Shown here one piece after another: positions 1 through 64,000 of a stretch of DNA of 64,000 nucleotides. This DNA comes from Aggregicoccus sp. 17bor-14. Its GTDB lineage: Bacteria > Myxococcota > Myxococcia > Myxococcales > Myxococcaceae. The notes under the pieces were generated by a model. The model did no database searches. It was not told where the DNA came from and was given only the letters and a program-made list of their open reading frames with translations. The stretch spans positions 310,001 to 374,000 of the forward strand of contig NZ_VJZZ01000002.1 in assembly GCF_009659535.1 (NCBI RefSeq), given 5' to 3'. The number at the start of each line of letters is the position of its first letter. The stretch's first letter is position 1. Made by a program: the position numbers and the translations under genes.

Positions 1-773
1 ATCCCCGTCCGCAGGCTCGCGGTGTGGCGCTCTGGAACGGTGGCGACGAGGTCGCCCCCGCGCGCGAGCGCGAGCGCGGCCGAGAAGCCGCCCACCACCG
101 CGACGATGCGGCGCTCCAGGCCGAGCGCCGCGAGCGCCTCGTCCACCGGCCCCCTGTCCCGCCCGCGCCGCGAGAAGTGGACGTGCCGGCCGCCCGCGTA
201 GCGCGCAGGGCTCACCCGGCCCCGGCTGAGCGGATGTCCCTTGCGCACCACGCCGATGAAGCGGTCCCGGAACAGGCCCTGCGCACGGAGCTCCGGTCCC
301 ATGTCCTGCCCCACGACTCCCGTCTCCAGGTCGATGCTCCCGTCGCGCAGCGGCGTGCTGTCCTTGTCCACCTTCGGCACGAAGCGCAGCCGCACCCCGG
401 GCGCCTCCGTCTGCACGCGTGTGAGCAGCCGCGGGCCGAAGCTCTCCACGAAGCCCTCGCTCGTGCGCAGCGTGAAGGTGCGCACCAGCCGCGAGAGGTC
501 CAGCTCCTGCGCGGGCCGCAGCAGCGCCTGGGCGTCCTGCACCAGCGGGCCCACCCGCTCGCGCAGCTCGAGCGCGCGCGGCGTGGGGACGAGCCCGCGG
601 CCCGCCCGCACCAGGAGTGGGTCACCCGTCACCTCCCGCAGCCGCGCGAGCGCACGGCTCATCGCGGAGGGACTGAGGCGCAGGCGCCGCGCCGCGCGCG
701 CGACGCTGCCCTCGGTGAGCAGCACGTCCAGGGTCACCAGCAGGTTGAGGTCCGGCGTCGGCATGCCCTCCAT
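1..773 (-). CDS. LysR-family transcriptional regulator, cut by the left edge
   Basis: Reading leftwards from the ATG at 773 (or the in-frame ATG at 764), the frame stays open to base 1 for about 257 codons, so the C-terminus lies outside the window. The N-terminus PTPDLNLLVTLDVLLTEGS, then ARRLRLSPSAMSRALARLRE, is a LysR winged helix-turn-helix; the rest has the substrate-binding fold of the family (GPELRAQGLFRDRFIGVVR). It is divergent from a DHA2 exporter starting at 883 and probably controls it. A T-N11-A palindrome lies between them. Family is certain; the effector is unknown. Confidence 0.9.
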   Translation of the reverse strand, partial: MEGMPTPDLNLLVTLDVLLTEGSVARAARRLRLSPSAMSRALARLREVTGDPLLVRAGRGLVPTPRALELRERVGPLVQDAQALLRPAQELDLSRLVRTFTLRTSEGFVESFGPRLLTRVQTEAPGVRLRFVPKVDKDSTPLRDGSIDLETGVVGQDMGPELRAQGLFRDRFIGVVRKGHPLSRGRVSPARYAGGRHVHFSRRGRDRGPVDEALAALGLERRIVAVVGGFSAALALARGGDLVATVPERHTASLRTG

Positions 774-798
774 ATATGGCGTCAAACGCACGGATACA

Positions 799-813
799 GT
801 GCAAATGCTGCAC
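799..813. promoter_or_regulatory. Candidate LysR-type operator (T-N11-A) between LysR and the DHA2 exporter
   Basis: GTGCA-AATGC-TGCAC is a perfect interrupted palindrome with the T-N11-A spacing typical of LysR-type sites. It lies in the 109-bp gap between the LysR start at 773 and the exporter start at 883. Binding is inferred. Confidence 0.45.
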
Positions 814-882
814 GTTCCGCCATGTCTCCCCGGCGCCTAGCTTTCCTCCAGCTCCACTTCGGGAGCCGTGAGGAGCCGCCGC

Positions 883-2358
883 ATGGTGTCGCAAGAGATT
901 CGAGAGAGTCGCGGGGTGGGGCAGGGCGCTGCGCTGCGCGGGGCGCTGGCCAGCCTCTCGCTGAGCATGCTGATGCCCTCGCTCGACACGAGCATCGCCA
1001 ACGTGGGGCTGCCCACCCTGGCCCAGGCCTTCGGCGCGTCCTTCCAGGCGGTGCAGTGGATCGTCCTCGCCTACCTCCTCGCGCTCACCGCGCTCATCGT
1101 CAGCGCCGGGCGGCTGGGGGACCTCTTCGGCCGCAAGCGGCTGCTGCTCTGCGGCATCGGCCTGTTCACCGCGGCCTCGCTGCTGTGCGGCGTGGCGCCC
1201 TCGCTCGGGGTGCTCGTGGCCGCCCGCGCGGCGCAGGGGCTGGGCGCGGCGCTGATGATGGCGCTCACGCTCGCGCTGGTCTCGGAGACCGTTCCCCGGG
1301 AGAGCACCGGCAGCGCGATGGGGCTGCTCGGCACGGTGTCCGCCGTGGGTACCGCGCTCGGCCCCTCGCTCGGGGGCGTGCTCATCGCGGGGCTGGGCTG
1401 GCGGATGATCTTCCTCGTCAACGTGCCCCTGGGCCTGCTCAACCTCGCGCTCGCGCAGCGCACGCTTCCTCAGGACCGCGCGGTGGCGCGGCGCACGCAA
1501 GCCGGCTTCGACGCGCGGGGCACGCTGCTGCTCGCGCTGACGCTCGCGGCGTACGCCCTGGCGATGACGCTCGGGCACGGCCACCCGGGCCCGCGCAACG
1601 CTGCGCTGCTCGGGGCTGCGGCGCTCGGGGGGCTGCTCTTCGTGCGCTCCCAGCGCAGCGCGCCCTCGCCCCTGCTGCGGCTCGCGATGCTGCGAGACGC
1701 GGCGCTGGGCGCGGGGCTCGCGATGAGCGGGCTCGTCTCCACGGTGATGATGGCGACGCTGGTGGTGGGGCCCTTCTACCTCTCGCTCGGGCTCGGGCTC
1801 GATGCGGCCCGCGTGGGGCTGGTGATGTCCGCGGGCCCGCTCGTGGCGGCGCTCGCGGGCGTGCCGGTGGGCCGCCTCGTGGATCGCCTCGGCACCGCGC
1901 GGATGACGCAAGTGGGGCTGGGCGGCATGTGCGCGGGGCTGCTCGCGCTCGCGACGGCGCCGGGCGTGTTCGGCGTCGCGGGCTACCTCGGCTCCGTCGT
2001 GGTCGTCACCGCGCACTACGCGCTGTTCCAGGCCGCCAACAACACCCGCGTCCTGGGCGCCGCCGGGCCGGAGCAGCGGGGCGTGGTGTCCGGGATGCTC
2101 GGGCTCGCGCGCAACCTCGGGCTCGTCACCGGTGCGGCCGTGCTGGGGGCGGTGTTCGCGCTCGCCTCCGGCACCGCGGAGCTCGCGGCGGCGCGCCCCG
2201 AGGCCGTGGCGGCGGGCATGCGCACCACGTTCCTCGTCGCCGCGGGGCTGGTGCTCGCGGCGCTCGGGATGGCGCGGCGGCGGGGGGAGGGCGGGGAGGC
2301 GCGGTGGAGGCGCGCTTCCCTCACCCCGACCCTCTCCCAGCGGGAGAGGGAGGACTAG
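883..2358 (+). CDS. MFS exporter of the DHA2 (EmrB/QacA-like) family
   Basis: A 491-residue polytopic inner-membrane transporter, probably with about 14 helices. Motif A ([13 protein letters not shown]) follows the second helix, and the N-terminal [19 protein letters not shown] is the DHA2 signature region. A GTG lies in frame at 868, but AGGAG at 871-875 is well spaced for the ATG at 883, so 883 is preferred. Likely a proton-driven efflux pump for toxic or secreted small molecules, under the divergent LysR. The last residues ([14 protein letters not shown]) are encoded by a dispersed palindromic repeat, so the C-terminus was probably extended by it. The gene overlaps the convergent proS end by 4 bp. 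Confidence 0.9.
2318..2350. repeat. Dispersed palindromic repeat, copy 1 (possible bidirectional terminator)
   Basis: CCCTCACCCCGA leads into a hairpin with arms CCCTCTCCC (2330-2338) and GGGAGAGGG (2342-2350) and a 3-nt loop. It lies within the 3' end of the exporter gene, just before the convergent stop codons of the exporter and proS, where it could terminate both. Other copies are near 25.56, 26.70, 29.39 and 38.51 kb. Confidence 0.75.
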
Positions 2359-3785
2359 TAGGCCTTGGAGAAGATGATGCGGCCCGGGCTGGGCTGGCCG
2401 CACACCGCGCACTTGCCCGGCTCCTGCTTCAGGTCGAAGGGGCGGTTGCGCGTGGTGACGGCGAGGTCCTGCTTCGCCTTCGCCTCGCACGCGGGCGAGG
2501 TGCACCAGTGGGCGAGCATGAAGCCGTCCTCGGCGCGCTTCGTCATCTCCTCGTAGGAGTTGACCTCGAAGGTGTGCGCGTCGCGGAAGGCGCGCGCCTT
2601 CTGCAGCAGCTCCGTCTGCATCGTCTCGAGCGTGGCCTGCACGCGGGCGACCACCTGGTCGAGCGGGACGAAGTCCTTGGCGCGCGTGTCGCGGCGGGCG
2701 AGCACGCAGGTGCCCTTCTCCAGGTCCTTGGGCCCCAGCTCCAGGCGCACGCACACGCCGGCGAGCTCGTGCTCGGCGTACTTCCAGCCCGGCCCCTTGC
2801 TCTCGTCGTCGTCCACGAGGACGCTGAGTCCCGCCTTGCGCAGGTCCGCGGCGATGCCCGTCACCTTCTCCATCACGGCGGGCTTCGCCTCGGCGGCCTT
2901 GCCGAAGATGGGGATGATCACCACGTGCGTGGGCGCGAGGCGCGGCGGCACCACGAGGCCCGCGTCATCCGAGTGGGTCATGATCAGCCCGCCGATGAGG
3001 CGCGTGCTGACGCCCCACGAGGTCTGCCACACGTGGTGCTGCTTGCCGTCGCGGCCCTGGAAGGTGGTGTCGAAGGCCTTGGCGAAGTTCTGCCCCAGGT
3101 TGTGGCTGGTGCCGGCCTGCAGCGCCTTCTTGTCCTGCATCATCGCTTCGATGGAGTAGGTGCGCAGCGCGCCCGCGAAGCGCTCGGTGTCGCTCTTCTG
3201 GCCGGTGAAGACCGGCATCGCCATGTAGTCCTCGGCGAACTGGCGGTACACCTCGAGCATCTGCCGCGTCTCGCGCTCGGCGTCCTCCTCGGTCTCGTGG
3301 CAGGTGTGGCCCTCCTGCCAGAGGAACTCGGTGGTGCGCAGGAAGAGGCGGGTGCGCATCTCCCAGCGCATCACGTTGGCCCACTGGTTGAGCAGCATCG
3401 GCAGGTCGCGGTAGCTCTGGATCCACTTCGCGAAGCTGCGGTTGATGATGGTCTCGCTGGTGGGGCGGATGACGTAGGGCTCCTCCAGCTTGGCGCCGCC
3501 CGCGTGGGTGACGACCGCGAGCTGGGGGCTGAAGCCCTCCACGTGCTCGGCCTCCTTCTTCAGGTAGCTCTCGGGGATGAGCAGCGGGAAGTAGGCGTTC
3601 TTGTGCCCGGTGTCCTTGAACATCTTGTCCAGGACGCGCTGCATGTTCTCCCAGATGGCGTAGCCATTGGGGCGGATGACCATGCAGCCCTTGACGTCCG
3701 AGTAGTCCGCCAGCTTCGACTTGAGGACCACGTCGACGTACCACTCGGAAAAGCCCTTCTCCCGGGGCAGCAGCTTCTCGGCCAT
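2355..3785 (-). CDS. proS: Prolyl-tRNA synthetase, archaeal/eukaryotic-type (type 3)
   Basis: A 476-residue class II aminoacyl-tRNA synthetase that charges tRNA-Pro with proline. The N-terminus ([19 protein letters not shown]), the [11 protein letters not shown] segment, motif 2 ([20 protein letters not shown]) and motif 3 region ([19 protein letters not shown]) are all intact. An anticodon-binding domain and a C-terminal Cys-containing region ([15 protein letters not shown]) ending in the typical KAY follow. This is the shorter archaeal/eukaryotic-like form without the editing insertion of E. coli ProS. The ATG at 3785 is chosen because the protein then begins as the family does; a 25-codon extension upstream is not family-like. 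Confidence 0.97.
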
Positions 3786-3863
3786 GTGTGTTCCCTGAAT
3801 GCCCCAGTGGGGCGGGTGTGGAAAGGCGCCTTGCGTACGCGGCTTTAGAGGGGGACGCAACCC

Positions 3864-4604
3864 CTAGAAAGCCCAGCCCACGCGCGCCCCGAAGAGCACC
3901 CAGCAGTGCAGCGCCGGGCTCTGCACGGACACGCTGCCCGAGCCCGTGCCCAGGCGCGCCGCGCGCGAGGCGTAGCGGCCGAAGGTCCAGGTGAGCGCGG
4001 GGCCGAGGCTGAGCCGGGGCGTGAGCCGGTAGTCCCCGCCGAGGCTGGCCCCCAGCCACTCGAGCCCCGCGTGCTGCGTCTCCACGTCCACCCCGTGGCC
4101 GCTGATGCGCACGCTGCTGCGCTCGTAGCCCAGCCCCAGCCCCACCCAGCCGTGCAGCCGGCGGCGCGCCGCCAGGTGGTACTCGCCCGCCAGCCCTGCG
4201 CGCAGCCCCTCTGCCCGGCACTTGAGGCCCGCGGGGCAGTAGGTGTGGGTCGAGAGGGGGGCGTACATGAAGTACACCCCTGCGCGCAGCGCCGGCGAGA
4301 AGCGGTAGCCCACGTCCAGCTGAGCGGGGACGGCGAAGTCGTACACGTCCGAGAGCGCGCGCCGCTCCGCGCCCCGCTCGAAGCGCCCCAGCGGCACCCC
4401 GAGCCCGAGGCGCAGGTTCGCGTAGGCGCCGCGCTCGGGCGGCAGGGGCGGGGCGGAGGGCGCCGCGTCCGGCTCGGACGCTCCGGCGGCCGCCCCCTGC
4501 TTCGCGCTCGCCTCGGCCGGGCTCGCGGCCGCGCGCGCACGCGCCGGCGCGAGCAGCAGCAGCGCCGGGAGCAGCGTCAGCAGGGCGGAGGGGACGTGCG
4601 ACAC
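3864..4604 (-). CDS. Outer-membrane beta-barrel-like protein, paralogue of the upstream gene
   Basis: A 246-residue exported protein with an N-terminal signal sequence (ALLTLLPALLLLAPARARA), an Ala/Pro-rich linker, and alternating aromatic/hydrophobic beta strands (LRLGLGVPLGRF, LDVGYRFSPALRAG, LTWTFGRYAS). It ends in a terminal aromatic residue (GARVGWAF), typical of outer-membrane barrels. A pair of Cys lies in one loop. The GTG at 4604 is 5 bp after the stop of the upstream paralogue, so the two form an operon. They share the PPERGxY, GYRF, LTWTF and LHCW segments, showing local duplication. Specific function unknown. Confidence 0.75.
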   Translation of the reverse strand: MSHVPSALLTLLPALLLLAPARARAAASPAEASAKQGAAAGASEPDAAPSAPPLPPERGAYANLRLGLGVPLGRFERGAERRALSDVYDFAVPAQLDVGYRFSPALRAGVYFMYAPLSTHTYCPAGLKCRAEGLRAGLAGEYHLAARRRLHGWVGLGLGYERSSVRISGHGVDVETQHAGLEWLGASLGGDYRLTPRLSLGPALTWTFGRYASRAARLGTGSGSVSVQSPALHCWVLFGARVGWAF

Positions 4605-4609
4605 GCCCT

Positions 4610-5263
4610 CTAGAATGCGGCCTGCACGCGCGCGCCGAACATCATCCAGCAATGCAGGGCACGGTTCTGGACGCTCTCGCTGCCCTGGCCGTCGCCGATG
4701 CGCGCGTGCAGCGTGGAGTACCGGGCGAAGGTCCAGGTGAGGGTGGGGCCCAGCGACCAGTTCGGCGCGAGCCGGTAGTCCGCGCCCCCCTGCAGCGCGA
4801 AGAGCTCGAGCCCGGTGTAGCGGCTCTCCACCTCGGTGCCCTTCTGCGTGGTGAGCAGGGCGCTCTGCTCGTAGCCCGCGCTCAGCCCTGCCCACGCATC
4901 CGTGCTCATCTCGGGCGTGACGTGGAGCTCGGCGCTCACGCCATAGCGCACGCTGCTCGCGCGGCAGTCCACGCAGAAGGAGCTGGGCTTCACCAGCGCG
5001 TAGGAGGCGTAGGCGCCGGCGCGCACGTAGCGGTTGAAGCGGTAGCCCAGGTCCAGCTGCAGCGGCAGCGAGCCGTCGTAGCTGTCGCTCAGGAAGGTCT
5101 GGTCCGGCTTCGCGTTGAAGCGCCCGAGCGGGAAGCCGTACGACGCGCGCGCCCCCACGTACACGCCGCGCTCCGGCGGCAGCTGCGAGGGCTCCAGCTG
5201 GTCCGCGGCGGCGGGCAGGGCGAGCAGCAGCGAGAGGCACGCGAGGCGGGAAAGGTCGGACAT
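4610..5263 (-). CDS. Outer-membrane beta-barrel-like protein, paralogue of the downstream gene
   Basis: A 217-residue exported protein. The signal peptide MSDLSRLACLSLLLALPAAA is followed by a barrel-like run of strands (GFPLGRFNA, LDLGYRFNRYVRAG, LTWTFARYST) and a C-terminal aromatic (VQAAF). It carries a CxxC loop (FCVDCR). It is clearly homologous to the next gene, spaced 5 bp away, and is divergent from a PPC-repeat lipoprotein across about 100 bp. Probably a surface or outer-membrane component; no transport or enzymatic role can be assigned. Confidence 0.75.
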   Translation of the reverse strand: MSDLSRLACLSLLLALPAAADQLEPSQLPPERGVYVGARASYGFPLGRFNAKPDQTFLSDSYDGSLPLQLDLGYRFNRYVRAGAYASYALVKPSSFCVDCRASSVRYGVSAELHVTPEMSTDAWAGLSAGYEQSALLTTQKGTEVESRYTGLELFALQGGADYRLAPNWSLGPTLTWTFARYSTLHARIGDGQGSESVQNRALHCWMMFGARVQAAF

Positions 5264-5366
5264 GCAGGGACTCCACGGCAGGGGACGAGGGCCTCGTGTA
5301 CACTGCGCGGCCCCGCTTCCGGAAGCCCCCCCGGGAGTCCCCCGCAGCACACACCCCCGGTGCCCC

Positions 5367-7253
5367 GTGTCCCTTCGCTCCCTGCTCCTGTCCGTCCTGC
5401 TCGCGGCGCTGTGTGGCTGTGGTGAGACCTCCGAGGACCTGGCGCTGTGTGAGGGCGTGCGCTGCAGCGCGGGCACCTGCCAGGTTCACGACGGCGCGGC
5501 CACCTGCGTGTGCAGCGCCTACGAGCAGGCGGCGGGCGTGGTGTGCCAGGACCTGGGCGCGGACCCGGACGAGGGAGACCTGATCCAGACGGCCGAGCCG
5601 CTGCTGCCCTCGAGCGAGCCGCACGTGGGGGTGCTGCAGCGCTGCGGGGGGCGGGTGGTCCAGGACGTGGACGTCTACGCCTTCGCCGCCACGGCCGGTC
5701 AGGTGTACCACTTCCGCACCACGCTCCAGCCGGGGATGCGGGTGCGGGTGGTCCTGATGGACGCCTCGGGGCGCCTGGTGAAGGAGGGCCACTACCCGAT
5801 CTTCTCCTGGCCGACCGCGCGGATGGCCTTCCTCGCGCCCGCGACCGGGACCTACTACTTCTCCGTCACCTCGGAGGCCGAGTGCGGGCCGGGCAGCGTG
5901 GACGCCGAGTACCGCATCCTCTTCGAGGCGCTGGGCGCGGACGACCACCCGGACGAGGCCGCCGCGGCGACGCCGCTGGTGGCGGGCCCGACGCAGCAGG
6001 GCCGCCTGGAGCTGGGCACGGACCGCGACTGGTTCTCCTTCGAGGCCGAGGCAGGCCACGTGTACCGCTTCACCTGCCGCTTCCCCACGGGCGGCTACTG
6101 CAGGCTCCGGCTCGTCGATGCGCAGGGGCAGGAGGTGGACGCCGACGGGGGCACGACCAGCCGCGCCGGACTGCCCTCCTTCGTGGCCGTGGAGGCGCCG
6201 GGCGCGGGCTCGTACCGCGTGGAGCTGCGCCGCAACGTCGGTGACGACGACGAGGAGGAGCAGTGGGGGACCTACGACTACACGCTCGAGGACCTGGGCC
6301 CGGACGACTGCGGCGACACGCCCCAGGGCGCCGCGCCGCTGCCGGGCCTCAGCCAGTGGGTGACGGCGCGCATCGAGCGGGGCCAGGACCAGGACTTCTT
6401 CTCCGTGGAGACCGAGCCGGGGCACATCTACCGGGTGCTCGTGCAGAGCCCCGGCTCACTGGGCTGGACGCAGGTGCAGGATGCTTCCGGTGCGCCGCGC
6501 AGCGACTCCAGCAAGTCCTTCGCGGGCGGAGGCACGCGCTTCGTGCGCATCGCACCTGACGGCTCCACGGCCGGGGAGCGCCATGCGTTCGGGCTCTTCA
6601 CCTTCCAGGTCGTGGACCTGGGGCCGGACGACTTCGGAGACTCCCCCGAGACCGCCGCGCCGCTCGCGCTGGGCGACACGGCGGGCCGCTTCGAGCTCTC
6701 CGCAGATCGGGACGTCTTCGCCCTCCAGCTGGACCCGGACCGCTACTACCGGATCACCTGCCAGGGCTGCCAGCTGTCCTTGAACACGGGCTCCGCAATG
6801 CTGCGGACCGCGCACGACTTCGAGCCCGGCATCACGGATGGCTATGCGCTGTCCGCGGACATGGGCGGCACGGCGTACGCAACGGCCACCCCCTACGGCA
6901 GCTCGGACTACGTCCTGCACCTGGAGGACCTGGGGCCGGACGACGTCCCCGACATCGCCGCGCGCGCGCAGTTCATTGCGCTCGGCAGCGAGGTGCGCGG
7001 CACCCTCGAGCGGCTGGGAGACCTGGACGTCTTCCTCGTCGAGCTCACGCAGGGCCAGAGCTACACGTTGAGTCTCGACCCCGGGGGATTCTATGCCCGG
7101 CTCACGGCTCCGGGCGGCGCAAGCTGGTTCACGAGCACGTCGGGCACGCCCACCTTCACCGCCGCGGAGAGTGGAACCTACGTGCTCTCGGTCTACTCCG
7201 AGGCCCCTCCTTTCGCTCCGGGCACGGGCAGCTACCGCTTCACCCTGCGCTAG
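5367..7253 (+). CDS. Lipoprotein with an EGF-like Cys cluster and about five PPC-type repeats
   Basis: A 628-residue exported protein. The GTG at 5367 gives a signal peptide (MSLRSLLLSVLLAALCGCG) ending in a lipobox-like LCGC. A Cys-rich segment (CEGVRC, GTCQ, TCVC) resembles an EGF-like module. Then come about five repeats of roughly 110-120 residues beginning DLGPDDxxDxxxxAAPL and containing a D-R/Q-DxFxF/V motif, the pattern of bacterial pre-peptidase C-terminal (PPC) domains. There is no catalytic domain, so it is probably a cell-surface binding or adhesion protein. It is divergent from the barrel pair, and the 3' end overlaps the convergent AlkB-like gene by 14 bp. Confidence 0.8.
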   Translation: MSLRSLLLSVLLAALCGCGETSEDLALCEGVRCSAGTCQVHDGAATCVCSAYEQAAGVVCQDLGADPDEGDLIQTAEPLLPSSEPHVGVLQRCGGRVVQDVDVYAFAATAGQVYHFRTTLQPGMRVRVVLMDASGRLVKEGHYPIFSWPTARMAFLAPATGTYYFSVTSEAECGPGSVDAEYRILFEALGADDHPDEAAAATPLVAGPTQQGRLELGTDRDWFSFEAEAGHVYRFTCRFPTGGYCRLRLVDAQGQEVDADGGTTSRAGLPSFVAVEAPGAGSYRVELRRNVGDDDEEEQWGTYDYTLEDLGPDDCGDTPQGAAPLPGLSQWVTARIERGQDQDFFSVETEPGHIYRVLVQSPGSLGWTQVQDASGAPRSDSSKSFAGGGTRFVRIAPDGSTAGERHAFGLFTFQVVDLGPDDFGDSPETAAPLALGDTAGRFELSADRDVFALQLDPDRYYRITCQGCQLSLNTGSAMLRTAHDFEPGITDGYALSADMGGTAYATATPYGSSDYVLHLEDLGPDDVPDIAARAQFIALGSEVRGTLERLGDLDVFLVELTQGQSYTLSLDPGGFYARLTAPGGASWFTSTSGTPTFTAAESGTYVLSVYSEAPPFAPGTGSYRFTLR

Positions 7254-8118
7254 GCGCCCGCGCGAGCTCTGCGCGGAAGAAGGCGCTGCCCTTCGCGAGC
7301 GCCTCCATGTACGGGCGCACGTCCTCCTGCGCCTCCGCGGGCAGCTGGGCGAAGGGCACCACGTGCGCGTCCGGCACGAAGCGGAAGGTGAGGTTGATGC
7401 GCCGGGTGCGGAAGTCCGGCAGCTCGGGCGGCAGCGTCAGCCCCTTCTTCGTGTCCACGCGCTGCACGCGGTGGAAGGTCTGCTCCTTCCACTGCGCGCC
7501 GCCGAAGAGCTGCAGGGAGCCATCGTCCAGCCACTGCTCGAGCACCACCGCGTCGCGCTCGCCGGGGCGGCTGGAGGTGACGAACTGGATGAGGGCGCGC
7601 TCGCCGAAGGAGAGGCTCGCCACGGGGCCGGGCTCGAAGTCCTTGTGCTCGCCCACGCGCGCGGTGTCCACCCAGCGCCCGTCCTCGAGGCGGCTGCCGT
7701 AGAAGTTCACGAGGCAGGTGTTGAGGTGCCAGCCGGGGGGCAGGTCGGGGCCGCGGAACATGCGCCGCGCGAGCTGCTCGATCTTCTCCACCTGGCGCCG
7801 CAGCACCGCGGGGAAGGGCTCGGCCTTCACGCAGCGGTTGTGAATCCCGCGCGGCGGCCGGTAGTAGTCGAGGCACGCGAACTGCCAGTTGCCCAGCCAG
7901 TACACGGGGCGCAGGAGGCGGCGCTGGGTTTGGCCCTCGGGCGGCGGGAAGTGCTTCGAGTAGCGCAGCTCCCACAGCGGGTGCAGGTGCGCGAGGTAGC
8001 TCAGGCACTCGGCCTTGTCCGCGGCGGACAGGAAGCTCGCGTTGTAGTGGTGCCCGGGGGTGCGCTGGCGCGCCTTGGCGGCGAGCAGCCCGGCGGGGCG
8101 GCGGGGAGGGAAGGCCAT
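7240..8118 (-). CDS. AlkB-like 2-oxoglutarate/Fe(II) dioxygenase
   Basis: A 292-residue protein of the AlkB superfamily, which oxidatively demethylates alkylated nucleic acid bases or proteins. The iron triad is visible as H158-x-D160 (GEHKDFEPGP) and H216 (TFHRVQR). The 2-oxoglutarate-binding RxNxTxR motif is present as R240-INLTF-R246, and NFYGSRL is the typical strand before the HxD. The N-terminal 100 residues are less conserved. It lies 39 bp downstream of a receiver-domain gene on the same strand and may be co-transcribed with it. The exact substrate (DNA, RNA or other) cannot be read from sequence. Confidence 0.85.
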   Translation of the reverse strand: MAFPPRRPAGLLAAKARQRTPGHHYNASFLSAADKAECLSYLAHLHPLWELRYSKHFPPPEGQTQRRLLRPVYWLGNWQFACLDYYRPPRGIHNRCVKAEPFPAVLRRQVEKIEQLARRMFRGPDLPPGWHLNTCLVNFYGSRLEDGRWVDTARVGEHKDFEPGPVASLSFGERALIQFVTSSRPGERDAVVLEQWLDDGSLQLFGGAQWKEQTFHRVQRVDTKKGLTLPPELPDFRTRRINLTFRFVPDAHVVPFAQLPAEAQEDVRPYMEALAKGSAFFRAELARAPSAG

Positions 8119-8157
8119 GACGCCGCCAGCCCTACCACGCCCGGCGCGGGCGCGCGC

Positions 8158-8646
8158 TCACTCGGCGCGCACGCTCGGGGCGAGCGCCGGCTCCGGCTCC
8201 ACCAGCACCAGCGCCGCGCAGGCCACCTGCTCGGCCTCCAGCGGCTTGTCCAGGACGAAGGTGGCCCCCAGCCGCTCCGCCTCGCTGTAGTCGCCCGCCT
8301 CGCCGCGCTCGCTCAGCAGGATGAAGGGCGTGCTCCAGCCGATGCGCCGCACCCGCGCGAGCACCTCGAGCCCCGTGCAGCCGGGCATCTGCACCCCGCT
8401 GATGATGAGCTCCGGCACCCGCCCGTCGCGCTCGAGGCTGAGGATGATGCTGCGCACGAGCAGCTGCCCGTCCGCGGCCTCCAGCACCTCGTAGCCCTCG
8501 CAGCGCAGCGCGGCGGCGAGCGCCCGGCGGAACTCGGGGTCCGCCTCGGCGAGCATCACCCGCGCCCTCGGCCCCCCCCTGCGCCAGCGGCCCCCCGCCG
8601 CGGCGCCCCGTCCCCCGCTCCCCGTGTGGTCCGCCTCGAGCTCCAC
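8158..8646 (-). CDS. Stand-alone receiver-domain protein lacking the phospho-acceptor Asp
   Basis: A single CheY-like domain (about residues 20-145) with a short Arg/Gly-rich N-terminus and an acidic tail. The fold signatures MLAEADPEFRRAL, MPGCTGLEVL, FILLSER and FVLDKPLE match a receiver. The residue that should be the phosphorylated Asp, four before the MP of the beta-3 loop, is Gly (IISGVQMPG), while the conserved Ser (LLSER) and Lys (DKP) remain. It is therefore a pseudo-receiver. The GTG at 8646 follows a strong AAGGGGG; the ATG at 8718 is an alternative that adds 24 residues. Its partner is unknown. Confidence 0.8.
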   Translation of the reverse strand: MELEADHTGSGGRGAAAGGRWRRGGPRARVMLAEADPEFRRALAAALRCEGYEVLEAADGQLLVRSIILSLERDGRVPELIISGVQMPGCTGLEVLARVRRIGWSTPFILLSERGEAGDYSEAERLGATFVLDKPLEAEQVACAALVLVEPEPALAPSVRAE

Positions 8647-8915
8647 GCGTGTGCCCCCTTCCGGGCTGAGCCCCACCGAGCCTTCGACGGCAGCAGGGCG
8701 CGTGCCAGCTGCGCACATCGACTCTGACGCGCCGCGTCCTACTCCGGGAGCCCTGCGGGAGCGGTTCGGCGGGCGGGGGTGGCCGTCCGCTGCCGGACAC
8801 CCGCGAGGTGGGGCAGCGTGCCCCACTGTCCCGCTTTGCCCCGGGGCGATCGAGTGCTCCGGGCCCCTCCGGGCCGGGGCGCTTTGCACCGTTGCGGCGC
8901 GCGGGCGGGTGCGCC

Positions 8916-10301
<1,386 letters not shown>

Positions 10302-10392
10302 GCGCCCTCCCGTGCAGGCCCTCTGGCATAGCGCCTCCGGGCGCGCGGGGCGAACCCGCCGCGTCGCGAAGCGTCCGCTGCCGAGCGTCGCC

Positions 10393-10818
10393 CTACGGGC
10401 CGGGTGCGACGCGGTGCAGGGCGAGGAGGCCGCGCGCCGCGTCCAGCGCCTGCTGCAGCGTGCGCGCGCTCTCGCAGATGACGAGCAGGAGCAGCCGCTC
10501 GTCCGGCGCGAGGCTCCAGGGCTGCACGATGCACAGCGTGTCCTCGCGCAGGAGGATGAGCTCGCGCCCGGCCGCCTCGCCCTCGCGCCCCACCGCCACG
10601 GTGCGCAGCGCGGTGGGCAGCCCGCCCGGGTCCTTCTCGCCGTGCAGCAGCGACTGGGCCACGTTCCAGAGCGCCACCAGCGTCTGCTCGCTCTGGCCCT
10701 CGGCGAGCCGGGTCGCCACCAGCGCCCCGTCCGCCTCGCGCAGGAACGCGAGCGCGAGCGCCGCGGGGGCGCGCGCCCCGAGCGTGGCCAGCAGCGCGTC
10801 CAGGTCGGGAGCGGGCAT
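10393..10818 (-). CDS. Small cytoplasmic protein, possibly Roadblock/LC7-like
   Basis: A 141-residue acidic protein with no signal or membrane segment. The pattern of a short helix (LDALLATLGARAP), a strand with DGALVATRL, a long helix (LVALWNVAQSLLHG), then strands (ELILLREDTLCIVQPW, RLLLLVICE) and a final helix (LQQALDAARGLLAL) resembles Roadblock/LC7 domains that regulate small GTPases in this phylum, but no motif is decisive. It starts 13 bp after a MarR gene on the same strand, so it is probably co-transcribed with it. Confidence 0.55.
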   Translation of the reverse strand: MPAPDLDALLATLGARAPAALALAFLREADGALVATRLAEGQSEQTLVALWNVAQSLLHGEKDPGGLPTALRTVAVGREGEAAGRELILLREDTLCIVQPWSLAPDERLLLLVICESARTLQQALDAARGLLALHRVAPGP

Positions 10819-10831
10819 GGGCGGAGGGGGC

Positions 10832-11353
10832 CTAGGGCTCGGCGCCGCCGTCTTCGGCGGGCTCGGCCGCAGGGCAGGGGGCCAGCTGCAGCAGCTCGGC
10901 GAGGCGGGTGCCCAGCTTCTGCAGGATGGTGAAGAGCTGGGTGCGGTCCGCGGGGTCCAGCAGCCCGAGCATGCGCTGCAGCTTCTCCTGCAGGTGGGAG
11001 TCCAGCTCGGCGTAGGTCTGGGCGCCCCGGTCCGTGAGCCGGCAGCGCACCACGCGCCGGTCCGCCGTGTCGCGCTCGCGCTGCACGTACGCCTCGCGCT
11101 CGAGCCGGTCCACCACGCCCGTCACCGTCTTCTCCGTCACCCCGAGCCGCCGCGCGAGCTCGCCCATGGTGAGCGCGCCGTCCTCGCCGAGCCACAGCAG
11201 CGTGTGCAGCTGGGGCGGGGTGAACTGCATCTGCTCGCAGGTGCTCGCGAGCGGGTCGCGAAGGCTGCGCTGGCGCCCCAGGGCGATGAGGAGCGCCTTG
11301 AGCTGGGACGCGTCCGCCGCGACTTCTTCCTGCGCTGGGAAATTCCGGGCCAC
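10832..11353 (-). CDS. MarR-family transcriptional regulator
   Basis: A 173-residue winged-helix repressor. The DNA-binding part reads TPPQLHTLLWLGEDGALTMGELARRLGVTEKTVTGVVDRLEREAYVQRE, followed by the wing DTADRRVVRCRLTDRG, the clear MarR signature. C-terminal helices give dimerisation. A GTG at 11353 starts the frame. It precedes the small Roadblock-like gene by 13 bp and is divergent from a methyltransferase gene about 120 bp away; either could be its target. The C-terminal tail is acidic and Cys-containing (CPAAEPAEDGG). Confidence 0.9.
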   Translation of the reverse strand: MARNFPAQEEVAADASQLKALLIALGRQRSLRDPLASTCEQMQFTPPQLHTLLWLGEDGALTMGELARRLGVTEKTVTGVVDRLEREAYVQRERDTADRRVVRCRLTDRGAQTYAELDSHLQEKLQRMLGLLDPADRTQLFTILQKLGTRLAELLQLAPCPAAEPAEDGGAEP

Positions 11354-11474
11354 GGAGCATCTATGTACGCGGACCCGCGCCCGGTCAAACCTTCACCCCC
11401 GCTCCTGCTCCCTGGGCCAGGGAGGGTCCGGCGGACCCCAGCCCCCGGGCCCGCCTCCGTTCAGTGGCGAGCCC

Positions 11475-12467
11475 GTGCGGTTGACGGTGGGGCGCGGGCG
11501 CCGAAGCTTGCCGGGCGTGAGCGCGCGAGCACTGGCCGAGGGGATGGGGCTGCCGGGCCGGGACCTGGCCCTGGTGGCCCTGGGTGAGGCGCTGCGCGCG
11601 CAGGGCTACCGGCACATCACCGTCACCCCCGAAACCCACCGGCGGGTGAACGCGCGGCCCGACAACGCACAGGCGAGGGACCTGCGTGGGGTGTTCGGCT
11701 GGAGCCGCCCCTTCGCCTCCGGGCTCCTGCCCGCGCCCCTCGAGCGCCTGCTGGAGGAGGCGGGCGAGCTGCGGCGCGAGCCGGGGGGCCTGCTGCGCAG
11801 CGGGGTGCGCTTCTCGAGCCTCGGGCGCGCGCTCTTCGTGCACGACGCGTGGCCCACGCTGAGCGAGGACTCCGTCTTCTTCGGGCCGGACACGTACCGG
11901 TTCGCCGCGCAGCTCGCGCGCCTGCCCGGCAGCTTCGGCCGCGCCGTGGACGTGGGCTGCGGCTCGGGGGCGGGCGGGCTCTCGCTGGACGGGCGCGTGG
12001 CGCGGCTGCTGCTCGCGGACGTGAGCGGGCGCGCGCTGCGCTTTGCCGGGGTGAACGCCGCGCTCAACGGCCAGCAGGATGCGGCCTGCGTGCACAGCGA
12101 CGTGCTCGACGGGGTGGAGGGGGACTTCGACCTCATCGCCGCGAACCCGCCGTACATCGTGGACACCGAGGGGCGAACGTACCGCGACGGCGGCGGGCTC
12201 TACGGCGCCGAGCTCTCGGTGCGCATCGTGCGCGAGAGCCTCCCGCGCCTCGCCCGCGGCGGCACCCTGCTGCTCTACACCGGCGCGCCCGTGGTGGACG
12301 GCGAGGACGTGCTGCTGCGCGCGCTCGAGCCGCTGCTGGGCGCGCACGACGTGGAGGCGCGCTACGAGGAGACCGACCCGGACGTCTTCGGCGAGGAGCT
12401 GGAGAAGCCCGAGTACGACCCGGTGGAGCGCATCGCCGTGGCGGTGCTCACCGTGCGCAGGCCCTGA
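11475..12467 (+). CDS. Class I SAM-dependent methyltransferase with NPPY motif
   Basis: About 330 residues. The SAM-binding motif I is AVDVGCGSGAGGLSL, and the catalytic NPPY (IAANPPYIV) marks the N-methyltransferase group acting on nucleic acid bases or protein glutamine (HemK/RlmG/RsmC-like). The N-terminal about 120 residues form a separate domain (ALGEALRAQGYRH, LLPAPLERLLEEAGELRR), as in two-domain RlmG/TrmN6-type enzymes. The start is uncertain: GTG at 11475, TTG at 11481 and GTG at 11517 are all in frame without a strong ribosome binding site. It converges on the phosphoesterase gene with a 6-bp gap. Substrate unknown. Confidence 0.85.
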   Translation: MRLTVGRGRRSLPGVSARALAEGMGLPGRDLALVALGEALRAQGYRHITVTPETHRRVNARPDNAQARDLRGVFGWSRPFASGLLPAPLERLLEEAGELRREPGGLLRSGVRFSSLGRALFVHDAWPTLSEDSVFFGPDTYRFAAQLARLPGSFGRAVDVGCGSGAGGLSLDGRVARLLLADVSGRALRFAGVNAALNGQQDAACVHSDVLDGVEGDFDLIAANPPYIVDTEGRTYRDGGGLYGAELSVRIVRESLPRLARGGTLLLYTGAPVVDGEDVLLRALEPLLGAHDVEARYEETDPDVFGEELEKPEYDPVERIAVAVLTVRRP

Positions 12468-12473
12468 GCGCCC

Positions 12474-13241
12474 TCACGCGATGGGCAGGGTGTGGGTGAC
12501 CAGGCCCTCGCCCTCGCGCCACAGGTGCAGCTGCAGCGCCGGCGGCTCGGGGACCATGGTGAGCGAGCCCGCGGGGCGCAGGTCCAGCGCCGCCTGCAGC
12601 ATCGTGCTCGGGCAGGTGCCCGCGAGCGTCCCCGCGAAGCGCCGCACCACCGCGCGGTGCACGTGCCCGCACAGCACCCGCTCCACCTGCGGGTGGCGCT
12701 GCAGGAGCGTGGCGAGCGCGCCCGCGCCCTCGAGCCCCATCGCATCCAGCACCCGCATGCCGGTGGCGAAGGGCGGGTGGTGCAGCGCCACCAGGGTGGG
12801 CCGCGCGGGCTCTTCCTTCAGCTGGGCCTCGAGCCACGCGAGCCGCGCGTCGCACAGCTGTCCTCCGTGCTGTCCCTCGACGAGCGTGTCCAGCGCGAGC
12901 AGGCGCAGCGGGCCGAGGTCGACCGCGTAGTGCAGGAAGCCCTGCGGCGGGAGGTAGCCGCGGGGCGCGAAGGCGCGGCGCAGCGGCTCGCGCCGGTCGT
13001 GGTTTCCCGGCAGCACGTAGAGGGGTGCATGGAGGGGACGCAGCAGCGCGAGCAGCCGCGCGTACTCCTGCTCCGTGCCCTCGTTGACCAGGTCTCCCGT
13101 GCACAGTACCGCGTCCGGCGCGGGGTCGAGGCGGTTCAGGTGCGCCACCGCGCGCGCGAGGTGCGCGGCCGAGCCGTAGCGCAGGTCCGCCGCGCTGCCG
13201 GGCGCGCAGATGTGCAGGTCGCTGAGCTGGGCGAGGAGCAT
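12474..13241 (-). CDS. Calcineurin-like metallophosphoesterase, CpdA/GpdQ class
   Basis: A 255-residue dinuclear metal phosphodiesterase. All family metal motifs are present in order: QLSDLHI (D-x-H), CTGDLVNEG (GD), LPGNHDRRE (GNHD), ALHHPPF (H) and CGHVHRAVV (GHxH). The length and the SDLHI start match cyclic-AMP phosphodiesterase CpdA and the phospholipid/glycerophosphodiesterase GpdQ, so it probably hydrolyses a cyclic nucleotide or phosphodiester in the cytoplasm. The ATG at 13241 places the first metal motif at residues 6-11, as usual in the family. It is the last gene before a gene-free block with repeats. Confidence 0.88.
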   Translation of the reverse strand: MLLAQLSDLHICAPGSAADLRYGSAAHLARAVAHLNRLDPAPDAVLCTGDLVNEGTEQEYARLLALLRPLHAPLYVLPGNHDRREPLRRAFAPRGYLPPQGFLHYAVDLGPLRLLALDTLVEGQHGGQLCDARLAWLEAQLKEEPARPTLVALHHPPFATGMRVLDAMGLEGAGALATLLQRHPQVERVLCGHVHRAVVRRFAGTLAGTCPSTMLQAALDLRPAGSLTMVPEPPALQLHLWREGEGLVTHTLPIA

Positions 13242-13524
13242 GCGGAGACCTCCGGAGCGCCACGGTTCGACGCTCCGACAGCAGCGCATCCGCGCGCTCG
13301 GGGCGCAAGGGCCATTGCGGTGTGCGCGCGACGGGCCACTGCGCAGGATCGCGCCGGCGTGGTGGAGCGGGGGTCGCGGCTTCGTCGAGGCGGGTGTCGC
13401 CCGCTCACCTCGCAGCGATCAGCGCTCGAAGCGCCGGGCATGTCTCGAGGTCGCGCGTCTGCCGAGTGGCTGCGTGGGCGCGCTGGGAGGAGCACGCACG
13501 TCGCTCGCGCTCGGATGAAGTCCC

Positions 13525-13992
13525 GGACGGGACGGGCTCTTTCGCCTGAGCCCAGCGCGGAGGGGCGTCGGCCTGCGCGACGCTCCGGGGGCGCACGCTG
13601 GCGAAGCAGGGTGCGCCCGCCCTTTCCCCCCCCCAGGGCGGGGCGACGCGCTGGACGAAATGTTCCGTCCACGCCCGCCGCACCCCGCTCCGGGTGTGCG
13701 CGAGCCCCCTCGTCCGGCTCTCCGCTGCGCTCACGGCGCGCGCGCTCGGGAGGCGCTCGGCCGGACGGAACATTTCGTCCACGGCCTCTGGTCCGGAGGG
13801 GAGCACCCCTCCCGGGCGCAGGTCGGTGCGGTGCTGAATACAAACCTCGGGACTTTCGAAATCTCCCGAGGTTTGTCGTTAGCTCCGCGCAGCACCTCGC
13901 CCGACACCCCCTCCCTCCCGCGCATCCCCGGAGCGCCGCGCAGGGCAGCGCCCGTACGCGCTCGGCGCAAACGACGGGAGCCCGTCCCGTCC
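13525..13992. repeat. Gene-free block bounded by a 15-bp inverted repeat and holding nested palindromes
   Basis: The 843 bp between 13242 and 14084 have no credible gene. Within them GGACGGGACGGGCTC (13525-13539) is repeated as its exact reverse complement at 13978-13992. Inside lie an 18-bp sequence GGACGAAATGTTCCGTCC (13653-13670) with an exact inverted copy at 13763-13780, and a perfect 13-bp stem hairpin at 13840-13876. No target-site duplication is seen at the outer ends and no transposase is present. Nature unknown: a non-autonomous element or a regulatory/structural DNA region are both possible. Confidence 0.6.
13840..13876. repeat. Perfect 13-bp stem hairpin or palindrome
   Basis: ACAAACCTCGGGA (13840-13852) and TCCCGAGGTTTGT (13864-13876) are exact reverse complements around an 11-nt loop CTTTCGAAATC. 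The base composition is AT-richer than its surroundings. It could be a protein-binding palindrome or a transcribed hairpin; no T-tract follows. Confidence 0.7.
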
Positions 13993-14084
13993 TGGCTCCT
14001 CCACAGAGCCGATGCGCGCGGGGCACAGCGGGACAGCTTCGTCCCCCCAGAGGGAGAGTGGACAGCCGCGCCTCATGAACAGCG

Positions 14085-14984
14085 CTACGCAGAGATGGGC
14101 TGCACGTCGTCCGCGAGCTCGCGGCGCACCACCGGCTCGGGGCGGTGCACGCGCGAGACGAGGCACGCCGCGCTACCGCCCGCGAGGTGGAACTGGTCGA
14201 GCTTCACGCGCACCGGCTTGCGCCCCAGCGCACGCAGCAGCTTCTCCACGTACGGCGCCTGCGCGCCCACCAGCACGCGCTCGCCCACCTCGACGAGGTT
14301 GAGGCCGAAGCCCAGCGCCTCCTCGCGCGGCACGTGCAGCACGCGGCTGACGCCCTCGGTGCGCGCGAGCTGCGCGAGCGCCCCGGGCGTGAAGGCCTCG
14401 GGGCACACCAGCGCGGTGCCGTCCGAGAGCACGGTGAGCGCGGTGTCCAGGTGGTACAGGTGCGGGTCCCTCAGCTCGAGCGGCGTCACCGGCGCATCGA
14501 GGAAGCGCTCGAGCATCGGCGCCGCGCTCGCGCTCGAGCGCTGCCCGTGGCCCAGCAGCGCGCCGCGCGCCCCGGGCAGCATCGCGAGGTCTCCGCCCTC
14601 GAAGGGCGCGGGAGGCGGGCTGCAGATCTCGAAGCCCTGCCGGTCGAACACCTGCGCGCGCGCCCGCTGCTCGCTGCGCCGCTCGCCGTACAGCATGGAG
14701 GCGAGCAGCGCGCGCCGGCGCCCACCGCGCTCGTGCAGCAGCGCGTTGTCCTTGGAGAAGACCGAGTCGAAGGCGCCGTGCACGAAGGGCAGCTCGAGCA
14801 GGCCCGCTCCCGCCTCGAGCAGCGCGCGGCGCAGCGCGCGGTGCTGGCGGCACGCGCGCCTCCAGTCGACCGCGCCCACCTTCATGTGCGGGTTGATGGA
14901 CCAGGCGACCTGATAGGCGCAATCGCGTGAGCGTGTATGGGTCTTGTCACACCTGAGGGCGCTGAGGGCGAAGGTCGCGGGCAT
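14085..14984 (-). CDS. Amidinotransferase-fold hydrolase (DDAH/arginine deiminase-related)
   Basis: About 299 residues of the pentein (amidinotransferase) superfamily, which acts on guanidino groups such as arginine or methylarginine. Key features are AYQVAWSINPHM near the N-terminus (family INPxM), FSKDNALL, FEGGDLAML (acidic residue), YHLDTALTVL (catalytic His) and GGSAACLVSRVHR with the nucleophilic Cys near the C-terminus. All catalytic positions are present, so it is likely active. The ATG at 14984 is used; an ATG at 15050 would overlap the divergent leader. Divergent from a diiron-oxidase-like gene 80 bp away, which suggests shared control. Exact substrate unknown. Confidence 0.8.
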   Translation of the reverse strand: MPATFALSALRCDKTHTRSRDCAYQVAWSINPHMKVGAVDWRRACRQHRALRRALLEAGAGLLELPFVHGAFDSVFSKDNALLHERGGRRRALLASMLYGERRSEQRARAQVFDRQGFEICSPPPAPFEGGDLAMLPGARGALLGHGQRSSASAAPMLERFLDAPVTPLELRDPHLYHLDTALTVLSDGTALVCPEAFTPGALAQLARTEGVSRVLHVPREEALGFGLNLVEVGERVLVGAQAPYVEKLLRALGRKPVRVKLDQFHLAGGSAACLVSRVHRPEPVVRRELADDVQPISA

Positions 14985-15024
14985 CACGTGGCGAAACTCC
15001 AGAGACGTTCCCATCCTTGTACTC

Positions 15025-15042
15025 GCGGGCACTGAAGCCCGC
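15025..15042 (+). promoter_or_regulatory. Leader stem-loop before the diiron-oxidase-like gene
   Basis: GCGGGC-ACTGAA-GCCCGC forms a perfect 6-bp stem with a 6-nt loop, ending 22 nt before the ATG at 15065. It may be a leader hairpin or an operator; function is inferred only from position. Confidence 0.3.
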
Positions 15043-15064
15043 CCTGACACAAAGGGTGTGCACC

Positions 15065-15982
15065 ATGAGCGGGCTTGGCGAGGTGGGCAGGGCAGAGCGC
15101 TTCTCTGGGGAGCGTTCGCCCGAGGCCCTGCATCGCTACCTCCTGCGTTTCAACCAGCACCGGCTTCGTCCGTCCTTTCCCTCGGAGAGCTGGCAGGCGG
15201 ACGTGGAGGAGGAGCTTCGCGGGCGGCTCGCGGAGGGCGACTTCGTGGAGAGCGCGCGCGCCGAGGTGGCCACGCGCGCGGCGACGGCCCCGCGCGACGT
15301 GGACGGCTTCCTCGCCTGGTTCGAGGACCTGAAGCACACGGGCCCCGGCCAGCACGACCCGCTCTTCCCCTGGCTCGCCACCGAGGCGAGCCTCGAGCAG
15401 CTGCGCTGGTTCCTCACCCAGGAGGTGGCCGGCGAGGCGGGCTTCGACGACCTCGTCGCCCTCACCCAGGTGAAGCTGCCCACGCAGGCGAAGCTGGAGC
15501 TCGCGCGCAACTACTGGGACGAGATGGGCCGCGGCCGCGAGAACGCGATGCACGGGCCCATGCTCGAGGAGCTCGCCCACGCGCTCGACCTGCAGCCGCG
15601 CGAGGAGGAGACCGTCTGGGAGGCGCACGCGCTGGCGAACCTGCTCGTCGCGCTCGCGGCCAACCGCCGCTACACCTTCCACGCCGTGGGCGCGCTGGGC
15701 GCGGTGGAGCTCACCGCGCCGGGGCGCGCGCTGCTGGTGAACGAGGGCCTGCAGCGCCTCGGCTTCGGCATGCCGGTGCGCCGCTACTACGCGCTGCACT
15801 CCACGCTGGACGTGAAGCACTCCGAGGACTGGAACCGCGAGGTGCTGCGCCCGCTCGTGGCGGAGGACCCCGCGCGCGCGCGCGCCATCGCGGAAGGGGC
15901 GCTGATGCGCCTGCAGGCGGGCGCTCTCTGCTTCGAGCGCTACCGGCGCGAGCTGGGCCTGAGGCTGCACCCCGTGCACTGA
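15065..15982 (+). CDS. Heme-oxygenase-like diiron oxidase/oxygenase (HDO) family protein
   Basis: A 305-residue all-alpha protein. Putative metal ligands follow the HDO pattern: E120 (FLTQE), the WDEMGRGRENAMH segment with E153 and H163, E215, and H245-x3-D249-x2-H252 (ALHSTLDVKH). These resemble enzymes such as UndA, BesC and SznF, which use two irons and O2 to cleave or oxidise amino-acid or fatty-acid substrates. The ATG at 15065 follows an AAAGGG. It is divergent from an amidinotransferase-fold gene; a joint role on a guanidino or amino-acid substrate is speculative. The start of the long N-terminal helix region is typical for the iron-containing redox enzyme group. Confidence 0.8.
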   Translation: MSGLGEVGRAERFSGERSPEALHRYLLRFNQHRLRPSFPSESWQADVEEELRGRLAEGDFVESARAEVATRAATAPRDVDGFLAWFEDLKHTGPGQHDPLFPWLATEASLEQLRWFLTQEVAGEAGFDDLVALTQVKLPTQAKLELARNYWDEMGRGRENAMHGPMLEELAHALDLQPREEETVWEAHALANLLVALAANRRYTFHAVGALGAVELTAPGRALLVNEGLQRLGFGMPVRRYYALHSTLDVKHSEDWNREVLRPLVAEDPARARAIAEGALMRLQAGALCFERYRRELGLRLHPVH

Positions 15983-16031
15983 GGTCCACCCCCACCCGCT
16001 CCCCTTGACAGCTGAGGGGAGGGGTGTGAGA

Positions 16032-16060
16032 GCCTTCCCCTAAGCAAACAAGGGGAAGGC
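16032..16060 (+). promoter_or_regulatory. Inverted repeat that abuts the padR start and includes its ribosome binding site
   Basis: GCCTTCCCCT (16032-16041) and AGGGGAAGGC (16051-16060) are exact complements around AAGCAAACA and end directly before the ATG at 16061. The right arm is the Shine-Dalgarno sequence. It could be a PadR autoregulatory operator, a hairpin hiding the ribosome binding site, or both. A TTGACA at 16005-16010 could be the -35 box; no good -10 is visible. Confidence 0.6.
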
Positions 16061-16393
16061 ATGGCCGAGACGACGCTGGAGCTGCTGCAGGGCACGCTGG
16101 ACGTGCTCATCCTCAAGAGCCTCTCGTGGGGCCCGCGCCACGGTTATGCCGTGGCGGACTCCATCCGGGAGCGCAGCGGCGAGGCCCTGCGCATCGAGGA
16201 GGGGGCGCTGTACCCGGCGCTGCACCGGCTGGAGAAGCGCGGCCTGCTGAGCGCCGAGTGGGGCGTCTCCGAGAACAACCGGCGCGCCAAGTTCTACAGC
16301 CTCACCCCCCGCGGGCGGGCCCAGCTGCGCAGCGAGACGCAGCAGTGGGTGGCGTACGCGGCGGCGGTGAGCCGCGTGCTGCAGGCGGCGTGA
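16061..16393 (+). CDS. PadR-family transcriptional regulator
   Basis: A 110-residue PadR winged-helix protein. It shows the family start (LQGTLDVLILKSLSWGPRHGYAVADSIRE), the recognition region (IEEGALYPALHRLEKRGLLSAEWG) and the wing (NNRRAKFYSLTPRGR). It is the short PadR subclass that typically precedes ADOP permeases. The permease starts 5 bp downstream, so the two form an operon, and PadR probably represses it through the inverted repeat that ends at its own start codon. Confidence 0.94.
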   Translation: MAETTLELLQGTLDVLILKSLSWGPRHGYAVADSIRERSGEALRIEEGALYPALHRLEKRGLLSAEWGVSENNRRAKFYSLTPRGRAQLRSETQQWVAYAAAVSRVLQAA

Positions 16394-16397
16394 CGTC

Positions 16398-19076
16398 ATG
16401 CGGCGCGCCCCTCCCTTCAAGCGGCTGCTTCGCCCCTTCCGCGCGCCCCTCGAGGACGACGTGGACGAGGAGCTGCGGCTGCACCTGGAGCTGAGCGCGG
16501 AGGCGCTGCGGCGGCGCGAGGGGCTGGACGCACGCGAGGCCGAGGTGGAGGCGCTGCGGCGCTTCGGAGACGTGGGGCGCGTGCGCGAGGCGTGCGTGGC
16601 GGTGGACAGGCAGAAGGAGCGACAGATGAAGCTGAGCGAGTTCTTCGAGTCCCTGGTGCAGGACCTCACCTACGCGGCGCGCTCCCTGCGCCGCAGCCCC
16701 GGCTTCGCGCTGGTGGCGGTGCTCACGCTGGCGCTGGGCATCGGCGCGAACACCGCGCTCTTCAGCGTGGTGCGCGGCGTGCTCCTGCGCCCCTTGCCCT
16801 ACCCGCAGCCCGAGCAGCTCGCGCGCTTCTATCCGGCCAACCCCAAGGAGGGCATCGAGCGCGGGGTCATCAGCCCCATCGACCTGGAGGACTGGCGCAC
16901 GCGCTCGCACAGCTTCGAGGCGCTCGGGGGCTACTGGAACGCGGAGGGCATGAGCGGGGTGGACCTCACCGGGGACGGGCCCCCCGAGCGGCTGCCGTCC
17001 ACCTACGTCACCGGCGAGCTCTTCATGGCGCTGCGCGCGCCGCCCCTGCTGGGGCGCGCGCTGCAGCCGGAGGACATGGTGGAGGGGCGCAACCGGGTGG
17101 CGGTGATCAGCCACGGGCTGTGGCAGCGCCGCTTCGGCTCGGACCCGGGCATCATCGGGCGCAGCCTCATGCTGGAGGCGAAGCCCATCACGGTGGTGGG
17201 GGTGATGCCCGCGGGCTTCCAGTTCCCGGACGAGCGCTCCCAGGTGTGGCTGCCCACGACGCTCATCCCGGAGGACGGCATCCCGCGCAAGCGCGTGGTG
17301 CGCTGGCTCAGCGTGGTGGGGCGGCTCAAGGGGGGCGTGGCGCTGGAGACGGCGCGCGAGGAGCTCGCGCGCATCGCCCAGGAGCTGGAGCGCGAGCACC
17401 CGGAGAGCAACGCGAAGTGGAGCGGGGTGACGGCGCAGGGGCTGCAGGAGTCCGTGGTGGGCGAGATGCGCGTGGCGCTGCTGGTGCTGCTGGGAGCCGT
17501 GGCGCTCATCCTGCTCATCGCCTGCGCGAACCTCGCGAACCTGCTGCTCGCGCGCGCCACGGTGCGCGCCCGCGAGCTCGGGGTGCGCGCGGCGCTGGGC
17601 GCCTCTCCCGGAAGGCTCGTGCGCCAGCTGCTCACCGAGAGCCTGCTGCTCTCGCTGCTGGGCGGGGCGCTGGGGCTGCTCTTCGCGCACTGGGGCGCGG
17701 CGGGCCTCATCGCGCTCGCCGAGGGGCAGCTGCCGCGCGCGGATGAAGTCCACCTGGACGCGGGGGTGCTCCTCTTCGCGCTGGGTGTCTCGGTGCTCAC
17801 GGGGCTGGTCTTCGGGCTCCTGCCGGCGCTGCGCGCAGGCAGCCCGCGGCTCAACGAGCTGCTGCGCGGCGCCGGGCGCAGCGTGGGCGGGGCGGGGGCG
17901 CGGCTGCGCAACGGCCTGGTGGTGGCCGAGGTGGCGCTCGCGGTGATGCTCGCCGCCGGCGCGGGGCTCGCCACGCGCTCGCTCCTGCACCTGCTGCAGG
18001 TGGACCCGGGCTTCAAGCCGGAGGGCGCCGCGGTGGTGACCTTCTCCGTGCCCGACGCGCGCACGACGCCGGAGGCGGGCGGCGCGCCCTACATCAACCA
18101 GGTGCTGGACGCGGTGCGCGCGGCGCCGGGCGTGCGCGTGGCGGCGGGCGCCAAGTCCCTTCCGCTCGACAGCGCGGGCGAGCCCTATGCGTACGGGCTC
18201 CCGGATCGCCCGGCCGCGCGCACCGAGGAGTACGTGCGCGCCGAGACCACGCCGGTGAGCATCGACTACTTCAAGGCCATGGGTACGCCGCTGCTGAAAG
18301 GCCGCGACTTCCAGGCCTCGGACGACTGGGGCGAGAAGTCGCCGCTGGTGCTCATCGTCAACCAGGCCTTCGCGCGCCGCTACCTGCCGGGCAAGGACCC
18401 CATCGGGCAGACGCTGCTGCTCAACGCGCCGAACAACCCGGGCACGGTGATCGGCGTGGTGGGCGACATGCGCACGACCGAGCTCTCCAAGGCCGCCGAG
18501 CCCGCGGTCTACGTGCACTACTCGCAGATGAGCCGCTCGCGGGTGAACCTGGTGGTGCGCGGCGAGGGCAAGCCGCTGGAGCTGGCGGCGCGCGTGCGCG
18601 AGGCCATCTGGCGCGTGAACGGCCAGCAGACCCTCACCCGCATCACCTCGCTCGAGGCGATCAGCAGCCGCGCGGTGGCGCGGCCGCGGCTGCTCGCGGT
18701 GCTGCTGGGGCTCTTCGCGGGGCTGGGCCTCGTGCTGGGCGCGGTGGGCATCTACGGGGTGCTCGCGTACACCGTGAGCCAGCGGCGCCAGGAGATCGGC
18801 GTGCGGCTCGCGCTGGGCGCGGCCCCGCGCGACGTGCTGCGCCTGGTGGTGGTGAGCGGGATGACGCTCGCGGGCGTGGGCGTGCTCGCGGGGCTCGCCT
18901 TCGCCTTCGGCCTCTCGCGCCTCATGCAGAGCGTGCTCTACGGCATCGCCCCCACCGACCCGCTCACCTTCGCGGCCGTCGCGCTGGTGCTGCTGGGCGT
19001 CGCGCTCGCCGCGTGCTGGCTTCCCGCGCGCCGCGCCACGCGGGTGGACCCCGCCCTGGCGCTGCGCGCGGAGTAG
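16398..19076 (+). CDS. ADOP-type orphan ABC permease (MacB/FtsX-like, two units)
   Basis: 892 residues. An N-terminal prefix helix region (DDVDEELRLHLELSAEALRRREGLDAR) is typical of ADOP permeases. Then come two MacB/FtsX units: a first helix (FALVAVLTLALGIGANTALFS), a large periplasmic domain, three helices (VALILLIACANLANLLLARA onward), then a second unit (RNGLVVAEVALAVML) and three C-terminal helices (ELASxxxRQEIGVRLALGA type motif). There is no ATPase domain and no ATPase gene nearby, as is usual for this family. Likely exports or senses lipids, peptides or drugs with an ATPase encoded elsewhere. Regulated with padR. Confidence 0.92.
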   Translation: MRRAPPFKRLLRPFRAPLEDDVDEELRLHLELSAEALRRREGLDAREAEVEALRRFGDVGRVREACVAVDRQKERQMKLSEFFESLVQDLTYAARSLRRSPGFALVAVLTLALGIGANTALFSVVRGVLLRPLPYPQPEQLARFYPANPKEGIERGVISPIDLEDWRTRSHSFEALGGYWNAEGMSGVDLTGDGPPERLPSTYVTGELFMALRAPPLLGRALQPEDMVEGRNRVAVISHGLWQRRFGSDPGIIGRSLMLEAKPITVVGVMPAGFQFPDERSQVWLPTTLIPEDGIPRKRVVRWLSVVGRLKGGVALETAREELARIAQELEREHPESNAKWSGVTAQGLQESVVGEMRVALLVLLGAVALILLIACANLANLLLARATVRARELGVRAALGASPGRLVRQLLTESLLLSLLGGALGLLFAHWGAAGLIALAEGQLPRADEVHLDAGVLLFALGVSVLTGLVFGLLPALRAGSPRLNELLRGAGRSVGGAGARLRNGLVVAEVALAVMLAAGAGLATRSLLHLLQVDPGFKPEGAAVVTFSVPDARTTPEAGGAPYINQVLDAVRAAPGVRVAAGAKSLPLDSAGEPYAYGLPDRPAARTEEYVRAETTPVSIDYFKAMGTPLLKGRDFQASDDWGEKSPLVLIVNQAFARRYLPGKDPIGQTLLLNAPNNPGTVIGVVGDMRTTELSKAAEPAVYVHYSQMSRSRVNLVVRGEGKPLELAARVREAIWRVNGQQTLTRITSLEAISSRAVARPRLLAVLLGLFAGLGLVLGAVGIYGVLAYTVSQRRQEIGVRLALGAAPRDVLRLVVVSGMTLAGVGVLAGLAFAFGLSRLMQSVLYGIAPTDPLTFAAVALVLLGVALAACWLPARRATRVDPALALRAE

Positions 19077-19091
19077 CGGGCCGCCGCCCGC
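19076..19091. terminator. Hairpin between convergent genes
   Basis: GCGGGC-CGCC-GCCCGC is a perfect 6-bp stem with a 4-nt loop. It starts at the last base of the permease stop codon and lies before the stop of the convergent ferritin-like gene at 19098. There is no T-tract, so terminator activity is tentative. Confidence 0.35.
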
Positions 19092-19097
19092 GACCGG

Positions 19098-19538
19098 CTA
19101 GTGCAGCGTCTTCTTGAGCTTGCTCAGCCGGTCGTGGCTGCGCTGCTGTGCGGGCAGCAGCTCCATGCGCGCGAAGCGGCGCGCCTCGCCGTGCAGGTGG
19201 TCCACGTCGCGCCGGTAGTCGGCGAGCCCGTGGTCCTCGCCCTGCTCCAGGGCCTGGATGGCTGCCTTCTCGCCGAGCGCGTCGGCGCCCGCCTGCAGCA
19301 GCTCCGTGAGGGCGCCCCAGATGCCCGAGCTCTCGGTCGGCTGGCCGCCCAGCCGCTCGATGCGCTCGCGCAGCGCCGCCACGCGCGCCTCGTGGTCGCG
19401 CTCCAGCTCCTCGAGCTCGGTGCGCAGCCGGGCCTCCTTCACGTGGCCCAGGGCCTTCTTGTAGGTCTCCACCGCGGAGATCTCCCCGCGCAGGAACGAG
19501 TTGAGGGTCTCGACCGATTCGGTATCCGCGCGCGACAT
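19098..19538 (-). CDS. DUF2383/PA2169-type ferritin-like four-helix protein
   Basis: A 146-residue helical protein. The N-terminus ESVETLNSFLRGEISAVETYKKAL and the later ELERDHEARVAALRERI carry the E/H residues of a ferritin-like fold, as in the DUF2383/PA2169 stress-linked group. Helix 3 reads LTELLQAGADALGEKAAIQALEQGEDHGLADYRR. Likely a cytoplasmic stress or metal-handling protein, but no enzymatic activity is established for the group. It lies alone between the ADOP permease and the LRR lipoprotein. A more distant ferritin-like paralogue occurs at 61.3 kb. Confidence 0.82.
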   Translation of the reverse strand: MSRADTESVETLNSFLRGEISAVETYKKALGHVKEARLRTELEELERDHEARVAALRERIERLGGQPTESSGIWGALTELLQAGADALGEKAAIQALEQGEDHGLADYRRDVDHLHGEARRFARMELLPAQQRSHDRLSKLKKTLH

Positions 19539-19697
19539 GCGGGTGCCTCCAGAGGAAGGGGATGAAGTCCAAAGGTGGCACCGCGCGGGGCGCTGGCAAC
19601 GGCCGCGCGGTACCAGGCCCGCGCGTCCCCGGGCGGCACGCGGGGGGGCCGCCTGCTCTGCTGCCCTCCGGGAATCCGGCGGGCTCCGGGAGCGCCG

Positions 19698-21545
19698 CTA
19701 GAGTGGTCCGCGCAGCACCTGCACGCCGCGCTCGCGCGCGAGGCGCTCGGCGCCGCCGGCCGTCACGCTCGTAGCGCGCAGGTCCAGCACCCGCAGGTGC
19801 CGCAGCCGCGCGAGCCCCGGCAGCCCCGCGTCCGTCACCTGCGTGCGCGGCAGGTACAGCTCCACGAGCCCGGGCGGGAGGGCCGCGAGGCTGCCATCGC
19901 CGAGCGGGTTGAGGGCGAGGTTGAGCCAGCGCAGGCCCGCGAGCGGCGTCAGCGGCGCGAGGTCCGCGTCCGTGAGCCCGAGCTGGCTGAGCTCCAGCGC
20001 GTGCAGCTGCGCGAGGCCCGCGAGCGCGGGCAGGGCCTCCGCGCGCACCAGGGTCGCGCCCAGGTGCAGCGTCTCGAGCTGTGGCAGCGCGCGCGCGGCC
20101 GCCTCCAGCGTGACGGAGGTCGCGCGCGTGCGGGTGAGCTTCAGCGCGCGCAGGTGCCCCCACGCGGAGAGCAGCGGCGCGCCGTCGTCCGTGAAGCCGG
20201 TGTGGCTCAGGTCCAGGTCCTGGAGCGCCGTGAGCCCCTCGAGCGCGGCGAGGCCCCGGGGGCCGACGGGGGTGTCCGAGAGGTCCAGCACCTCGAGCGC
20301 GCGGAGCTTGGCGAGGGGCGCGAGAGAGGCGTCCGTGAGGCGCAGCCCCGCGAGCCCCAGCGCGCGCAGGGAGGACAGCCCCGCGAGGTGCGCGAGGCCG
20401 CCGGGCCCCACCCGCGTGCGCGAGAGGCTCAGCTCGCGCAGGGCGCCCAGGTGCGCGAGCCGGCGCACGCCCGCGTCCGTGACCCGGGTGCCGTCCAGCT
20501 CCAGCTCCTCCAGCTGCGCGAGCGCGCCCAGGTGCGAGAGCCCCGCGTCCGTCACCCGCGTGTCCCCCAGCACCAGCGCGCGCAGGTGCACGAGCCGGGC
20601 GAGGTGCGCGAGCCCCGCGTTCCCCACGCGCGTGCGGTGCAGGTGCAGCGCCTCCAGGGTGGCGAGGCCCGCGAGGTGCGCGAGCCCCCGGTCCGTCACC
20701 TCCGTGCGCGCGAGCCCGAGCGCGCGCAGCGCGGGCAGCGCGGAGAGGTACGCGAGGCCTGCGTCCGTCACCCGCGAGCCGCTGAGCACCAGCGTGTGCA
20801 GCGCGGCGCCGGGGTGGCCCTCTCCGGATCCCTTCGGCGCCTCGAGCGCCGCGAGCGCCGCGTCCGAGAGCGGGGTGTCCGAGGCATCGAGCACCTCGAG
20901 CCCGCGCGCCCGCGCGAGCAGCGGCAGGCCGCGCGCGCCCACCGCGGTGCCCGCCACCACCAGCGTGCGCAGCGCCTCGGGCGCGCCGGGGGCCGAGAGC
21001 GCGTCCAGCCCCGCGTCCGTCACGGCCGTCTCCGCGACGTAGAGGGCCTCGAGCCCGGGCAGGTGCGCGAAGGCCGCCGCGAGCCCGCGGTCCGTCACCC
21101 GGGTGCGGTCCAGCATCAGCACCCGCAGCGCGGGCAGGGTGGGCAGGGCGGCGAGGTGCGCGTCCGTGGCCCCGGTGTCCGAGAGGTCCAGGGCGGTGAG
21201 GGGCGTGCGCTCGAGCAGGCGGGTGAGCAGGGCGGGCGGGGGCAGGGGCGTGCCGTCGAAGGCGAGCGCGGGCACGGCCGCCTCGCGCAGCAGCCGCGCG
21301 AGCGCCTCCGCGCGCCCCTCCGAGTCCACCGCCACCAGCGGCACCGCGAGCCAGTCCCCGCCCGGGTGCAGGGGGCCGGGAAGGGTGCCCAGCACCACGC
21401 TCGCGCCGCCCTCCTTGCGCTGCAGCACCTGCAGGAGCGGCGGCGCAGGGGCCGGGGCGGGCGGCGGGGGCGGGAGCGCGCGCTGCGCCGGGGCCGCGCA
21501 GGCGGCGAGCAGCAGCAGCAGCAGCATGGGGCCGGCTCGGCGCAC
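19698..21545 (-). CDS. Leucine-rich-repeat lipoprotein
   Basis: A 615-residue exported protein. The start MRRAGPMLLLLLLAAC is a signal peptide with lipobox LAAC, followed by a Pro/Ala linker of about 20 residues. From about residue 100 on, about 20 repeats of 23-24 residues follow the pattern LxxLxLSxTxVTDAGLxxLxxL, the T-containing LRR of the ribonuclease-inhibitor/VTDAGL class. It should form an extended curved solenoid anchored by lipid. LRR proteins of this kind bind other proteins; the partner is unknown. The DNA is internally repetitive and prone to copy-number change by recombination. Confidence 0.88.
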   Translation of the reverse strand: MRRAGPMLLLLLLAACAAPAQRALPPPPPAPAPAPPLLQVLQRKEGGASVVLGTLPGPLHPGGDWLAVPLVAVDSEGRAEALARLLREAAVPALAFDGTPLPPPALLTRLLERTPLTALDLSDTGATDAHLAALPTLPALRVLMLDRTRVTDRGLAAAFAHLPGLEALYVAETAVTDAGLDALSAPGAPEALRTLVVAGTAVGARGLPLLARARGLEVLDASDTPLSDAALAALEAPKGSGEGHPGAALHTLVLSGSRVTDAGLAYLSALPALRALGLARTEVTDRGLAHLAGLATLEALHLHRTRVGNAGLAHLARLVHLRALVLGDTRVTDAGLSHLGALAQLEELELDGTRVTDAGVRRLAHLGALRELSLSRTRVGPGGLAHLAGLSSLRALGLAGLRLTDASLAPLAKLRALEVLDLSDTPVGPRGLAALEGLTALQDLDLSHTGFTDDGAPLLSAWGHLRALKLTRTRATSVTLEAAARALPQLETLHLGATLVRAEALPALAGLAQLHALELSQLGLTDADLAPLTPLAGLRWLNLALNPLGDGSLAALPPGLVELYLPRTQVTDAGLPGLARLRHLRVLDLRATSVTAGGAERLARERGVQVLRGPL

Positions 21546-21616
21546 CGCGCGACCTCCTTCCCGTGCCGTGGAGGCCCCACCCTCCCACCGGCCTGCGCCG
21601 CGGGGCGCTATTCCCC

Positions 21617-21658
21617 GCCTGTCCAGGCCTTGCGTGTCGACCAGCCGACAGGACAGGC
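21617..21658. promoter_or_regulatory. Nested inverted repeat upstream of the type III PKS operon
   Basis: GCCTGTCC (21617-21624) pairs with GGACAGGC (21651-21658), and inside them TGTCG (21635-21639) pairs with CGACA (21646-21650). The right arms are contiguous and the left arms are split by 10 nt. It sits 75 bp before the PKS ATG, in the 188-bp gap after the divergent LRR gene. It is a candidate operator or leader hairpin for the operon. Confidence 0.4.
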
Positions 21659-21733
21659 AGGGGGCCGTATGGGGGAGAGCATTCTCCGCAAGGACGATCG
21701 CGCCGGGGCGCGCTGGCGTTTAGCGTCAAGGGT

Positions 21734-22834
21734 ATGTCCAGCCCCGCGCACTCCCTTCCTGCCCCGGCGCTCCGCGCGGTGGCCCGGGGCCTTCCGCCCC
21801 ACTACGCCACGCAGGAGCAGCTCATCGAGGCGTTCCGGGCGGCGTGGGCCCAGAAGCACTTCAACGTGGAGCGCCTGGAGGACCTGCACCGCGCGGTGCA
21901 GGTGACGGGGCGCCACCTCGCGCGCCCGCTCGCGGACTACGCCGCGCTGCAGAGCTTCCGCGCGCGCAACGACGCGTGGATCGAGGCGGCGCTGGAGCTG
22001 GGCGAGCGCGTGGCGCGCGACGCGCTCGGCAAGGCGGGGCTCACCCCGGCAGACGTGGACCAGGTGTTCTTCGTCACCGTGACGGGCATCGCCACGCCCA
22101 GCATCGACGCGCGCCTGATGAACCGGCTCGGCCTGCGCCCGGACGTGAAGCGCAGCCCCCTCTTCGGGCTGGGCTGCGTGGCGGGGGCAGCGGGGCTCGC
22201 GCGGGCGGCGGACGCGCTGCGCGCCTGGCCGCGCGGCGTGTCGCTGTTGCTCGCGGTGGAGCTGTGCTCGCTCACGCTGCAGCGCGAGGACCTCTCCATC
22301 CCCAACATCATCGCGAGCGGGCTCTTCGGCGACGGCGCGGCGTGCGCGGTGCTCGTGGGCGGCGAGCGCGCGGCGGAGCTCACGGCGCAGGGCGTCCCGG
22401 CCCCGCGCGTGGTGGACACCCGCAGCGTGTTCTACCCGGACAGCGAGCGCGTGATGGGCTGGGACGTGGTGGACACCGGCTTCAAGGTGGTGCTCAGCGC
22501 GAAGGTGCCGCAGCTGGTGCGCGAGCACGTGCGCACGGACGTGGACGGCTTCCTCTCCGCGCACGGCCTCACCCGCGCGGACGTGAAGCACTGGGTGGCG
22601 CACACCGGAGGGCCCAAGGTGCTGGAGGCCTTCGAGGGCGCGCTGGAGCTGCCGCCGGGAGCGCTCGCGCGCTCGTGGGCGAGCCTCAAGGAGGTGGGCA
22701 ACCTGTCCAGCGCCTCGGTGCTCTTCGTGATGTCGGAGCTGCTCGAGAGCGGCGAGGCGAAGGCGGGCGACTGGGGGCTGATGCTCGCCATGGGCCCGGG
22801 CTTCTGCGCGGAGCTGGTGCTGCTGCGATGGTGA
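21734..22834 (+). CDS. Type III polyketide synthase (chalcone/alkylpyrone synthase family)
   Basis: A 366-residue homodimeric ketosynthase. The catalytic triad is Cys148 (GLGCVAGA), His290 (WVAHTGGP) and Asn323 (GNLSSAS). Such enzymes extend an acyl starter with malonyl-CoA units and cyclise the chain into pyrones, resorcinols or phloroglucinols. The start at 21734 puts the Cys at the usual distance; the upstream extension is not family-like. Downstream are an ICMT-type methyltransferase, an ACP and a fatty acyl-AMP ligase, so the starter is probably a long fatty acyl chain and the product a long-chain alkylpyrone or alkylresorcinol lipid. The stop overlaps the next start by 7 bp. Confidence 0.93.
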   Translation: MSSPAHSLPAPALRAVARGLPPHYATQEQLIEAFRAAWAQKHFNVERLEDLHRAVQVTGRHLARPLADYAALQSFRARNDAWIEAALELGERVARDALGKAGLTPADVDQVFFVTVTGIATPSIDARLMNRLGLRPDVKRSPLFGLGCVAGAAGLARAADALRAWPRGVSLLLAVELCSLTLQREDLSIPNIIASGLFGDGAACAVLVGGERAAELTAQGVPAPRVVDTRSVFYPDSERVMGWDVVDTGFKVVLSAKVPQLVREHVRTDVDGFLSAHGLTRADVKHWVAHTGGPKVLEAFEGALELPPGALARSWASLKEVGNLSSASVLFVMSELLESGEAKAGDWGLMLAMGPGFCAELVLLRW

Positions 22835-23442
22835 CGCGCCACGCCCTCTTCTACGGCTTCATGGGGCTGCTCGCGCTGGAGCGCGGGGTGGAGCTCGTGC
22901 TCTCGCGCCGCAACGCGCAGCGCGCCTTCGCCCGCGGGGGCGTGGAGACGGGGCAGCGCCACTACCGGGTGATGGTGGTGCTGCACTCGCTCTTCCTCGC
23001 GGCCTGCGTGCTGGAGGTGGCCCTGCTGGAGCGCCCCTTCCCGGGGCTGCTCGGCTGGGCGGCGCTCGCGCTCGCGCTCGGGTCGCAGGGCTTGCGCTAC
23101 TGGGCCATCGCCACGCTGGGCGAGCGCTGGAACTCGCGCATCATCGTGGTGCCGGGCCTGCCTCCGGTCACGGGCGGGCCCTACCGCTTCCTGCGCCACC
23201 CCAACTACGTGGCCGTGGTGCTCGAGCTCGCGTGCGTGCCGCTCATCCACGGCGCGTGGGTGACGGCGCTCGTGTTCAGCGCGGCCAACGCGTGGCTGCT
23301 GCGCGTGCGCATCCGCGCCGAGGAGGCCGCGCTGGGCAGCAGCTGGGCGCACGCCTTCGAGGGCCGGCCGCGCTTCCTTCCCGAAGTCCCTGCAGCCAGA
23401 GGCAACCCTGCCACGTCCCATCCTGAACGAGGTGCACCGTGA
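22828..23442 (+). CDS. Isoprenylcysteine carboxyl methyltransferase (ICMT)-family membrane methyltransferase
   Basis: A 204-residue membrane protein with about four hydrophobic helices. The C-terminal motif GGPYRFLRHPNYVAVVLE is the ICMT/PEMT signature that binds S-adenosylmethionine. Members located next to type III PKSs, such as BpsB in Bacillus, O-methylate alkylpyrones or alkylresorcinols, and that role fits here. It overlaps the PKS stop (ATGGTGA) and its own TGA overlaps the GTG of the ACP gene, so translation is probably coupled. Confidence 0.88.
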   Translation: MVTRHALFYGFMGLLALERGVELVLSRRNAQRAFARGGVETGQRHYRVMVVLHSLFLAACVLEVALLERPFPGLLGWAALALALGSQGLRYWAIATLGERWNSRIIVVPGLPPVTGGPYRFLRHPNYVAVVLELACVPLIHGAWVTALVFSAANAWLLRVRIRAEEAALGSSWAHAFEGRPRFLPEVPAARGNPATSHPERGAP

Positions 23443-23738
23443 GTGGCGCTGACGTGACTGGCGTGCGCGAGCAGGAGGTGCTCGCGGAGATCCGCCGCAT
23501 CGCCGCCGAGGAGCTGGAGTGGACCCGGCCCGTGCAGCCGCAGGACGACCTGCTGCGCGACCTGCAGCTGGACAGCCTGGGGCTCACGGTGCTCGCGGTG
23601 GGGCTGGAGAACCGCTTCCGGGTGCGGCTCACCGAGGAGGACAGCGCCGGGGTGCTCACCGTGCAGGACCTGATGCGCCTGGTCGCGACGCGTACGGCGG
23701 AGACGGCCGCCGCGGCGGAGCAGGAGGTGCGCCCGTGA
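23439..23738 (+). CDS. Acyl carrier protein
   Basis: A 99-residue phosphopantetheine carrier. The attachment site is Ser46 in LQLDSLGLT. The acidic four-helix character and the following helix (TVLAVGLENRFRVRL) are normal, but there is an extra Ala/Glu-rich tail (TAETAAAAEQEVRP). The GTG start overlaps the methyltransferase stop (GTGA), and its stop overlaps the GTG of the fatty acyl-AMP ligase. It probably carries the fatty acyl group made by the ligase to the type III PKS. Confidence 0.92.
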   Translation: MSGADVTGVREQEVLAEIRRIAAEELEWTRPVQPQDDLLRDLQLDSLGLTVLAVGLENRFRVRLTEEDSAGVLTVQDLMRLVATRTAETAAAAEQEVRP

Positions 23739-25510
23739 GAGGCCCCGCGCTGCCCACGCCCCGCTTCGACACGCTCAACGACACGCTCGCGGCCGCGGCG
23801 CAGACCGGGCACGGGCTCGTGTTCGTGGACGCGGCCGAGCGCGAGGAGCGCCTGTCCTGGGACGAGGTCCACGCGCGCGCGCGGCGCACCGCCGCAGGGC
23901 TGCGCGAGCTGGGCGTGCGCGAGGGGGACCGGGTGGCGCTGCTCCTGCCCACCAGCCCCCACTTCATGGACGCCTTCTTCGGCGCGCTGCTCGCCGGCGC
24001 GGTGCCCGTGCCCCTCTACCCGCCGGTGCGCCTCGGGCGGCTCGAGGAGTACCACCGCACCACGGTGCGCATGCTGCAGCTCACGGGCAGCTGCGTGGTG
24101 CTCACGGACTCGCGCGTGCGCCTGCTGCTGGGGCCCAGCGTGCAGGCGGCGCGCCCGCGGCTGGGCTGCCGCACGGTGGACGACGTGCGCGAGCGCGGTG
24201 GGCTCGTGGCGCCGGCGGCCGTGTCTCCGGAGGCGCTCGGCCTCATCCAGTTCTCCAGCGGCTCCACGGTGGACCCGAAGCCGGTGGCCCTGAGCCACCG
24301 CGTGCTCATGGCCCAGCTCGCCGCGCTGCACCTCGAGGTGCCCGTGCCCGAGGGGGCGCCGCGCGTGGGCGTGAGCTGGCTGCCGCTGTACCACGACATG
24401 GGACTGGTGGGCTGCCTGCTGCTCGCCATGTACCACCCGGGCGACCTGGTGCTCATCCCGCCCGAGCTCTTCCTCGCGCGCCCCGGGCTGTGGCTGCGCG
24501 CGCTCTCGCGCCACCGCGGCTTCATCAGCCCCGCGCCCAACTTCGCCTACGGCCTGTGCCTCAAGCGGGTGAAGGACGCGGAGCTGGAGGGCGTGGACCT
24601 GAGCGGCTGGACGCAGGCGCTCAACGGCGCGGAGCCGGTGAGCGTGGAGACCTTCCGCCGCTTCAGCGAGCGCTTCGGGCGCTGGGGCTTCCGCGCGAGC
24701 GCGTGCCGCCCGGTGTACGGGATGAGCGAGACGGCGCTCGCCGTCACCTTCCCGCCGCAGGGGCGCGGGGTGCGCAGCCTGGCGGTGGACGCGCAGGTGC
24801 TCGCGCGCGAGGGGCGGGCCTCTGCCGGGGAGGGCGAGGCCGCGCGCCACTTCGCCTCGGTGGGCCGGCCGCTCGCGGGCTTCGAGGTGGAGGTGTGGGG
24901 CGAGGACGGCCAGCCCCTGCCCGAGGGCCGCGTGGGGCGCATCCGGGTGCGCGGGCCCAGCGTGATGACGGGCTACTTCGGGCTGCCGGAGGCCACGGTG
25001 CGCGCGCTGAGCGCGGACGGGTGGCTGGACACCGGAGACCTCGGCTTCTGCGAGGGCGGCGAGCTGTTCATCACGGGGCGCGCGAAGGACCTGGTCATCG
25101 TGCGCGGGGCGAACCACGCGCCGCAGGCCTTCGAGGATCCGCTCGAGGGCGTGGAGGGCGTGCGCACCGGGTGCGCGGTCGCGCTCGGCTTCACGCCGCC
25201 GGGCGAGGAGGACGAGGCGCTGCTGCTGCTCGCCGAGCGCGCGGGGACGGGCGAGGCGGCGGACGACGCAACGGTGGAGGAGCACATCCGGCAGGCGGTG
25301 TTGGCTGCCACCGGCATCCGCCCGCACACCGTGCGCCTGCTCGCCCCCGGCACGCTGCCGCGCACCAGCAGCGGCAAGCTGCGCCGCCAGGAGGCGCTGC
25401 GGCGCTACCTCGCCGGCGAGCTGCATCCGCCCAAGCACATGGGCGCGGTGGGCATGGCGGTGGAGGTGGCGCGCAGCGCGCTCGCGTTCGCGAGGGCGCG
25501 CGAGGGCTGA
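23735..25510 (+). CDS. Fatty acyl-AMP ligase (FAAL)
   Basis: A 591-residue adenylate-forming enzyme. The ATP-binding core LIQFSSGSTVDPKPVALSH and the SWLPLYHDMGLVG and YGMSETALAVTFPP segments are typical of FAALs, which activate free fatty acids and pass them to an ACP rather than to CoA. The C-terminal domain holds GDLGFCEGGELFITGRAKDLVIVRG. The GTG start overlaps the ACP stop. It most likely loads the adjacent ACP, feeding a long-chain starter to the type III PKS. Fatty-acid length specificity cannot be read from sequence. Confidence 0.93.
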   Translation: MRGPALPTPRFDTLNDTLAAAAQTGHGLVFVDAAEREERLSWDEVHARARRTAAGLRELGVREGDRVALLLPTSPHFMDAFFGALLAGAVPVPLYPPVRLGRLEEYHRTTVRMLQLTGSCVVLTDSRVRLLLGPSVQAARPRLGCRTVDDVRERGGLVAPAAVSPEALGLIQFSSGSTVDPKPVALSHRVLMAQLAALHLEVPVPEGAPRVGVSWLPLYHDMGLVGCLLLAMYHPGDLVLIPPELFLARPGLWLRALSRHRGFISPAPNFAYGLCLKRVKDAELEGVDLSGWTQALNGAEPVSVETFRRFSERFGRWGFRASACRPVYGMSETALAVTFPPQGRGVRSLAVDAQVLAREGRASAGEGEAARHFASVGRPLAGFEVEVWGEDGQPLPEGRVGRIRVRGPSVMTGYFGLPEATVRALSADGWLDTGDLGFCEGGELFITGRAKDLVIVRGANHAPQAFEDPLEGVEGVRTGCAVALGFTPPGEEDEALLLLAERAGTGEAADDATVEEHIRQAVLAATGIRPHTVRLLAPGTLPRTSSGKLRRQEALRRYLAGELHPPKHMGAVGMAVEVARSALAFARAREG

Positions 25511-25546
25511 AGGTCTCTTCCTCCCGGGGTTCGCGGGCGAAGAGGT

Positions 25547-25580
25547 CCCCTCTCCCCCTGGGAGAGGGAAAGGGTGAGGG
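25547..25580. repeat. Dispersed palindromic repeat, copy 2, next to the oxidoreductase start
   Basis: Arms CCCTCTCCC (25548-25556) and GGGAGAGGG (25560-25568) with a 3-nt loop are followed by AAAGGGTGAGGG up to 25580. The ATG of the flavin oxidoreductase is at 25585, so the purine-rich repeat end is placed to act as its ribosome binding site. Confidence 0.75.
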
Positions 25581-25584
25581 ATAG

Positions 25585-26682
25585 ATGCAACTGGACTGCG
25601 ACATCGCGATCGCCGGTGGAGGCCCCGCGGGGCTCGCGGCGGCCGTGTGCGCAGCCCGGGCGGGACTCAGCGCGGTGGTGCTCGAGCGCGCCTTCACTCC
25701 ACGCGACAAGGCCTGCGGCGAGGGACTGATGCCCGGCGGGCTCGCGGCGCTCGAGCGCATGGGCGTGCTGCCCCACCTGGACCTGCGCGAGAGCGCGCCC
25801 TACGTGGGCATCCGGTACGTGCAGGAGGACGGCACCCAGGTGGAGGGACGGCTGCCGGGCGGGGGCGGGCTGGGCATCCGCCGGCTCGCGCTCTCGGACG
25901 CGCTCTCGGCCCGCGCGCGAGAGCTGGGCGTGCGGCTGCAGGAGCGCGCGCAGGTGACGGCGCACCGGCGCGTGCCGGGCGGCATCGAGGTGGACACGGC
26001 CGCGGGCACACTGCGCGCGCGGCTCCTGGTGGCGGCGGATGGGCTCGCGAGCCCGCTGCGCCACGCAGAGGGACTCGACGTGCCGGTGCACGGCCCGCGG
26101 CGCTTCGGGCTGCGGCGGCACTTCGCGCGGCCCGCGTGGAGCCCCTTCGTCGAGGTGCACTTCGCGGACGGCGTCGAGGCCTACGTGACGCCTGCAGGAA
26201 CCTCACGCGTGGGCGTGGCCTTCCTGTGGGAGGACGGCGCCGCCCAGAAGGTGAGCTTCGAGTCACTCCTCGCGCGCTTCCCCGTGCTGCAGGAGCAGCT
26301 CGCGGGCACCGCGCCCGACTCGGAGGCGCGCGGGGCGGGGCCGCTCGCACGCCGCGCCCGCTCGCGCGTGGCGGACCGCTTCGTGCTGCTGGGAGATGCC
26401 GCGGGCTATGTAGATGCGTGCACGGGGGAGGGGCTGAGCCTCGCCTTCACCTGCGCGGAGGCACTCGGGCAGGTGCTGCCCGGAGCGCTCGCGCAGGGCG
26501 CAGACGCGCGCGCACTCGCTCCCTACGAGCGCGCGTTCCGCCGGGCCTTCCGGAGCTACGCGTGGACCGCCGGGGCGCTGCTCTTCCTCGCGCGCCGGCC
26601 CCGCGCGCGCAGGGCCGTCATCCGCTCTCTCTCCCGCCACCCGCAGCTCTTCGAGCGCCTGCTCCGGCTCGCCGTGGTCTGA
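25585..26682 (+). CDS. FAD-dependent oxidoreductase (geranylgeranyl reductase/monooxygenase-like)
   Basis: A 365-residue flavoprotein. The N-terminal Rossmann motif is IAIAGGGPAGLAAAVCAARAG, followed by the DKACGEGLMPGGL loop found in geranylgeranyl-reductase-like and related hydroxylases. The second FAD motif is RFVLLGDAAGYVDACTGEGLSLAF. It could hydroxylate an aromatic ring to a quinol/quinone or reduce a double bond in the PKS product. It is 74 bp after the FAAL, with repeat copy 2 in the gap, and is probably the last gene of the operon. Whether it acts on the polyketide is inferred from position. Confidence 0.85.
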   Translation: MQLDCDIAIAGGGPAGLAAAVCAARAGLSAVVLERAFTPRDKACGEGLMPGGLAALERMGVLPHLDLRESAPYVGIRYVQEDGTQVEGRLPGGGGLGIRRLALSDALSARARELGVRLQERAQVTAHRRVPGGIEVDTAAGTLRARLLVAADGLASPLRHAEGLDVPVHGPRRFGLRRHFARPAWSPFVEVHFADGVEAYVTPAGTSRVGVAFLWEDGAAQKVSFESLLARFPVLQEQLAGTAPDSEARGAGPLARRARSRVADRFVLLGDAAGYVDACTGEGLSLAFTCAEALGQVLPGALAQGADARALAPYERAFRRAFRSYAWTAGALLFLARRPRARRAVIRSLSRHPQLFERLLRLAVV

Positions 26683-26690
26683 CCGCAGCC

Positions 26691-26725
26691 TCCCTCTCCC
26701 CCCTGGGAGAGGGCCGGGGTGAGGG
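26691..26725. repeat. Dispersed palindromic repeat, copy 3
   Basis: Arms CCCTCTCCC (26692-26700) and GGGAGAGGG (26705-26713), a 4-nt loop, then CCGGGGTGAGGG. It follows the oxidoreductase stop by a few bases and may end the PKS operon transcript. Confidence 0.75.
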
Positions 26726-26735
26726 AGCCGGGCGA

Positions 26736-26775
26736 AGCTGCGCACCTGTGCAAAGAGCTGCGCACCTGTGCAAAG
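26736..26775. promoter_or_regulatory. Two tandem copies of a 20-bp unit with a GCACctGTGC core
   Basis: AGCTGCGCACCTGTGCAAAG occurs twice head to tail without mismatch (26736-26755 and 26756-26775). Each copy contains the palindrome GCAC-CT-GTGC, so two sites lie exactly 20 bp (about two helical turns) apart, on the same face of DNA. It lies 126 bp before the ATG at 26902 and may be an operator for a dimeric regulator. Confidence 0.45.
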
Positions 26776-26901
26776 AGCGAGAACGGCGCGCGCTCATCGG
26801 CACCTGCCGTCCCACATGGAGGAACGTCGACCCGCCGCTCGATCGATGGAGAGTGCGCCCCGCGCGTCGCGGCCGGCACGTGTTCTGCAGAGCCACCTGC
26901 C

Positions 26902-27420
26902 ATGCTCACCGCGCTGCTCTTCCTGCCGCCCACGCTGCTGCTCTCGCAGGCCCCCGCTGCGCCCACGCCCGCGCCGAGTGACGCCCCACGCGTCCCCGTC
27001 GCCCTCGACGTTGGCCAGAAGGTGCGCGTCACCACGGGTCTGCGAGTGCAGACGGGGCACTACTTCATGCAGCGCGATGGCCTGTTCCATCTCGTGCTTC
27101 CGGACGGCCAGAAGGGCAGCGTCCCCGTGGCGGCACTCACCGAGGTGGCGGTGCCCACCCACTCCATGCGCACCGCCGTCCTCATCGGAGGTGGCGCCGG
27201 GGCGCTCCTGGGAGGAGCGCTGGCCGGCGGCTACGCGGGTGTTGCCAAGGCGGTGGGGGAGAGCGATCAAACGATCTCCGTCCCTCGGTACGCCGGGTTC
27301 GGTGCGCTGACGGGCGCGGCGTTCGGCGCGCTCATCGGCGTGCTGGTCGGCAGCACCTACCCCGACTGGAAGCCGGTCTACGTGCGGCCCGAAGCGGACA
27401 CTCAGCGCCCGCCGAGGTAG
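26902..27420 (+). CDS. Exported or membrane protein with glycine-zipper-like hydrophobic segments
   Basis: A 172-residue protein. The signal-like N-terminus MLTALLFLPPTLLLSQAPA and an Ala/Pro linker are followed by a beta-rich part of about 60 residues (GQKVRVTTGLRV, GLFHLVLPDGQKGSVPVAALTEV). Then come two Gly/Ala-rich hydrophobic segments (LIGGGAGALLGGALAGGYAG and FGALTGAAFGALIGVLVG). The family is not recognised. Tandem 20-bp palindromic sites lie upstream. The 3' end overlaps the convergent DUF1993 gene by 19 bp. Confidence 0.7.
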   Translation: MLTALLFLPPTLLLSQAPAAPTPAPSDAPRVPVALDVGQKVRVTTGLRVQTGHYFMQRDGLFHLVLPDGQKGSVPVAALTEVAVPTHSMRTAVLIGGGAGALLGGALAGGYAGVAKAVGESDQTISVPRYAGFGALTGAAFGALIGVLVGSTYPDWKPVYVRPEADTQRPPR

Positions 27421-27911
27421 TCGGCCTTGCCCAGGTCCACGCCGTTGTGGCGCAGCAGGGCGTAGGTCATGGTCGCGTGGAAGAAGAAGTTCGGCAGGGC
27501 GTGGCCCTTCAGGTACGCCTCGCCGGTGAACTGCAGCGGCTCGCCCGTGCGGCGCGGCACGCTGATGGGCCGCTCCTCGCTGCCGTCGACCTGCTCGGCC
27601 TTCACCGTCTTCAGGTAGTCGATGGTCTTCGCGATGCGCGCCTCGAGCTCCTTGAGCGTGGCCTCGTTGTCCTCGAACTTCGGGGCCTCGGCGGCTGCGA
27701 GCCGCGCCACGCCGAGCTTCGCCGAGTCACAGGCGATCTGGATCTGGTTCTTGAAGGGCAGCATGTCCGGCGCGAGCCGCGCGGTGAGCAGCGTGTTCGG
27801 GTCGAACTTCTTCGTCTCCGCGAACGCCGCCGCCTTGCCCAGCCACGTCTGCATGTTGCCGAGCATCTTCAGGAAGACGGGGACGCTGGCCGAGTACATG
27901 GAAATCGCCAT
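27402..27911 (-). CDS. DUF1993 family protein (DinB-like fold)
   Basis: A 169-residue protein that matches the DUF1993 family along its whole length: MAISMYSASVPVFLKMLGNM at the N-terminus, LLTARLAPDMLPFKNQIQIACD, and a C-terminal LPNFFFHATMTYALLRHNGVDLGKADYLG. It is predicted to be a DinB-like helical bundle. No biochemical role is established. It stands alone and overlaps the convergent membrane-protein gene. Confidence 0.9.
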   Translation of the reverse strand: MAISMYSASVPVFLKMLGNMQTWLGKAAAFAETKKFDPNTLLTARLAPDMLPFKNQIQIACDSAKLGVARLAAAEAPKFEDNEATLKELEARIAKTIDYLKTVKAEQVDGSEERPISVPRRTGEPLQFTGEAYLKGHALPNFFFHATMTYALLRHNGVDLGKADYLGGR

Positions 27912-28010
27912 GGGGTGCTCCTTGCTGGAGAAGAGGGAGGCCCACCTCTACAGCGCAGCGCGCCTCAGCGCTCGTGAAGTTGCTGCCAGGTGCTCGGGAG
28001 GAGGCCGCCG

Positions 28011-29315
28011 CTAGCGTCCCGCGGACTCGCGCAGCTCGAGGTCGCCCTTGCGCGCGCCCGGCTGCGCGCTCCAGCCCGGAGAGAGCTTCAGCGTCCAGCC
28101 CTCGCCCGAGAGCGTGTCCCCGGCCGTCGAGCGCGGCGCCGCGACGTAGGCGTGCTTCCAGTCCGAGGCCATCCGCACGCCCCCTCCTGTCACGGTGAGC
28201 GCGCCCCACACGTCCACGATGTGCGCCGTGGGGTACACCGTGCCCTCTGCGTCGAGCGGGACCAGCGTCGCCGGGTTGAACTCGATGTTCATCTTGCGCA
28301 GCGGCAGGTGCAGCACCGGGCCCTCCACCAGCACGCTGCGGTAGTGGGCGAGCTGCTTCGCGGCCTCCGCGGCTCGCGCCTCCTCCGTGCGCCGCAGCGC
28401 TGCGCCGTCATAGGCGTTCTCGCGCGCAGCCACTTCCTGGGTAGATGGGACCTGAAGCTTCAGCGCGCTGCGCAGCAGCTCGCCGAGGTCCGCACCCTCG
28501 CGCATGTGCGGCCGCCACTGCGCGCCCGCCTCATCCAGCAGCAGGCCGTACGCAGGCCCCGAGGCGTACGCGAAGGCGCGCACGAAGGAAGGGCGCTGCG
28601 CCGTCTGCTCGAGGTCCCTCAGCGCGAGCGCGTGTCGCTGCGCTGCGGTGGTGCCCCCCAGTCGCACGCCCGTGTACTCCGCGAGCCCCTCGTGTCGCTC
28701 CAGCCCGCGCTCCTCCTCCGTGGCCTGGGGAAAGCGCGCACGCCGCGCCGTGCGGAACAGCAGCGCGTCCTGTGCGGCCTCGCGGCGCGCCGCACCCTGC
28801 GTGCCGAGCGCGCGGGCCAGCGCACGCCACTCGAGCTGCAGCAGCACCCGGCCCTCGAGCGAGTCCAGGTGCGCATTGCCGCCCTCCTTCCCCGTGAGCC
28901 CCAGGCCCTCCTGCACCCGGTGGAAGGACTCGTGCGCGAGGAGCACGCGGCGCTGCGCGGGGTCTTCGGGGAGCGGGGCGCGCAGCTGTGCCCAGGTGGT
29001 GCCGCGCCAGTGCATCGAGGTGTTCGCCACGAGCTGGTCCGCAGGCAGCACACCTACGTAGAGCCCGGGGTGTCCGCCGCCCTCGGCGTCCTTCGGGAGC
29101 TCGCTCGCGACGAAGGCGCGCGTCTCCGGCTCCACCAGCAGCAGCGGGCCGCAGAGGGACGTGCCCCACAGCTTGCCTCCGTCCTCGCGGCAGGTGCGCG
29201 CGAAGTCGTCGAAGGCGCGCTGTGCCTCGCGCGCGTCGATGAGCGGCGCGGCGTGCGCGGCCGGTGAGAGGAGGAGGACGGCGGCTCCCAGGAGCAGGTG
29301 TGCGCGGTGGGCCAT
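28011..29315 (-). CDS. Exported protein with an HExxH zinc-peptidase-like motif
   Basis: A 434-residue protein with a signal peptide (MAHRAHLLLGAAVLLLSPAAHA). The motif LLAHESFHRVQ (HExxH) and, about 70 residues on, HEGLAEYTG supply the ligand set of a gluzincin-like zinc metallopeptidase. There are no recognised peptidase family domains and the C-terminal 130 residues are a beta-rich module (HIVDVWGALTVTGGGVRM). A secreted or periplasmic protease is plausible; the family is unknown. Confidence 0.75.
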   Translation of the reverse strand: MAHRAHLLLGAAVLLLSPAAHAAPLIDAREAQRAFDDFARTCREDGGKLWGTSLCGPLLLVEPETRAFVASELPKDAEGGGHPGLYVGVLPADQLVANTSMHWRGTTWAQLRAPLPEDPAQRRVLLAHESFHRVQEGLGLTGKEGGNAHLDSLEGRVLLQLEWRALARALGTQGAARREAAQDALLFRTARRARFPQATEEERGLERHEGLAEYTGVRLGGTTAAQRHALALRDLEQTAQRPSFVRAFAYASGPAYGLLLDEAGAQWRPHMREGADLGELLRSALKLQVPSTQEVAARENAYDGAALRRTEEARAAEAAKQLAHYRSVLVEGPVLHLPLRKMNIEFNPATLVPLDAEGTVYPTAHIVDVWGALTVTGGGVRMASDWKHAYVAAPRSTAGDTLSGEGWTLKLSPGWSAQPGARKGDLELRESAGR

Positions 29316-29376
29316 GGCCTTGTTCTAGCCGCTTGCCGCACTCGTCTGCATCCGGGGCGCGGAGCTGCGCCCTCTT

Positions 29377-29409
29377 CCCTCACCCCGTCCCTCTCCCAGA
29401 GGGAGAGGG
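29377..29409. repeat. Dispersed palindromic repeat, copy 4
   Basis: CCCTCACCCCGT followed by arms CCCTCTCCC (29389-29397) and GGGAGAGGG (29401-29409) around AGA. It lies in the 121-bp gap between two genes of the minus strand, before the serine-hydrolase-fold gene's stop at 29437. Confidence 0.75.
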
Positions 29410-29436
29410 GACAGCTTCGCTCCCGTGCTTCATCTT

Positions 29437-30375
29437 CTACGCTTGGTGGAGCATCGAGAGCCCGGCCTTCACGAGCGGCTCGCGGCGCAGGAACGCGTCG
29501 ATGCGCGAGCGGCCGTGGTCCGAAAGCACCACGACGCCGCGGTCTCGCTGCGGCGCGAAGCCGAGGAATGCCGAGAAACCTCCGAGCACGGAGCTGCGCC
29601 AGAGCACCGGACCTTCATCGATGAGCCAGCCGAGCCCCACCTGCCGGCGCCCCGCCCTCGCGCGCGGCACGTGCGTGAGGCGCAGCGCCGCGGAGAGCGG
29701 CGCATGGCCCAGCTGCGCGTCGAGGAAGCGCAAGAGGTCGCCCGCGCTCGAGTACAGCGCCCCCGCCCCGGGCAGCGCCGGGAAGGTCCACGCGGGCAGC
29801 GGGCGCCCGCGCGCATCGTGTCCCGCGCGCACCCGCGGCTGCTGCTCGTCCGTCGGACGCGCGTTGGTATCCGTGAGCCCGAGCGGCGTGCACACGTGGT
29901 CGCGCACCGCGTGCGCGTAGTTCACGCCCGCGCGCCGCCCCAGGGCGTGGCCGAGGATGCCCGCGCCCACGAGTGATTCCGCATAGGGATGCGGCGGGGG
30001 CTTCACCGGGTGCAGGCCTCGCAGCAGCTCACCGAAGTGCAGCGCCGTGAAGGCGCCGAGCGGATCCTCCGGCCGGTGCGCGCCGAGGTTCGGCGGAAGC
30101 CAGGGCAGCCCTGCGGTGTGCGTGGCGAGCTGCGCCAGCGTGAGGCTTCCCGCGGCCTCGTCCGGCAGCAGGCCGCGCGGGATGAGCGCGGAGAGCGGTG
30201 TGTCCAGCTGCAGCTCGCCGCGCGATGCGAGCACCGCGAGCAGCGCCCCGGTGAAGGTCGGCGTCAGCGTGCCCAGCGCGTAGATGCCCTGGGCGTCCCC
30301 GTGCAGCACCCGGTGCACGCCACCCTCGGTGAGGGCGACGGTGACGCCAGGAGCGGACAGTGTGGGGGAGGACAT
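29437..30375 (-). CDS. Class C beta-lactamase-fold protein lacking catalytic residues
   Basis: A 312-residue protein with the serine hydrolase/penicillin-binding fold (ALGTLTPTFTGALLAVLASRG, LATHTAGLPWLPP, ALYSSAGDLLRFLDA, GLGWLIDEG). The usual SxxK nucleophile motif is T36-L-T-P39 here, so both the Ser and the Lys are absent. The YxN position reads YAES, and the HxG region reads LGGFSAF. It is thus probably not an active hydrolase of this class. No signal peptide is seen. It could be a binding protein or have evolved another activity. Its start codon is only 19 bp after the end of a LysR gene on the same strand. Confidence 0.8.
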   Translation of the reverse strand: MSSPTLSAPGVTVALTEGGVHRVLHGDAQGIYALGTLTPTFTGALLAVLASRGELQLDTPLSALIPRGLLPDEAAGSLTLAQLATHTAGLPWLPPNLGAHRPEDPLGAFTALHFGELLRGLHPVKPPPHPYAESLVGAGILGHALGRRAGVNYAHAVRDHVCTPLGLTDTNARPTDEQQPRVRAGHDARGRPLPAWTFPALPGAGALYSSAGDLLRFLDAQLGHAPLSAALRLTHVPRARAGRRQVGLGWLIDEGPVLWRSSVLGGFSAFLGFAPQRDRGVVVLSDHGRSRIDAFLRREPLVKAGLSMLHQA

Positions 30376-30394
30376 GCCGCCCGCTCTACCACGC

Positions 30395-31285
30395 TCAGCG
30401 CGGAGAGAGCGCCTCGCGGGCGAAGTCCACGAAGCGCCGCAGGGCAGGGGACTCGTCCGAGCCGCGCCAGGCGATGGCCGTCTCGCCCACGGGTGCGTCG
30501 CGCGGCAGGTCCACGAAGGCGACGCCCGGGTAGCGCTCCACGTCCGGAGTGGTGGGCATGGGGGCGATGCCCAGCCCGGCGGAGACCAGCCACACCTGCG
30601 TGGCCACGTTGTGTGTGGTCTGCCGCACGCTGGGCTCGAAGCCCGCGTGGCGGCAGCGCTCGAAGAAGGCGCCGTAGTAGTCGCCCGAGGCGCCCGACTC
30701 GATGAGGATGAGCGGCTCGCCCTCCAGCGCGCGCCACTCGGCGACGGGCTGCTTCGCGAGCGGGTGGGCCTGCGGAACGGCGAGGCGCATCGCCTCGCGG
30801 CGCAGCACGTGGGTGCGCAGGTTGGCGGGGGGCTTGCGCGGCGGGCGCAGGAAGCCCACGTCCAGCGCGCCGCGCCCCAGTGCCTCCAGCTGCCAGCTGG
30901 AGGGGTGGTCTCCCAGGGTGATGAGCACGCCCGGGTGCCGGCGCTGGAAGTCGCGCAGCATGGCGGCGAAGCGCGGGGTGGCGAAGGAGGAGATGAGCGC
31001 CACCGAGAGCGCGCCCTGCTCGCCACGGGCGCGCCGCGTCGCGCGCTCCTGCAGCCGCTCCACGCGCTCCAGGATGTCCAGCGCCTCGGGCAGCAGCTCG
31101 CGGCCCGCCTCGCTCAGGAGCACGGTGCGCCCGGCGCGCTCGAAGAGGGCGCTGCCCAACTCGTGCTCCAGGTCCTTGATCTGCTGACTCAAGGGCGGCT
31201 GCGCCATGTGCAGGCGGCGCGCGGCGCGCGTGAAGCTCAGCTCGCGCGCGACGGCGACGAAGTAGCGAAGGTGGCGCAGCTCCAT
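30395..31285 (-). CDS. LysR-family transcriptional regulator
   Basis: A 296-residue regulator. The N-terminal MELRHLRYFVAVARELSFTRAARRLHMAQPPLSQQIKDLEHELG is a classic LysR helix-turn-helix, and the effector domain ends with ESPALRRFVDFAREAL. It is divergent from an MFS transporter at 31363 with two T-N11-A sites between them, so it very likely controls that transporter and itself. The serine-hydrolase-fold gene lies 19 bp downstream and may be co-transcribed. Confidence 0.94.
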   Translation of the reverse strand: MELRHLRYFVAVARELSFTRAARRLHMAQPPLSQQIKDLEHELGSALFERAGRTVLLSEAGRELLPEALDILERVERLQERATRRARGEQGALSVALISSFATPRFAAMLRDFQRRHPGVLITLGDHPSSWQLEALGRGALDVGFLRPPRKPPANLRTHVLRREAMRLAVPQAHPLAKQPVAEWRALEGEPLILIESGASGDYYGAFFERCRHAGFEPSVRQTTHNVATQVWLVSAGLGIAPMPTTPDVERYPGVAFVDLPRDAPVGETAIAWRGSDESPALRRFVDFAREALSPR

Positions 31286-31290
31286 GCTCC

Positions 31291-31337
31291 ATACCTCCCG
31301 GGTATCGAAGTCACATGAAGCATATATTGGATGTATG
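31291..31337. promoter_or_regulatory. Two LysR-type T-N11-A palindromes, 31 bp centre to centre
   Basis: ATACC-TCCCG-GGTAT (31291-31305) and CATA-TATTGGATG-TATG (31321-31337) both have the T-N11-A spacing. They are about three helical turns apart, the classical pair of strong recognition and activation sites for LysR proteins. The first lies 6 bp from the LysR start, so it should also repress lysR. Confidence 0.6.
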
Positions 31338-31362
31338 GGCGGGCGCTGGCTACCTTGACTGC

Positions 31363-32589
31363 ATGGCCACCCCCGCTGCCGCCCTCTCCACGCTCGACAC
31401 GCCTGCGGCTCCGGGTGCACAGCCCGTCCAGCTGAGCCGGCGCCTGCTGGGGATGCTCACGGCGACGACGGTGCTGGCGGTAGGCAACGTGTACTACTGC
31501 CAGCCGCTGCTCGGGGAGATCGCCAGCGCCTTCCACCAGTCCGCGGCGAGCACGGGCCGCATCCCGATGCTGTGCCAGCTCGGCTACGTGATGGGGCTGC
31601 TCTTCCTCACCCCGCTCGGGGACGTGCTGGAGAAGCGCCGCCTGCTGGTGGGGCTCCTGCTGCTCTCCGCGGTGGCGCTGGGGATGGCGGGGCTCGCGCC
31701 CACCTTCCCGCTCTTCCTCGCGGCGTGCCTGGGGCTGGGGCTCACCTCCGTGCTGGTGCAGGTGCTCATCCCCTTCGTCGCGGTGCTCAGCTCGCCACAG
31801 GAGCGCGCGCGCAACCTGGGCACCATCCTGAGCGCGGCGCTCATCGGCGTGCTCGTCTCGCGCACGCTCGCGGGCTTCGTGGCGGCGCACCTGGGCTGGC
31901 GCGGGGTGTTCTTCGTGGGCGCGGCGACGATGCTGGTGATGGCAGGCTGCCTGCGCCTGGGCCTGCCGCACTACGCGTCCACCGCGCGCCTGCGCTACCC
32001 GCAGCTCCTGCACTCGGTGTGGCGGCTGTTCCGCGAGCTGCCGGCGCTGCGCGCCATCGCCCTCACCGGCGCGCTGATGTACGCGTCGCTCTCGGCCTTC
32101 TGGGCCTCGCTCGCCTTCTACCTGCAGAGCGACACCTTCCACATGGGCCCGGGCACGGCGGGCCTCTTCGGCCTGGTGGGGGCGGTGGGCGCGCTCGCGG
32201 CGAACGTGGCGGGGCGCAACGCGGAGCGCATCGGGGCGCGGCGCATCGTGCAGGGCTGCATCCTCCTGATGCTCGCGGCCTGGGCGGTGTTCGCGGGCGT
32301 GGGCGCCACCTGGGCGGGGCTCATCGCCGGCGTGGTGCTGCTGGACCTGGGCGCGCAGGCGGCCACGGTGTCCAACCAGACGGAGATCTACCGCATCCAC
32401 CCCGAGGCCCAGACGCGCCTCAACACCATCTACAAGGTCTTCTACTTCGTGGGCGGTGCGTGCGGCTCGGCGCTCAGCGCGCTCGCGTGGGACCTGGGCG
32501 GCTGGCGCGCGGTGTGCGCGGTCGGCGCAGGCTTCCTCCTGCTCGCGCTCGCGTGGGAGCGCAGCCGGCCGGTGCCGGTACGCGCGTAA
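31363..32589 (+). CDS. MFS transporter, DHA1/YnfM-like exporter
   Basis: A 408-residue 12-helix transporter. Near the N-terminus, VGNVYYCQPLLGEIASAF is the signature of the YnfM-like exporters, and the helix 2-3 loop is TPLGDVLEKRRLL. The ATG at 31363 is used; an upstream ATG at 31315 would overlap the LysR operator region. Divergent from its probable LysR regulator. It most likely exports a small metabolite or drug. Confidence 0.9.
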   Translation: MATPAAALSTLDTPAAPGAQPVQLSRRLLGMLTATTVLAVGNVYYCQPLLGEIASAFHQSAASTGRIPMLCQLGYVMGLLFLTPLGDVLEKRRLLVGLLLLSAVALGMAGLAPTFPLFLAACLGLGLTSVLVQVLIPFVAVLSSPQERARNLGTILSAALIGVLVSRTLAGFVAAHLGWRGVFFVGAATMLVMAGCLRLGLPHYASTARLRYPQLLHSVWRLFRELPALRAIALTGALMYASLSAFWASLAFYLQSDTFHMGPGTAGLFGLVGAVGALAANVAGRNAERIGARRIVQGCILLMLAAWAVFAGVGATWAGLIAGVVLLDLGAQAATVSNQTEIYRIHPEAQTRLNTIYKVFYFVGGACGSALSALAWDLGGWRAVCAVGAGFLLLALAWERSRPVPVRA

Positions 32590-32596
32590 GGCGGGC

Positions 32597-32974
32597 TCAG
32601 CCCGGCTCGGTCGTCTCGAGGAAGAAGAGTGCGTCGCCCACCGTGTCGAACTGCCGCTCGGTGCGGTGGTCGGACTCGCGCGCGGTGCGCTTGAGCTGCA
32701 TGCGCGTGAGCGACGAGGCCGTGACGACCGCGGCGCGCCGCATCCCGCGCTGGGTGAGCCAGCGCTGGTGCGCGACGATCTCCTTCTGCGTCTCCGGCGG
32801 CCAGGCGAGCAGCTCCTGCATGTCCACCAGCAGGTCGAAGCCGGGCGTGGGCAGGGCGCGGATGTGCACCTCGAGGCTCGCGTTGGCCTCGGCCACCTCG
32901 TGCGGCTGCACGAGCCCGGACCAGCTCAGTCCGAGGATCTTCCGCTCCGGGTTGATGACCTGAACGCTCCACAT
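32597..32974 (-). CDS. SpoIIAA/STAS-like small protein
   Basis: A 125-residue cytoplasmic protein with alternating strands and helices (MWSVQVINPERKILGLSWSG, FDLLVDMQELLAWPP, RRAAVVTASSLTRMQL, TVGDALFFLE). It resembles the STAS-like SpoIIAA group used in regulatory or phospholipid-binding proteins. A conserved phosphorylatable Ser cannot be assigned with certainty. It converges on the MFS gene with a 7-bp gap and stands alone upstream. Confidence 0.65.
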   Translation of the reverse strand: MWSVQVINPERKILGLSWSGLVQPHEVAEANASLEVHIRALPTPGFDLLVDMQELLAWPPETQKEIVAHQRWLTQRGMRRAAVVTASSLTRMQLKRTARESDHRTERQFDTVGDALFFLETTEPG

Positions 32975-33153
32975 CGCTCGCCGCTCCCTATCCCCCCGCC
33001 GCGGGCACGCACCCTAGTGGCGGACGTGCCCGCCGTACATGCGGTCCGTAGACGGGGTGACGGAGGCCCCGGGCTCGCGCCGCTCGCCGACGAGCGCTGG
33101 GTGCGGCGGCACCCATGGGGTGCACCTGCGGGCGTGTGGGATGGGCCGGGGCG

Positions 33154-33726
33154 CTACACGTGCGAGACGCGCGAGTCGGGGTCGGGCAGACCCAGGCGCC
33201 GCTGCGCCTCGCGCATGCGCTGCTCGCGCGCAGCGGGGTCCTCTTCGGCGGTCTCCTCGTGCGCCACGCCCACGTCCTCGGCGAGCCCGCTGCCGCGCCA
33301 GCTCTCGGCGGGCGCGTAGGGCGCGGGCGAGAGGTCCTCGGGGAGCGGCGCTCTGGCGCGCTCCGGACGGCGCGGGCCCTCCGCGAAGGTCGAGGCGGCG
33401 TACACGTCCAGCAAGGTGAGGCCCACCGCGCCCGCGAGCGTGCCGAGCTGCCACGCCCGCGCGCGGCGCCTGCGCGAGAGCGCGGCACCCAGCAGCGAGA
33501 GGTCGAGCGCATCGCCCGCCACGCGCGCGAGCACCCAGCTCCGCGGCCGGCGGCTCATCAGCAGGCCGAGCCCGCTCGCCAGCTCCCGCGCGCCCATCAC
33601 CCGCACGAGCGCGGCGCGCCGTCCCAGCGCGAGCCGGCGGCACAGCCCCTCCGCGAGGACGAGGTCCGTCAGCCCCAGCCCCACGCTCATCCATCCGAGC
33701 CCACGCGCCAGTCGATTGCGGTCCAT
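33154..33726 (-). CDS. Membrane protein resembling the transmembrane part of cyclase/dehydrase proteins
   Basis: A 190-residue protein. The first 115 residues hold three or four hydrophobic helices (GLGWMSVGLGLTDLVLAEG, LVRVMGARELASGLGLL, LARVAGDALDLSLLGAAL, LGTLAGAVGLTLLDVYA), a pattern found in front of SRPBCC (polyketide cyclase/dehydrase) domains. Here that domain is missing; the C-terminus is a charged, low-complexity cytoplasmic tail (EETAEEDPAAREQRMREAQRRLG). Function unknown. Confidence 0.7.
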   Translation of the reverse strand: MDRNRLARGLGWMSVGLGLTDLVLAEGLCRRLALGRRAALVRVMGARELASGLGLLMSRRPRSWVLARVAGDALDLSLLGAALSRRRRARAWQLGTLAGAVGLTLLDVYAASTFAEGPRRPERARAPLPEDLSPAPYAPAESWRGSGLAEDVGVAHEETAEEDPAAREQRMREAQRRLGLPDPDSRVSHV

Positions 33727-33927
33727 GCGATGCCCTTCCTCCGTGCCCCCCGAAGGTGGGGCTCGCGGCAGGACCCCTGCAGCGGACGGAGGCCCGGGGG
33801 CTCCGGCGCCTGTCTGCTCGAGGCCCCCGGTCGCACGCCGCGCAGCGGACCGGCCCAGCGCCAGAGTCCGGAGCCGCTGACGCCGTGCGCGCGCCGCCCC
33901 ACCTTGGCGGGAGACAGGAGGCAGCCC

Positions 33928-34425
33928 ATGGCGCAGAACCCGGAGCAGCAGCGCGGTGCCCAGGGCACACCGCAGCCCAGGCCCCGCACGCTCGAGGAGC
34001 GGCGGGCGCTGCGGCGCGAGTCGCGCGCGAGCCAGACCTACGCGGACTTCCTGCGCCAGCTCTCCGAGCGCGGCGGGATGTCGCCGCACGTCGCCGAGCG
34101 CGCGGCCTCCTCGGTGCTGTGCGCCCTCGAGGAGCGCATCCTGCCGGACGAGGCGAAGGACATGGAGGCGCAGCTGCCGGTGAAGCTGACCGAGCTGCTG
34201 CACCGCTGCGAGCGCCACGAGCACGGCGGGCCGCCCCGCAAGTTCGGCCGCGAGGAGATGCTGCAGCGCGTGGGCGAGGACCTCGCGCTGCAGCCCGAGG
34301 CCGTGGAGCCCGTGGTGCGCGCCGTGTGCAACGTGCTGCGCGCGCGCCTCAGCGAGGGCGAGGCCGAGGACGTGATGAACCAGCTGCCCGAGGACCTGCG
34401 CGCGCTGTGGCGGCGCGTGAGCTAG
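33928..34425 (+). CDS. DUF2267 family protein
   Basis: A 165-residue helical protein. After a 30-residue charged N-terminus come the two half-repeats of DUF2267: SQTYADFLRQLSERGGMSPHVAERAASSVLCALEERILPDEAKDMEAQLP and the second copy ending GEAEDVMNQLPEDLRALW. Proteins of this family are small, soluble and of unknown function, often found near ion or stress genes. The ATG at 33928 follows a GGAGG-like sequence (GGGAGACAGGAGG). It is divergent from the membrane-protein gene at 33726. Confidence 0.85.
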   Translation: MAQNPEQQRGAQGTPQPRPRTLEERRALRRESRASQTYADFLRQLSERGGMSPHVAERAASSVLCALEERILPDEAKDMEAQLPVKLTELLHRCERHEHGGPPRKFGREEMLQRVGEDLALQPEAVEPVVRAVCNVLRARLSEGEAEDVMNQLPEDLRALWRRVS

Positions 34426-34429
34426 CGGC

Positions 34430-35407
34430 CTACTTCTTCTCGCGCATCACGGTGATGAGCGTCTTGCCGCCGCCGGGCAGCATGTTCTGCTGCACGGCGA
34501 GGCCCTCGTCCGGCACCAGGCCCTGGCCCTTGAGCGGAATCATGTAGCCCGTCTCGGCCGAGCCCTGCGCCTTCTTGCCCAGCTTGGCCTCGTAGAACTT
34601 CACCACCTTGGCCATCGCGTCGTCGGTGACGAAGAGGTAGGCGCGCTGCGCGTTCATCGACATGCCGGCCGAGGCGCGCGCGTCGTAGCGGGCGCCCGGG
34701 TAGAGCGGCAGCCCGAGCTCCTTCTCCGTGGGCGGCTTCGTGCCGAGCTCCTTCTGCGTCTTCTCGAGCTGCGCCTGCATCGCCTGGTCCTGCGCGTCCT
34801 CGGCCTCCTGCGTGGACTGGCTCGTCTCGGTGGCGAGCACGATGCGCGTGCGCTTCACGCAGCTCTTCCAGTCCTGCGCCACGCCGCGGTCGTCCAGGTT
34901 GACGTAGTAGACGCTGCGGCTGCCGTTCGCGTTGAGGCGCGTCCAGTCGAAGTTCGAGCTGCTCGTCCACTCGCCGCTCTTGAAGGCGGGGCGGCACCTG
35001 GCCAGCAGCGCCTGCTTCTGCGCCTTGGAGCGGAGGAGGTGGCCCGCGCCGTCGTCGTCGTCCTCGAGGGAGTGCGGGTACACGTCGTTGTTCACCGGCG
35101 TGGTGGTGCCGGGCTTCAGCTCGGACGGCTCCACGTCCACGTGGGCCCCCACCTTCGTGCCCAGCTGCTGCGCGTACCAGCGCGTCACCTCGTCGATGGA
35201 GGCGTCCACGAGGTAGGCCTTCACCTCCGGCTTCTTCGCGTTGCCGAGGGTGGACTCCTCCCACTCGCCCTCCTCGAGCTGGGTCGGGCGCGCGCCCGGA
35301 TACACGGGCAGCTGCGAGAGCTGCGTGGGCAGCGCGGCCCGGGCAGGGAGTGCCGCGAGCGAGGAGGCGAGGGTGAGGGCGGAGAGGAGGAAGCGCTTGT
35401 GGGACAC
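34430..35407 (-). CDS. Exported protein of unknown family
   Basis: A 325-residue protein. A GTG at 35407 gives a good signal peptide (MSHKRFLLSALTLASSLAALPARAALP). The mature part has two homologous-looking halves, each starting with LPxYPGAR (LSQLPVYPGARPTQL and LGLPLYPGARYDARA) and followed by a helix that ends in an FYxxxLG-like segment (VTRWYAQQLG and VVKFYEAKLG). A Gln/Glu-rich linker separates them. Likely periplasmic or secreted; no enzyme motif seen. Confidence 0.75.
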   Translation of the reverse strand: MSHKRFLLSALTLASSLAALPARAALPTQLSQLPVYPGARPTQLEEGEWEESTLGNAKKPEVKAYLVDASIDEVTRWYAQQLGTKVGAHVDVEPSELKPGTTTPVNNDVYPHSLEDDDDGAGHLLRSKAQKQALLARCRPAFKSGEWTSSSNFDWTRLNANGSRSVYYVNLDDRGVAQDWKSCVKRTRIVLATETSQSTQEAEDAQDQAMQAQLEKTQKELGTKPPTEKELGLPLYPGARYDARASAGMSMNAQRAYLFVTDDAMAKVVKFYEAKLGKKAQGSAETGYMIPLKGQGLVPDEGLAVQQNMLPGGGKTLITVMREKK

Positions 35408-35588
35408 GGGAGGGCTCCAGCAGGAGGACGCCCAGGGGTATACGCGGGGGAGCGTGACACGGGCGTGATGCGCCTCCCGCGCCGTGTGGGATGCTGTCGG
35501 CCTGCAGCGGCCGGTCACACTTTCGGCCCCCGGCCGTATCTCCTTTCGGCACTGATGCCACTGACGCCAACGAAGGAGGCGCAATCCC

Positions 35589-36050
35589 ATGCGCGTGAAG
35601 ACGCTGAACCGCTCGCTGCTCTCCGCTGCCCTGCTGTCCCTCTCGCTGCTCGCGCTGCCAGCCGCCGCGGCGGACGCCGGCACCCAGGTCCAGGTGACGA
35701 TGCCCTCGGGCAAGGGCGAGCTGCCGGATGCGGAGAAGCTCGTGCAGGCGCTCGAGGCTCCGGGCGGCGAGCACCAGGTCGAGGTGCGCGCCAAGAAGAG
35801 CCCGGAGCAGGTGCTGCTCACGATGAAGCTGTGGGGCAACACCGTGCCCGCAGCGGACATCCCGCGCACGCTGCGCGACGCCTTCCCGGTGCTCGCCGGG
35901 GCGGACATCCAGGTGAGCGCGCTGGATGCCTCCGAGCGTCCGCAGGTCTCGATCGAGGCTCGGGGCGACGAGCTGCGCGACGGCGGCACCGGCGGCAAGC
36001 GCGTGAAGATCATCAAGAAGGAGACGCGCGAGCAGGAGCAGAAGCAGTAG
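35589..36050 (+). CDS. Exported protein of the sigma-factor operon
   Basis: A 153-residue protein with signal peptide MRVKTLNRSLLSAALLSLSLLALPAAAA and a mature domain of about 110 residues with the segment KLWGNTVPAADIPRTLRDAF. It ends in a Lys/Glu-rich tail (KIIKKETREQEQKQ). A very similar segment (VWGDALPSDAEALEGLRALPALKGAQV) is found in the membrane protein two genes downstream, so the two share a periplasmic domain. AAGGAGG before the ATG is a strong ribosome binding site. Probably a stress or envelope component controlled by the adjacent ECF sigma factor. Confidence 0.75.
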   Translation: MRVKTLNRSLLSAALLSLSLLALPAAAADAGTQVQVTMPSGKGELPDAEKLVQALEAPGGEHQVEVRAKKSPEQVLLTMKLWGNTVPAADIPRTLRDAFPVLAGADIQVSALDASERPQVSIEARGDELRDGGTGGKRVKIIKKETREQEQKQ

Positions 36051-36063
36051 GCGCGGCCAACCC

Positions 36064-36666
36064 ATGCCGCAGCTGCCCTGGCCCCTCCGTGATGCGTGGC
36101 TCTCCCGGCTCGTCGTGCGCGCCCAGCGCGGCGACCGGGAGGCCTTCCGCGCGCTCTATCAGGCGCTCTACGCGCCCGTGTCCGGCTACGTGCGCCGCCG
36201 CGTGCCGGCGCGCGCGGATGCGGAGGACGTCATCGGGCAGGTGTTCTTCCGGTTGCTCGAGGGGCTCGCGCGCATCGACCCGAAGCGGGGCAGCGTGCTC
36301 GCCTACGCGCTGCAGGCCGCGCGCAATGCCCTGGTGGACCAGGCGCGCGGGCGTGGCGCGCACGTCTCTGTCCAGGCCTCTGAAGACGAGTCGCTCGCGC
36401 GGGTGGACGGCGCGGCGGGCCCGCTCGAGCAGCTGGTGCAGAGCGAGCAGGAGGCGCGGGTGCGCGCGGAGCTCTCGCGCCTGGACCCGGAGACGCGCGA
36501 GCTGCTCGTGCTGCGCTACGTGGACGGGCTGCGACACCCGGAGATTGCCCAGCTGCTGGGGCTGAGCGAGGCCGCGGTGCGCCAGCGCAGCTCGCGCGCG
36601 GTGCGCGAGCTGCGGGCACGCTTGAACGAGACGGACCCTGCAGGAGCGCTGACCCATGACGGATGA
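36064..36666 (+). CDS. ECF-type RNA polymerase sigma factor
   Basis: A 200-residue sigma factor. Region 2: FRALYQALYAPVSGYVRRRVPARADAEDVIGQVFFRLLEGL. Region 4: LSRLDPETRELLVLRYVDGLRHPEIAQLLGLSEAAVRQRSSRAVRELR. It starts 13 bp after the stop of the exported protein and overlaps the next gene by 11 bp, so the three are one operon. The product of the downstream gene is probably its membrane-bound regulator (anti-sigma). Confidence 0.93.
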   Translation: MPQLPWPLRDAWLSRLVVRAQRGDREAFRALYQALYAPVSGYVRRRVPARADAEDVIGQVFFRLLEGLARIDPKRGSVLAYALQAARNALVDQARGRGAHVSVQASEDESLARVDGAAGPLEQLVQSEQEARVRAELSRLDPETRELLVLRYVDGLRHPEIAQLLGLSEAAVRQRSSRAVRELRARLNETDPAGALTHDG

Positions 36667-37357
36667 CGAGCTGAAGCGCGGCCTGCGCAGCGGACCGCCC
36701 GCGGTGGATCCCGCTGCGGAGACGGCCCACCGCGTGCAGCTGGAGGCGCAGCTGCTGCAGGCGTTCGACAGACAGGCGACCCGCGTGCCCTCGCGGCGCC
36801 CTGCGTGGCTGCGCTATGCGCCGGCGGCCGCGGTGCTGCTGTGCCTCGTCACGGCGACGCAGGTGCCCGCGGGCTACCGGGTGGAGGTGGGCAAGCGCAT
36901 CTCGGTGGTGCTCGCCGAGGACGCCGCACCGCCTCAGCGCCTGGGCGAGCAGGTGGTGGGCGTGCTGCGCGGGCCGGGTGGACGCGTGTTCGAGGTGAAC
37001 CTGCGCATGCTGCGCGGCAGCACGGGCGTGAAGGTGCTGCGCGTGGACGTGTGGGGCGATGCGCTCCCGTCGGACGCCGAGGCGCTCGAGGGACTGCGCG
37101 CGCTGCCGGCCTTGAAGGGAGCGCAGGTGGGCATCGAGCCGCTGCAGGGGCGGGTGCGCGACTCGCTGCTGGGCGCGCTGAGGCACGGGCTGTTCCGCGC
37201 AGGGGCGAGCCCCGAGGAGCGCGCGGCTGCGCGCCAGCGGCTCATCGAGGAGCTGCGGCGGCGAGAGGGCGGTGACGCCGAGGTCGATGTGCAGGTGGAC
37301 GAGCAGGAGGGCAAGGTACGCGTGCAGCAGCGGGTGCGCCGGCGCGCGGGGGAGTAG
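36656..37357 (+). CDS. Single-pass membrane protein, candidate anti-sigma factor
   Basis: A 233-residue protein. A short cytoplasmic N-terminus (MTDDELKRGLRSGPPAVDP) leads to a single helix (LRYAPAAAVLLCLVTATQVPAGY) and a periplasmic domain of about 150 residues. The start of that domain (VFEVNLRMLRGSTGVKVLRVDVWGDALP) resembles the exported protein encoded two genes upstream. The arrangement (cytoplasmic segment, one helix, periplasmic sensor, gene overlapped with an ECF sigma) is that of anti-sigma factors, although the N-terminus is short and lacks a recognised ZAS motif (H-x3-C-x2-C). Confidence 0.7.
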   Translation: MTDDELKRGLRSGPPAVDPAAETAHRVQLEAQLLQAFDRQATRVPSRRPAWLRYAPAAAVLLCLVTATQVPAGYRVEVGKRISVVLAEDAAPPQRLGEQVVGVLRGPGGRVFEVNLRMLRGSTGVKVLRVDVWGDALPSDAEALEGLRALPALKGAQVGIEPLQGRVRDSLLGALRHGLFRAGASPEERAAARQRLIEELRRREGGDAEVDVQVDEQEGKVRVQQRVRRRAGE

Positions 37358-37370
37358 AATTCCGGGGCGC

Positions 37371-37685
37371 ATGCCGATGCCCCAGCTCGAGCGGATCGAC
37401 GACCCCATCGCGGAGGACTGGTGGGGCTACACCACGCCGGATGGCCAGGAGCGCCTCACGCGCATCGTCATCGGCCGGCCGCGCCCCATCCCCGAGGACC
37501 CGAACGGCGACTGGTGCTGCCCGCTCGTGCTCCCCGAGCTCTTTCCCCACGTGGAGTGCGTGGGCGGCGTGGGGCCGGTGGACGCGCTCGCCAACGCCAT
37601 GTCCCTCGTGAAGGTGTTCCAGGACAGCGTGGGCGGCATCACCCCGCGCGCCGCGCCCCCGGCAGGCGTGGAGCAGCCGAGCTGA
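37371..37685 (+). CDS. Small cytoplasmic protein resembling DUF6968
   Basis: A 104-residue protein. The pattern IVIGRPRPIPEDPNGDWCCPLVLPELFPHVECVGGVGPVDALANAMSLVKVF resembles DUF6968, whose members are small soluble proteins often linked to toxin-immunity or unknown loci. It starts 13 bp after the candidate anti-sigma gene, so it may be the fourth gene of that operon. The ATG at 37371 and the one at 37377 are both possible starts. Function unknown. Confidence 0.65.
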   Translation: MPMPQLERIDDPIAEDWWGYTTPDGQERLTRIVIGRPRPIPEDPNGDWCCPLVLPELFPHVECVGGVGPVDALANAMSLVKVFQDSVGGITPRAAPPAGVEQPS

Positions 37686-37701
37686 GGAGCTCTGCTGCTC
37701 G

Positions 37702-38475
37702 TCAGCGCCGCGAGGAGGTCTCCGCGTCGAGCAACTGCGCGATGGCCTGCGCGAAGCCAATCGGGTCGTCTTCGGAGAAGCCATGGCCCGAGCGCTCCAG
37801 CGCGACGACCGGGATACCTGCCTCCGCGACCTGGCGCGCCGTCTCGTGGGTGTTCGCGTCGCTGCGGCCGCCGAGGATGTAGCCGCGGTGTGCCACGGGG
37901 AGTGATGCGAGCCGCGGGATGAGGCCGCGGCCCTCGTGCACGAGCGAGCGCGCGCTGCGATGAAAGGCCACCGGGTCCGCCTGCTCCACCGTGCGGCGGT
38001 AGTGGCCCTCACTCTCCGCAACCCACGCAGGCCACTGCGCGACGAAGTCCTCCTCGCGCATCGCCGCGGCACGCTTGCTGCCCACCGCGTCCTCGGCGCG
38101 CAGGTTCGGCTCGGCGAGTATCAGGGCCTCGGGTGGCGTGCCGCGGCGCACGAGCTCCTCGGCGAGCAGCAGCGCGAGCGTTCCGCCCATGCTGTGGCCG
38201 ATGAGGGCGACAGGCTCCTGCGAGAGCGCTGCGGCCAAAAAGCTCGCGACCTCGCGCAGGTCGTAGCCGAAGTCGTGCGGGCGCGGGCTGAGACCGAAGC
38301 CGGGCAGGTCCAGCCACAGGCTCGCGCGGCCTTTCAGCGCCGGTGCCTCGGCCACCGGCGGCCAGTCGCTGCTCGCCGCGCAGCCCAGCCCGTGCAGGTA
38401 GACGAGGAGCGGGCCTTGGCCCTCGCGGCGGCCGGAGGCGAGCGGAGCGGGGAGGCCGGGGACGGAGAGCGTCAT
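37702..38475 (-). CDS. Alpha/beta hydrolase
   Basis: A 257-residue soluble serine hydrolase. The oxyanion-hole region is VYLHGLGCAAS, the nucleophile elbow LIGHSMGGTLA (Ser), the Asp lies in the segment around GGRSDANTH and the His in RSGHGFSED. All triad elements are present, so it is likely active as an esterase or related enzyme. The ATG at 38475 is chosen; an ATG at 38493 is also in frame. The substrate is unknown. It converges on the DUF6968-like gene with a 16-bp gap. Confidence 0.88.
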   Translation of the reverse strand: MTLSVPGLPAPLASGRREGQGPLLVYLHGLGCAASSDWPPVAEAPALKGRASLWLDLPGFGLSPRPHDFGYDLREVASFLAAALSQEPVALIGHSMGGTLALLLAEELVRRGTPPEALILAEPNLRAEDAVGSKRAAAMREEDFVAQWPAWVAESEGHYRRTVEQADPVAFHRSARSLVHEGRGLIPRLASLPVAHRGYILGGRSDANTHETARQVAEAGIPVVALERSGHGFSEDDPIGFAQAIAQLLDAETSSRR

Positions 38476-38496
38476 GGCGCACAGCTTAGGCAACTT

Positions 38497-38530
38497 CCCT
38501 CACCCCGGCCCTCTCCCAGGAGGAGAGAGG
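38497..38530. repeat. Dispersed palindromic repeat, copy 5 (degenerate right arm)
   Basis: CCCTCACCCCGGCCCTCTCCC (38497-38517) is intact, but the right arm reads AGGAGGAGAGAGG, so the hairpin is imperfect. It lies between two divergently transcribed alpha/beta hydrolase genes. Confidence 0.65.
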
Positions 38531-38579
38531 ACGGCTTCGTCCGTGTTCGTCCACCCCATCAGGCCTAGACTCGAAGGCG

Positions 38580-39383
38580 ATGTCCTCTGGAACCCGCCTC
38601 CTCGTCATCGCGCTCAGCACGCTCGCGCTCGGCTACCTGCTCTTGTGCGTCCTCGTGTGGGCGGGGCAGCGCGCGCTGATGTTCCCCGCGCCTCGCGCCG
38701 CGGTGCCGCTGCCCGGAGGGCGCGGCTATGCGCGGGTGGAGGCGGGCGTGCTGCTGGTGCGCGCGCCGCCGCAGGAGCCCGCGCCCTGGGTGGTGTACTT
38801 CCACGGCAACGGCGAGCAGCTCTCGGACCTCGAGGGCACGGCGGAGGCGCTGCAGGCGCGCGGGCTCGGCTTCCTCGGGGTGGAGTACCCCGGCTACGGC
38901 TGGGCGGGGGGCGCACCCACCGAGGCGGGCCTCTATGCCGCGGGGCGCAGCGCGCTCGCGTGGCTGCAGCGCGAGCGGGGCGTGGGCCCCGAGCGCGTGG
39001 TGCTCCTCGGGCGCTCGCTGGGCTCGGGCGTCGCGGTGCAGCTGGCGCAGGAGGGCCGTTGCGCGCGGCTCGTGCTCGTCTCGCCCTACACGAGCATGGG
39101 CGACATGGCGGCCGCCGTCTTCCCGTGGCTCCCGGGGCGGCTCCTCGTGCGCGACCGCTTCGACTCCCTGAGCAAGGCGGCCGGGCTGCACGTCCCCACG
39201 CTGGTGGTGCACGGCACGCGCGACGAGGTGGTGCCGGTGGCGCAGGGAAGGCGCCTCGCCGCGGCCATTCCCGGCGCGAGCGCGCTGTGGGTGGAGGGCG
39301 CGGGGCACAACGACGTGCTCGAGCGCGGCTGGGGCGGCGCGCAGCCCTTCGAGCGCGTGGTGCAGTTCGCGCGAGGGGACTAG
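38580..39383 (+). CDS. Membrane-anchored alpha/beta hydrolase (ABHD17/YfhR-like)
   Basis: A 267-residue protein with one N-terminal helix (LLVIALSTLALGYLLLCVLVWAGQ) and a periplasm- or cytoplasm-facing hydrolase domain. WVVYFHGNGEQLSDLEG is the oxyanion-hole region, VLLGRSLGSGVAVQLA the nucleophile elbow (Ser), the Asp sits near VVHGTRDEVVP and the His in EGAGHNDVLERG. It belongs to the BEM46/ABHD13/17 group of lipid or protein thioesterases. The stop overlaps the small convergent gene by 4 bp. Confidence 0.88.
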   Translation: MSSGTRLLVIALSTLALGYLLLCVLVWAGQRALMFPAPRAAVPLPGGRGYARVEAGVLLVRAPPQEPAPWVVYFHGNGEQLSDLEGTAEALQARGLGFLGVEYPGYGWAGGAPTEAGLYAAGRSALAWLQRERGVGPERVVLLGRSLGSGVAVQLAQEGRCARLVLVSPYTSMGDMAAAVFPWLPGRLLVRDRFDSLSKAAGLHVPTLVVHGTRDEVVPVAQGRRLAAAIPGASALWVEGAGHNDVLERGWGGAQPFERVVQFARGD

Positions 39384-39697
39384 TGGCCCGAGGCGGCGGA
39401 CGCGCTGAGCTCGTCCACGTCCGAGCCCATCTGCCAGGTGAAGCGGAAGCCCCGCGCGGCGCGGCGCGGTGCGGCATCCGGACCGGGGGCGGCCGGCGCC
39501 ACCGCGCGCGCCTGCGCCGCCCTCCAGCCGAGCACCCCCAGCGCGCCGAGCCCGAGGAGCAGCGGGCTGAGCAGCAGCGCGCGCAGCGTGCGCGGCCGCG
39601 GGGCGCCGAGGCCCCAGAAGCACACGGGCATGAGGAGCGGGACGGTGAGGCGGCTCGAGCCGAGCTGCCGCCGGAGCGTCTTCGAGGAGAGGGCCAT
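39380..39697 (-). CDS. Small membrane protein, unrecognised
   Basis: A 105-residue protein with two hydrophobic segments (LTVPLLMPVCFWGLG and LLLSPLLLGLGALGVLGW) and an Ala/Pro-rich tail. It has no recognised family and no clear ribosome binding site. Codon bias is compatible with coding but not decisive, so it may be a chance frame. It is convergent with the hydrolase and divergent from the DUF4112 gene. Confidence 0.4.
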   Translation of the reverse strand: MALSSKTLRRQLGSSRLTVPLLMPVCFWGLGAPRPRTLRALLLSPLLLGLGALGVLGWRAAQARAVAPAAPGPDAAPRRAARGFRFTWQMGSDVDELSASAASGH

Positions 39698-39788
39698 GAT
39701 CCGCTAACACTGCGGCGCCCCGCGCCTTCTGCCACCCCTCGCCCCGCACGCTTGCCCGCCCAGGGGCGCGGCGCGCTAGCGTGGGCGC

Positions 39789-40253
39789 ATGACCGCTCCC
39801 GACCCCCGGCTCAGGCAGGTGCAGAAGCTCGCGTACCTGCTGGACTCCTCCATCCCGCTGCCCGGCGGCGCCAGCGTGGGCTGGGATGCGATCATCGGCC
39901 TGGTGCCGGGCCTCGGGGACGGGGCGGGCGCCGTGCTCTCCACCTTCATCGTGATGCAGGCCGCGCGGCTCGGCGCCCCGGGCTCGGTGCTGCTGCGCAT
40001 GGTGGGCAACGTGGGAATCGAGGCGCTGGTGGGCGCGGTGCCCTTCCTCGGAGACCTCTTCGACGCGGCCTTCAAGGCGAACGTGCGCAACGTGCGCCTG
40101 CTGGAGCAGCACCTCGCGGCGCCCGGAGCCGCCCGCCGCGCGAGCTTCGGGTGGCTGGTGGGCATCGCGGCGCTGCTGGTGGGCGTGCTGGTGCTCGGCG
40201 CGGTGCTCGCGGTGGTGCTGCTTGCAGCGCTCTGGCGCGCGGTGCGCGGGTAG
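39789..40253 (+). CDS. DUF4112 membrane protein
   Basis: A 154-residue inner-membrane protein matching DUF4112: LRQVQKLAYLLDSSIPLPGG, VGWDAIIGLVPGLGDGAGAVLSTFIVMQAARLG, and VGNVGIEALVGAVPFLGDLFDAAFKANVRNVRLLE. A further hydrophobic helix (LVGIAALLVGVLVLGAVLAVVLLAAL) ends it. The two GLGD/FLGD helical hairpins are characteristic. Function of the family unknown. It converges with the ECF sigma gene, with only a 3-bp gap. Confidence 0.9.
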   Translation: MTAPDPRLRQVQKLAYLLDSSIPLPGGASVGWDAIIGLVPGLGDGAGAVLSTFIVMQAARLGAPGSVLLRMVGNVGIEALVGAVPFLGDLFDAAFKANVRNVRLLEQHLAAPGAARRASFGWLVGIAALLVGVLVLGAVLAVVLLAALWRAVRG

Positions 40254-40256
40254 GGC

Positions 40257-40958
40257 TCAGGCGATGCGGCGCAGCACGGCGGCCACCACGCGGTCGCAGC
40301 GGCTGGCGTGGAAGGCGAAGAGCTCGCCCGCGGCGGCGCCCGCGCGCGCGTAGAGCGCCTCGCGCAGCAGGGCGCGGGCGCGGTGCAGGCGCGTGCGCAC
40401 CGACTCCTCGCTCACCCCCAGGCTCTCGGCGGCCTCGGCGGTGCTCATTCCCTCCACGTCGCGCAGCACGAAGGCGGTGCGGCAGCCGGGCGGCAGCGTG
40501 TCCACCGCGCCCTCCAGCAGCTCGCGCAGCTCGCGCGCCTGGGCGGCGTCCTCCGGCGAGGGACGGGACGTGTCGGACGCGTGCATGGCGGGGGACTCCT
40601 CGGGCTGCTGCGGGTCGTTCTCCAGCGTCAGGTCCACCTGCGGCAGGCGGCGGCGCAGGCGCATCAGCGCCTCGTTGATCGCGATGCGGGTGAGCCAGGT
40701 GGACAGGCGCGCCTCGGCGCGGAAGGTGTGCAGGTGGGTGAAGGCGCGCACGTAGGCGTCCTGCATCGCGTCCTCGGCCTCGCTCTCGTCGCGCAGCAGG
40801 CTGCGCACGGCGCGGTACAGGCGCGCGTTGTGCCGGCGCATCACCAGCTCGAAGAGCTGCGGCTCGCCCGCGCGGATGCGCGCCACGAGCTCGGTGTCGC
40901 TCAGCTCGCTGCTCAGCGCGCTGGCCGGCGGCAGGGGTCGGAGGGGGAGGGGGTCCAT
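40257..40958 (-). CDS. ECF-type RNA polymerase sigma factor (RpoE-like)
   Basis: A 233-residue sigma factor. Region 2: LFELVMRRHNARLYRAVRSLLRDESEAEDAMQDAYVRAFTHLHTFRAEARLSTWLTRIAINEALM. Region 4: LPPGCRTAFVLRDVEGMSTAEAAESLGVSEESVRTRLHRARALLREAL. The linker is long and acidic, and a short C-terminal extension (FAFHASRCDRVVAAVLRRIA) follows region 4. The ATG at 40958 is used; an ATG at 41012 is in frame. No anti-sigma gene is adjacent. The preceding MarR gene ends 81 bp upstream on the same strand. Confidence 0.93.
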   Translation of the reverse strand: MDPLPLRPLPPASALSSELSDTELVARIRAGEPQLFELVMRRHNARLYRAVRSLLRDESEAEDAMQDAYVRAFTHLHTFRAEARLSTWLTRIAINEALMRLRRRLPQVDLTLENDPQQPEESPAMHASDTSRPSPEDAAQARELRELLEGAVDTLPPGCRTAFVLRDVEGMSTAEAAESLGVSEESVRTRLHRARALLREALYARAGAAAGELFAFHASRCDRVVAAVLRRIA

Positions 40959-41039
40959 GGCGAGGCCTCGGGTGAAGAGGAGCTCCGGTGCTCCGATGCG
41001 CGAGGATGCCACGGCGTGACATGGCCCTGCAGGGTGCCC

Positions 41040-41582
41040 CTAGTACGCGTGGGCGCCGCCGCTGCGGGCGTCGTCCGCGTCGTCCTCGCGCGCCTGGGCC
41101 CGGCGGTGCGCCTCCACCAGCTGCTCGAGCAGCCCGAGCAGCAGCCCCCGCGCGCCCGCGTCCAGCGGCTGGAGTACCGCGGCGAGCCGGCGCTGCACCC
41201 AGCGGTCGGCCTCCTCCGCCGCCGCGCGCCCGGCCTCCGTGAGGCGCAGGCAGAGCAGGCGGCGGTTGCGCACGTTGCGCTCGCGCAGCACCAGGCCGTG
41301 CTCCTCCATGGAGTCGATGAGCCGGGTGGTGCGCGGCACCGGGATGCCCATGCGCCCGGCGAGCACGTTCACGCTCACCGCCCCCTCGCAGCGCAGCCAC
41401 CAGGCGGCCTCGAGGTGCAGCGGCTCGAGCTGGGGGTGCGGCAGCTCCAGCAGCGGATTGCCCAGCGTGCCCAGCCGGGTGCCGTCCACCAGCAGCTGGC
41501 GCAGCCGCGCTACGAGGATGCGCAGCTCTCCGGGCACTTCCTCCGGGATGCTCGGAACGCCGTGCTGTGTCGTGCTCGCCAT
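41040..41582 (-). CDS. MarR-family transcriptional regulator
   Basis: A 180-residue winged-helix protein. Recognition part: HLEAAWWLRCEGAVSVNVLAGRMGIPVPRTTRLIDSMEEHGLVLRER, wing: NVRNRRLLCLRLTEAGR. The N-terminal helices (VPGELRILVARLRQLLVDGTRLG) mediate dimerisation. The ATG at 41582 gives a family-like start (MASTTQHGVPS). It lies upstream of the ECF sigma factor on the same strand and is divergent from the ketosynthase across a 395-bp gap. Confidence 0.88.
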   Translation of the reverse strand: MASTTQHGVPSIPEEVPGELRILVARLRQLLVDGTRLGTLGNPLLELPHPQLEPLHLEAAWWLRCEGAVSVNVLAGRMGIPVPRTTRLIDSMEEHGLVLRERNVRNRRLLCLRLTEAGRAAAEEADRWVQRRLAAVLQPLDAGARGLLLGLLEQLVEAHRRAQAREDDADDARSGGAHAY

Positions 41583-41977
41583 CTCGCCCCCAGAGGCTCT
41601 GCTGGGCGCACGCCGGCCGTGCGCTGCGGCGCAGGCCCGTCCTGCTGGCCTCTCGAGGCTGAAACGGACGAACGCGCGTGCTGTATCGGGCGGGGCGCTC
41701 GCGCGCGCCGCTGCGGCGCGCGGCCGCCCCACGCACGGACAGGGGATGCACGCGACCGCCTCGCAGTGACCTCGCGCGCGGCCCGCTAGCGGGCGCGGTA
41801 GGACGGCGCGCACGGCCCCTGTTTACGCCGCGTTGCGCCGTCCTGGAGGGCGGGCGCCCTCGCCCCTGCCCGGCTCCTCCCCAGCCAGGGGCCGCAGAAG
41901 AGGGGAGACAGCGCCGGCTTTCTTCGTCACGATGGCGGGCCGTTTCCGTGCACTGGACGACGGATGAGGAGGACTGC
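41583..41977. other. 395-bp gap between MarR and ketosynthase genes
   Basis: No gene supported. GCCCGCTAGCGGGC at 41781-41794 is a perfect 14-bp palindrome without a loop and could be a binding site. A purine-rich GAGGAG at 41966-41971 serves the ketosynthase start. No clear -35/-10 pair was seen. Confidence 0.5.
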
Positions 41978-43546
41978 GTGCGCAGGGTGGGAATCTTTGG
42001 CTGGGGCGTCGTGGCACCGCGTTCGCCGAACGTGGAGGCTTTCGAGCGCAACCTCGCGGAGGGCGGCAGCTGGCTGTCGGCCTTCGAGGGCTTCGGCCCG
42101 AGCAACTTCCTCGTGGGCAACCCGCAGTTCGACCTCGCCGACTACAAGCCGTGGATCGACGCGCGCTTTCCCCCCACGCGCTTCGCGCAGCTGGGCAAGA
42201 AGATGGGGATGCCGGCGCAGATGGCGATCGGCGCCTTCATCCAGTCGCTCGCGCAGAACCCGGGGCTGGAGGCGGAGCTGCAGGCGCTCGGCACCCAGGC
42301 GCACGTGTACGTGGGCAGCGGGCTCGGGGACCTGAACACCACCTACGAGGCCACGCTCGCCCTGCACCGCGCCCAGCGCCGCTGGGACCGCTTCTGGGCG
42401 GACCCGCAGCGCAACAGCGCGCTCGCCGCCTGGCGCGCCCTGCCGCCCGAGGCGCGCACCGCGGCCGGCGGCCCCCCGGCGCCCGAGGACGCGCCGGACG
42501 CCGAGCGCGAGGAGGCGGAGGAGGCCTTCTGGCACCACTGGGCCGCGCGCAGCCCGCAGCTGCAGGAGTACCTCTCGGAGCTGCGCGAGATCGAGAGCCT
42601 CGGGGTGGAGGGTGACGTGGAGAGCGCGAAGCTCGCCGTCATCAAGGAGAAGCGCACCCGCACCGCGCGCCTGCAGAAGAAGTGGGAGGCGCCCGAGCCG
42701 CCCTGGGCCGCGGTGAGCCCGAACCTCCTGTGGAACATCCACAACGGGGGCGCGGCGCAGATCTCCATGATGGGCAAGATCACCGGCGCCACCTTCGCGC
42801 CCGTGGCCGCCTGCTCCACCTTCGGCTACTCGCTGAAGCTGGGCATGAACGCCATCGCGCTGGGCGAGGCGAAGGCGGTGGTCATCGGGGCCGCCGACCC
42901 GCCTCCGCACGCGCTCACCGTGGGCGGCTTCTACAGCGCGCGCGTGCTCGCGGCCACCGGCGTGTCCAAGCCGCTCACCGACCTGCGCGGCACGCACGTG
43001 GCCGGCGGCGCCGCGGTGTGGGTGCTGGGCGACTACGAGCACATGACGGCGCGCGGCTTCAAGCCGCTGGGCATGGAGCCGCTCGCGGTGGGCCTGTCCT
43101 CGGACGCGGACCACATCATCACCCCGTCCAAGGAGGGCCCCACCGCCGCGATGCACCTGGCGATGAGCCAGGCGCACGTGCGTCCCGAGGAGGTGGCGAG
43201 CTGGGACCTGCACGCTACCGCCACCCCGGGAGACCACCTGGAGGTGCAGACCCTGCGCGAGAGCCTGCCCGAGCACGTGCTCGTCACCGCGCGCAAGGGC
43301 ACCTTCGGCCACGGCATGGGCGTGTGCGGCGGCTGGGAGCTCACGGCCCAGTACATGGGCTTCGCGCGCGGCGCGCTGATGCCCACCCCGCTGCAGGAGG
43401 GCGAGCTCAACCCGGAGATCCGCAAGGTGCACGAGCGCTTCGTGTACGCGGGCGGCGCCAAGGCCCCGGTGGGCGTGGCGGGCAAGATGTCCATGGGCGT
43501 GGGCGGCACCAACGCGTGCGTGCTCAGCCGCCCCTGGAAGGGGTAG
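41978..43546 (+). CDS. Stand-alone beta-ketoacyl synthase with a large insertion
   Basis: A 522-residue KAS-II-type thiolase-fold enzyme. The catalytic Cys279 (AACSTFGYS), His412 (DLHATATPGD) and His445 (GTFGHGMGVCGG) are present, so it should condense acyl chains with malonyl thioesters. In FabF the Cys lies near position 163; here about 115 extra residues, rich in charged helices (AEREEAEEAFWHHWAARSPQLQEYLSEL), separate strand beta-3 from the Cys. No ACP, ketoreductase or acyltransferase is adjacent. The GTG at 41978 follows GAGGAG. It could be a specialised lipid or secondary-metabolite synthase. Confidence 0.88.
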   Translation: MRRVGIFGWGVVAPRSPNVEAFERNLAEGGSWLSAFEGFGPSNFLVGNPQFDLADYKPWIDARFPPTRFAQLGKKMGMPAQMAIGAFIQSLAQNPGLEAELQALGTQAHVYVGSGLGDLNTTYEATLALHRAQRRWDRFWADPQRNSALAAWRALPPEARTAAGGPPAPEDAPDAEREEAEEAFWHHWAARSPQLQEYLSELREIESLGVEGDVESAKLAVIKEKRTRTARLQKKWEAPEPPWAAVSPNLLWNIHNGGAAQISMMGKITGATFAPVAACSTFGYSLKLGMNAIALGEAKAVVIGAADPPPHALTVGGFYSARVLAATGVSKPLTDLRGTHVAGGAAVWVLGDYEHMTARGFKPLGMEPLAVGLSSDADHIITPSKEGPTAAMHLAMSQAHVRPEEVASWDLHATATPGDHLEVQTLRESLPEHVLVTARKGTFGHGMGVCGGWELTAQYMGFARGALMPTPLQEGELNPEIRKVHERFVYAGGAKAPVGVAGKMSMGVGGTNACVLSRPWKG

Positions 43547-43550
43547 TCGC

Positions 43551-45065
43551 CTAGAAGCGGTCCTCGACGACCGGCGCCGGCTCCAGCGGCGCCGTCTCGA
43601 GCGTCGCGGGCAGCAGCGAGCGCAGCCCGTCCGCGTGGCTCGCGAGCGTGGCGCTGGTGCTCGCCACGTCCGCGCTCATCTCCGCCTGGGCCTGCAGCTG
43701 CTCGCGCAGCCGCGTGGTGCTCTCGGAGAGCTTGCCGCTCGCCTCCGCCTGGCTGTCCGCGTCCTGGGCGTTCTCGCGCATCGCCTCGCCCAGCGCGTGG
43801 ACGATGTCGTGCACGGCCTCGAGCGTGGAGCGGGCCTGGCCGAACACGGCGGTGAAGTGGCCCGTGCGCGCGCGCACCGACTCGATGGCGCCCAGCAGCT
43901 GCTGCATCTGGCGGCGCAGCTCGGCCACCACCGCGTTGATGGCGAGCGCGCCCTTGCCGCTGTCCTGCGCGAGCTTGCGCACCTCCTGGGCGATGACCGC
44001 GAAGCCGCGGCCGTGCTCCCCGGCGCTCGCCGCCTCGATGCCCGCGTTCACCGCGAGCATGTGCGTCTGGGCGGCGATCTCCTGCGCGCTCTCCACGAAG
44101 GTGCCGATGGCGTCCGCGCGCTCCTGCAGCTGGCGGAAGCTCGCCTCGCTGCGGCTCACCGCCTCGTCGATGTCCTTCACGCCCGTCTCGATGTGCCCGA
44201 GCAGCACCCCCACCGCGCCCGCGTGCTCCTGCGCGTCCGCGGCCGTGGCCGAGCTGTGGCGGCTGCGCTGCTGCAGCGCGAGCGCCCCCTGGGCCACGCG
44301 CGCGCTCGCGCTCGCCATGGCCTGGCTCTCCGCGCCGCTCAGCTCCGAGCGGCTGAGCAGCGTGGCGGCGCTCTCCTCCAGCCCCAGCACGCTCGCGCTC
44401 AGCACGCTCGCCGTCTCGCTCACCCGCTCGCGGCTCCGCTCCAGCGCCGCCACCGTGCGCTGCAGCTCCTGGCGCAGGGCGATGTTGCGGCGCTGGCTGG
44501 TGGCGAAGCTCTCGAAGATGGCCGACACCGTCACCAGCATGCCGAGCACGGCCGCATCCAGCCACAGCCGGTCCTCGAGCGAGCGCGCCTGGGTGAGGCC
44601 CAGGTCCAGCCCGACGTGGCAGAGCGCGAGCAGCGCGAAGAGCCCGTTGCGGCCGCCGCGCGTGAGCGGCAGGAACACGCCTGCGGTGAGGAAGCACACC
44701 AGCACCACCAGCGCCTGGTAGGCGGTGCCCGCGAGGCCCAGGTGGTACAGCCCCCAGTCCGTCCCCAGCACCCAGAGCGTGGAGAGGCCGAGGATGCTCG
44801 CGGGCAGGCCCCGCCACCCAGAGAAGAAGTGCTGCAGCAGGAAGCCCGTCACCGGCACCAGCATCCAGGGCACGCGCAGCGCCGCGTGCTGCGCGAGCGT
44901 CCAGTCCAGCCCCAGCTGCGCGCAGAACACGTGGTCCAGCAGCACCAGCACGGGCGTGGCGCACAGCGTGGACGTCACCAGCCGGCGCGTGCGCGCGGGC
45001 CAGCGGCTGCGCAGGAAGGCGCGGTAGTCGTCGCTGATCGCGGCGCGCTCGGACTGCACCGGCAT
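43551..45065 (-). CDS. Methyl-accepting chemotaxis protein with a polytopic membrane domain
   Basis: A 504-residue receptor. The N-terminal 190 residues hold about six hydrophobic helices (for example [49 protein letters not shown]) and no periplasmic ligand domain. No HAMP domain is seen. The cytoplasmic coiled coil contains the kinase-control tip [41 protein letters not shown]. It lacks a C-terminal CheR pentapeptide. It should couple to a CheA/CheW array encoded elsewhere. The stop is 5 bp from the ketosynthase stop. Confidence 0.9.
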
Positions 45066-45173
45066 GGCTGGGCTTCCCCCCGAGGAAGACGAGAACGTTC
45101 GGAAGATGATACGCCGCGTGCGCCCCGCGCCGCGACACCCACCCACACCCACCTGACCGGGAGTTCCGCCCTC

Positions 45174-45860
45174 ATGAGCCGTTCCCCGCGCCCTCCTCCC
45201 CGCGCCCTCGTCTCCTGGAGCACCGGCAAGGACAGCGCCTTCGCGCTGTGGCGCGCGCGGCAGCAGGGCGCGCTGGAGGTGGTGGGGCTGCTCACCACGC
45301 TCTCGCCCGCGTACGGGCGGGTGAGCGTGCACGGCACGCGCGAGGCGCTGCTGCGCGCGCAGGCCCGGGCGCTGGGGCTGCCGGTGCACGCGGTGGAGCT
45401 GCCCACCCCCTGCACCAACGCGCAGTACGAGGAGCGCTTCGGCGCTGCGCTGGACGCGGCGCGCGAGCGCGGGGTGAGCCACGTGGTGTTCGGGGACCTC
45501 TTCCTCGAGGACATCCGCGCCTACCGCGAGCGCCTGCTCGCGCGCCACGGGATGACCGGCGTGTACCCGCTGTGGGGCGAGGACACGCGCACGCTCGCGC
45601 AGGAGATGGTGGCGAGCGGCCTGCGCGCGCGCCTCACCTGCGTGGACCCGCGCGCGGGCCTGCGCGCGCTCGCGGGCGCCACCTTCGGCCCGGGCTTCCT
45701 CGAGCGCCTGCCGGAGGGCGTGGACCCCTGCGGTGAGAACGGCGAGTTCCACACCTGCGTCACCGAGGGGCCCATGTTCGCAGCACCCTTGCGCGTGCAG
45801 GAGGGCGAGGTGGTGGAGCGCGAGGGCTTCGTCTACGCGGACCTGCTGCTCGAAGAGTGA
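45174..45860 (+). CDS. DUF71/Dph6-like ATP pyrophosphatase
   Basis: A 228-residue PP-loop ATPase. The nucleotide loop [13 protein letters not shown] (SGKDS-like) lies at residues 14-26; [19 protein letters not shown] and the C-terminal [16 protein letters not shown] are the DUF71 signature. In eukaryotes and archaea this family amidates diphthine or acts in B12/other ligase reactions; bacterial members have no settled substrate. An ATP-dependent amide-bond-forming reaction is likely. It stands alone between the MCP and a glycosyltransferase. Confidence 0.88.
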
Positions 45861-45882
45861 CGGCTCGAGCGCCTGAGGGCCC

Positions 45883-46896
45883 CTACGCCGCGCAGGTGAA
45901 GTGCGCGCCCTCCACCCACCCGCGCGCCGAGAGGAAGGCGCGGCACTCCTCGCGCGCCCCCGGCGCTCCCACGCTGAAGAGCAGGTGCTCGCCCGGCTCC
46001 GGCGCCCCGAGCGCCTCCGGGTGCACCACGGGCGCGCCGTGGATGCGGGTGCCGAGCTTTCGCGGGTGCAGGTCCACGAGCCGCGTCACCGCCACGTCCT
46101 CCGCCTGCAGCAGCCGCGTGAGCAAGAGCCCCGTGGCGCCCGCGCCCCACACGGTGACGCGGAGGCCGCGCAGCCGCGGGGCGAGGTGGCGCGCTTTGAG
46201 CCAGGTGAAGCGCTTGAGGTGGTAGCGCGGGTCGGTGCGGCTGAGGCGCGTGTCCCCGTCGCGCCAGCGCAGGAGCACCTCGGGCAGGGTGCGAAGCCGG
46301 TGGCCGCGGGCGAGCAAGGTGAGCCACAGCGCGTAGTCCTCGGGAAAGTCCCCTTGGGCGTAGCCGCCGGCCTCCACCACCGCCTCGCGCCGCAGGCACA
46401 CGGAGGGGTGGCAGAGCGGGCTCTCGATGAAGCACTCGCGCTGCAGGCGCTCGGGGGTGGTGAGGCCGTTGAGCCAGGCCGCGTAGGCCTGCAGGGACGG
46501 GCTCACCGGGCGGTCCTCGCGAAAGAGGGTGACGCCGGTGCCTACACCCGCGAGGCGCCCATCCTGCTCGAGCGCCTGCACGCTGGCCTCCAGGCGGCGC
46601 GGCAGCGCCTCGTCGTCTGCGTCCATGCGCGCGACAAAGGGAGAGTCCGCGTGGGCGAGGGCGAGGTTCAGCGCCGCGACGATGCCCTGCCCGCCCGAGT
46701 CCAGCACCTGCACCCGGGCGTCCTGGCGCGCGAGCGCCTCCAGCGCGGCGCGGCTGCCGTCCCGGGAGCCGTCGTCCACGCAGAGCACGCGCACGCGCTG
46801 CAGGGTGCCCTCGAGCAGGCTCTCCACGGCGCGCGCCACCGTGCGCTCGGCGTCGCGCACGGGCAGCAGCACGGTGACGAGGGGAGGGCGCGACAT
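45883..46896 (-). CDS. Family 2 glycosyltransferase fused to a Rossmann-like domain
   Basis: A 337-residue protein. Residues about 1-230 are a GT-A glycosyltransferase: [33 protein letters not shown], and the metal-binding [12 protein letters not shown] with DxD. The C-terminal about 100 residues begin with [22 protein letters not shown] and continue [22 protein letters not shown], a nucleotide-binding fold like the N-terminal part of PglD-type sugar acetyltransferases or of NAD-dependent enzymes. No membrane helix is seen. The acceptor and donor are unknown. Confidence 0.88.
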
Positions 46897-47055
46897 GGGC
46901 AGGCCCGGGGTGTGCCGCAGCGAGGGGGCGGACGCAAGCTGCCCGCCCGCTGCAGCCGTGCCGCCGTCCGCTGCAGCGCGGTGCGGTGAGGCTGCAATGC
47001 GCGGCAGCCCCGTGCGGCGGGGTGCAGGTTGAGGGGTGAAAGAGAGGGTCTACAC

Positions 47056-47178
47056 ATGCTTCGCCCGCACGGCTTCAACCACTTCCTGCACGAGAGCGAC
47101 CTGGAGTTCGGAGGCGCCTTCGTCGCCTGGCTCGCCTTCATCTGCCTCACGCTCGCGGTGTTCGCGACGGCGCACTGA
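47056..47178 (+). CDS. 40-residue single-pass membrane peptide
   Basis: An ATG at 47056 with GAGAGGG 8 nt upstream opens a short frame that ends at 47178. The peptide starts MLRPHGFNHFLHESDLEFGG and ends with a hydrophobic helix (AFVAWLAFICLTLAVFAT). The good ribosome binding site and the clear amphipathic/hydrophobic layout make it a plausible small membrane protein; no family recognised. It is convergent with the histidine kinase at 47200. Confidence 0.5.
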   Translation: MLRPHGFNHFLHESDLEFGGAFVAWLAFICLTLAVFATAH

Positions 47179-47199
47179 GGCCGAGGCGGCACCTGCGGC

Positions 47200-49338
47200 T
47201 CACCCGGGGCGCAGCGCCCCTGGCAGCCGCACGGTGAAGGTGGTGCCCGCCTCGGCGCTCGAGCGCACCTGCACGCTGCCCTCGTGCGCGCGCACGATCT
47301 CGCGCACGATGAACAGCCCCAGCCCGAGGCTCACCTTCACGGTCTCCTCCGTCTGTGCGCCCCGGCTGAAGGGCTGGAAGAGGCGCGGCAACAGCGCGGC
47401 CGGCAGCGGCTCGCCCTCGTTGTGTACCTCGAGCACCAGGTCCCCCGCCTCGGCGCGTGCGGTCGCGGTGACGGGCGCGTCCGCGCGCCCATACTTGAGC
47501 CCGTTCTCCACCAGGTTGGCGAGCACCTGGAAGAGCCGCTCGCCGTCCACCTGCGCGTGCAGGGGCGCGCTGCAGCGTACCTGCACCACGCGCGAGGGCT
47601 GGGCCGCCCGGAACTCGTCCGCCACGCGCGCGAGCAGGTCGCACACCTCCGCGTCGCGGCGCACCAGCGGGATGCCGTTGCCCAGGCGGGCGCGGGTGAA
47701 GTCCAGCAGCAGCCGGATGACCTGCTCGATGCGCCAGGCGCCGCGCTGCACCCGCTCCACCACGTGCCGCGCGCGCGGCTCGGCCACCAGCGCTTCCAGC
47801 TGGCGCGCGCTCATGGTGATGGCGGACAGCGGGCTGCGCACGTCGTGCCCCACGATGCCGATGAGCTGCTCCTGGAACTCCTCCGCCAGCTTGCGCTCGG
47901 TGATGTCCGTGCTGGTCCCGTACCAGCGCAGGAGCTCGCCCGAGGGCGAGCGCTCGGGCCTCGCCCGCGAGAGCATCCAGCGCCAGCTGCCGTCCGTGCT
48001 GCGGCAGCGGAACTCCTGCTCGTAGGGGGAGTGCGTGCGCACCGCCGCCTTCCAGGCCTCGATCACCCGGGGGCGGTCCTCCGCGTGCAGGGCCTCGGCC
48101 CACGCGTCCCCGAGCGACTCCTCCTCGCTGCGGCCGGTGAGCGCGTACCAGGGGCGGTTGAAGTACTCCACCCGCCCCGCCGCGTCCGTCACCCAGACGA
48201 TCTGCGGCATGCTCTCGGCGAGCGCCCGCAGCCGGCGCTCGCTCTCGCTCAGCGCGTCGTGCAGGCGCGTGCGCTCGAGCGCCTGCGCGCACTGGTGCAC
48301 CATGGACTCGATGTGCGCGCGCTCCACGGCGCTCACGCTGCGCGGCAGCTCCCAGGTGAGCCAGATGAAGCCGATGACCCGCTGCTCCACCCGCAGCGGG
48401 AGCACGGCGCGCGCGCCCGGCCCGTGGTTGCGCGCCCAGCCGGCGAGCTCCGGGTAGGCGGCCGCGTACTCCTCGAAGGAGCGCCACCACAGCGCGCTGC
48501 GCTGCCGGGCGGCCTCGGCCGCGGGCGGCATGGAGGTGAGCGGCGCGCGCAGGAAGGTCTGGACGGTGAGGGGGTCGTACCCGAAGGTGCGCAGCACCTC
48601 GAAGCTGTCGCCTTCGAGCAGCGAGACGCTGCCCCGGGTGGCGCCCACCGCGCGCAGCCCCACCTCGATGATCGCCTCCGCCACCTCCACCGAGCGCGAG
48701 GCGCCCGCGAGCGCGGCGGTGATGGCCTGCAGTTGCTCGGCGCGCGCCTGGGCCTCGCGCGCCTCGCGGTAGAGCAGCGCGTTGTCCAGCGAGAGGCTGG
48801 CGCGGCGCGCGAGCTCCTCCACCAGCTGGATGGAGCCCGGCCCGAAGCTGCGCCCGCTCTCCGCCTGCATCAGGGCGAGCGCGCCGAGCACCCGGCCGCG
48901 CGCCCTCAGCGCCACGATGAGCAGGGCGCGCGGCGCGAGCGCCTGCAAGAGCGCGAGGTGCTCCGCGTCGCGCGCGCCCGCCTCCACCGCCTCGGCGGGA
49001 ATGGCGGGGTAGACCTGGGTGCGCCCGGTGCGCAGCGTCTCGGCGATGCCGCCCGGGGCCTCGGGCCCTCGCGGGTAGCGCTGCTCGAGGGCGCGCACCA
49101 GCGCCACCTTCTCGGGGTCGCGGTGCGCCACGCACAGCGTGCGCCCGCTGCCCGGTGGGCCCTCCGGGTCCGCGAGGTAGGCGCCGCTGTAGTCCGCGAG
49201 CTCCGGCACCGCGAGGCGCATCACCTCGGCCAGCACCCCCTCCACGTCCAGCGTGGACACGAGCCGCTCGGTCGCGTCCGCGAGGAAGTGCAGCTGGCGC
49301 TCGGGAGGGATGGGGGGCACGGGGTCTTCGCTTCGCAC
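47200..49338 (-). CDS. Cytoplasmic hybrid-free sensor histidine kinase (GAF-GAF-PAS-HisKA-HATPase)
   Basis: A 712-residue kinase without membrane helices. GAF-like domains occupy about 15-190 and 205-360. A PAS/PAC domain runs from about 370 to 482 (MPQIVWVTDAAGRVEYFN, ending RWYGTSTDITERK). HisKA has H498 in GIVGHDVRSPLSAI. The HATPase domain shows the N box (LVENGLKYG), a degenerate G1 (LEVHNEGEPLP) and the G2 region (SLGLGLFIVREIVRAHEG). It should sense a cytoplasmic or redox signal. No response regulator is adjacent, so it works with one encoded elsewhere. The gene is not obviously in an operon. Confidence 0.92.
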   Translation of the reverse strand: MRSEDPVPPIPPERQLHFLADATERLVSTLDVEGVLAEVMRLAVPELADYSGAYLADPEGPPGSGRTLCVAHRDPEKVALVRALEQRYPRGPEAPGGIAETLRTGRTQVYPAIPAEAVEAGARDAEHLALLQALAPRALLIVALRARGRVLGALALMQAESGRSFGPGSIQLVEELARRASLSLDNALLYREAREAQARAEQLQAITAALAGASRSVEVAEAIIEVGLRAVGATRGSVSLLEGDSFEVLRTFGYDPLTVQTFLRAPLTSMPPAAEAARQRSALWWRSFEEYAAAYPELAGWARNHGPGARAVLPLRVEQRVIGFIWLTWELPRSVSAVERAHIESMVHQCAQALERTRLHDALSESERRLRALAESMPQIVWVTDAAGRVEYFNRPWYALTGRSEEESLGDAWAEALHAEDRPRVIEAWKAAVRTHSPYEQEFRCRSTDGSWRWMLSRARPERSPSGELLRWYGTSTDITERKLAEEFQEQLIGIVGHDVRSPLSAITMSARQLEALVAEPRARHVVERVQRGAWRIEQVIRLLLDFTRARLGNGIPLVRRDAEVCDLLARVADEFRAAQPSRVVQVRCSAPLHAQVDGERLFQVLANLVENGLKYGRADAPVTATARAEAGDLVLEVHNEGEPLPAALLPRLFQPFSRGAQTEETVKVSLGLGLFIVREIVRAHEGSVQVRSSAEAGTTFTVRLPGALRPG

Positions 49339-49359
49339 ATCTTGTACCCCGTGACGCCC

Positions 49360-49890
49360 TCAATCTCTCCCCGCGGCTCCGCCACCGCCGCGCGCCGCCG
49401 CGTGCAGGCGTAGCGCAGTGAGCAGATCCCCCCACCACAGGCCCATCATCCGCAGGAAGGGGCCATCCTCCAGCCCGTGGCGCGCCGGATGGTCCTTGCG
49501 CAGCGCCTCCCAGCCGCGGTGCTCCACCGTCACCCGCGTGCCGCTCGGCGAGGGCTCGAAGTGCACCTCCACCTCGGTGTGCTCGTGGGGGGCGAAGTTG
49601 GTGTTGCGCCACTCGAAGTGCAGCCGGCGGGGAGGCTCCCACGCGAGCACGCGCCCCACCTCGAGCACCTGCGCCGCCTTGCCCGTGCCGGCCACCGGCT
49701 CGAGCGTCTCGAAGAGGCGGCCGTTCGGTCCGGGCTCGAAGGTGAGCACTCCCGGCCTGCGCCCGCCGGGGCGAAAGCGCGGGCCGCGGCGCCACCACAG
49801 GTCCGTCTCCTGCGTGAACACCTCGAAGGCCACCTCGGGCGCCACCGCCACCAGCACGGTGACGCGCGCGGTCGCCGCGGGCGCGCTCAT
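49360..49890 (-). CDS. SRPBCC/AHSA1-like (START-fold) protein
   Basis: A 176-residue ligand-binding protein of the AHSA1 group: VTVLVAVAPEVAFEVFTQETDLWW at the N-terminus, then RPGVLTFEPGPNGRLFETL, HFEWRNTNFAPHEHTEVEVHFEP, and a C-terminal helix. The ArsR gene upstream overlaps it by 4 bp (ATGA), and a VOC gene precedes that. Such ArsR-SRPBCC pairs usually bind or modify a hydrophobic small molecule and are self-regulated. Confidence 0.9.
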   Translation of the reverse strand: MSAPAATARVTVLVAVAPEVAFEVFTQETDLWWRRGPRFRPGGRRPGVLTFEPGPNGRLFETLEPVAGTGKAAQVLEVGRVLAWEPPRRLHFEWRNTNFAPHEHTEVEVHFEPSPSGTRVTVEHRGWEALRKDHPARHGLEDGPFLRMMGLWWGDLLTALRLHAAARGGGGAAGRD

Positions 49891-50234
49891 GGCTTCTCCC
49901 GGCCGCGCGTGCGCTCCGCGTGCGCCTTGAAGGCCTCCAGCTCCAGGGTCCAGAACGCCTCCACGCCCTCCACCCAGTCACGCAGGGCGTGGAAGGGCTC
50001 GGGGCGCAGCCGGTAGACGCGCACGCGCGCGTCCTCCTCCAGCCCCTGCTCCTCCACCAGCCCGCTCTTGCGCAGCACGCGCAAATGGCGGCTCATCGCG
50101 GGGGCGCTCGTCTCCAGCGCGCTCGCGAGCTCGCCGGCGCGCCGCGGACGGCGTCGCAGCAGGTCCACCACGCCGCGGCGCGTGGGGTCCGCGAGCGCGG
50201 CGAAGGTCTGGTCCAGCTTGCGCGCGGCGCTCAT
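49887..50234 (-). CDS. ArsR/SmtB-family transcriptional regulator
   Basis: A 115-residue repressor. DNA-binding region: ADPTRRGVVDLLRRRPRRAGELASALETSAPAMSRHLRVLRKSGLVEEQGLEEDARVRVYRLRPEP. No ELCVCDL-type metal-binding motif, so it is likely a non-metal, SdpR-like autoregulator. It overlaps both neighbours by 4 bp. A perfect TTAACC-N4-GGTTAA palindrome at 50723-50738 lies upstream of the operon. Confidence 0.92.
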   Translation of the reverse strand: MSAARKLDQTFAALADPTRRGVVDLLRRRPRRAGELASALETSAPAMSRHLRVLRKSGLVEEQGLEEDARVRVYRLRPEPFHALRDWVEGVEAFWTLELEAFKAHAERTRGREKP

Positions 50235-50671
50235 CGCCCCTGCGCTCCTCCGGACAGGCGCTGCGCGAAGTACCAGTGGTGCCCCTCGAGGTCCTCGGCC
50301 TCGTAGCCGCGGTCCACCCAGTAGTCCTCGCCGTAGTCGGTAGTCTTGGGCTCGCTGAGCACCTTCGCGCCGGCGGCGCGCGCGCGGGCGCAGTGGGCCT
50401 CCACGTCGTCCACGTACACGAAGAGCGCCTGGGTGTTGGCGCCCCCCAGCTGCCGGGGGCTCTTGTGCCAGGGCTTCCCCTTCGCGTCCCCCACCATCAC
50501 CACCCCGCCGCCGTACACCAGCTCCGAGTGCTCGATGCGCCCGCCCTCGCCCTCCACCTTCAGCCGCACCTCGAAGCCGAAGGCGCGCTCCAGCCAGTCG
50601 ATCGCCTTCGCGGCGCTCTCGTAGTGCAGCGAAGTGGAGATGCGGGGCCAGTCGGCGGGGGGATTGCGCAT
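50231..50671 (-). CDS. VOC-family (glyoxalase/bleomycin-resistance-like) protein
   Basis: A 146-residue protein with the two beta-alpha-beta-beta-beta modules of the VOC superfamily: RISTSLHYESAAKAIDWLERAFGFEV, then ELVYGGGVVMVGDAKG, and DVEAHCARARAAGAKVLSEPKTTDYGEDYWVDRGYEAEDLEGHHWYFAQ. The first-gene position of a three-gene operon with an ArsR regulator and an SRPBCC protein points to small-molecule binding or detoxification. Substrate unknown. Confidence 0.9.
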   Translation of the reverse strand: MRNPPADWPRISTSLHYESAAKAIDWLERAFGFEVRLKVEGEGGRIEHSELVYGGGVVMVGDAKGKPWHKSPRQLGGANTQALFVYVDDVEAHCARARAAGAKVLSEPKTTDYGEDYWVDRGYEAEDLEGHHWYFAQRLSGGAQGR

Positions 50672-50722
50672 GGGCGACGCTCCTGGGGCCAGAAGGGAAG
50701 AAGTTGCGGCCCGGGGAAATGA

Positions 50723-50738
50723 TTAACCAAACGGTTAA
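50723..50738. promoter_or_regulatory. Candidate ArsR operator, TTAACC-N4-GGTTAA
   Basis: TTAACC (50723-50728), AAAC, GGTTAA (50733-50738) is a perfect palindrome located 52 bp before the VOC start. Its AT-rich sequence stands out from the surrounding GC-rich DNA. ArsR-type autoregulators paired with SRPBCC genes commonly use such sites. Confidence 0.65.
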
Positions 50739-50928
50739 GCAATGCAAGGCCGCGTCACCGTCCGTCTCGAGCGGGTGCTTGCCCGCGCGCCTGCCCGGCA
50801 GGGTCTCGTGCGAGCCCGGCGGGACGAAGCCAAGTGGCCGCAGCGTGCGTACCTCGCAGGGACGGCCTCTAGACGCGCCGTGAACGACGGGCCCCGAACC
50901 CGCCTCCCCGAGCCTCCAGGAACGCACG

Positions 50929-52431
50929 ATGAGCGACGAGAAGAAGAAGCCGCAGGGCGAGCCGACGCTGACCTTGACCACCCGCCAGGGCCACCCGGTC
51001 TACGACAACCAGAACAACCGCACGGTGGGCGACCGCGGCCCGACGGTGCTCGAGAACTACCACTTCCTCGAGAAGATCACGCACTTCGACCGCGAGCGCA
51101 TCCCCGAGCGCGTGGTGCACGCGCGCGGCGCGGGCGCCCACGGCTACTTCGAGGCCTACGGCACGGTGGGCAAGGAGAAGGTCTCCAGGTACACGCGCGC
51201 GAAGCTGTTCCAGCAGAAGGGCCAGCGCACGCCGCTCTTCGTGCGCTTCAGCTCCGTCATCCACGGTGGCCACAGCCCCGAGACGCTGCGCGACCCGCGC
51301 GGCTTCGCGGTCAAGTTCTACACCGAGGACGGCAACTGGGACCTGGTGGGCAACAACCTGCAGATCTTCTTCATCCGCGACGCGATGAAGTTCCCGGACG
51401 TGGTGCACGCCTTCAAGCCGGACCCGGTGACCAACCGCCAGGACCCGCGGCGCATCTTCGACTTCATCAGCCTGTCGCCCAGCGCGATGCACATGATCAC
51501 CTGGCTGTTCAGCCCGTGGGGCATCCCGGCGAACTACCGCGAGATGCGCGGCTCGGGCGTGCACGCGTACAAGTGGGTGAACGACCAGGGCGTGGCGACG
51601 CTGGTGAAGTACCACTTCATCCCCAAGGGCGGAGAGCGCAACCTCACCCAGGAGCAGGCCCAGGCCATCCAGGCGAAGGACTTCAACCACGCGACGGCGG
51701 ACCTGTACGACAGCATCGAGAAGGGGCAGTTCCCGGAGTGGGAGCTGCAGGTGCAGCTGATGGAGGACGGCGAGCACCCGGAGCTGGACTGGGATCCGCT
51801 GGACCCCACCAAGATCTGGCCGCCGGACAAGTTCCCGCTGCTGCCCGTGGGGCGCATGGTGCTGGACAGGAACCCCACCAACTACTTCGCCGAGGTGGAG
51901 CAGGTCTGCTTCGGCACCGGCGTGCTGGTGGACGGCATGGACTTCAGCGACGACAAGCTGCTGCAGGGCCGCACCTTCAGCTACTCGGACACGCAGCGCT
52001 ACCGCGTGGGGCCCAACTACCTGCAGCTGCCCATCAACGCGCCCAAGGTGAAGGTGAACACCAACCAGCGCGACGGGCAGATGGCCTTCTACCAGGACAG
52101 CCTCGAGAACGGCGCGAACCCCAGCGTGAACTACGAGCCGAGCATGCACGCCTCCCCGCGCACGCCCGAGCAGCCGTACAAGAACCACCACCCCACCGTG
52201 TCCGGGCAGGTGGTGCGCAAGGAGATCAGCCGGCCGAACAACTACACCCAGGCCGGCGAGCGCTACCGCAGCTTCGAGGCGTGGGAGCGCGACGAGCTCA
52301 TCCAGAACCTCGTCGGCGCGCTGAAAGTGTGCGACCGCGCGATCCAGGACCGCATGGTGCACCACCTCACCCAGTGCGACCCGGACTACGGCCGCCGCGT
52401 GGCGGAGGGGCTGGGGCTCAAGGCGAAGTAG
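50929..52431 (+). CDS. katA: Monofunctional haem catalase (clade KatA-like)
   Basis: A 500-residue catalase of the small-subunit type. The distal His lies in [15 protein letters not shown], the distal Asn in the [11 protein letters not shown] region, and the proximal haem ligand Tyr in [18 protein letters not shown]. Length and C-terminus ([14 protein letters not shown]) are normal, and there is no C-terminal glutamine-amidotransferase-like domain as in large-subunit KatE. It should detoxify H2O2 in the cytoplasm. It stands alone; no OxyR or Fur gene is adjacent. The ATG at 50929 follows a weak ribosome binding site (CCAGGAACG). Confidence 0.95.
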
Positions 52432-54895
52432 GCGCGGCCTCCGGAGCGGCGAGCGGCAGCCACACCGAGAAGGTGCTGCCCTCGCCCTCCACGCTCTTCA
52501 CCTCGATGCTGCCGCCGTGCTGCTCCACGATCTGCCGCGCCCCGAACAGGCCGATGCCGGTGCCCGGGATGCGGCCCACCACGTTCTCGCCGCGGAAGAA
52601 GCGGCCGAAGAGGTGGGGCAGGTCGCCCGCCGGGATGCCCATCCCCTCGTCGCGCACCTCGATGAGCGCGCCCGCCTTCCCCTCGCGCGCGCGCTCCTGC
52701 ACGCGCACGGAGATCTCCCTGCCCTCCGGGCTGTACTTCACCGCGTTGGTGACCAGGTTGCGCAGCACGCGGCGCACCCGCACCTCGTCCACCGCGGCCT
52801 TCACCGCGGTCGCCGGCATGCTCAGCTGCAGCCGGTGCGTGCGCGCCTCCTGCTGCTGCAGGTCCTGCGCCACGTCCCGCGCGAGCGAGGCCAGGTCCAC
52901 GAGGCTGAGGCGCAGGGTGGGCGGCGCGCCCATCTCGCTGCGCACCAGGTCCACGAGGCTCTCCACCATCGCGGCCATCTCGTCGCTCGCGGCGCCGATG
53001 CGCGCGGCGGCCGCCGTGATGCGCTCGGGCGCGATGCCCCCGCGCTCCACCTCGGCGCGCAGCATGCCCGCGCGCAGCGCCACCACGCTCAGCGGGTTGC
53101 GCAGGTCGTGCGCGACTGACGAGAGGAAGTCGTCGCGCGTGCGCAGCGAGCGCTGCAGCTCGGTGAGCAGCCGCGCGTTGTCCAGCGCGAGCCCGCAGCG
53201 CCGCCCGAAGTCCTCCGCCAGCGCCACGTCCTCGGGGGTGTAGGGCTCGCGGCCTGCGGAGCGCGTGAGCACGAAGGTGCCCAGCACCCGCTCGCGCGCG
53301 AGCAGCGGCACCACCAGCATCGACTCCGGCGAGAGCGCCCGCACCGCAGCGTGGTGCGCGTCGTTCTGCACGTGGGTGCGCAGCTGCGCCTCCGGGTAGG
53401 GCTGCAGCAGCTGCGCGCGCCCGGTGCGGAACACCTCGAGCACGGGACTGGCGGAGCCTGCGCGTGGGCCGTGGCGGCGCAGCGTCTCCACGTGCTCGGC
53501 CAGGGCGGGGTCCGGGTGGAACACCGCCGCGCGCTGCAGGCCACCGGGCGCATTGAGGTCCACCACGCACCAGTCGCACAGCTCGGGCACCGCGAGCCGC
53601 ACCGCCTCCTCGAGCACCTCGCGCTCGCCCAGCGCGCGCGCCAGCGTGGCGCTCGCCTCGGAGAGGAAGCGCTGCAGCTCCTCGGTGCGCTTGCGCTCGT
53701 GGATGTCCAGCCCCGCGCCCAGCCACCCCTCGAGCCGGCCCTCCGCGCCCTTCAGCGGCACCACGCGCGCGAGCAGCCAGTGGTAGCGGCCCGAGGCCGT
53801 GCGCACCCGGAAGTCCACCGCGTAGGGGCGCTCCTCGCGGATGCCCTGGGCGCGCAGCTCGCGCAGGCGCGGCCGGTCCTCGGGATGGATGGCCTCCTGC
53901 CAGCCCACCCCCGCGCTCACCTCGGGCGTCTGACCGGTGAGCTCGCGCCAGCGCGCGTTGAAGCGGGTGTCGGTGCCGTCCACGCGGTTCGTCCAGATGA
54001 CCTGGGGCGCGGCCTCGAAGATCTGCCGGTAGCGCTCCTCGCTCGCCCGCAGCTGCGCCTCGGCGCGCTCGCGCTCGGAGACGTCCGTGAACACGCACAC
54101 CGCGGCGGTGATGGCGCCGCCGGGCTCGCGCACCGGCGCCGCGCTGATCTGCAGCAGCGTCTCGCTCCCGTCGCCGCGCAGGTAGCGCATCCGCTCGTCG
54201 CGCACGGTCTCGCCCCGCAGCGCGCGCGCCGTGGGGTAGGCCTCGGGGTCTACCGGCGTGCCGTCCGCGGTGAGCCCCCCGTAGCGCGCGTACTGCGTCA
54301 CCGCCTCGGAGGGGATGACGGGGTGGCCCAGCACCTGCTCGCTCGCGGCGTTGTAGAGCACCACCCGCCCGCCCGGCGCCTCGGCGGCGATGACCCCCAC
54401 GGGCGCCTGCGCGAGCACCGCATCCAGCAGCCGCCGCTCCGCCTGCATCCGCAGGGTGTGCGCGCGCTGCGAGCCCAGGGCCACGCTCGCCAGCCCTCCC
54501 AGCAGCGCGAAGCTGCCCAGCAGCAGCGCGTCCCCGAGCAGCAGGCCGCGCGGGAGCACGAAGCGCAGCCCCAGCGCGAGCAGCGCGAGCGCCGTGCAGA
54601 CGAACCCCGCGCGCCGCCCCCCGAGCCAGGCGGCCGCCATCACCGCCGCGGTGAAGAGCGGGAAGGGGACGCTCATCCCGGGCGCGAGCACCTGCAGCGC
54701 CACGCTCACCCCCAGCGCGGCGAGCACCGGCAGCAGCGCGCTCAGCGCCAGGCGCACCCCGGGCCGCAGGGGGGCGAGCGGGGCGACTTCGGTGGGGGAG
54801 GGGGACAGGTGAGGGCTCTCCAGGGGGCGGCGCGGCCGGGGGGCGCGGCGGCGCTCCCTCCTATCCGAATGCCAACGTCGCGTCTGGTTCTGCAT
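52418..54895 (-). CDS. Membrane sensor histidine kinase with two PAS and a GAF domain
   Basis: An 825-residue kinase. Residues about 45-140 hold several hydrophobic helices ([57 protein letters not shown]). PAS domain 1 begins [24 protein letters not shown] domain 2 ends with [12 protein letters not shown], and a GAF domain follows. HisKA has the His of [12 protein letters not shown]; the HATPase domain has [35 protein letters not shown] and [18 protein letters not shown]. The ATG at 54895 is used; 54961 is an in-frame alternative. No response regulator is adjacent. The 3' end overlaps the convergent catalase by 14 bp. Confidence 0.9.
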
Positions 54896-54979
54896 CGCTC
54901 GGGCCGGGCGCGCCACCCAGTCGCTGTCCGCCGCCGCACGGACGCCTGCTCGCTCCCCCACACCCGTGGCCGCGCCTCG

Positions 54980-55696
54980 CTAGCTGCTGAGCGCGCGCAG
55001 CAGGGCGGGGTCCGGCCCCACCGTGGTGCGCCCCTCCAGCCGGCGCAGCATGTAGCGGTAGGTCTCCCAGTGCACGGGGTCGCGGATGCGGTAGGCCCGC
55101 CGCCACACCGCCTCCACCAGCCCCGCGGCCTCCCGGGCGGGCAGCTCGGTGCGCCGGTCCGCGAGCGGCTCGAGGTACAGCGCGTAGTAGCCCTCACCCC
55201 GGCGCGACATCCACGGATGGAAGTAGGGGAAGTCCAGCGGCACCACGCGCCCCTCGCGCACCAGCAGCCGCAGCCAGGCGCTGTCCTGCTGCACCTCGCC
55301 CAGCACGCGCGCGAGCTCGCCTGCGCCCGCGTCCCGGGCCTGAGCGCGGAAGGTGTCCACCAGCTGCTCGCGCAGGCTGCGTCCGAGGCCCCGGCCGCGC
55401 TGGTCCTCGCGCACCGCGAGGTAGGAGACGAAGCCCGCGTGCACCGCCTCCAGGTACGCGCCCGCCGCGGCCGCGAGCGGCTCGCCCCCGGGCGCCTCCG
55501 GGTCCGGCAGCGCGAGCAGGTGGTAGCCGCCGCCCTGCGCGCGGCCCTGGCGCGTGTCGCGCAGCTCGCCCAGCAGGTAGCTCGCCGGGTGCACGTCGCC
55601 GATGGCCTCCTGCATCAGGGTGATGGCGTGGCGCGCGAGCGGGCTGCGCTCGTCCTTCACCTCCACGGCGCGCGGCGTGGGCAGCTCAGCGGGCAT
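54980..55696 (-). CDS. GNAT-family N-acetyltransferase
   Basis: A 238-residue acetyltransferase. The acetyl-CoA-binding loop is VSYLAVREDQRGRGLGRSLREQLVDTF (R-G-x-G-x-G/A-like), and the following helices and the C-terminal 60 residues (YYALYLEPLADRR, VHWETYRYMLRRLEG) are longer than in minimal GNAT proteins. It overlaps the upstream amidohydrolase by 11 bp, so the two are likely co-expressed and translationally coupled. Acceptor unknown. Confidence 0.85.
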   Translation of the reverse strand: MPAELPTPRAVEVKDERSPLARHAITLMQEAIGDVHPASYLLGELRDTRQGRAQGGGYHLLALPDPEAPGGEPLAAAAGAYLEAVHAGFVSYLAVREDQRGRGLGRSLREQLVDTFRAQARDAGAGELARVLGEVQQDSAWLRLLVREGRVVPLDFPYFHPWMSRRGEGYYALYLEPLADRRTELPAREAAGLVEAVWRRAYRIRDPVHWETYRYMLRRLEGRTTVGPDPALLRALSS

Positions 55697-56528
55697 CGCC
55701 GGCTCCCGCGAGCTCCTGCTCCCAGCCGAAGACGCGCGCGGCGTTGCGCCACAGCAGCCCCTCGCGCTCCTCGGGGGTGAGCTCCAGCGTGTCCACCAGC
55801 TGCAGGTAGCTCGGGATGTCCGAGAGGGGCCAGTCGCTGCCGAAGAGCAGCTTGGTGGGGTCGTTGAGGTAGGCGAGCACGTCGTCGAGCTGGCGGCGCA
55901 CGAGGCGCGCGAAGCGGTCGGTGAAGGCGCCCAGGGTGATGCCCGAGATGTCCGCCACCACGTTCTCGTTCTTGTAGACGACCTCCATCGCGTCGGTGAA
56001 CCAGGGGTTGCCCAGGTGGCAGAGCACGAAGGTCACCTCCGGGAAGGCCACCGCCGCCTCGTCCACCGTGAGCGGATGGGCGAGCCGCACGCGGGCGCCG
56101 CGCGCGTAGGTGTCCCCCGTGTGCACCATCACCGGCACGCGGAACTCGCGCGCGAGCGCGTACACCGGGTGCAGCTCCGGGTCCGCCGCCGAGTAGGGCT
56201 CGTAGCCCGGGTAGATCTTCAGGCCCCGCAGGCGCCCGCCCCGCAGCAGCGCGCGCAGCTCGGCGAGCTCCTCGCCCCATGCCCCTTCTCGTGCGCGCCC
56301 CAGCCGCACGCCGCCCACGACTCCGAAGCGCGGGTCGTCGCCCACCAGCGCGAGCAGCTCCTGCGTGCCCGGGCGCTCGGGCGTCACCGCGTAGGAGCCG
56401 AGCACCAGCGCGCGGGAGACTCCGCTCGCCTCGAGCTGCGCGCGCAGCAGCGCGAGCCGCTCGGCGGCGCTCGCGGGCTCCTCGGCGGAGTAGCGGTTGA
56501 GGTGGGTGTGGCTGTCGATGATCACCAC
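55686..56528 (-). CDS. Amidohydrolase (TIM-barrel metal-dependent hydrolase)
   Basis: A 280-residue amidohydrolase-2-type enzyme. VIIDSHTHLNRYS gives the HxH metal ligands, VMVHTGDTYARG a His on beta-5, FVLCHLGNPWF a His on beta-6, and FGSDWPLSD the Asp on beta-8. All metal positions are present, so it should be active, for example as a decarboxylase or lactone/amide hydrolase. The GTG at 56528 (or 56525) starts it. Upstream a DUF3995 gene lies 110 bp away on the same strand. Confidence 0.88.
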   Translation of the reverse strand: MVIIDSHTHLNRYSAEEPASAAERLALLRAQLEASGVSRALVLGSYAVTPERPGTQELLALVGDDPRFGVVGGVRLGRAREGAWGEELAELRALLRGGRLRGLKIYPGYEPYSAADPELHPVYALAREFRVPVMVHTGDTYARGARVRLAHPLTVDEAAVAFPEVTFVLCHLGNPWFTDAMEVVYKNENVVADISGITLGAFTDRFARLVRRQLDDVLAYLNDPTKLLFGSDWPLSDIPSYLQLVDTLELTPEEREGLLWRNAARVFGWEQELAGAGDAR

Positions 56529-56638
56529 GCCAAAGCTCGGGAGCGCGGGCCCCGATCGCAACACGCCCGCGCGTCTCCCCGGCTGCCGCGCGGGCAGGAG
56601 GCCGGATCTGCCCAGGCGGCCGGGCCGTGGGGCAGTGC

Positions 56639-57061
56639 CTAGCCCCCGAGCGCGAGTCCCACCAGCCCCAGCCCCATCGCGAGGCACAGAGGTGAATAGA
56701 CCCACGTGTCGCGCCGGGCGAAGCGCGTGCCCTTCACCCGCTTGAAGAAGCCCACCCGGCGCAGGTCCCCCACGGCGCGCAGGAGGAAGAGCGCAGCGAG
56801 CACCCAGGTGCCCACCGCGAACACGGGGGGCGGAGGCCAGGGCGGAAGCCACAGGTGCGCGCGGCCCAGCACCGTGAGCGCCGCGGCGCTGAGCCCCAGC
56901 GCCACGAGCAGCGTGGCGTTGGGCCCGGGCACGAAGGCGGGCCGCCCCTCCACCTCCGGCACCGCCGCGTCCGCGCCCGCGCGCCCGCCCGCGGCCCAGT
57001 ACACGTGCAGCAGCGCGAGCGCGATGAGGACGGCGGCGAGCGTGAGGGCGAGCGGGACCAT
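56639..57061 (-). CDS. DUF3995 membrane protein
   Basis: A 140-residue protein with four hydrophobic helices (LALTLAAVLIALALLHVYWAAGG, LLVALGLSAAALTVLG, AVGTWVLAALFLLRAVG, LCLAMGLGLVGLALGG) that matches the DUF3995 family, including HVYWAAGG near the N-terminus. The ATG at 57061 is preferred over 57169 because the protein then starts at the first helix as in the family. It is divergent from the M28 peptidase. Confidence 0.85.
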   Translation of the reverse strand: MVPLALTLAAVLIALALLHVYWAAGGRAGADAAVPEVEGRPAFVPGPNATLLVALGLSAAALTVLGRAHLWLPPWPPPPVFAVGTWVLAALFLLRAVGDLRRVGFFKRVKGTRFARRDTWVYSPLCLAMGLGLVGLALGG

Positions 57062-57196
57062 GGTGACGCAGCACAGCACACCTGCGGCGGCGCCGGTGTG
57101 CGCGCTGTGCCTACGCCGCGACGGCGGTTGCCAGCACGGCCCCCCACAGGCGAGCCTCCCGTCCCGCAAAGCCTGTCCCCTCTGCAGGAGTCGCCC

Positions 57197-58831
57197 GTGC
57201 GCTCACTTGCCGCCCTCTCGCTCTCCCTCGTCCTCTCCGCCCCGGCCCTCGCCGCGGACGCGCCCGACCTGCAGATGCAGACGCGCATCCGCCAGGAGGG
57301 CTTCCGCAACTCGAAGGTGATGGACTACGCGCAGCAGCTCACGGACGTCATCGGCCCGCGCCTCACCGGCTCGCCCGCGATGAAGCGCGCCAACGACTGG
57401 ACGCGCAGCACCTTCCAGGAGCTGGGGCTGCAGAACGCGCACCTCGAGCCCTTCAAGTTCGGCAAGGGGTGGACCTCCGAGGGCTGCACGCTGCGCATGC
57501 TCGCTCCCGGCGTCGAGAGCCTCTACGCGCTGCCCAAGGCGTGGAGCCCCGCGACCAACGGCCCGGTGCGCGGCAAGGTGGTGCGCGCGAAGCTCGAGTC
57601 CGCCGAGGACCTGGCCAAGTACAAGGGCAAGCTCGCGGGCGCCATCGTGCTGCTCGCCGAGCCCAAGGAGCTCAAGCCCCAGGAGAAGGCCGCGCTCGAG
57701 CGCTACGACGACAAGGAGCTCACGGAGCTGGGAACGTACAAGGTGCCCGCGGCCACCGACACCGCGCGCTTCCAGGAGTACATGAAGCGGCGCGCCTTCC
57801 GGAAGGCACTCGCGCAGTTCGCGCAGGACGAGCACGTGGCGGCGCTGGTGGACCTGGGCGCGGGCGACGGCGGCGTCTTCCGCGTGCAGGCCTCCGGCAC
57901 CTGGAAGGACGACGAGCCCCTGGGCGTGCCCAGCGTGGGGCTCGCCCCCGAGCACTACGGGCGCCTCGCGCGCCTGCTGGACAAGGGCGTGGACGTGCAG
58001 CTGGAGCTGGACCTGAAGGCCACCTTCCACACCCAGGACCTCAGCGCCTACAACACCCTGGCCGAGCTGCCCGGCACGGACAAGAAGGGCGAGGTGGTGA
58101 TGCTCGGCGCGCACATGGACTCGTGGCACACCGGCACCGGCGCCACCGACAACGCGGCGGGCGTGGCGGTGATGATGGAGGCGATGCGCATCCTCAAGGC
58201 CGTGGGCGTGGCGCCCAAGCGCACCGTGCGCGTGGCGCTGTGGAGCGGCGAGGAGCAGGGCCTGCTGGGCAGCCGCGCCTGGGTGTCTCAGCACCTGGCG
58301 AGCCGCCCCGAGCCCAAGGACCCCGCCGAGGCGATGCTCCCGGCCTCGATGCGCAAGGAGAAGCTGCCGCTCACGCTCAAGCCGGAGCAGGCCAAGGTGT
58401 CTGCGTACTTCAACCTGGACAACGGCACCGGCAAGGTGCGCGGCATCTACGCGCAGGAGAACGCCGCGGTGATGCCCCTGTTCCGCGGCTGGCTGGACGC
58501 GGTGCAGGACCTGGGCGCCACCACCGTCACCGCGCGAAACACCGGCTCCACCGACCACACCTCCTTCGACGACGTGGGCGTGCCCGGCTTCCAGTTCATC
58601 CAGGACGAGGTGGAGTACTCGGCGCGCACCCACCACACCAACTGGGACACCTTCGAGCGCCTGCAGCGCGAGGACCTGATGCAGGCCAGCGTGGTGGTGG
58701 CCACCTTCGTGTGGGAGGCGGCGAACCGCCCCGAGCTGCTGCCGCGCAAGCCCCTCAAGCCCGAGGACCTCGCGCAGCCGGGCAAGAAGCCCACGGTGAA
58801 GGTGGCCCCGGTGGCGCGCGCCGCTCCGTAG
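57197..58831 (+). CDS. Secreted M28-family zinc peptidase
   Basis: A 544-residue exported aminopeptidase-like protein. A GTG at 57197 after CAGGAG gives a signal peptide (MRSLAALSLSLVLSAPALAADA). The di-zinc motifs of family M28 are present: LGAHMDSWHTGTGATDNAAG (H, D), LWSGEEQGLLGSRAW (E-E), an Asp in YFNLDNGTGK, and RTHHTNWDTFE (H). The protease-associated part between about 130 and 290 interrupts the catalytic sequence, as in glutamate-carboxypeptidase-like members. It probably degrades peptides outside the cell or in the periplasm, fitting a predatory or saprophytic lifestyle. Confidence 0.93.
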   Translation: MRSLAALSLSLVLSAPALAADAPDLQMQTRIRQEGFRNSKVMDYAQQLTDVIGPRLTGSPAMKRANDWTRSTFQELGLQNAHLEPFKFGKGWTSEGCTLRMLAPGVESLYALPKAWSPATNGPVRGKVVRAKLESAEDLAKYKGKLAGAIVLLAEPKELKPQEKAALERYDDKELTELGTYKVPAATDTARFQEYMKRRAFRKALAQFAQDEHVAALVDLGAGDGGVFRVQASGTWKDDEPLGVPSVGLAPEHYGRLARLLDKGVDVQLELDLKATFHTQDLSAYNTLAELPGTDKKGEVVMLGAHMDSWHTGTGATDNAAGVAVMMEAMRILKAVGVAPKRTVRVALWSGEEQGLLGSRAWVSQHLASRPEPKDPAEAMLPASMRKEKLPLTLKPEQAKVSAYFNLDNGTGKVRGIYAQENAAVMPLFRGWLDAVQDLGATTVTARNTGSTDHTSFDDVGVPGFQFIQDEVEYSARTHHTNWDTFERLQREDLMQASVVVATFVWEAANRPELLPRKPLKPEDLAQPGKKPTVKVAPVARAAP

Positions 58832-58850
58832 CGCTTCGCAGGAGGTCCGC

Positions 58851-59447
58851 ATGGCCAGGGACGGGAAGCCGAGCCTCTTCCTCTTCGCCGCCGGCGCGCT
58901 GCTCTGCGCCGGCGCGCTCCTCCTCGCCGTGCAGCCGGGCGCGCACGGCGGCGAGTGGGGCGTGTTCGCGTTCTTCTGCGTGTGCACGCTGGTCCTGCTC
59001 TCCGAGCACGTGGAGGAGTGGTGGGAAGCGTGGCTGCGGCGGCGCTACCCGCTGCGCCCCGCGCCTGCGCTCGCAGACGAGGAGCTCGAGCGCCGCCGCC
59101 CCGTGTGGGTCGCCTGGTCCGAGCTCTTCCTGGACACGCAGCTGGACGCGAGGGACCACGCGCGCATCGCGGAGGTGCTGGGCGACTCGGGCTACGCGGA
59201 CGGGGAGCTGCTGCGCATCCTGAGCGATGAGGTGAGGCCGGTCGTCGCGGCGAACCTCCTCTCGATGGCCGGCGTGTGGGCCGGCTTCGACGCGGCGTGG
59301 CTCGAGGAGCGCATCCTGGCGCTGCGGGCCGCGGGCCTGCCCACGCGCCCGCGCCGCAAACCCGCGCTGGGGCCGGTGCAGCAGGACGCGGACGCGGTGA
59401 TGGCGGCGCTCGCCCGCCTGCGCTCAGCCGCGCGCAGCAGCGCTTGA
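58851..59447 (+). CDS. Membrane protein with a DUF7079-like domain
   Basis: A 198-residue protein. The first 60 residues hold two hydrophobic helices (LFLFAAGALLCAGALLLAVQPG, VFAFFCVCTLVLLSEHV). The C-terminal soluble part RPVWVAWSELFLDTQLDARDHARIAEVLGDSGYADGELLRILSDEVRPVVAANLLSMAGVWAGFDAAWL matches the DUF7079 pattern. Its role is unknown. It starts 19 bp after the M28 peptidase stop and is probably co-transcribed with it; it overlaps the convergent PrsW-like gene by 24 bp. Confidence 0.75.
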   Translation: MARDGKPSLFLFAAGALLCAGALLLAVQPGAHGGEWGVFAFFCVCTLVLLSEHVEEWWEAWLRRRYPLRPAPALADEELERRRPVWVAWSELFLDTQLDARDHARIAEVLGDSGYADGELLRILSDEVRPVVAANLLSMAGVWAGFDAAWLEERILALRAAGLPTRPRRKPALGPVQQDADAVMAALARLRSAARSSA

Positions 59448-60140
59448 GGCCGCGCGCGGAGGAAGTCGCGCGAGCTTCGGGCTCATCCGCATCAGCCACA
59501 CCCACAGCGCGAGCACCACGAACGTGTGCACGCCCGGGGGCAGGCCCGGCTGCGCGAGCAGCCAGTCGTAGAGCGCGTGCGCGGCGGCCGAGAGGGCGAG
59601 GCCCATGGGGAGCGCCAGCGCCCAGGGCCTGCGGCGCAGCACCGCGAGCGCGAGCCCCAGCCCCGCGGGCGCGGCGAGCAGCGCGTGGGTGAGGGGTGCG
59701 GCGAGCGCGCGCGCCACCGCCTCCTGCGCGCCGAGTGCGCCTCCGCTCCACATCACCGCGTTCTCCGCCAGCGCGAAGCCCACGCCGGCGCACGCCGCGT
59801 ACACGATGCCGTCCAGCACCTCGTCGAAGTGGCGGTCGGTGAGAGCGAGCAGCAGCACGGGCAGCAGCTTCGCCACCTCCTCCACGCCGCCGATGCGCAG
59901 CGCCGCGCCGAGCGAACGGCGCAGGGTCGGGCCCGCTACGTCCTCCCACGCGGTGCCCACGCCCAGCGCCTCCAGCCGGTCGAAGCCCGCGAGCGCGAGC
60001 AGCGCCGCGGCCGCCCCGCCGCCGAGCACCAGCAGTAGCAGCACCCAGGGCTCGGGCCGGCGCCGGTCCTTCCAGCGGAAGTAGCCCACCCACGCGAGGG
60101 CGCTCGCGCAGAAGAGGGCGCTGACGAGCAGGGGCGCCAT
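59424..60140 (-). CDS. PrsW-type intramembrane metalloprotease
   Basis: A 238-residue polytopic membrane protein. The catalytic EE motif is in RIGGVEEVAKLLPVLLLAL, a second motif DEVLDGIVYAACAGVGFALAENAVM follows, and His residues are seen in LTHALL and AAHALYDWLL. All match the PrsW/CAAX-protease-like family, which cleaves membrane proteins such as anti-sigma factors. The ATG at 60140 starts at the first helix. It overlaps the DUF7079-like gene by 24 bp and lies 2 bp after the DUF4253 stop, so it is in an operon with the DUF4253 gene. Confidence 0.9.
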   Translation of the reverse strand: MAPLLVSALFCASALAWVGYFRWKDRRRPEPWVLLLLVLGGGAAAALLALAGFDRLEALGVGTAWEDVAGPTLRRSLGAALRIGGVEEVAKLLPVLLLALTDRHFDEVLDGIVYAACAGVGFALAENAVMWSGGALGAQEAVARALAAPLTHALLAAPAGLGLALAVLRRRPWALALPMGLALSAAAHALYDWLLAQPGLPPGVHTFVVLALWVWLMRMSPKLARLPPRAASSAAARG

Positions 60141-60142
60141 CG

Positions 60143-61033
60143 CTAGTCCCACCAGAAGAACCACACGGGCGCGCCGAGCAGCGTGGCAGCGAGCCCCTCG
60201 ATGCTTTCCACGCCCTGGTGCACGATGTCCGAGCAGTAGGCGTAGTGCTCCACCGCGAGGCGCAGGGCGGCCGCAGCGTCCTGGGGAGGCCGCGCCACGC
60301 GCAGCTCCACCGTGTCGTGCGAGATGCCCACCACCTCCGCGCCGAAGCGCTCGGCCCAGCTGCGCATGAGGCGCGCGTTCTCCTCGGGGAGGGGGCAGGC
60401 GTTCCAGCCGCCGTAGCGCAGCTGCAGGGGCACCTCCCACGGCGCGCTCGCGCGCATCACCGCGAGCGTCACCTCGGGGAGGAACTTCCCGGACACGATG
60501 TCGGTCGGGATCGTGAAGCTGCGCAGGGGCTGCACGTCGGCGGGCAGCACCACGGGCCCGGTGGCGTCCAGCAGCGGGAGGACCGACTCGTCGTGACGCG
60601 CAGCCTCCTCCTCGCCGTATTCGCGCATCTCGGCGGCCTCTCCGGCCAGCTTGTCATGCGCCCACTCGCGCGCATCGAAGGGCGGCCCCGAGAGCACCTC
60701 GCGCACCCGCGGGGCCGCGGAGCCGGTCGCGTCGTCCAGCGTCTCGGCGTGCCGCGCGAGGCTCTCCTCGTCGCCGAGGAGGACCGGGTAGAGCCCGTGG
60801 GCCGCGAGCAGCGCGCGCAGCCGCGTCCACTCCTGCACGGCCTCTGCGCCCGGCACCCGCACGTGGGCATGCACGTCCTCACCCACCTGAATCCAGCGCG
60901 GCGATGGCAGCCCTGCGGCGCTCAGCACCTCGCGCATCGCAGCATCCGGCACAGCCTCGCGCATGGGCGGGGCCTGTACCTGCGGACGGGCAGCGGGCGC
61001 CTCGCGCCCCAGCAGCTTCGACCAGAATCCCAA
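60143..61033 (-). CDS. DUF4253 family protein
   Basis: A 296-residue cytoplasmic protein. The C-terminal domain PWEVPLQLRYGGWNACPLPEENARLMRSWAERFGAEVVGISHDTVELRVARPP and the following LAVEHYAYCSDIVHQG match DUF4253. This group appears in polymorphic-toxin immunity and in other contexts; no activity established. The PrsW-like gene starts 2 bp downstream, so they are co-transcribed. It is divergent from the ferritin-like gene. Confidence 0.88.
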   Translation of the reverse strand: MGFWSKLLGREAPAARPQVQAPPMREAVPDAAMREVLSAAGLPSPRWIQVGEDVHAHVRVPGAEAVQEWTRLRALLAAHGLYPVLLGDEESLARHAETLDDATGSAAPRVREVLSGPPFDAREWAHDKLAGEAAEMREYGEEEAARHDESVLPLLDATGPVVLPADVQPLRSFTIPTDIVSGKFLPEVTLAVMRASAPWEVPLQLRYGGWNACPLPEENARLMRSWAERFGAEVVGISHDTVELRVARPPQDAAAALRLAVEHYAYCSDIVHQGVESIEGLAATLLGAPVWFFWWD

Positions 61034-61262
61034 GAGCGTGCTCCTTGCGGCGAGTTGCGCGCGCAGAAGGCCCGGACGCTAGCGCAGGCCCGGCGCTCCC
61101 GGTGAGCGAGGCCTCGAGGGCGCTCCGGGGCCCATTCCCGGGAGGGCTCTCCTCCGCCTGGCCCGGGGACGGCCTGCCGAGGGCGTTGCACTCCGGTCAG
61201 GGTGGCCCCGCGCCCCGTGCGCGCCCACTGCAAGAGGCCTCACACCACCAGGAGCCGCCCCC

Positions 61263-61736
61263 ATGGCCATGAAGGACCCGAAGCAGCTTGCCCTCCTCGC
61301 GGAGCTCGTCCACATCGACCTGGACGCCGTCACCGTCTACGACGCGGCACTGCGCATCGTGAACGTGCCGGTGGTGGAGCAGGCGCTGATGGAGTTCCGC
61401 TCGGACCACCTGCGCCACGTGCGCGAGCTCAACGATCGCATCGAGTGGCTCGGCGGCGCGCGCGCCCGCAGCGTGCCGGACTCCGAGGCCTGCCAGCGCC
61501 ACGGCTTCAGCGCCGTGCAGGACGGGCTGCGCACCGAGGAGCTCGTCACCGCGCTCGCGGAGGGCGAGCAGGTGACGAACGCCGCCTACGCGCGCGTGCT
61601 CAAGGTGGACTGGGACGAGGAGACGCGCGCGCTGCTCGACCTGAACTTCGCCGACGAGCAGCGGCACCTGCAGTGGGTGCTGATGGCAGCGCGCAGCCGG
61701 CTCTGGGAGCAGGGGGCGCCGCAGCCCGGGGCTTGA
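61263..61736 (+). CDS. Ferritin-like four-helix protein
   Basis: A 157-residue helical protein. The pattern LLAELVHIDLDAVTVYDAALRI ... EQALMEFRSDHLRHVRELNDRIEWLGG ... LDLNFADEQRHLQWVLMAARSRLW places E/D/H residues as in ferritin-like metal-binding bundles and is related to the protein encoded at 19.1 kb. Likely a cytoplasmic stress or iron-handling protein. The ATG at 61263 is preceded by AGGAG. Confidence 0.83.
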   Translation: MAMKDPKQLALLAELVHIDLDAVTVYDAALRIVNVPVVEQALMEFRSDHLRHVRELNDRIEWLGGARARSVPDSEACQRHGFSAVQDGLRTEELVTALAEGEQVTNAAYARVLKVDWDEETRALLDLNFADEQRHLQWVLMAARSRLWEQGAPQPGA

Positions 61737-61828
61737 GCGCGCGGAAGGATGGCGCCCGGGCGGGGGAACGACGAGGATGGAGCTTGCGCCTCACCGAGCC
61801 CCCAACCCCTGCCCGTGGATTGCCGACG

Positions 61829-62536
61829 ATGAGCTCCTGCCCCACCTGTGGCGCCGCCCTGAGCGCGGACGCCCGCTTCTGCCCCGCCTGCGGAACCGCC
61901 GTCTCTCCGGGCGCGCCGCCTCCCGCAGCCGCGACGACGGGCGTGCCCCTGCCGGGCAACGCAGCGCCGCGCACCTCGGCACCGCGCACTTCGACAATGG
62001 CCATCGTCGCGCTGGTGCTCGCGAGCATCCCCGCGTGCCTGCTCAACGTGGTGGGCATCGTGCTCGGCGTGGTGGCGCTCAACGAGATCAAGCGCCAGCC
62101 GGCGCTGCAGGGCCGCGGCCTCGCGAAGGCGGCGATCATCGTCGGCAGCGTGTGGCTCGCGTTCATGCTCGTGGGCGTGGGCGCGGCCATCGCCATCCCC
62201 AACTACATCAAGTTCCAGGCGCGCTCGAAGCAGGCCGAGGCGAGCAGGAGCCTGCGCGCGCTCAACGTGCAGCTGGAGCAGGCCGGCGGCGAGGTGCAGT
62301 CCTTCTCGCAGCTGAGCTGGTCCCCCGGCGACAAGCGCCGCTACTCCTACTTCCTCGCCGACGACGCGCTCCCGGCCACGCTCGGCGGCCCCTACTCGCT
62401 GCCCGACGAGGACGCGCTGCCCGAGGGCTGGCGCGCGGTCGCCGTGGGCAACGTGGACAACGACGACACGCTCGACGTGTGGGTGGTGGAGTCCGACGGG
62501 ACGCTCTCGCACCCGGTGGACGACCTGACGGAGTAG
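61829..62536 (+). CDS. Zinc-ribbon membrane protein with a pilin-like segment
   Basis: A 235-residue protein. Residues 1-25 are a double-CxxC zinc ribbon (CPTCGAALSADARFCPACG). After an Ala/Pro linker come a hydrophobic helix pair with a DUF4190-like pattern (MAIVALVLASIPACLLNVVGIVLGVVALNEIKR) and then AAIAIPNYIKFQARSKQAEASRSL, which closely resembles residues 15-35 of mature type IV major pilins of myxobacteria. The C-terminal domain resembles the PilA globular domain (GPYSLPDEDALPEGWRAVAVGNVDNDDTLDVWVV). No prepilin peptidase cleavage motif is visible at its N-terminus. Confidence 0.8.
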   Translation: MSSCPTCGAALSADARFCPACGTAVSPGAPPPAAATTGVPLPGNAAPRTSAPRTSTMAIVALVLASIPACLLNVVGIVLGVVALNEIKRQPALQGRGLAKAAIIVGSVWLAFMLVGVGAAIAIPNYIKFQARSKQAEASRSLRALNVQLEQAGGEVQSFSQLSWSPGDKRRYSYFLADDALPATLGGPYSLPDEDALPEGWRAVAVGNVDNDDTLDVWVVESDGTLSHPVDDLTE

Positions 62537-62541
62537 GCCTT

Positions 62542-63009
62542 TCAGAGGCTGCGCTTCATCCCCTCGTGGCTCGCCTCGAAGCCGAGCCGCGCGTAGAAGC
62601 GGTGTGCGGCCTCGCGGCGCTTGTCCGTGGTGAGCTGGATGAGGCCGCAGCCGCGTGCCCGGGCGCGCGCCATCGCGTCCTGCATCAGCTGCTCGCCCAG
62701 GCCCTGGCCGCGCAGGTCCGCGCGCACGCGCACCGCCTCCACCAGCGCCCGGCGCATCCCGCCGCGGCTCAGCCCCGGGATGTACGTGAGCTGCAGGCAG
62801 GCCACGGGCGCGCCGCTCGGGTCCCCCTCGAGCTCTCCGACAATCAGCTCGTTGTTCGGGTCGCGCGAGATCTCCTCGAACGCCGCCTGCACCGCGGCGG
62901 AGGGCTCGGCCGCATAGCCACGGCGCTCGCGGGCGATGGCGTCGTCGGCGAGCAGGGCGAGCAGGGCGGGGAGGTCGGAGGCGGTGGCCACGCGCAGGCG
63001 AAGGGACAT
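62542..63009 (-). CDS. GNAT-family N-acetyltransferase
   Basis: A 155-residue minimal acetyltransferase. LRVATASDLPALLALLADD starts the fold, and VRVRADLRGQGLGEQLMQDAMARARARG is the acetyl-CoA-binding motif (R-G-Q-G-L-G). The C-terminus LTTDKRREAAHRFYARLGFEASHEGMKRSL is typical of the diamine or small-amine acetyltransferase branch. It converges with the pilin-like gene, separated by 5 bp. Acceptor unknown. Confidence 0.92.
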   Translation of the reverse strand: MSLRLRVATASDLPALLALLADDAIARERRGYAAEPSAAVQAAFEEISRDPNNELIVGELEGDPSGAPVACLQLTYIPGLSRGGMRRALVEAVRVRADLRGQGLGEQLMQDAMARARARGCGLIQLTTDKRREAAHRFYARLGFEASHEGMKRSL

Positions 63010-63426
63010 GCGGCCATCGTGGCGCACGCCCGCGCGCGGGGGCAGCCCCTTGTGCGCCGAGGCCCGCGCTTCGTGCACGGCCGACCCGAGCGGCTCCCAC
63101 TCCCGGCCTCTGTCGCTCGCCCGGCGGGCGTCCTCCTTCGGGACGACGGTGGACGCTGCGTGCGCCCGGCCGCAGCCACGCAGGGCGAGCGACCAGGCGC
63201 CGGAGGCCCGGGAATGCGGGCGACGGAGCAGGCGCGGCACCCGGAGGGGCGAGGGGAGGACAGTCAGGCGGCCAGCCCCGGGCCTTTGGTCAGGGCAGCT
63301 TGTCGCTGGGCGCAGGCACGCGAGATTGACGAGGACGGCCCGCATCGGGCCCGTCCACCGGCGCGGCTCCGCGCTCTCCCGGCCGGAGGGGCGTGGACGG
63401 GACGCGGGCCGGCAAGGGGGTCGGAG
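63010..63426. other. 417-bp gap upstream of the partial membrane-protein gene
   Basis: No gene supported. CCCGTCCAC (63350-63358) and GTGGACGGG (63393-63401) are exact complements with a 34-nt loop, and a near-perfect hairpin GGACGGCCCG-CATCGGGCCCGTCC spans 63333-63355. They lie close to the downstream ATG and could be leader structures. Confidence 0.4.
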
Positions 63427-64000
63427 ATGGAAGAGAGCGAGGGGCCGGAGCGGGGCACGATGCTCTCGCTGCGCGCCTTCCCCCTGGGGGCACAGGCCGA
63501 GGCGCTGCCCTCCCCCCGGCAGGAGGCCCGCGTCGTCCCGCTTCCCCTGTGGGCACGGCGGCGGCCCGCGCTGCTGCTGCTCAGCGCTGCGCTCGTGGCG
63601 CTGCCCTTCCTCGTGGTCACCTTCCCGCCCGTCACCGACCTGCCCCAGCACGTGGCGCAGGTGCGGCTGCTGCACGAGGCGCTGGGCGCGCACGGCGCGG
63701 GGCCCAGCCCCTACCGGATCCAGCCCTTCACCCCGTACTGGAGCGTGTACGTGCTCCTCACGGGCCTGTGGGCGCTGCTGCCGCCGCTGCAGGTGGGGCG
63801 CATCGGGGTGCTGGCGCTGGGGCTGCTGTGGGTGGGCGGCGTGCACGCGCTCGCCTGGCGCCGGGGGCGCGCCGCCGAGGCCGCGGTGCTCGCGAGCCTG
63901 CCCTTCTTCAACCACACCCTGTACTGGGGCTTCTGCAGCTTCCTGGTGGGCTGGCCCGTCTTCCTCCTCTGGCTGCAGCGCGTCTCGCGGCCGCCCGCGC
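63427..64000 (+). CDS. Polytopic membrane protein, GT-C/mannosyltransferase-like, cut by the right edge
   Basis: Open from the ATG at 63427 to the end of the window (191 codons seen). A 40-residue cytoplasmic N-terminus is followed by hydrophobic helices (ALLLLSAALVALPFLVV, VYVLLTGLWALLPPL, IGVLALGLLWVGGVHALAW, LPFFNHTLYWGFCSFLVGWPVFLLWL). FPPVTDLPQHVAQVRL after the first helix holds a D and an H as in the first loop of GT-C glycosyltransferases and related lipid-linked sugar enzymes. Family is a guess because the C-terminus is missing. Confidence 0.7.
   Translation, partial: MEESEGPERGTMLSLRAFPLGAQAEALPSPRQEARVVPLPLWARRRPALLLLSAALVALPFLVVTFPPVTDLPQHVAQVRLLHEALGAHGAGPSPYRIQPFTPYWSVYVLLTGLWALLPPLQVGRIGVLALGLLWVGGVHALAWRRGRAAEAAVLASLPFFNHTLYWGFCSFLVGWPVFLLWLQRVSRPPA

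Follow-up and report, generated by a model that had tools for sequence, protein, structure and literature searches.

What kind of sequence is a gene-free block of nested inverted repeats that interrupts an otherwise densely coding region? The block lies at positions 13525-13992 of the window, the 64,000-nucleotide stretch of Aggregicoccus sp. 17bor-14 DNA that was analyzed here. An earlier note had proposed that it might be a non-autonomous mobile element, a protein-binding or chromosome-structuring site, or a structured RNA.

A gene-free block built of nested inverted repeats

The inverted repeats reported for the block were recovered from the sequence (Table 1). The outer pair is exact over 15 bp and the palindrome of the H2 module has the 13-bp stem described for it; the inner pair is likewise exact, although its length is 19 bp rather than 18 bp. 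The palindromes are indeed richer in AT than their surroundings, with a GC content of 0.49–0.53 compared to 0.74 for the window and 0.74 for the element. In 1000 dinucleotide shuffles of 13515-14002, exact inverted repeats of at least 18 bp occurred in none, of at least 15 bp in one and of at least 13 bp in 16, and three exact repeats of at least 13 bp were never found together (0/1000). Folded as RNA, the block has z-scores of −12.0 on the plus strand and −10.3 on the minus strand.

The 15-bp outer repeat is the mere core of a longer arm, as 13522-13597 and 13919-13995 pair at 77–94%. With both arms delimited by homology, the window copy spans approximately 13495-14020. It is housed in an 843-bp gap bordered at 13241 and 14085 by genes, called by codon score, that both lie on the minus strand. 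Only chance-looking open frames cross the element, and we take this copy to be non-coding. A scan of the window against Rfam returned nothing at gathering score, and a tRNA search found none. One human lncRNA model that appeared under an E-value threshold, scoring 22.9 bits against a gathering score of 70, was taken as a chance match.

Table 1. Features of the window copy and its flanking genes (window coordinates).
Feature	Position	Strand	Evidence
T arm, distal to H2; holds 15-bp repeat 13525-13539	13495-13601	+	Model R1, 79.0 bits, E 7.6e-13 (arm in R1 training set)
T' arm, adjoining H2; holds 13978-13992	13915-14020	-	Model R1, 94.8 bits, E 3.7e-16 (arm in R1 training set)
H1 palindrome, first copy (GGACGAAATGTTCCGTCC inside)	13652-13670	-	19-bp exact inverted repeat with 13763-13781; H1 profile match
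H1 palindrome, second copy, inverted (GGACGGAACATTTCGTCC inside)	13763-13781	+	Exact inverted repeat; H1 profile
G hairpin (GGAGGGG/CCCCTCC); adjoins E in E-carrying copies	13793-13815	.	Motif recurs in other copies
Direct-repeat motif, ~16-18 bp	13813-13830	+	Single without F..E; flanks F..E-G on both sides in L026, L031
H2 hairpin module; stem 13840-13852/13864-13876 (13 bp), 11-nt loop	13826-13906	+	H2 profile, 18-copy alignment, compensatory changes
Left flanking gene, calcineurin-like phosphoesterase, 5' end towards element	12474-13241	-	Pfam Metallophos 1.1e-21
Right flanking gene, dimethylargininase/arginine dihydrolase-like, 3' end towards element	14085-15014	-	Pfam DDAH 2e-06; NCBIfam below cut-off

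About 38 copies in a single genome

A block that was unique, not conserved and without a transcript would, according to the earlier note, probably have been chance or degenerate sequence. The block is not unique: the genome that carries the window holds approximately 38 copies. BLAST of the block against this genome gave 140 matches at E ≤ 1, and a search with R1, an arm model built from 37 arms, gave 69 arms at E ≤ 0.1, of which the 60 at E ≤ 2.1e-4 resolve into 38 elements. At 21 loci a plus-strand arm is followed within 1.3 kb by a minus-strand arm, each at 30 bits or more, so that terminal inverted repeats stand at both ends; some other loci have a single arm only.

In the searches outside this genome the element was almost never found. 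Among 96 genomes of the same family, searched with R1 under stricter filters than those used for the home genome, only the home genome matched, save for a partial match in one other (G139, 36.8 bits, E 9.8e-4); the 95 others thus held no T arms beyond that one borderline match. BLAST against 40 relatives found one match outside the home genome, a weak one of 50 bits (G027). A 22-base H2 pattern had no matches in genome_contigs and IMG/VR, where records of the home genome are possibly excluded. The block did not match plasmid or phage records at E 1e-5, and on this ground an origin from a plasmid or phage was ruled out. In a literature search whose coverage mostly excluded subscription journals, no account of such an element was found. 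Averaged over alignment columns, identity among the arms is 72%, and the copies are therefore old, with no recent movement shown.

Constant order, variable content

The copies are 0.3–1 kb long, with arms of approximately 105 bp, and they share an order of modules while differing in content: T, then some of D, H1, F..E and G, then H2 and T'. In the window copy the modules present are T, H1, H1', G, H2 and T'. D is a hairpin with GCACGCGCGTGC, and in about eight copies the right end continues into REP-like CCCTCTCCC..GGGAGAGGG. A direct repeat of the GGCAGGTCNGTGCG type (~16 bp) is present as two copies bracketing F..E-G in L026 and L031, and as a single motif in six copies without F..E-G (L025, L027, L030, L033, L036 and L037). 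This is as expected if the block was lost or gained between the repeats. At one locus (L022:2320-2877), a 185-aa ORF sits between modules of one T element; it has no family match and, judged by eye, a possible signal peptide.

The H1 palindrome as an insertion target

Eight contig ends of the assembly run from one multicopy IS into H1. The 8-mers adjacent to the IS are GAACATTT, GAACACTT twice and GAACGTTT at the four ends on one side, and an identical set at the four ends on the other. These are four insertions of the IS into H1, with a target duplication of at least 8 bp that is centered on the palindrome; the duplication could reach 10 bp because the tips of the IS repeat the flanking bases. 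Breaks in the assembly at these eight contig ends are explained by this IS seated in the H1 palindrome.

The readable assembly contains only the ends of this IS, which probably belongs to the IS4 family. On one side it encodes the last 37 residues of a protein, which weakly match the C-terminus of the NCBIfam model transpos_IS4_3 (12 bits, E 0.076), and a comparison of the C-terminus with plasmids gave seven weak matches, four of them annotated as IS4. A comparable habit is on record for REPs, which are described as targets of five IS families, among them the IS4-family element ISRm22 with nine copies, all in REPs (PMC1525189).

H1-like palindromes are concentrated within the elements. Across 28 loci, 12 were found within element spans (13.9 kb) and none outside them (112 kb), and both of the H1-like palindromes in the window lie within this element. 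In 222 kb sampled from contigs without T arms, they occurred only on one small contig, C28 (two, at L181:8140-8493).

The E/F module and the ends of an IS30-family transposon

When up to two mismatches are allowed, a 20-mer of the E/F module, CCCCCGACATCTCAGAACAG, is found at 26 places, 19 of them exact, and its reversed control at none. A related 21-base pattern is present in 19 of 195 genomes, all of the same family. It also turned up in named genomes, in 43 stretches that come for the most part from records of Myxococcus and Pyxidicoccus. In relatives it is usually one arm of a hairpin of ~55 bp. At one of these loci (L122), the pattern bounds 1291 bp with an ORF for an IS30-family transposase (NCBIfam transpos_IS30, 167.9 bits, E 3.6e-49; Pfam HTH_38) that is interrupted by an in-frame stop. 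E/F is thus an IS30-type end and matches the repeat that terminates an IS30-family transposon in relatives. In the home genome one broken IS30 copy and no intact gene were found, with no E-like ends within that locus at up to four mismatches.

Several arrangements of E arms were seen in passing. Three Myxococcus-group loci (L120, L121 and L125) have paired E arms ~0.8–0.9 kb apart with no evident transposase between them, and these pairs may represent mobilized cargo; in L120 a 244-aa ORF without a Pfam or NCBIfam match lies between the arms. L123 (G131) has a tandem row of five E arms spaced ~148 bp, with an inverted arm after it. The E pattern also matched one IMG/VR stretch (L119). A Myxococcus-type motif is carried by BNCN01 records, L273 among them, whose title is Comamonas sp. 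KCTC 72670; they are probably misnamed.

The H2 hairpin covaries and the terminal arms do not

In an 18-copy alignment, the H2 stem has 10 double-change cells compared to 3.8 expected, a number reached in 0 of 500 shuffles, and its covariation score was likewise reached in 0 of 500; related sequences can beat such shuffles without structure, though slid controls were lower. The compensatory changes include G-U pairs. This supports H2 as a hairpin that is kept by compensatory changes.

The arms behave differently. For the 17 elements with both arms aligned (alignment A1, which holds the stronger arms), the complementarity of T and T' was 0.707 within elements and 0.720 between elements, with 4709 of 5000 permutations equaling or exceeding the observed value. 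The arms do not covary, which suggests that they are conserved as sequence and not as a stem, as would be expected of ends recognized by a protein. Of the structured RNA that had been proposed, the H2 hairpin stands, whereas its closure by an outer stem does not, and an RNA closed by T was ruled out.

A mosaic that was probably mobilized in trans

On balance we favor a reading of the element as an intergenic repeat of mosaic build, rich in palindromes and closest to a BIME or a composite MITE. Of the proposals in the earlier note, a non-autonomous mobile element fares best: the ~38 copies, paired arms, modular interior and occurrence in one genome among those searched speak for it, while neither a T transposase nor a firm target duplication was found. 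Mobility was probably conferred in trans. The T arms would be transposon ends moved by a putative transposase encoded elsewhere, and the interior may have grown by nested insertion and shrunk by recombination between the short direct repeats that flank F..E-G. No transposase with T ends was seen in the T loci read from the home genome. For target-site duplication, 22 pairs were compared in three windows, and the mean observed was reached by 20, 1 and 80 of 400 permutations, which makes a duplication only suggestive. The ends of the elements are fuzzy. Synteny gave no clean empty site. In one relative (G118) the gene for the methyltransferase is almost next to that for the dimethylargininase, but the gene for the phosphoesterase did not turn up there either. 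If the element is such a mosaic, it is an intergenic repeat built as a nest, with terminal arms around palindromes that derive from at least two transposon families or serve them as targets.

Distribution over the genome and alternative explanations

The placement of the copies bears on what else they might be. At 30 loci the flanking genes were convergent in 15 cases, codirectional in 10 and divergent in five. In a background sample made up of the window and ten 20-kb samples, 8 of 105 gaps of at least 30 bp and 32 of 190 adjacent gene pairs were convergent. The orientation count omits loci at contig ends (L023, L041, L044, L047-L051 and L056) as well as L057 and L059, which have no T arm; the arm of L039 is weak. 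Where there was no strong second arm, the span was set by eye (L039, L043, L045, L046, L052, L053, L058 and L136). The bias towards convergent genes could arise because insertions are tolerated in such gaps or because the elements act where transcripts end; under the former, the elements would be nests parked where insertions harm least.

The 38 elements lie on 16 contigs, and ten other contigs longer than 40 kb (3.03 Mb) are empty, a result that none of 20000 simulations equaled. With the contig-end copies removed, the remaining 30 elements gave 2/20000 for chi-square and 0/20000 for empty bases. The element-free contigs, which have no strong T arm, are C1, C4, C8, C9, C10, C12, C15, C20, C22 and C26. 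A parS-like cluster is located on an element-bearing contig, C14, and the only dif-like match (three mismatches) on the element-free C1. Six loci were placed on a complete relative using 80 20-kb samples of G113 (covering 0 to 7.45 of 9.43 Mb); some placements conflict, and no simple origin or terminus pattern emerged.

One alternative is a chromosome-structuring or protein-binding array. The H1-like palindromes and H2 would bind a putative nucleoid protein or topoisomerase in the gaps between convergent genes, at which positive supercoils come together, and selection would keep the elements. The convergent-gene enrichment, the very uneven spread over contigs, the contrasting contigs of the parS-like and dif-like sites, the confinement of H1-like palindromes to elements among the T loci checked and the preservation of H2 through compensatory changes are all consistent with it. 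However, arms occur in just 1 of 96 family genomes, module content varies strongly between copies and the positions of the six placed loci are not clearly tied to origin or terminus, and we consider such an array unlikely. A broader version, improbable in our estimation, is that the elements mark or organize one large part of the chromosome, as palindrome arrays between convergent genes that are absent from ~44% of the assembly, are bound by a putative protein and offer transposons safe, nested landing sites. If this were true, selfish spread would act together with selection for the site.

The position of copies beside gene ends, between convergent genes, would also suit a transcribed structure such as a bidirectional terminator or a 3'-end stabilizer, and both the strong folding and the covariation of H2, G-U pairs included, point the same way. 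Yet a consensus scan of the window copy found no intrinsic-terminator-like site, the outer stem lacks covariation, Rfam gave no match at gathering score and 5 of the 30 copies lie between divergent genes. We regard a role of this kind as a poor fit and do not expect it to hold.

Dispersed structured DNA derived from a retron (msDNA-like) or a group II intron is suggested by the long, nested inverted repeats and by the myxobacterium-like genome that carries them, and msDNA-like repeats occur in Nannocystis; nevertheless, the outer stem is not maintained and the Rfam result applies here too, making this origin highly improbable. Chance or degenerate sequence is refuted by the shuffles together with the ~38 copies and retains virtually no credibility.

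Relation to known repeats

The mosaic repeat that we favor can be set beside four kinds of known element. Like a MITE, it is multicopy (38 elements), short, non-coding, intergenic and restricted to a lineage, with paired terminal repeats. It differs in that its interior is assembled as a mosaic from other elements, and in that the search yielded neither a parent transposon with T ends nor a firm target duplication.

REP units bear a GTAG or CGTC tag and are linked to a RAYT (Y1) transposase. The element shares with BIMEs and REPs its intergenic position, its build as a mosaic of palindromic motifs and its use as an IS target. Unlike them, it has terminal arms of ~105 bp, a length of 0.3–1 kb and about 38 copies, where REPs are reported usually to exceed 100 per genome (PMC2817692). 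In addition, its pieces are unrelated palindromes and not one REP repeated.

E/F links the element to the IS30-family transposon of the Myxococcus group, which also occurs as a solo hairpin of 55 bp: the module is the terminal repeat of that transposon (the 21-bp pattern). Here, in contrast, E/F is an optional module within a T element, in a genome where no intact IS30 gene was found.

Finally, IS621 and IS1397 are IS elements that target palindromes. The multicopy IS in the center of H1, probably of the IS4 family, resembles them and ISRm22 in this respect, with the difference that the target here is itself a module of a larger repeat.
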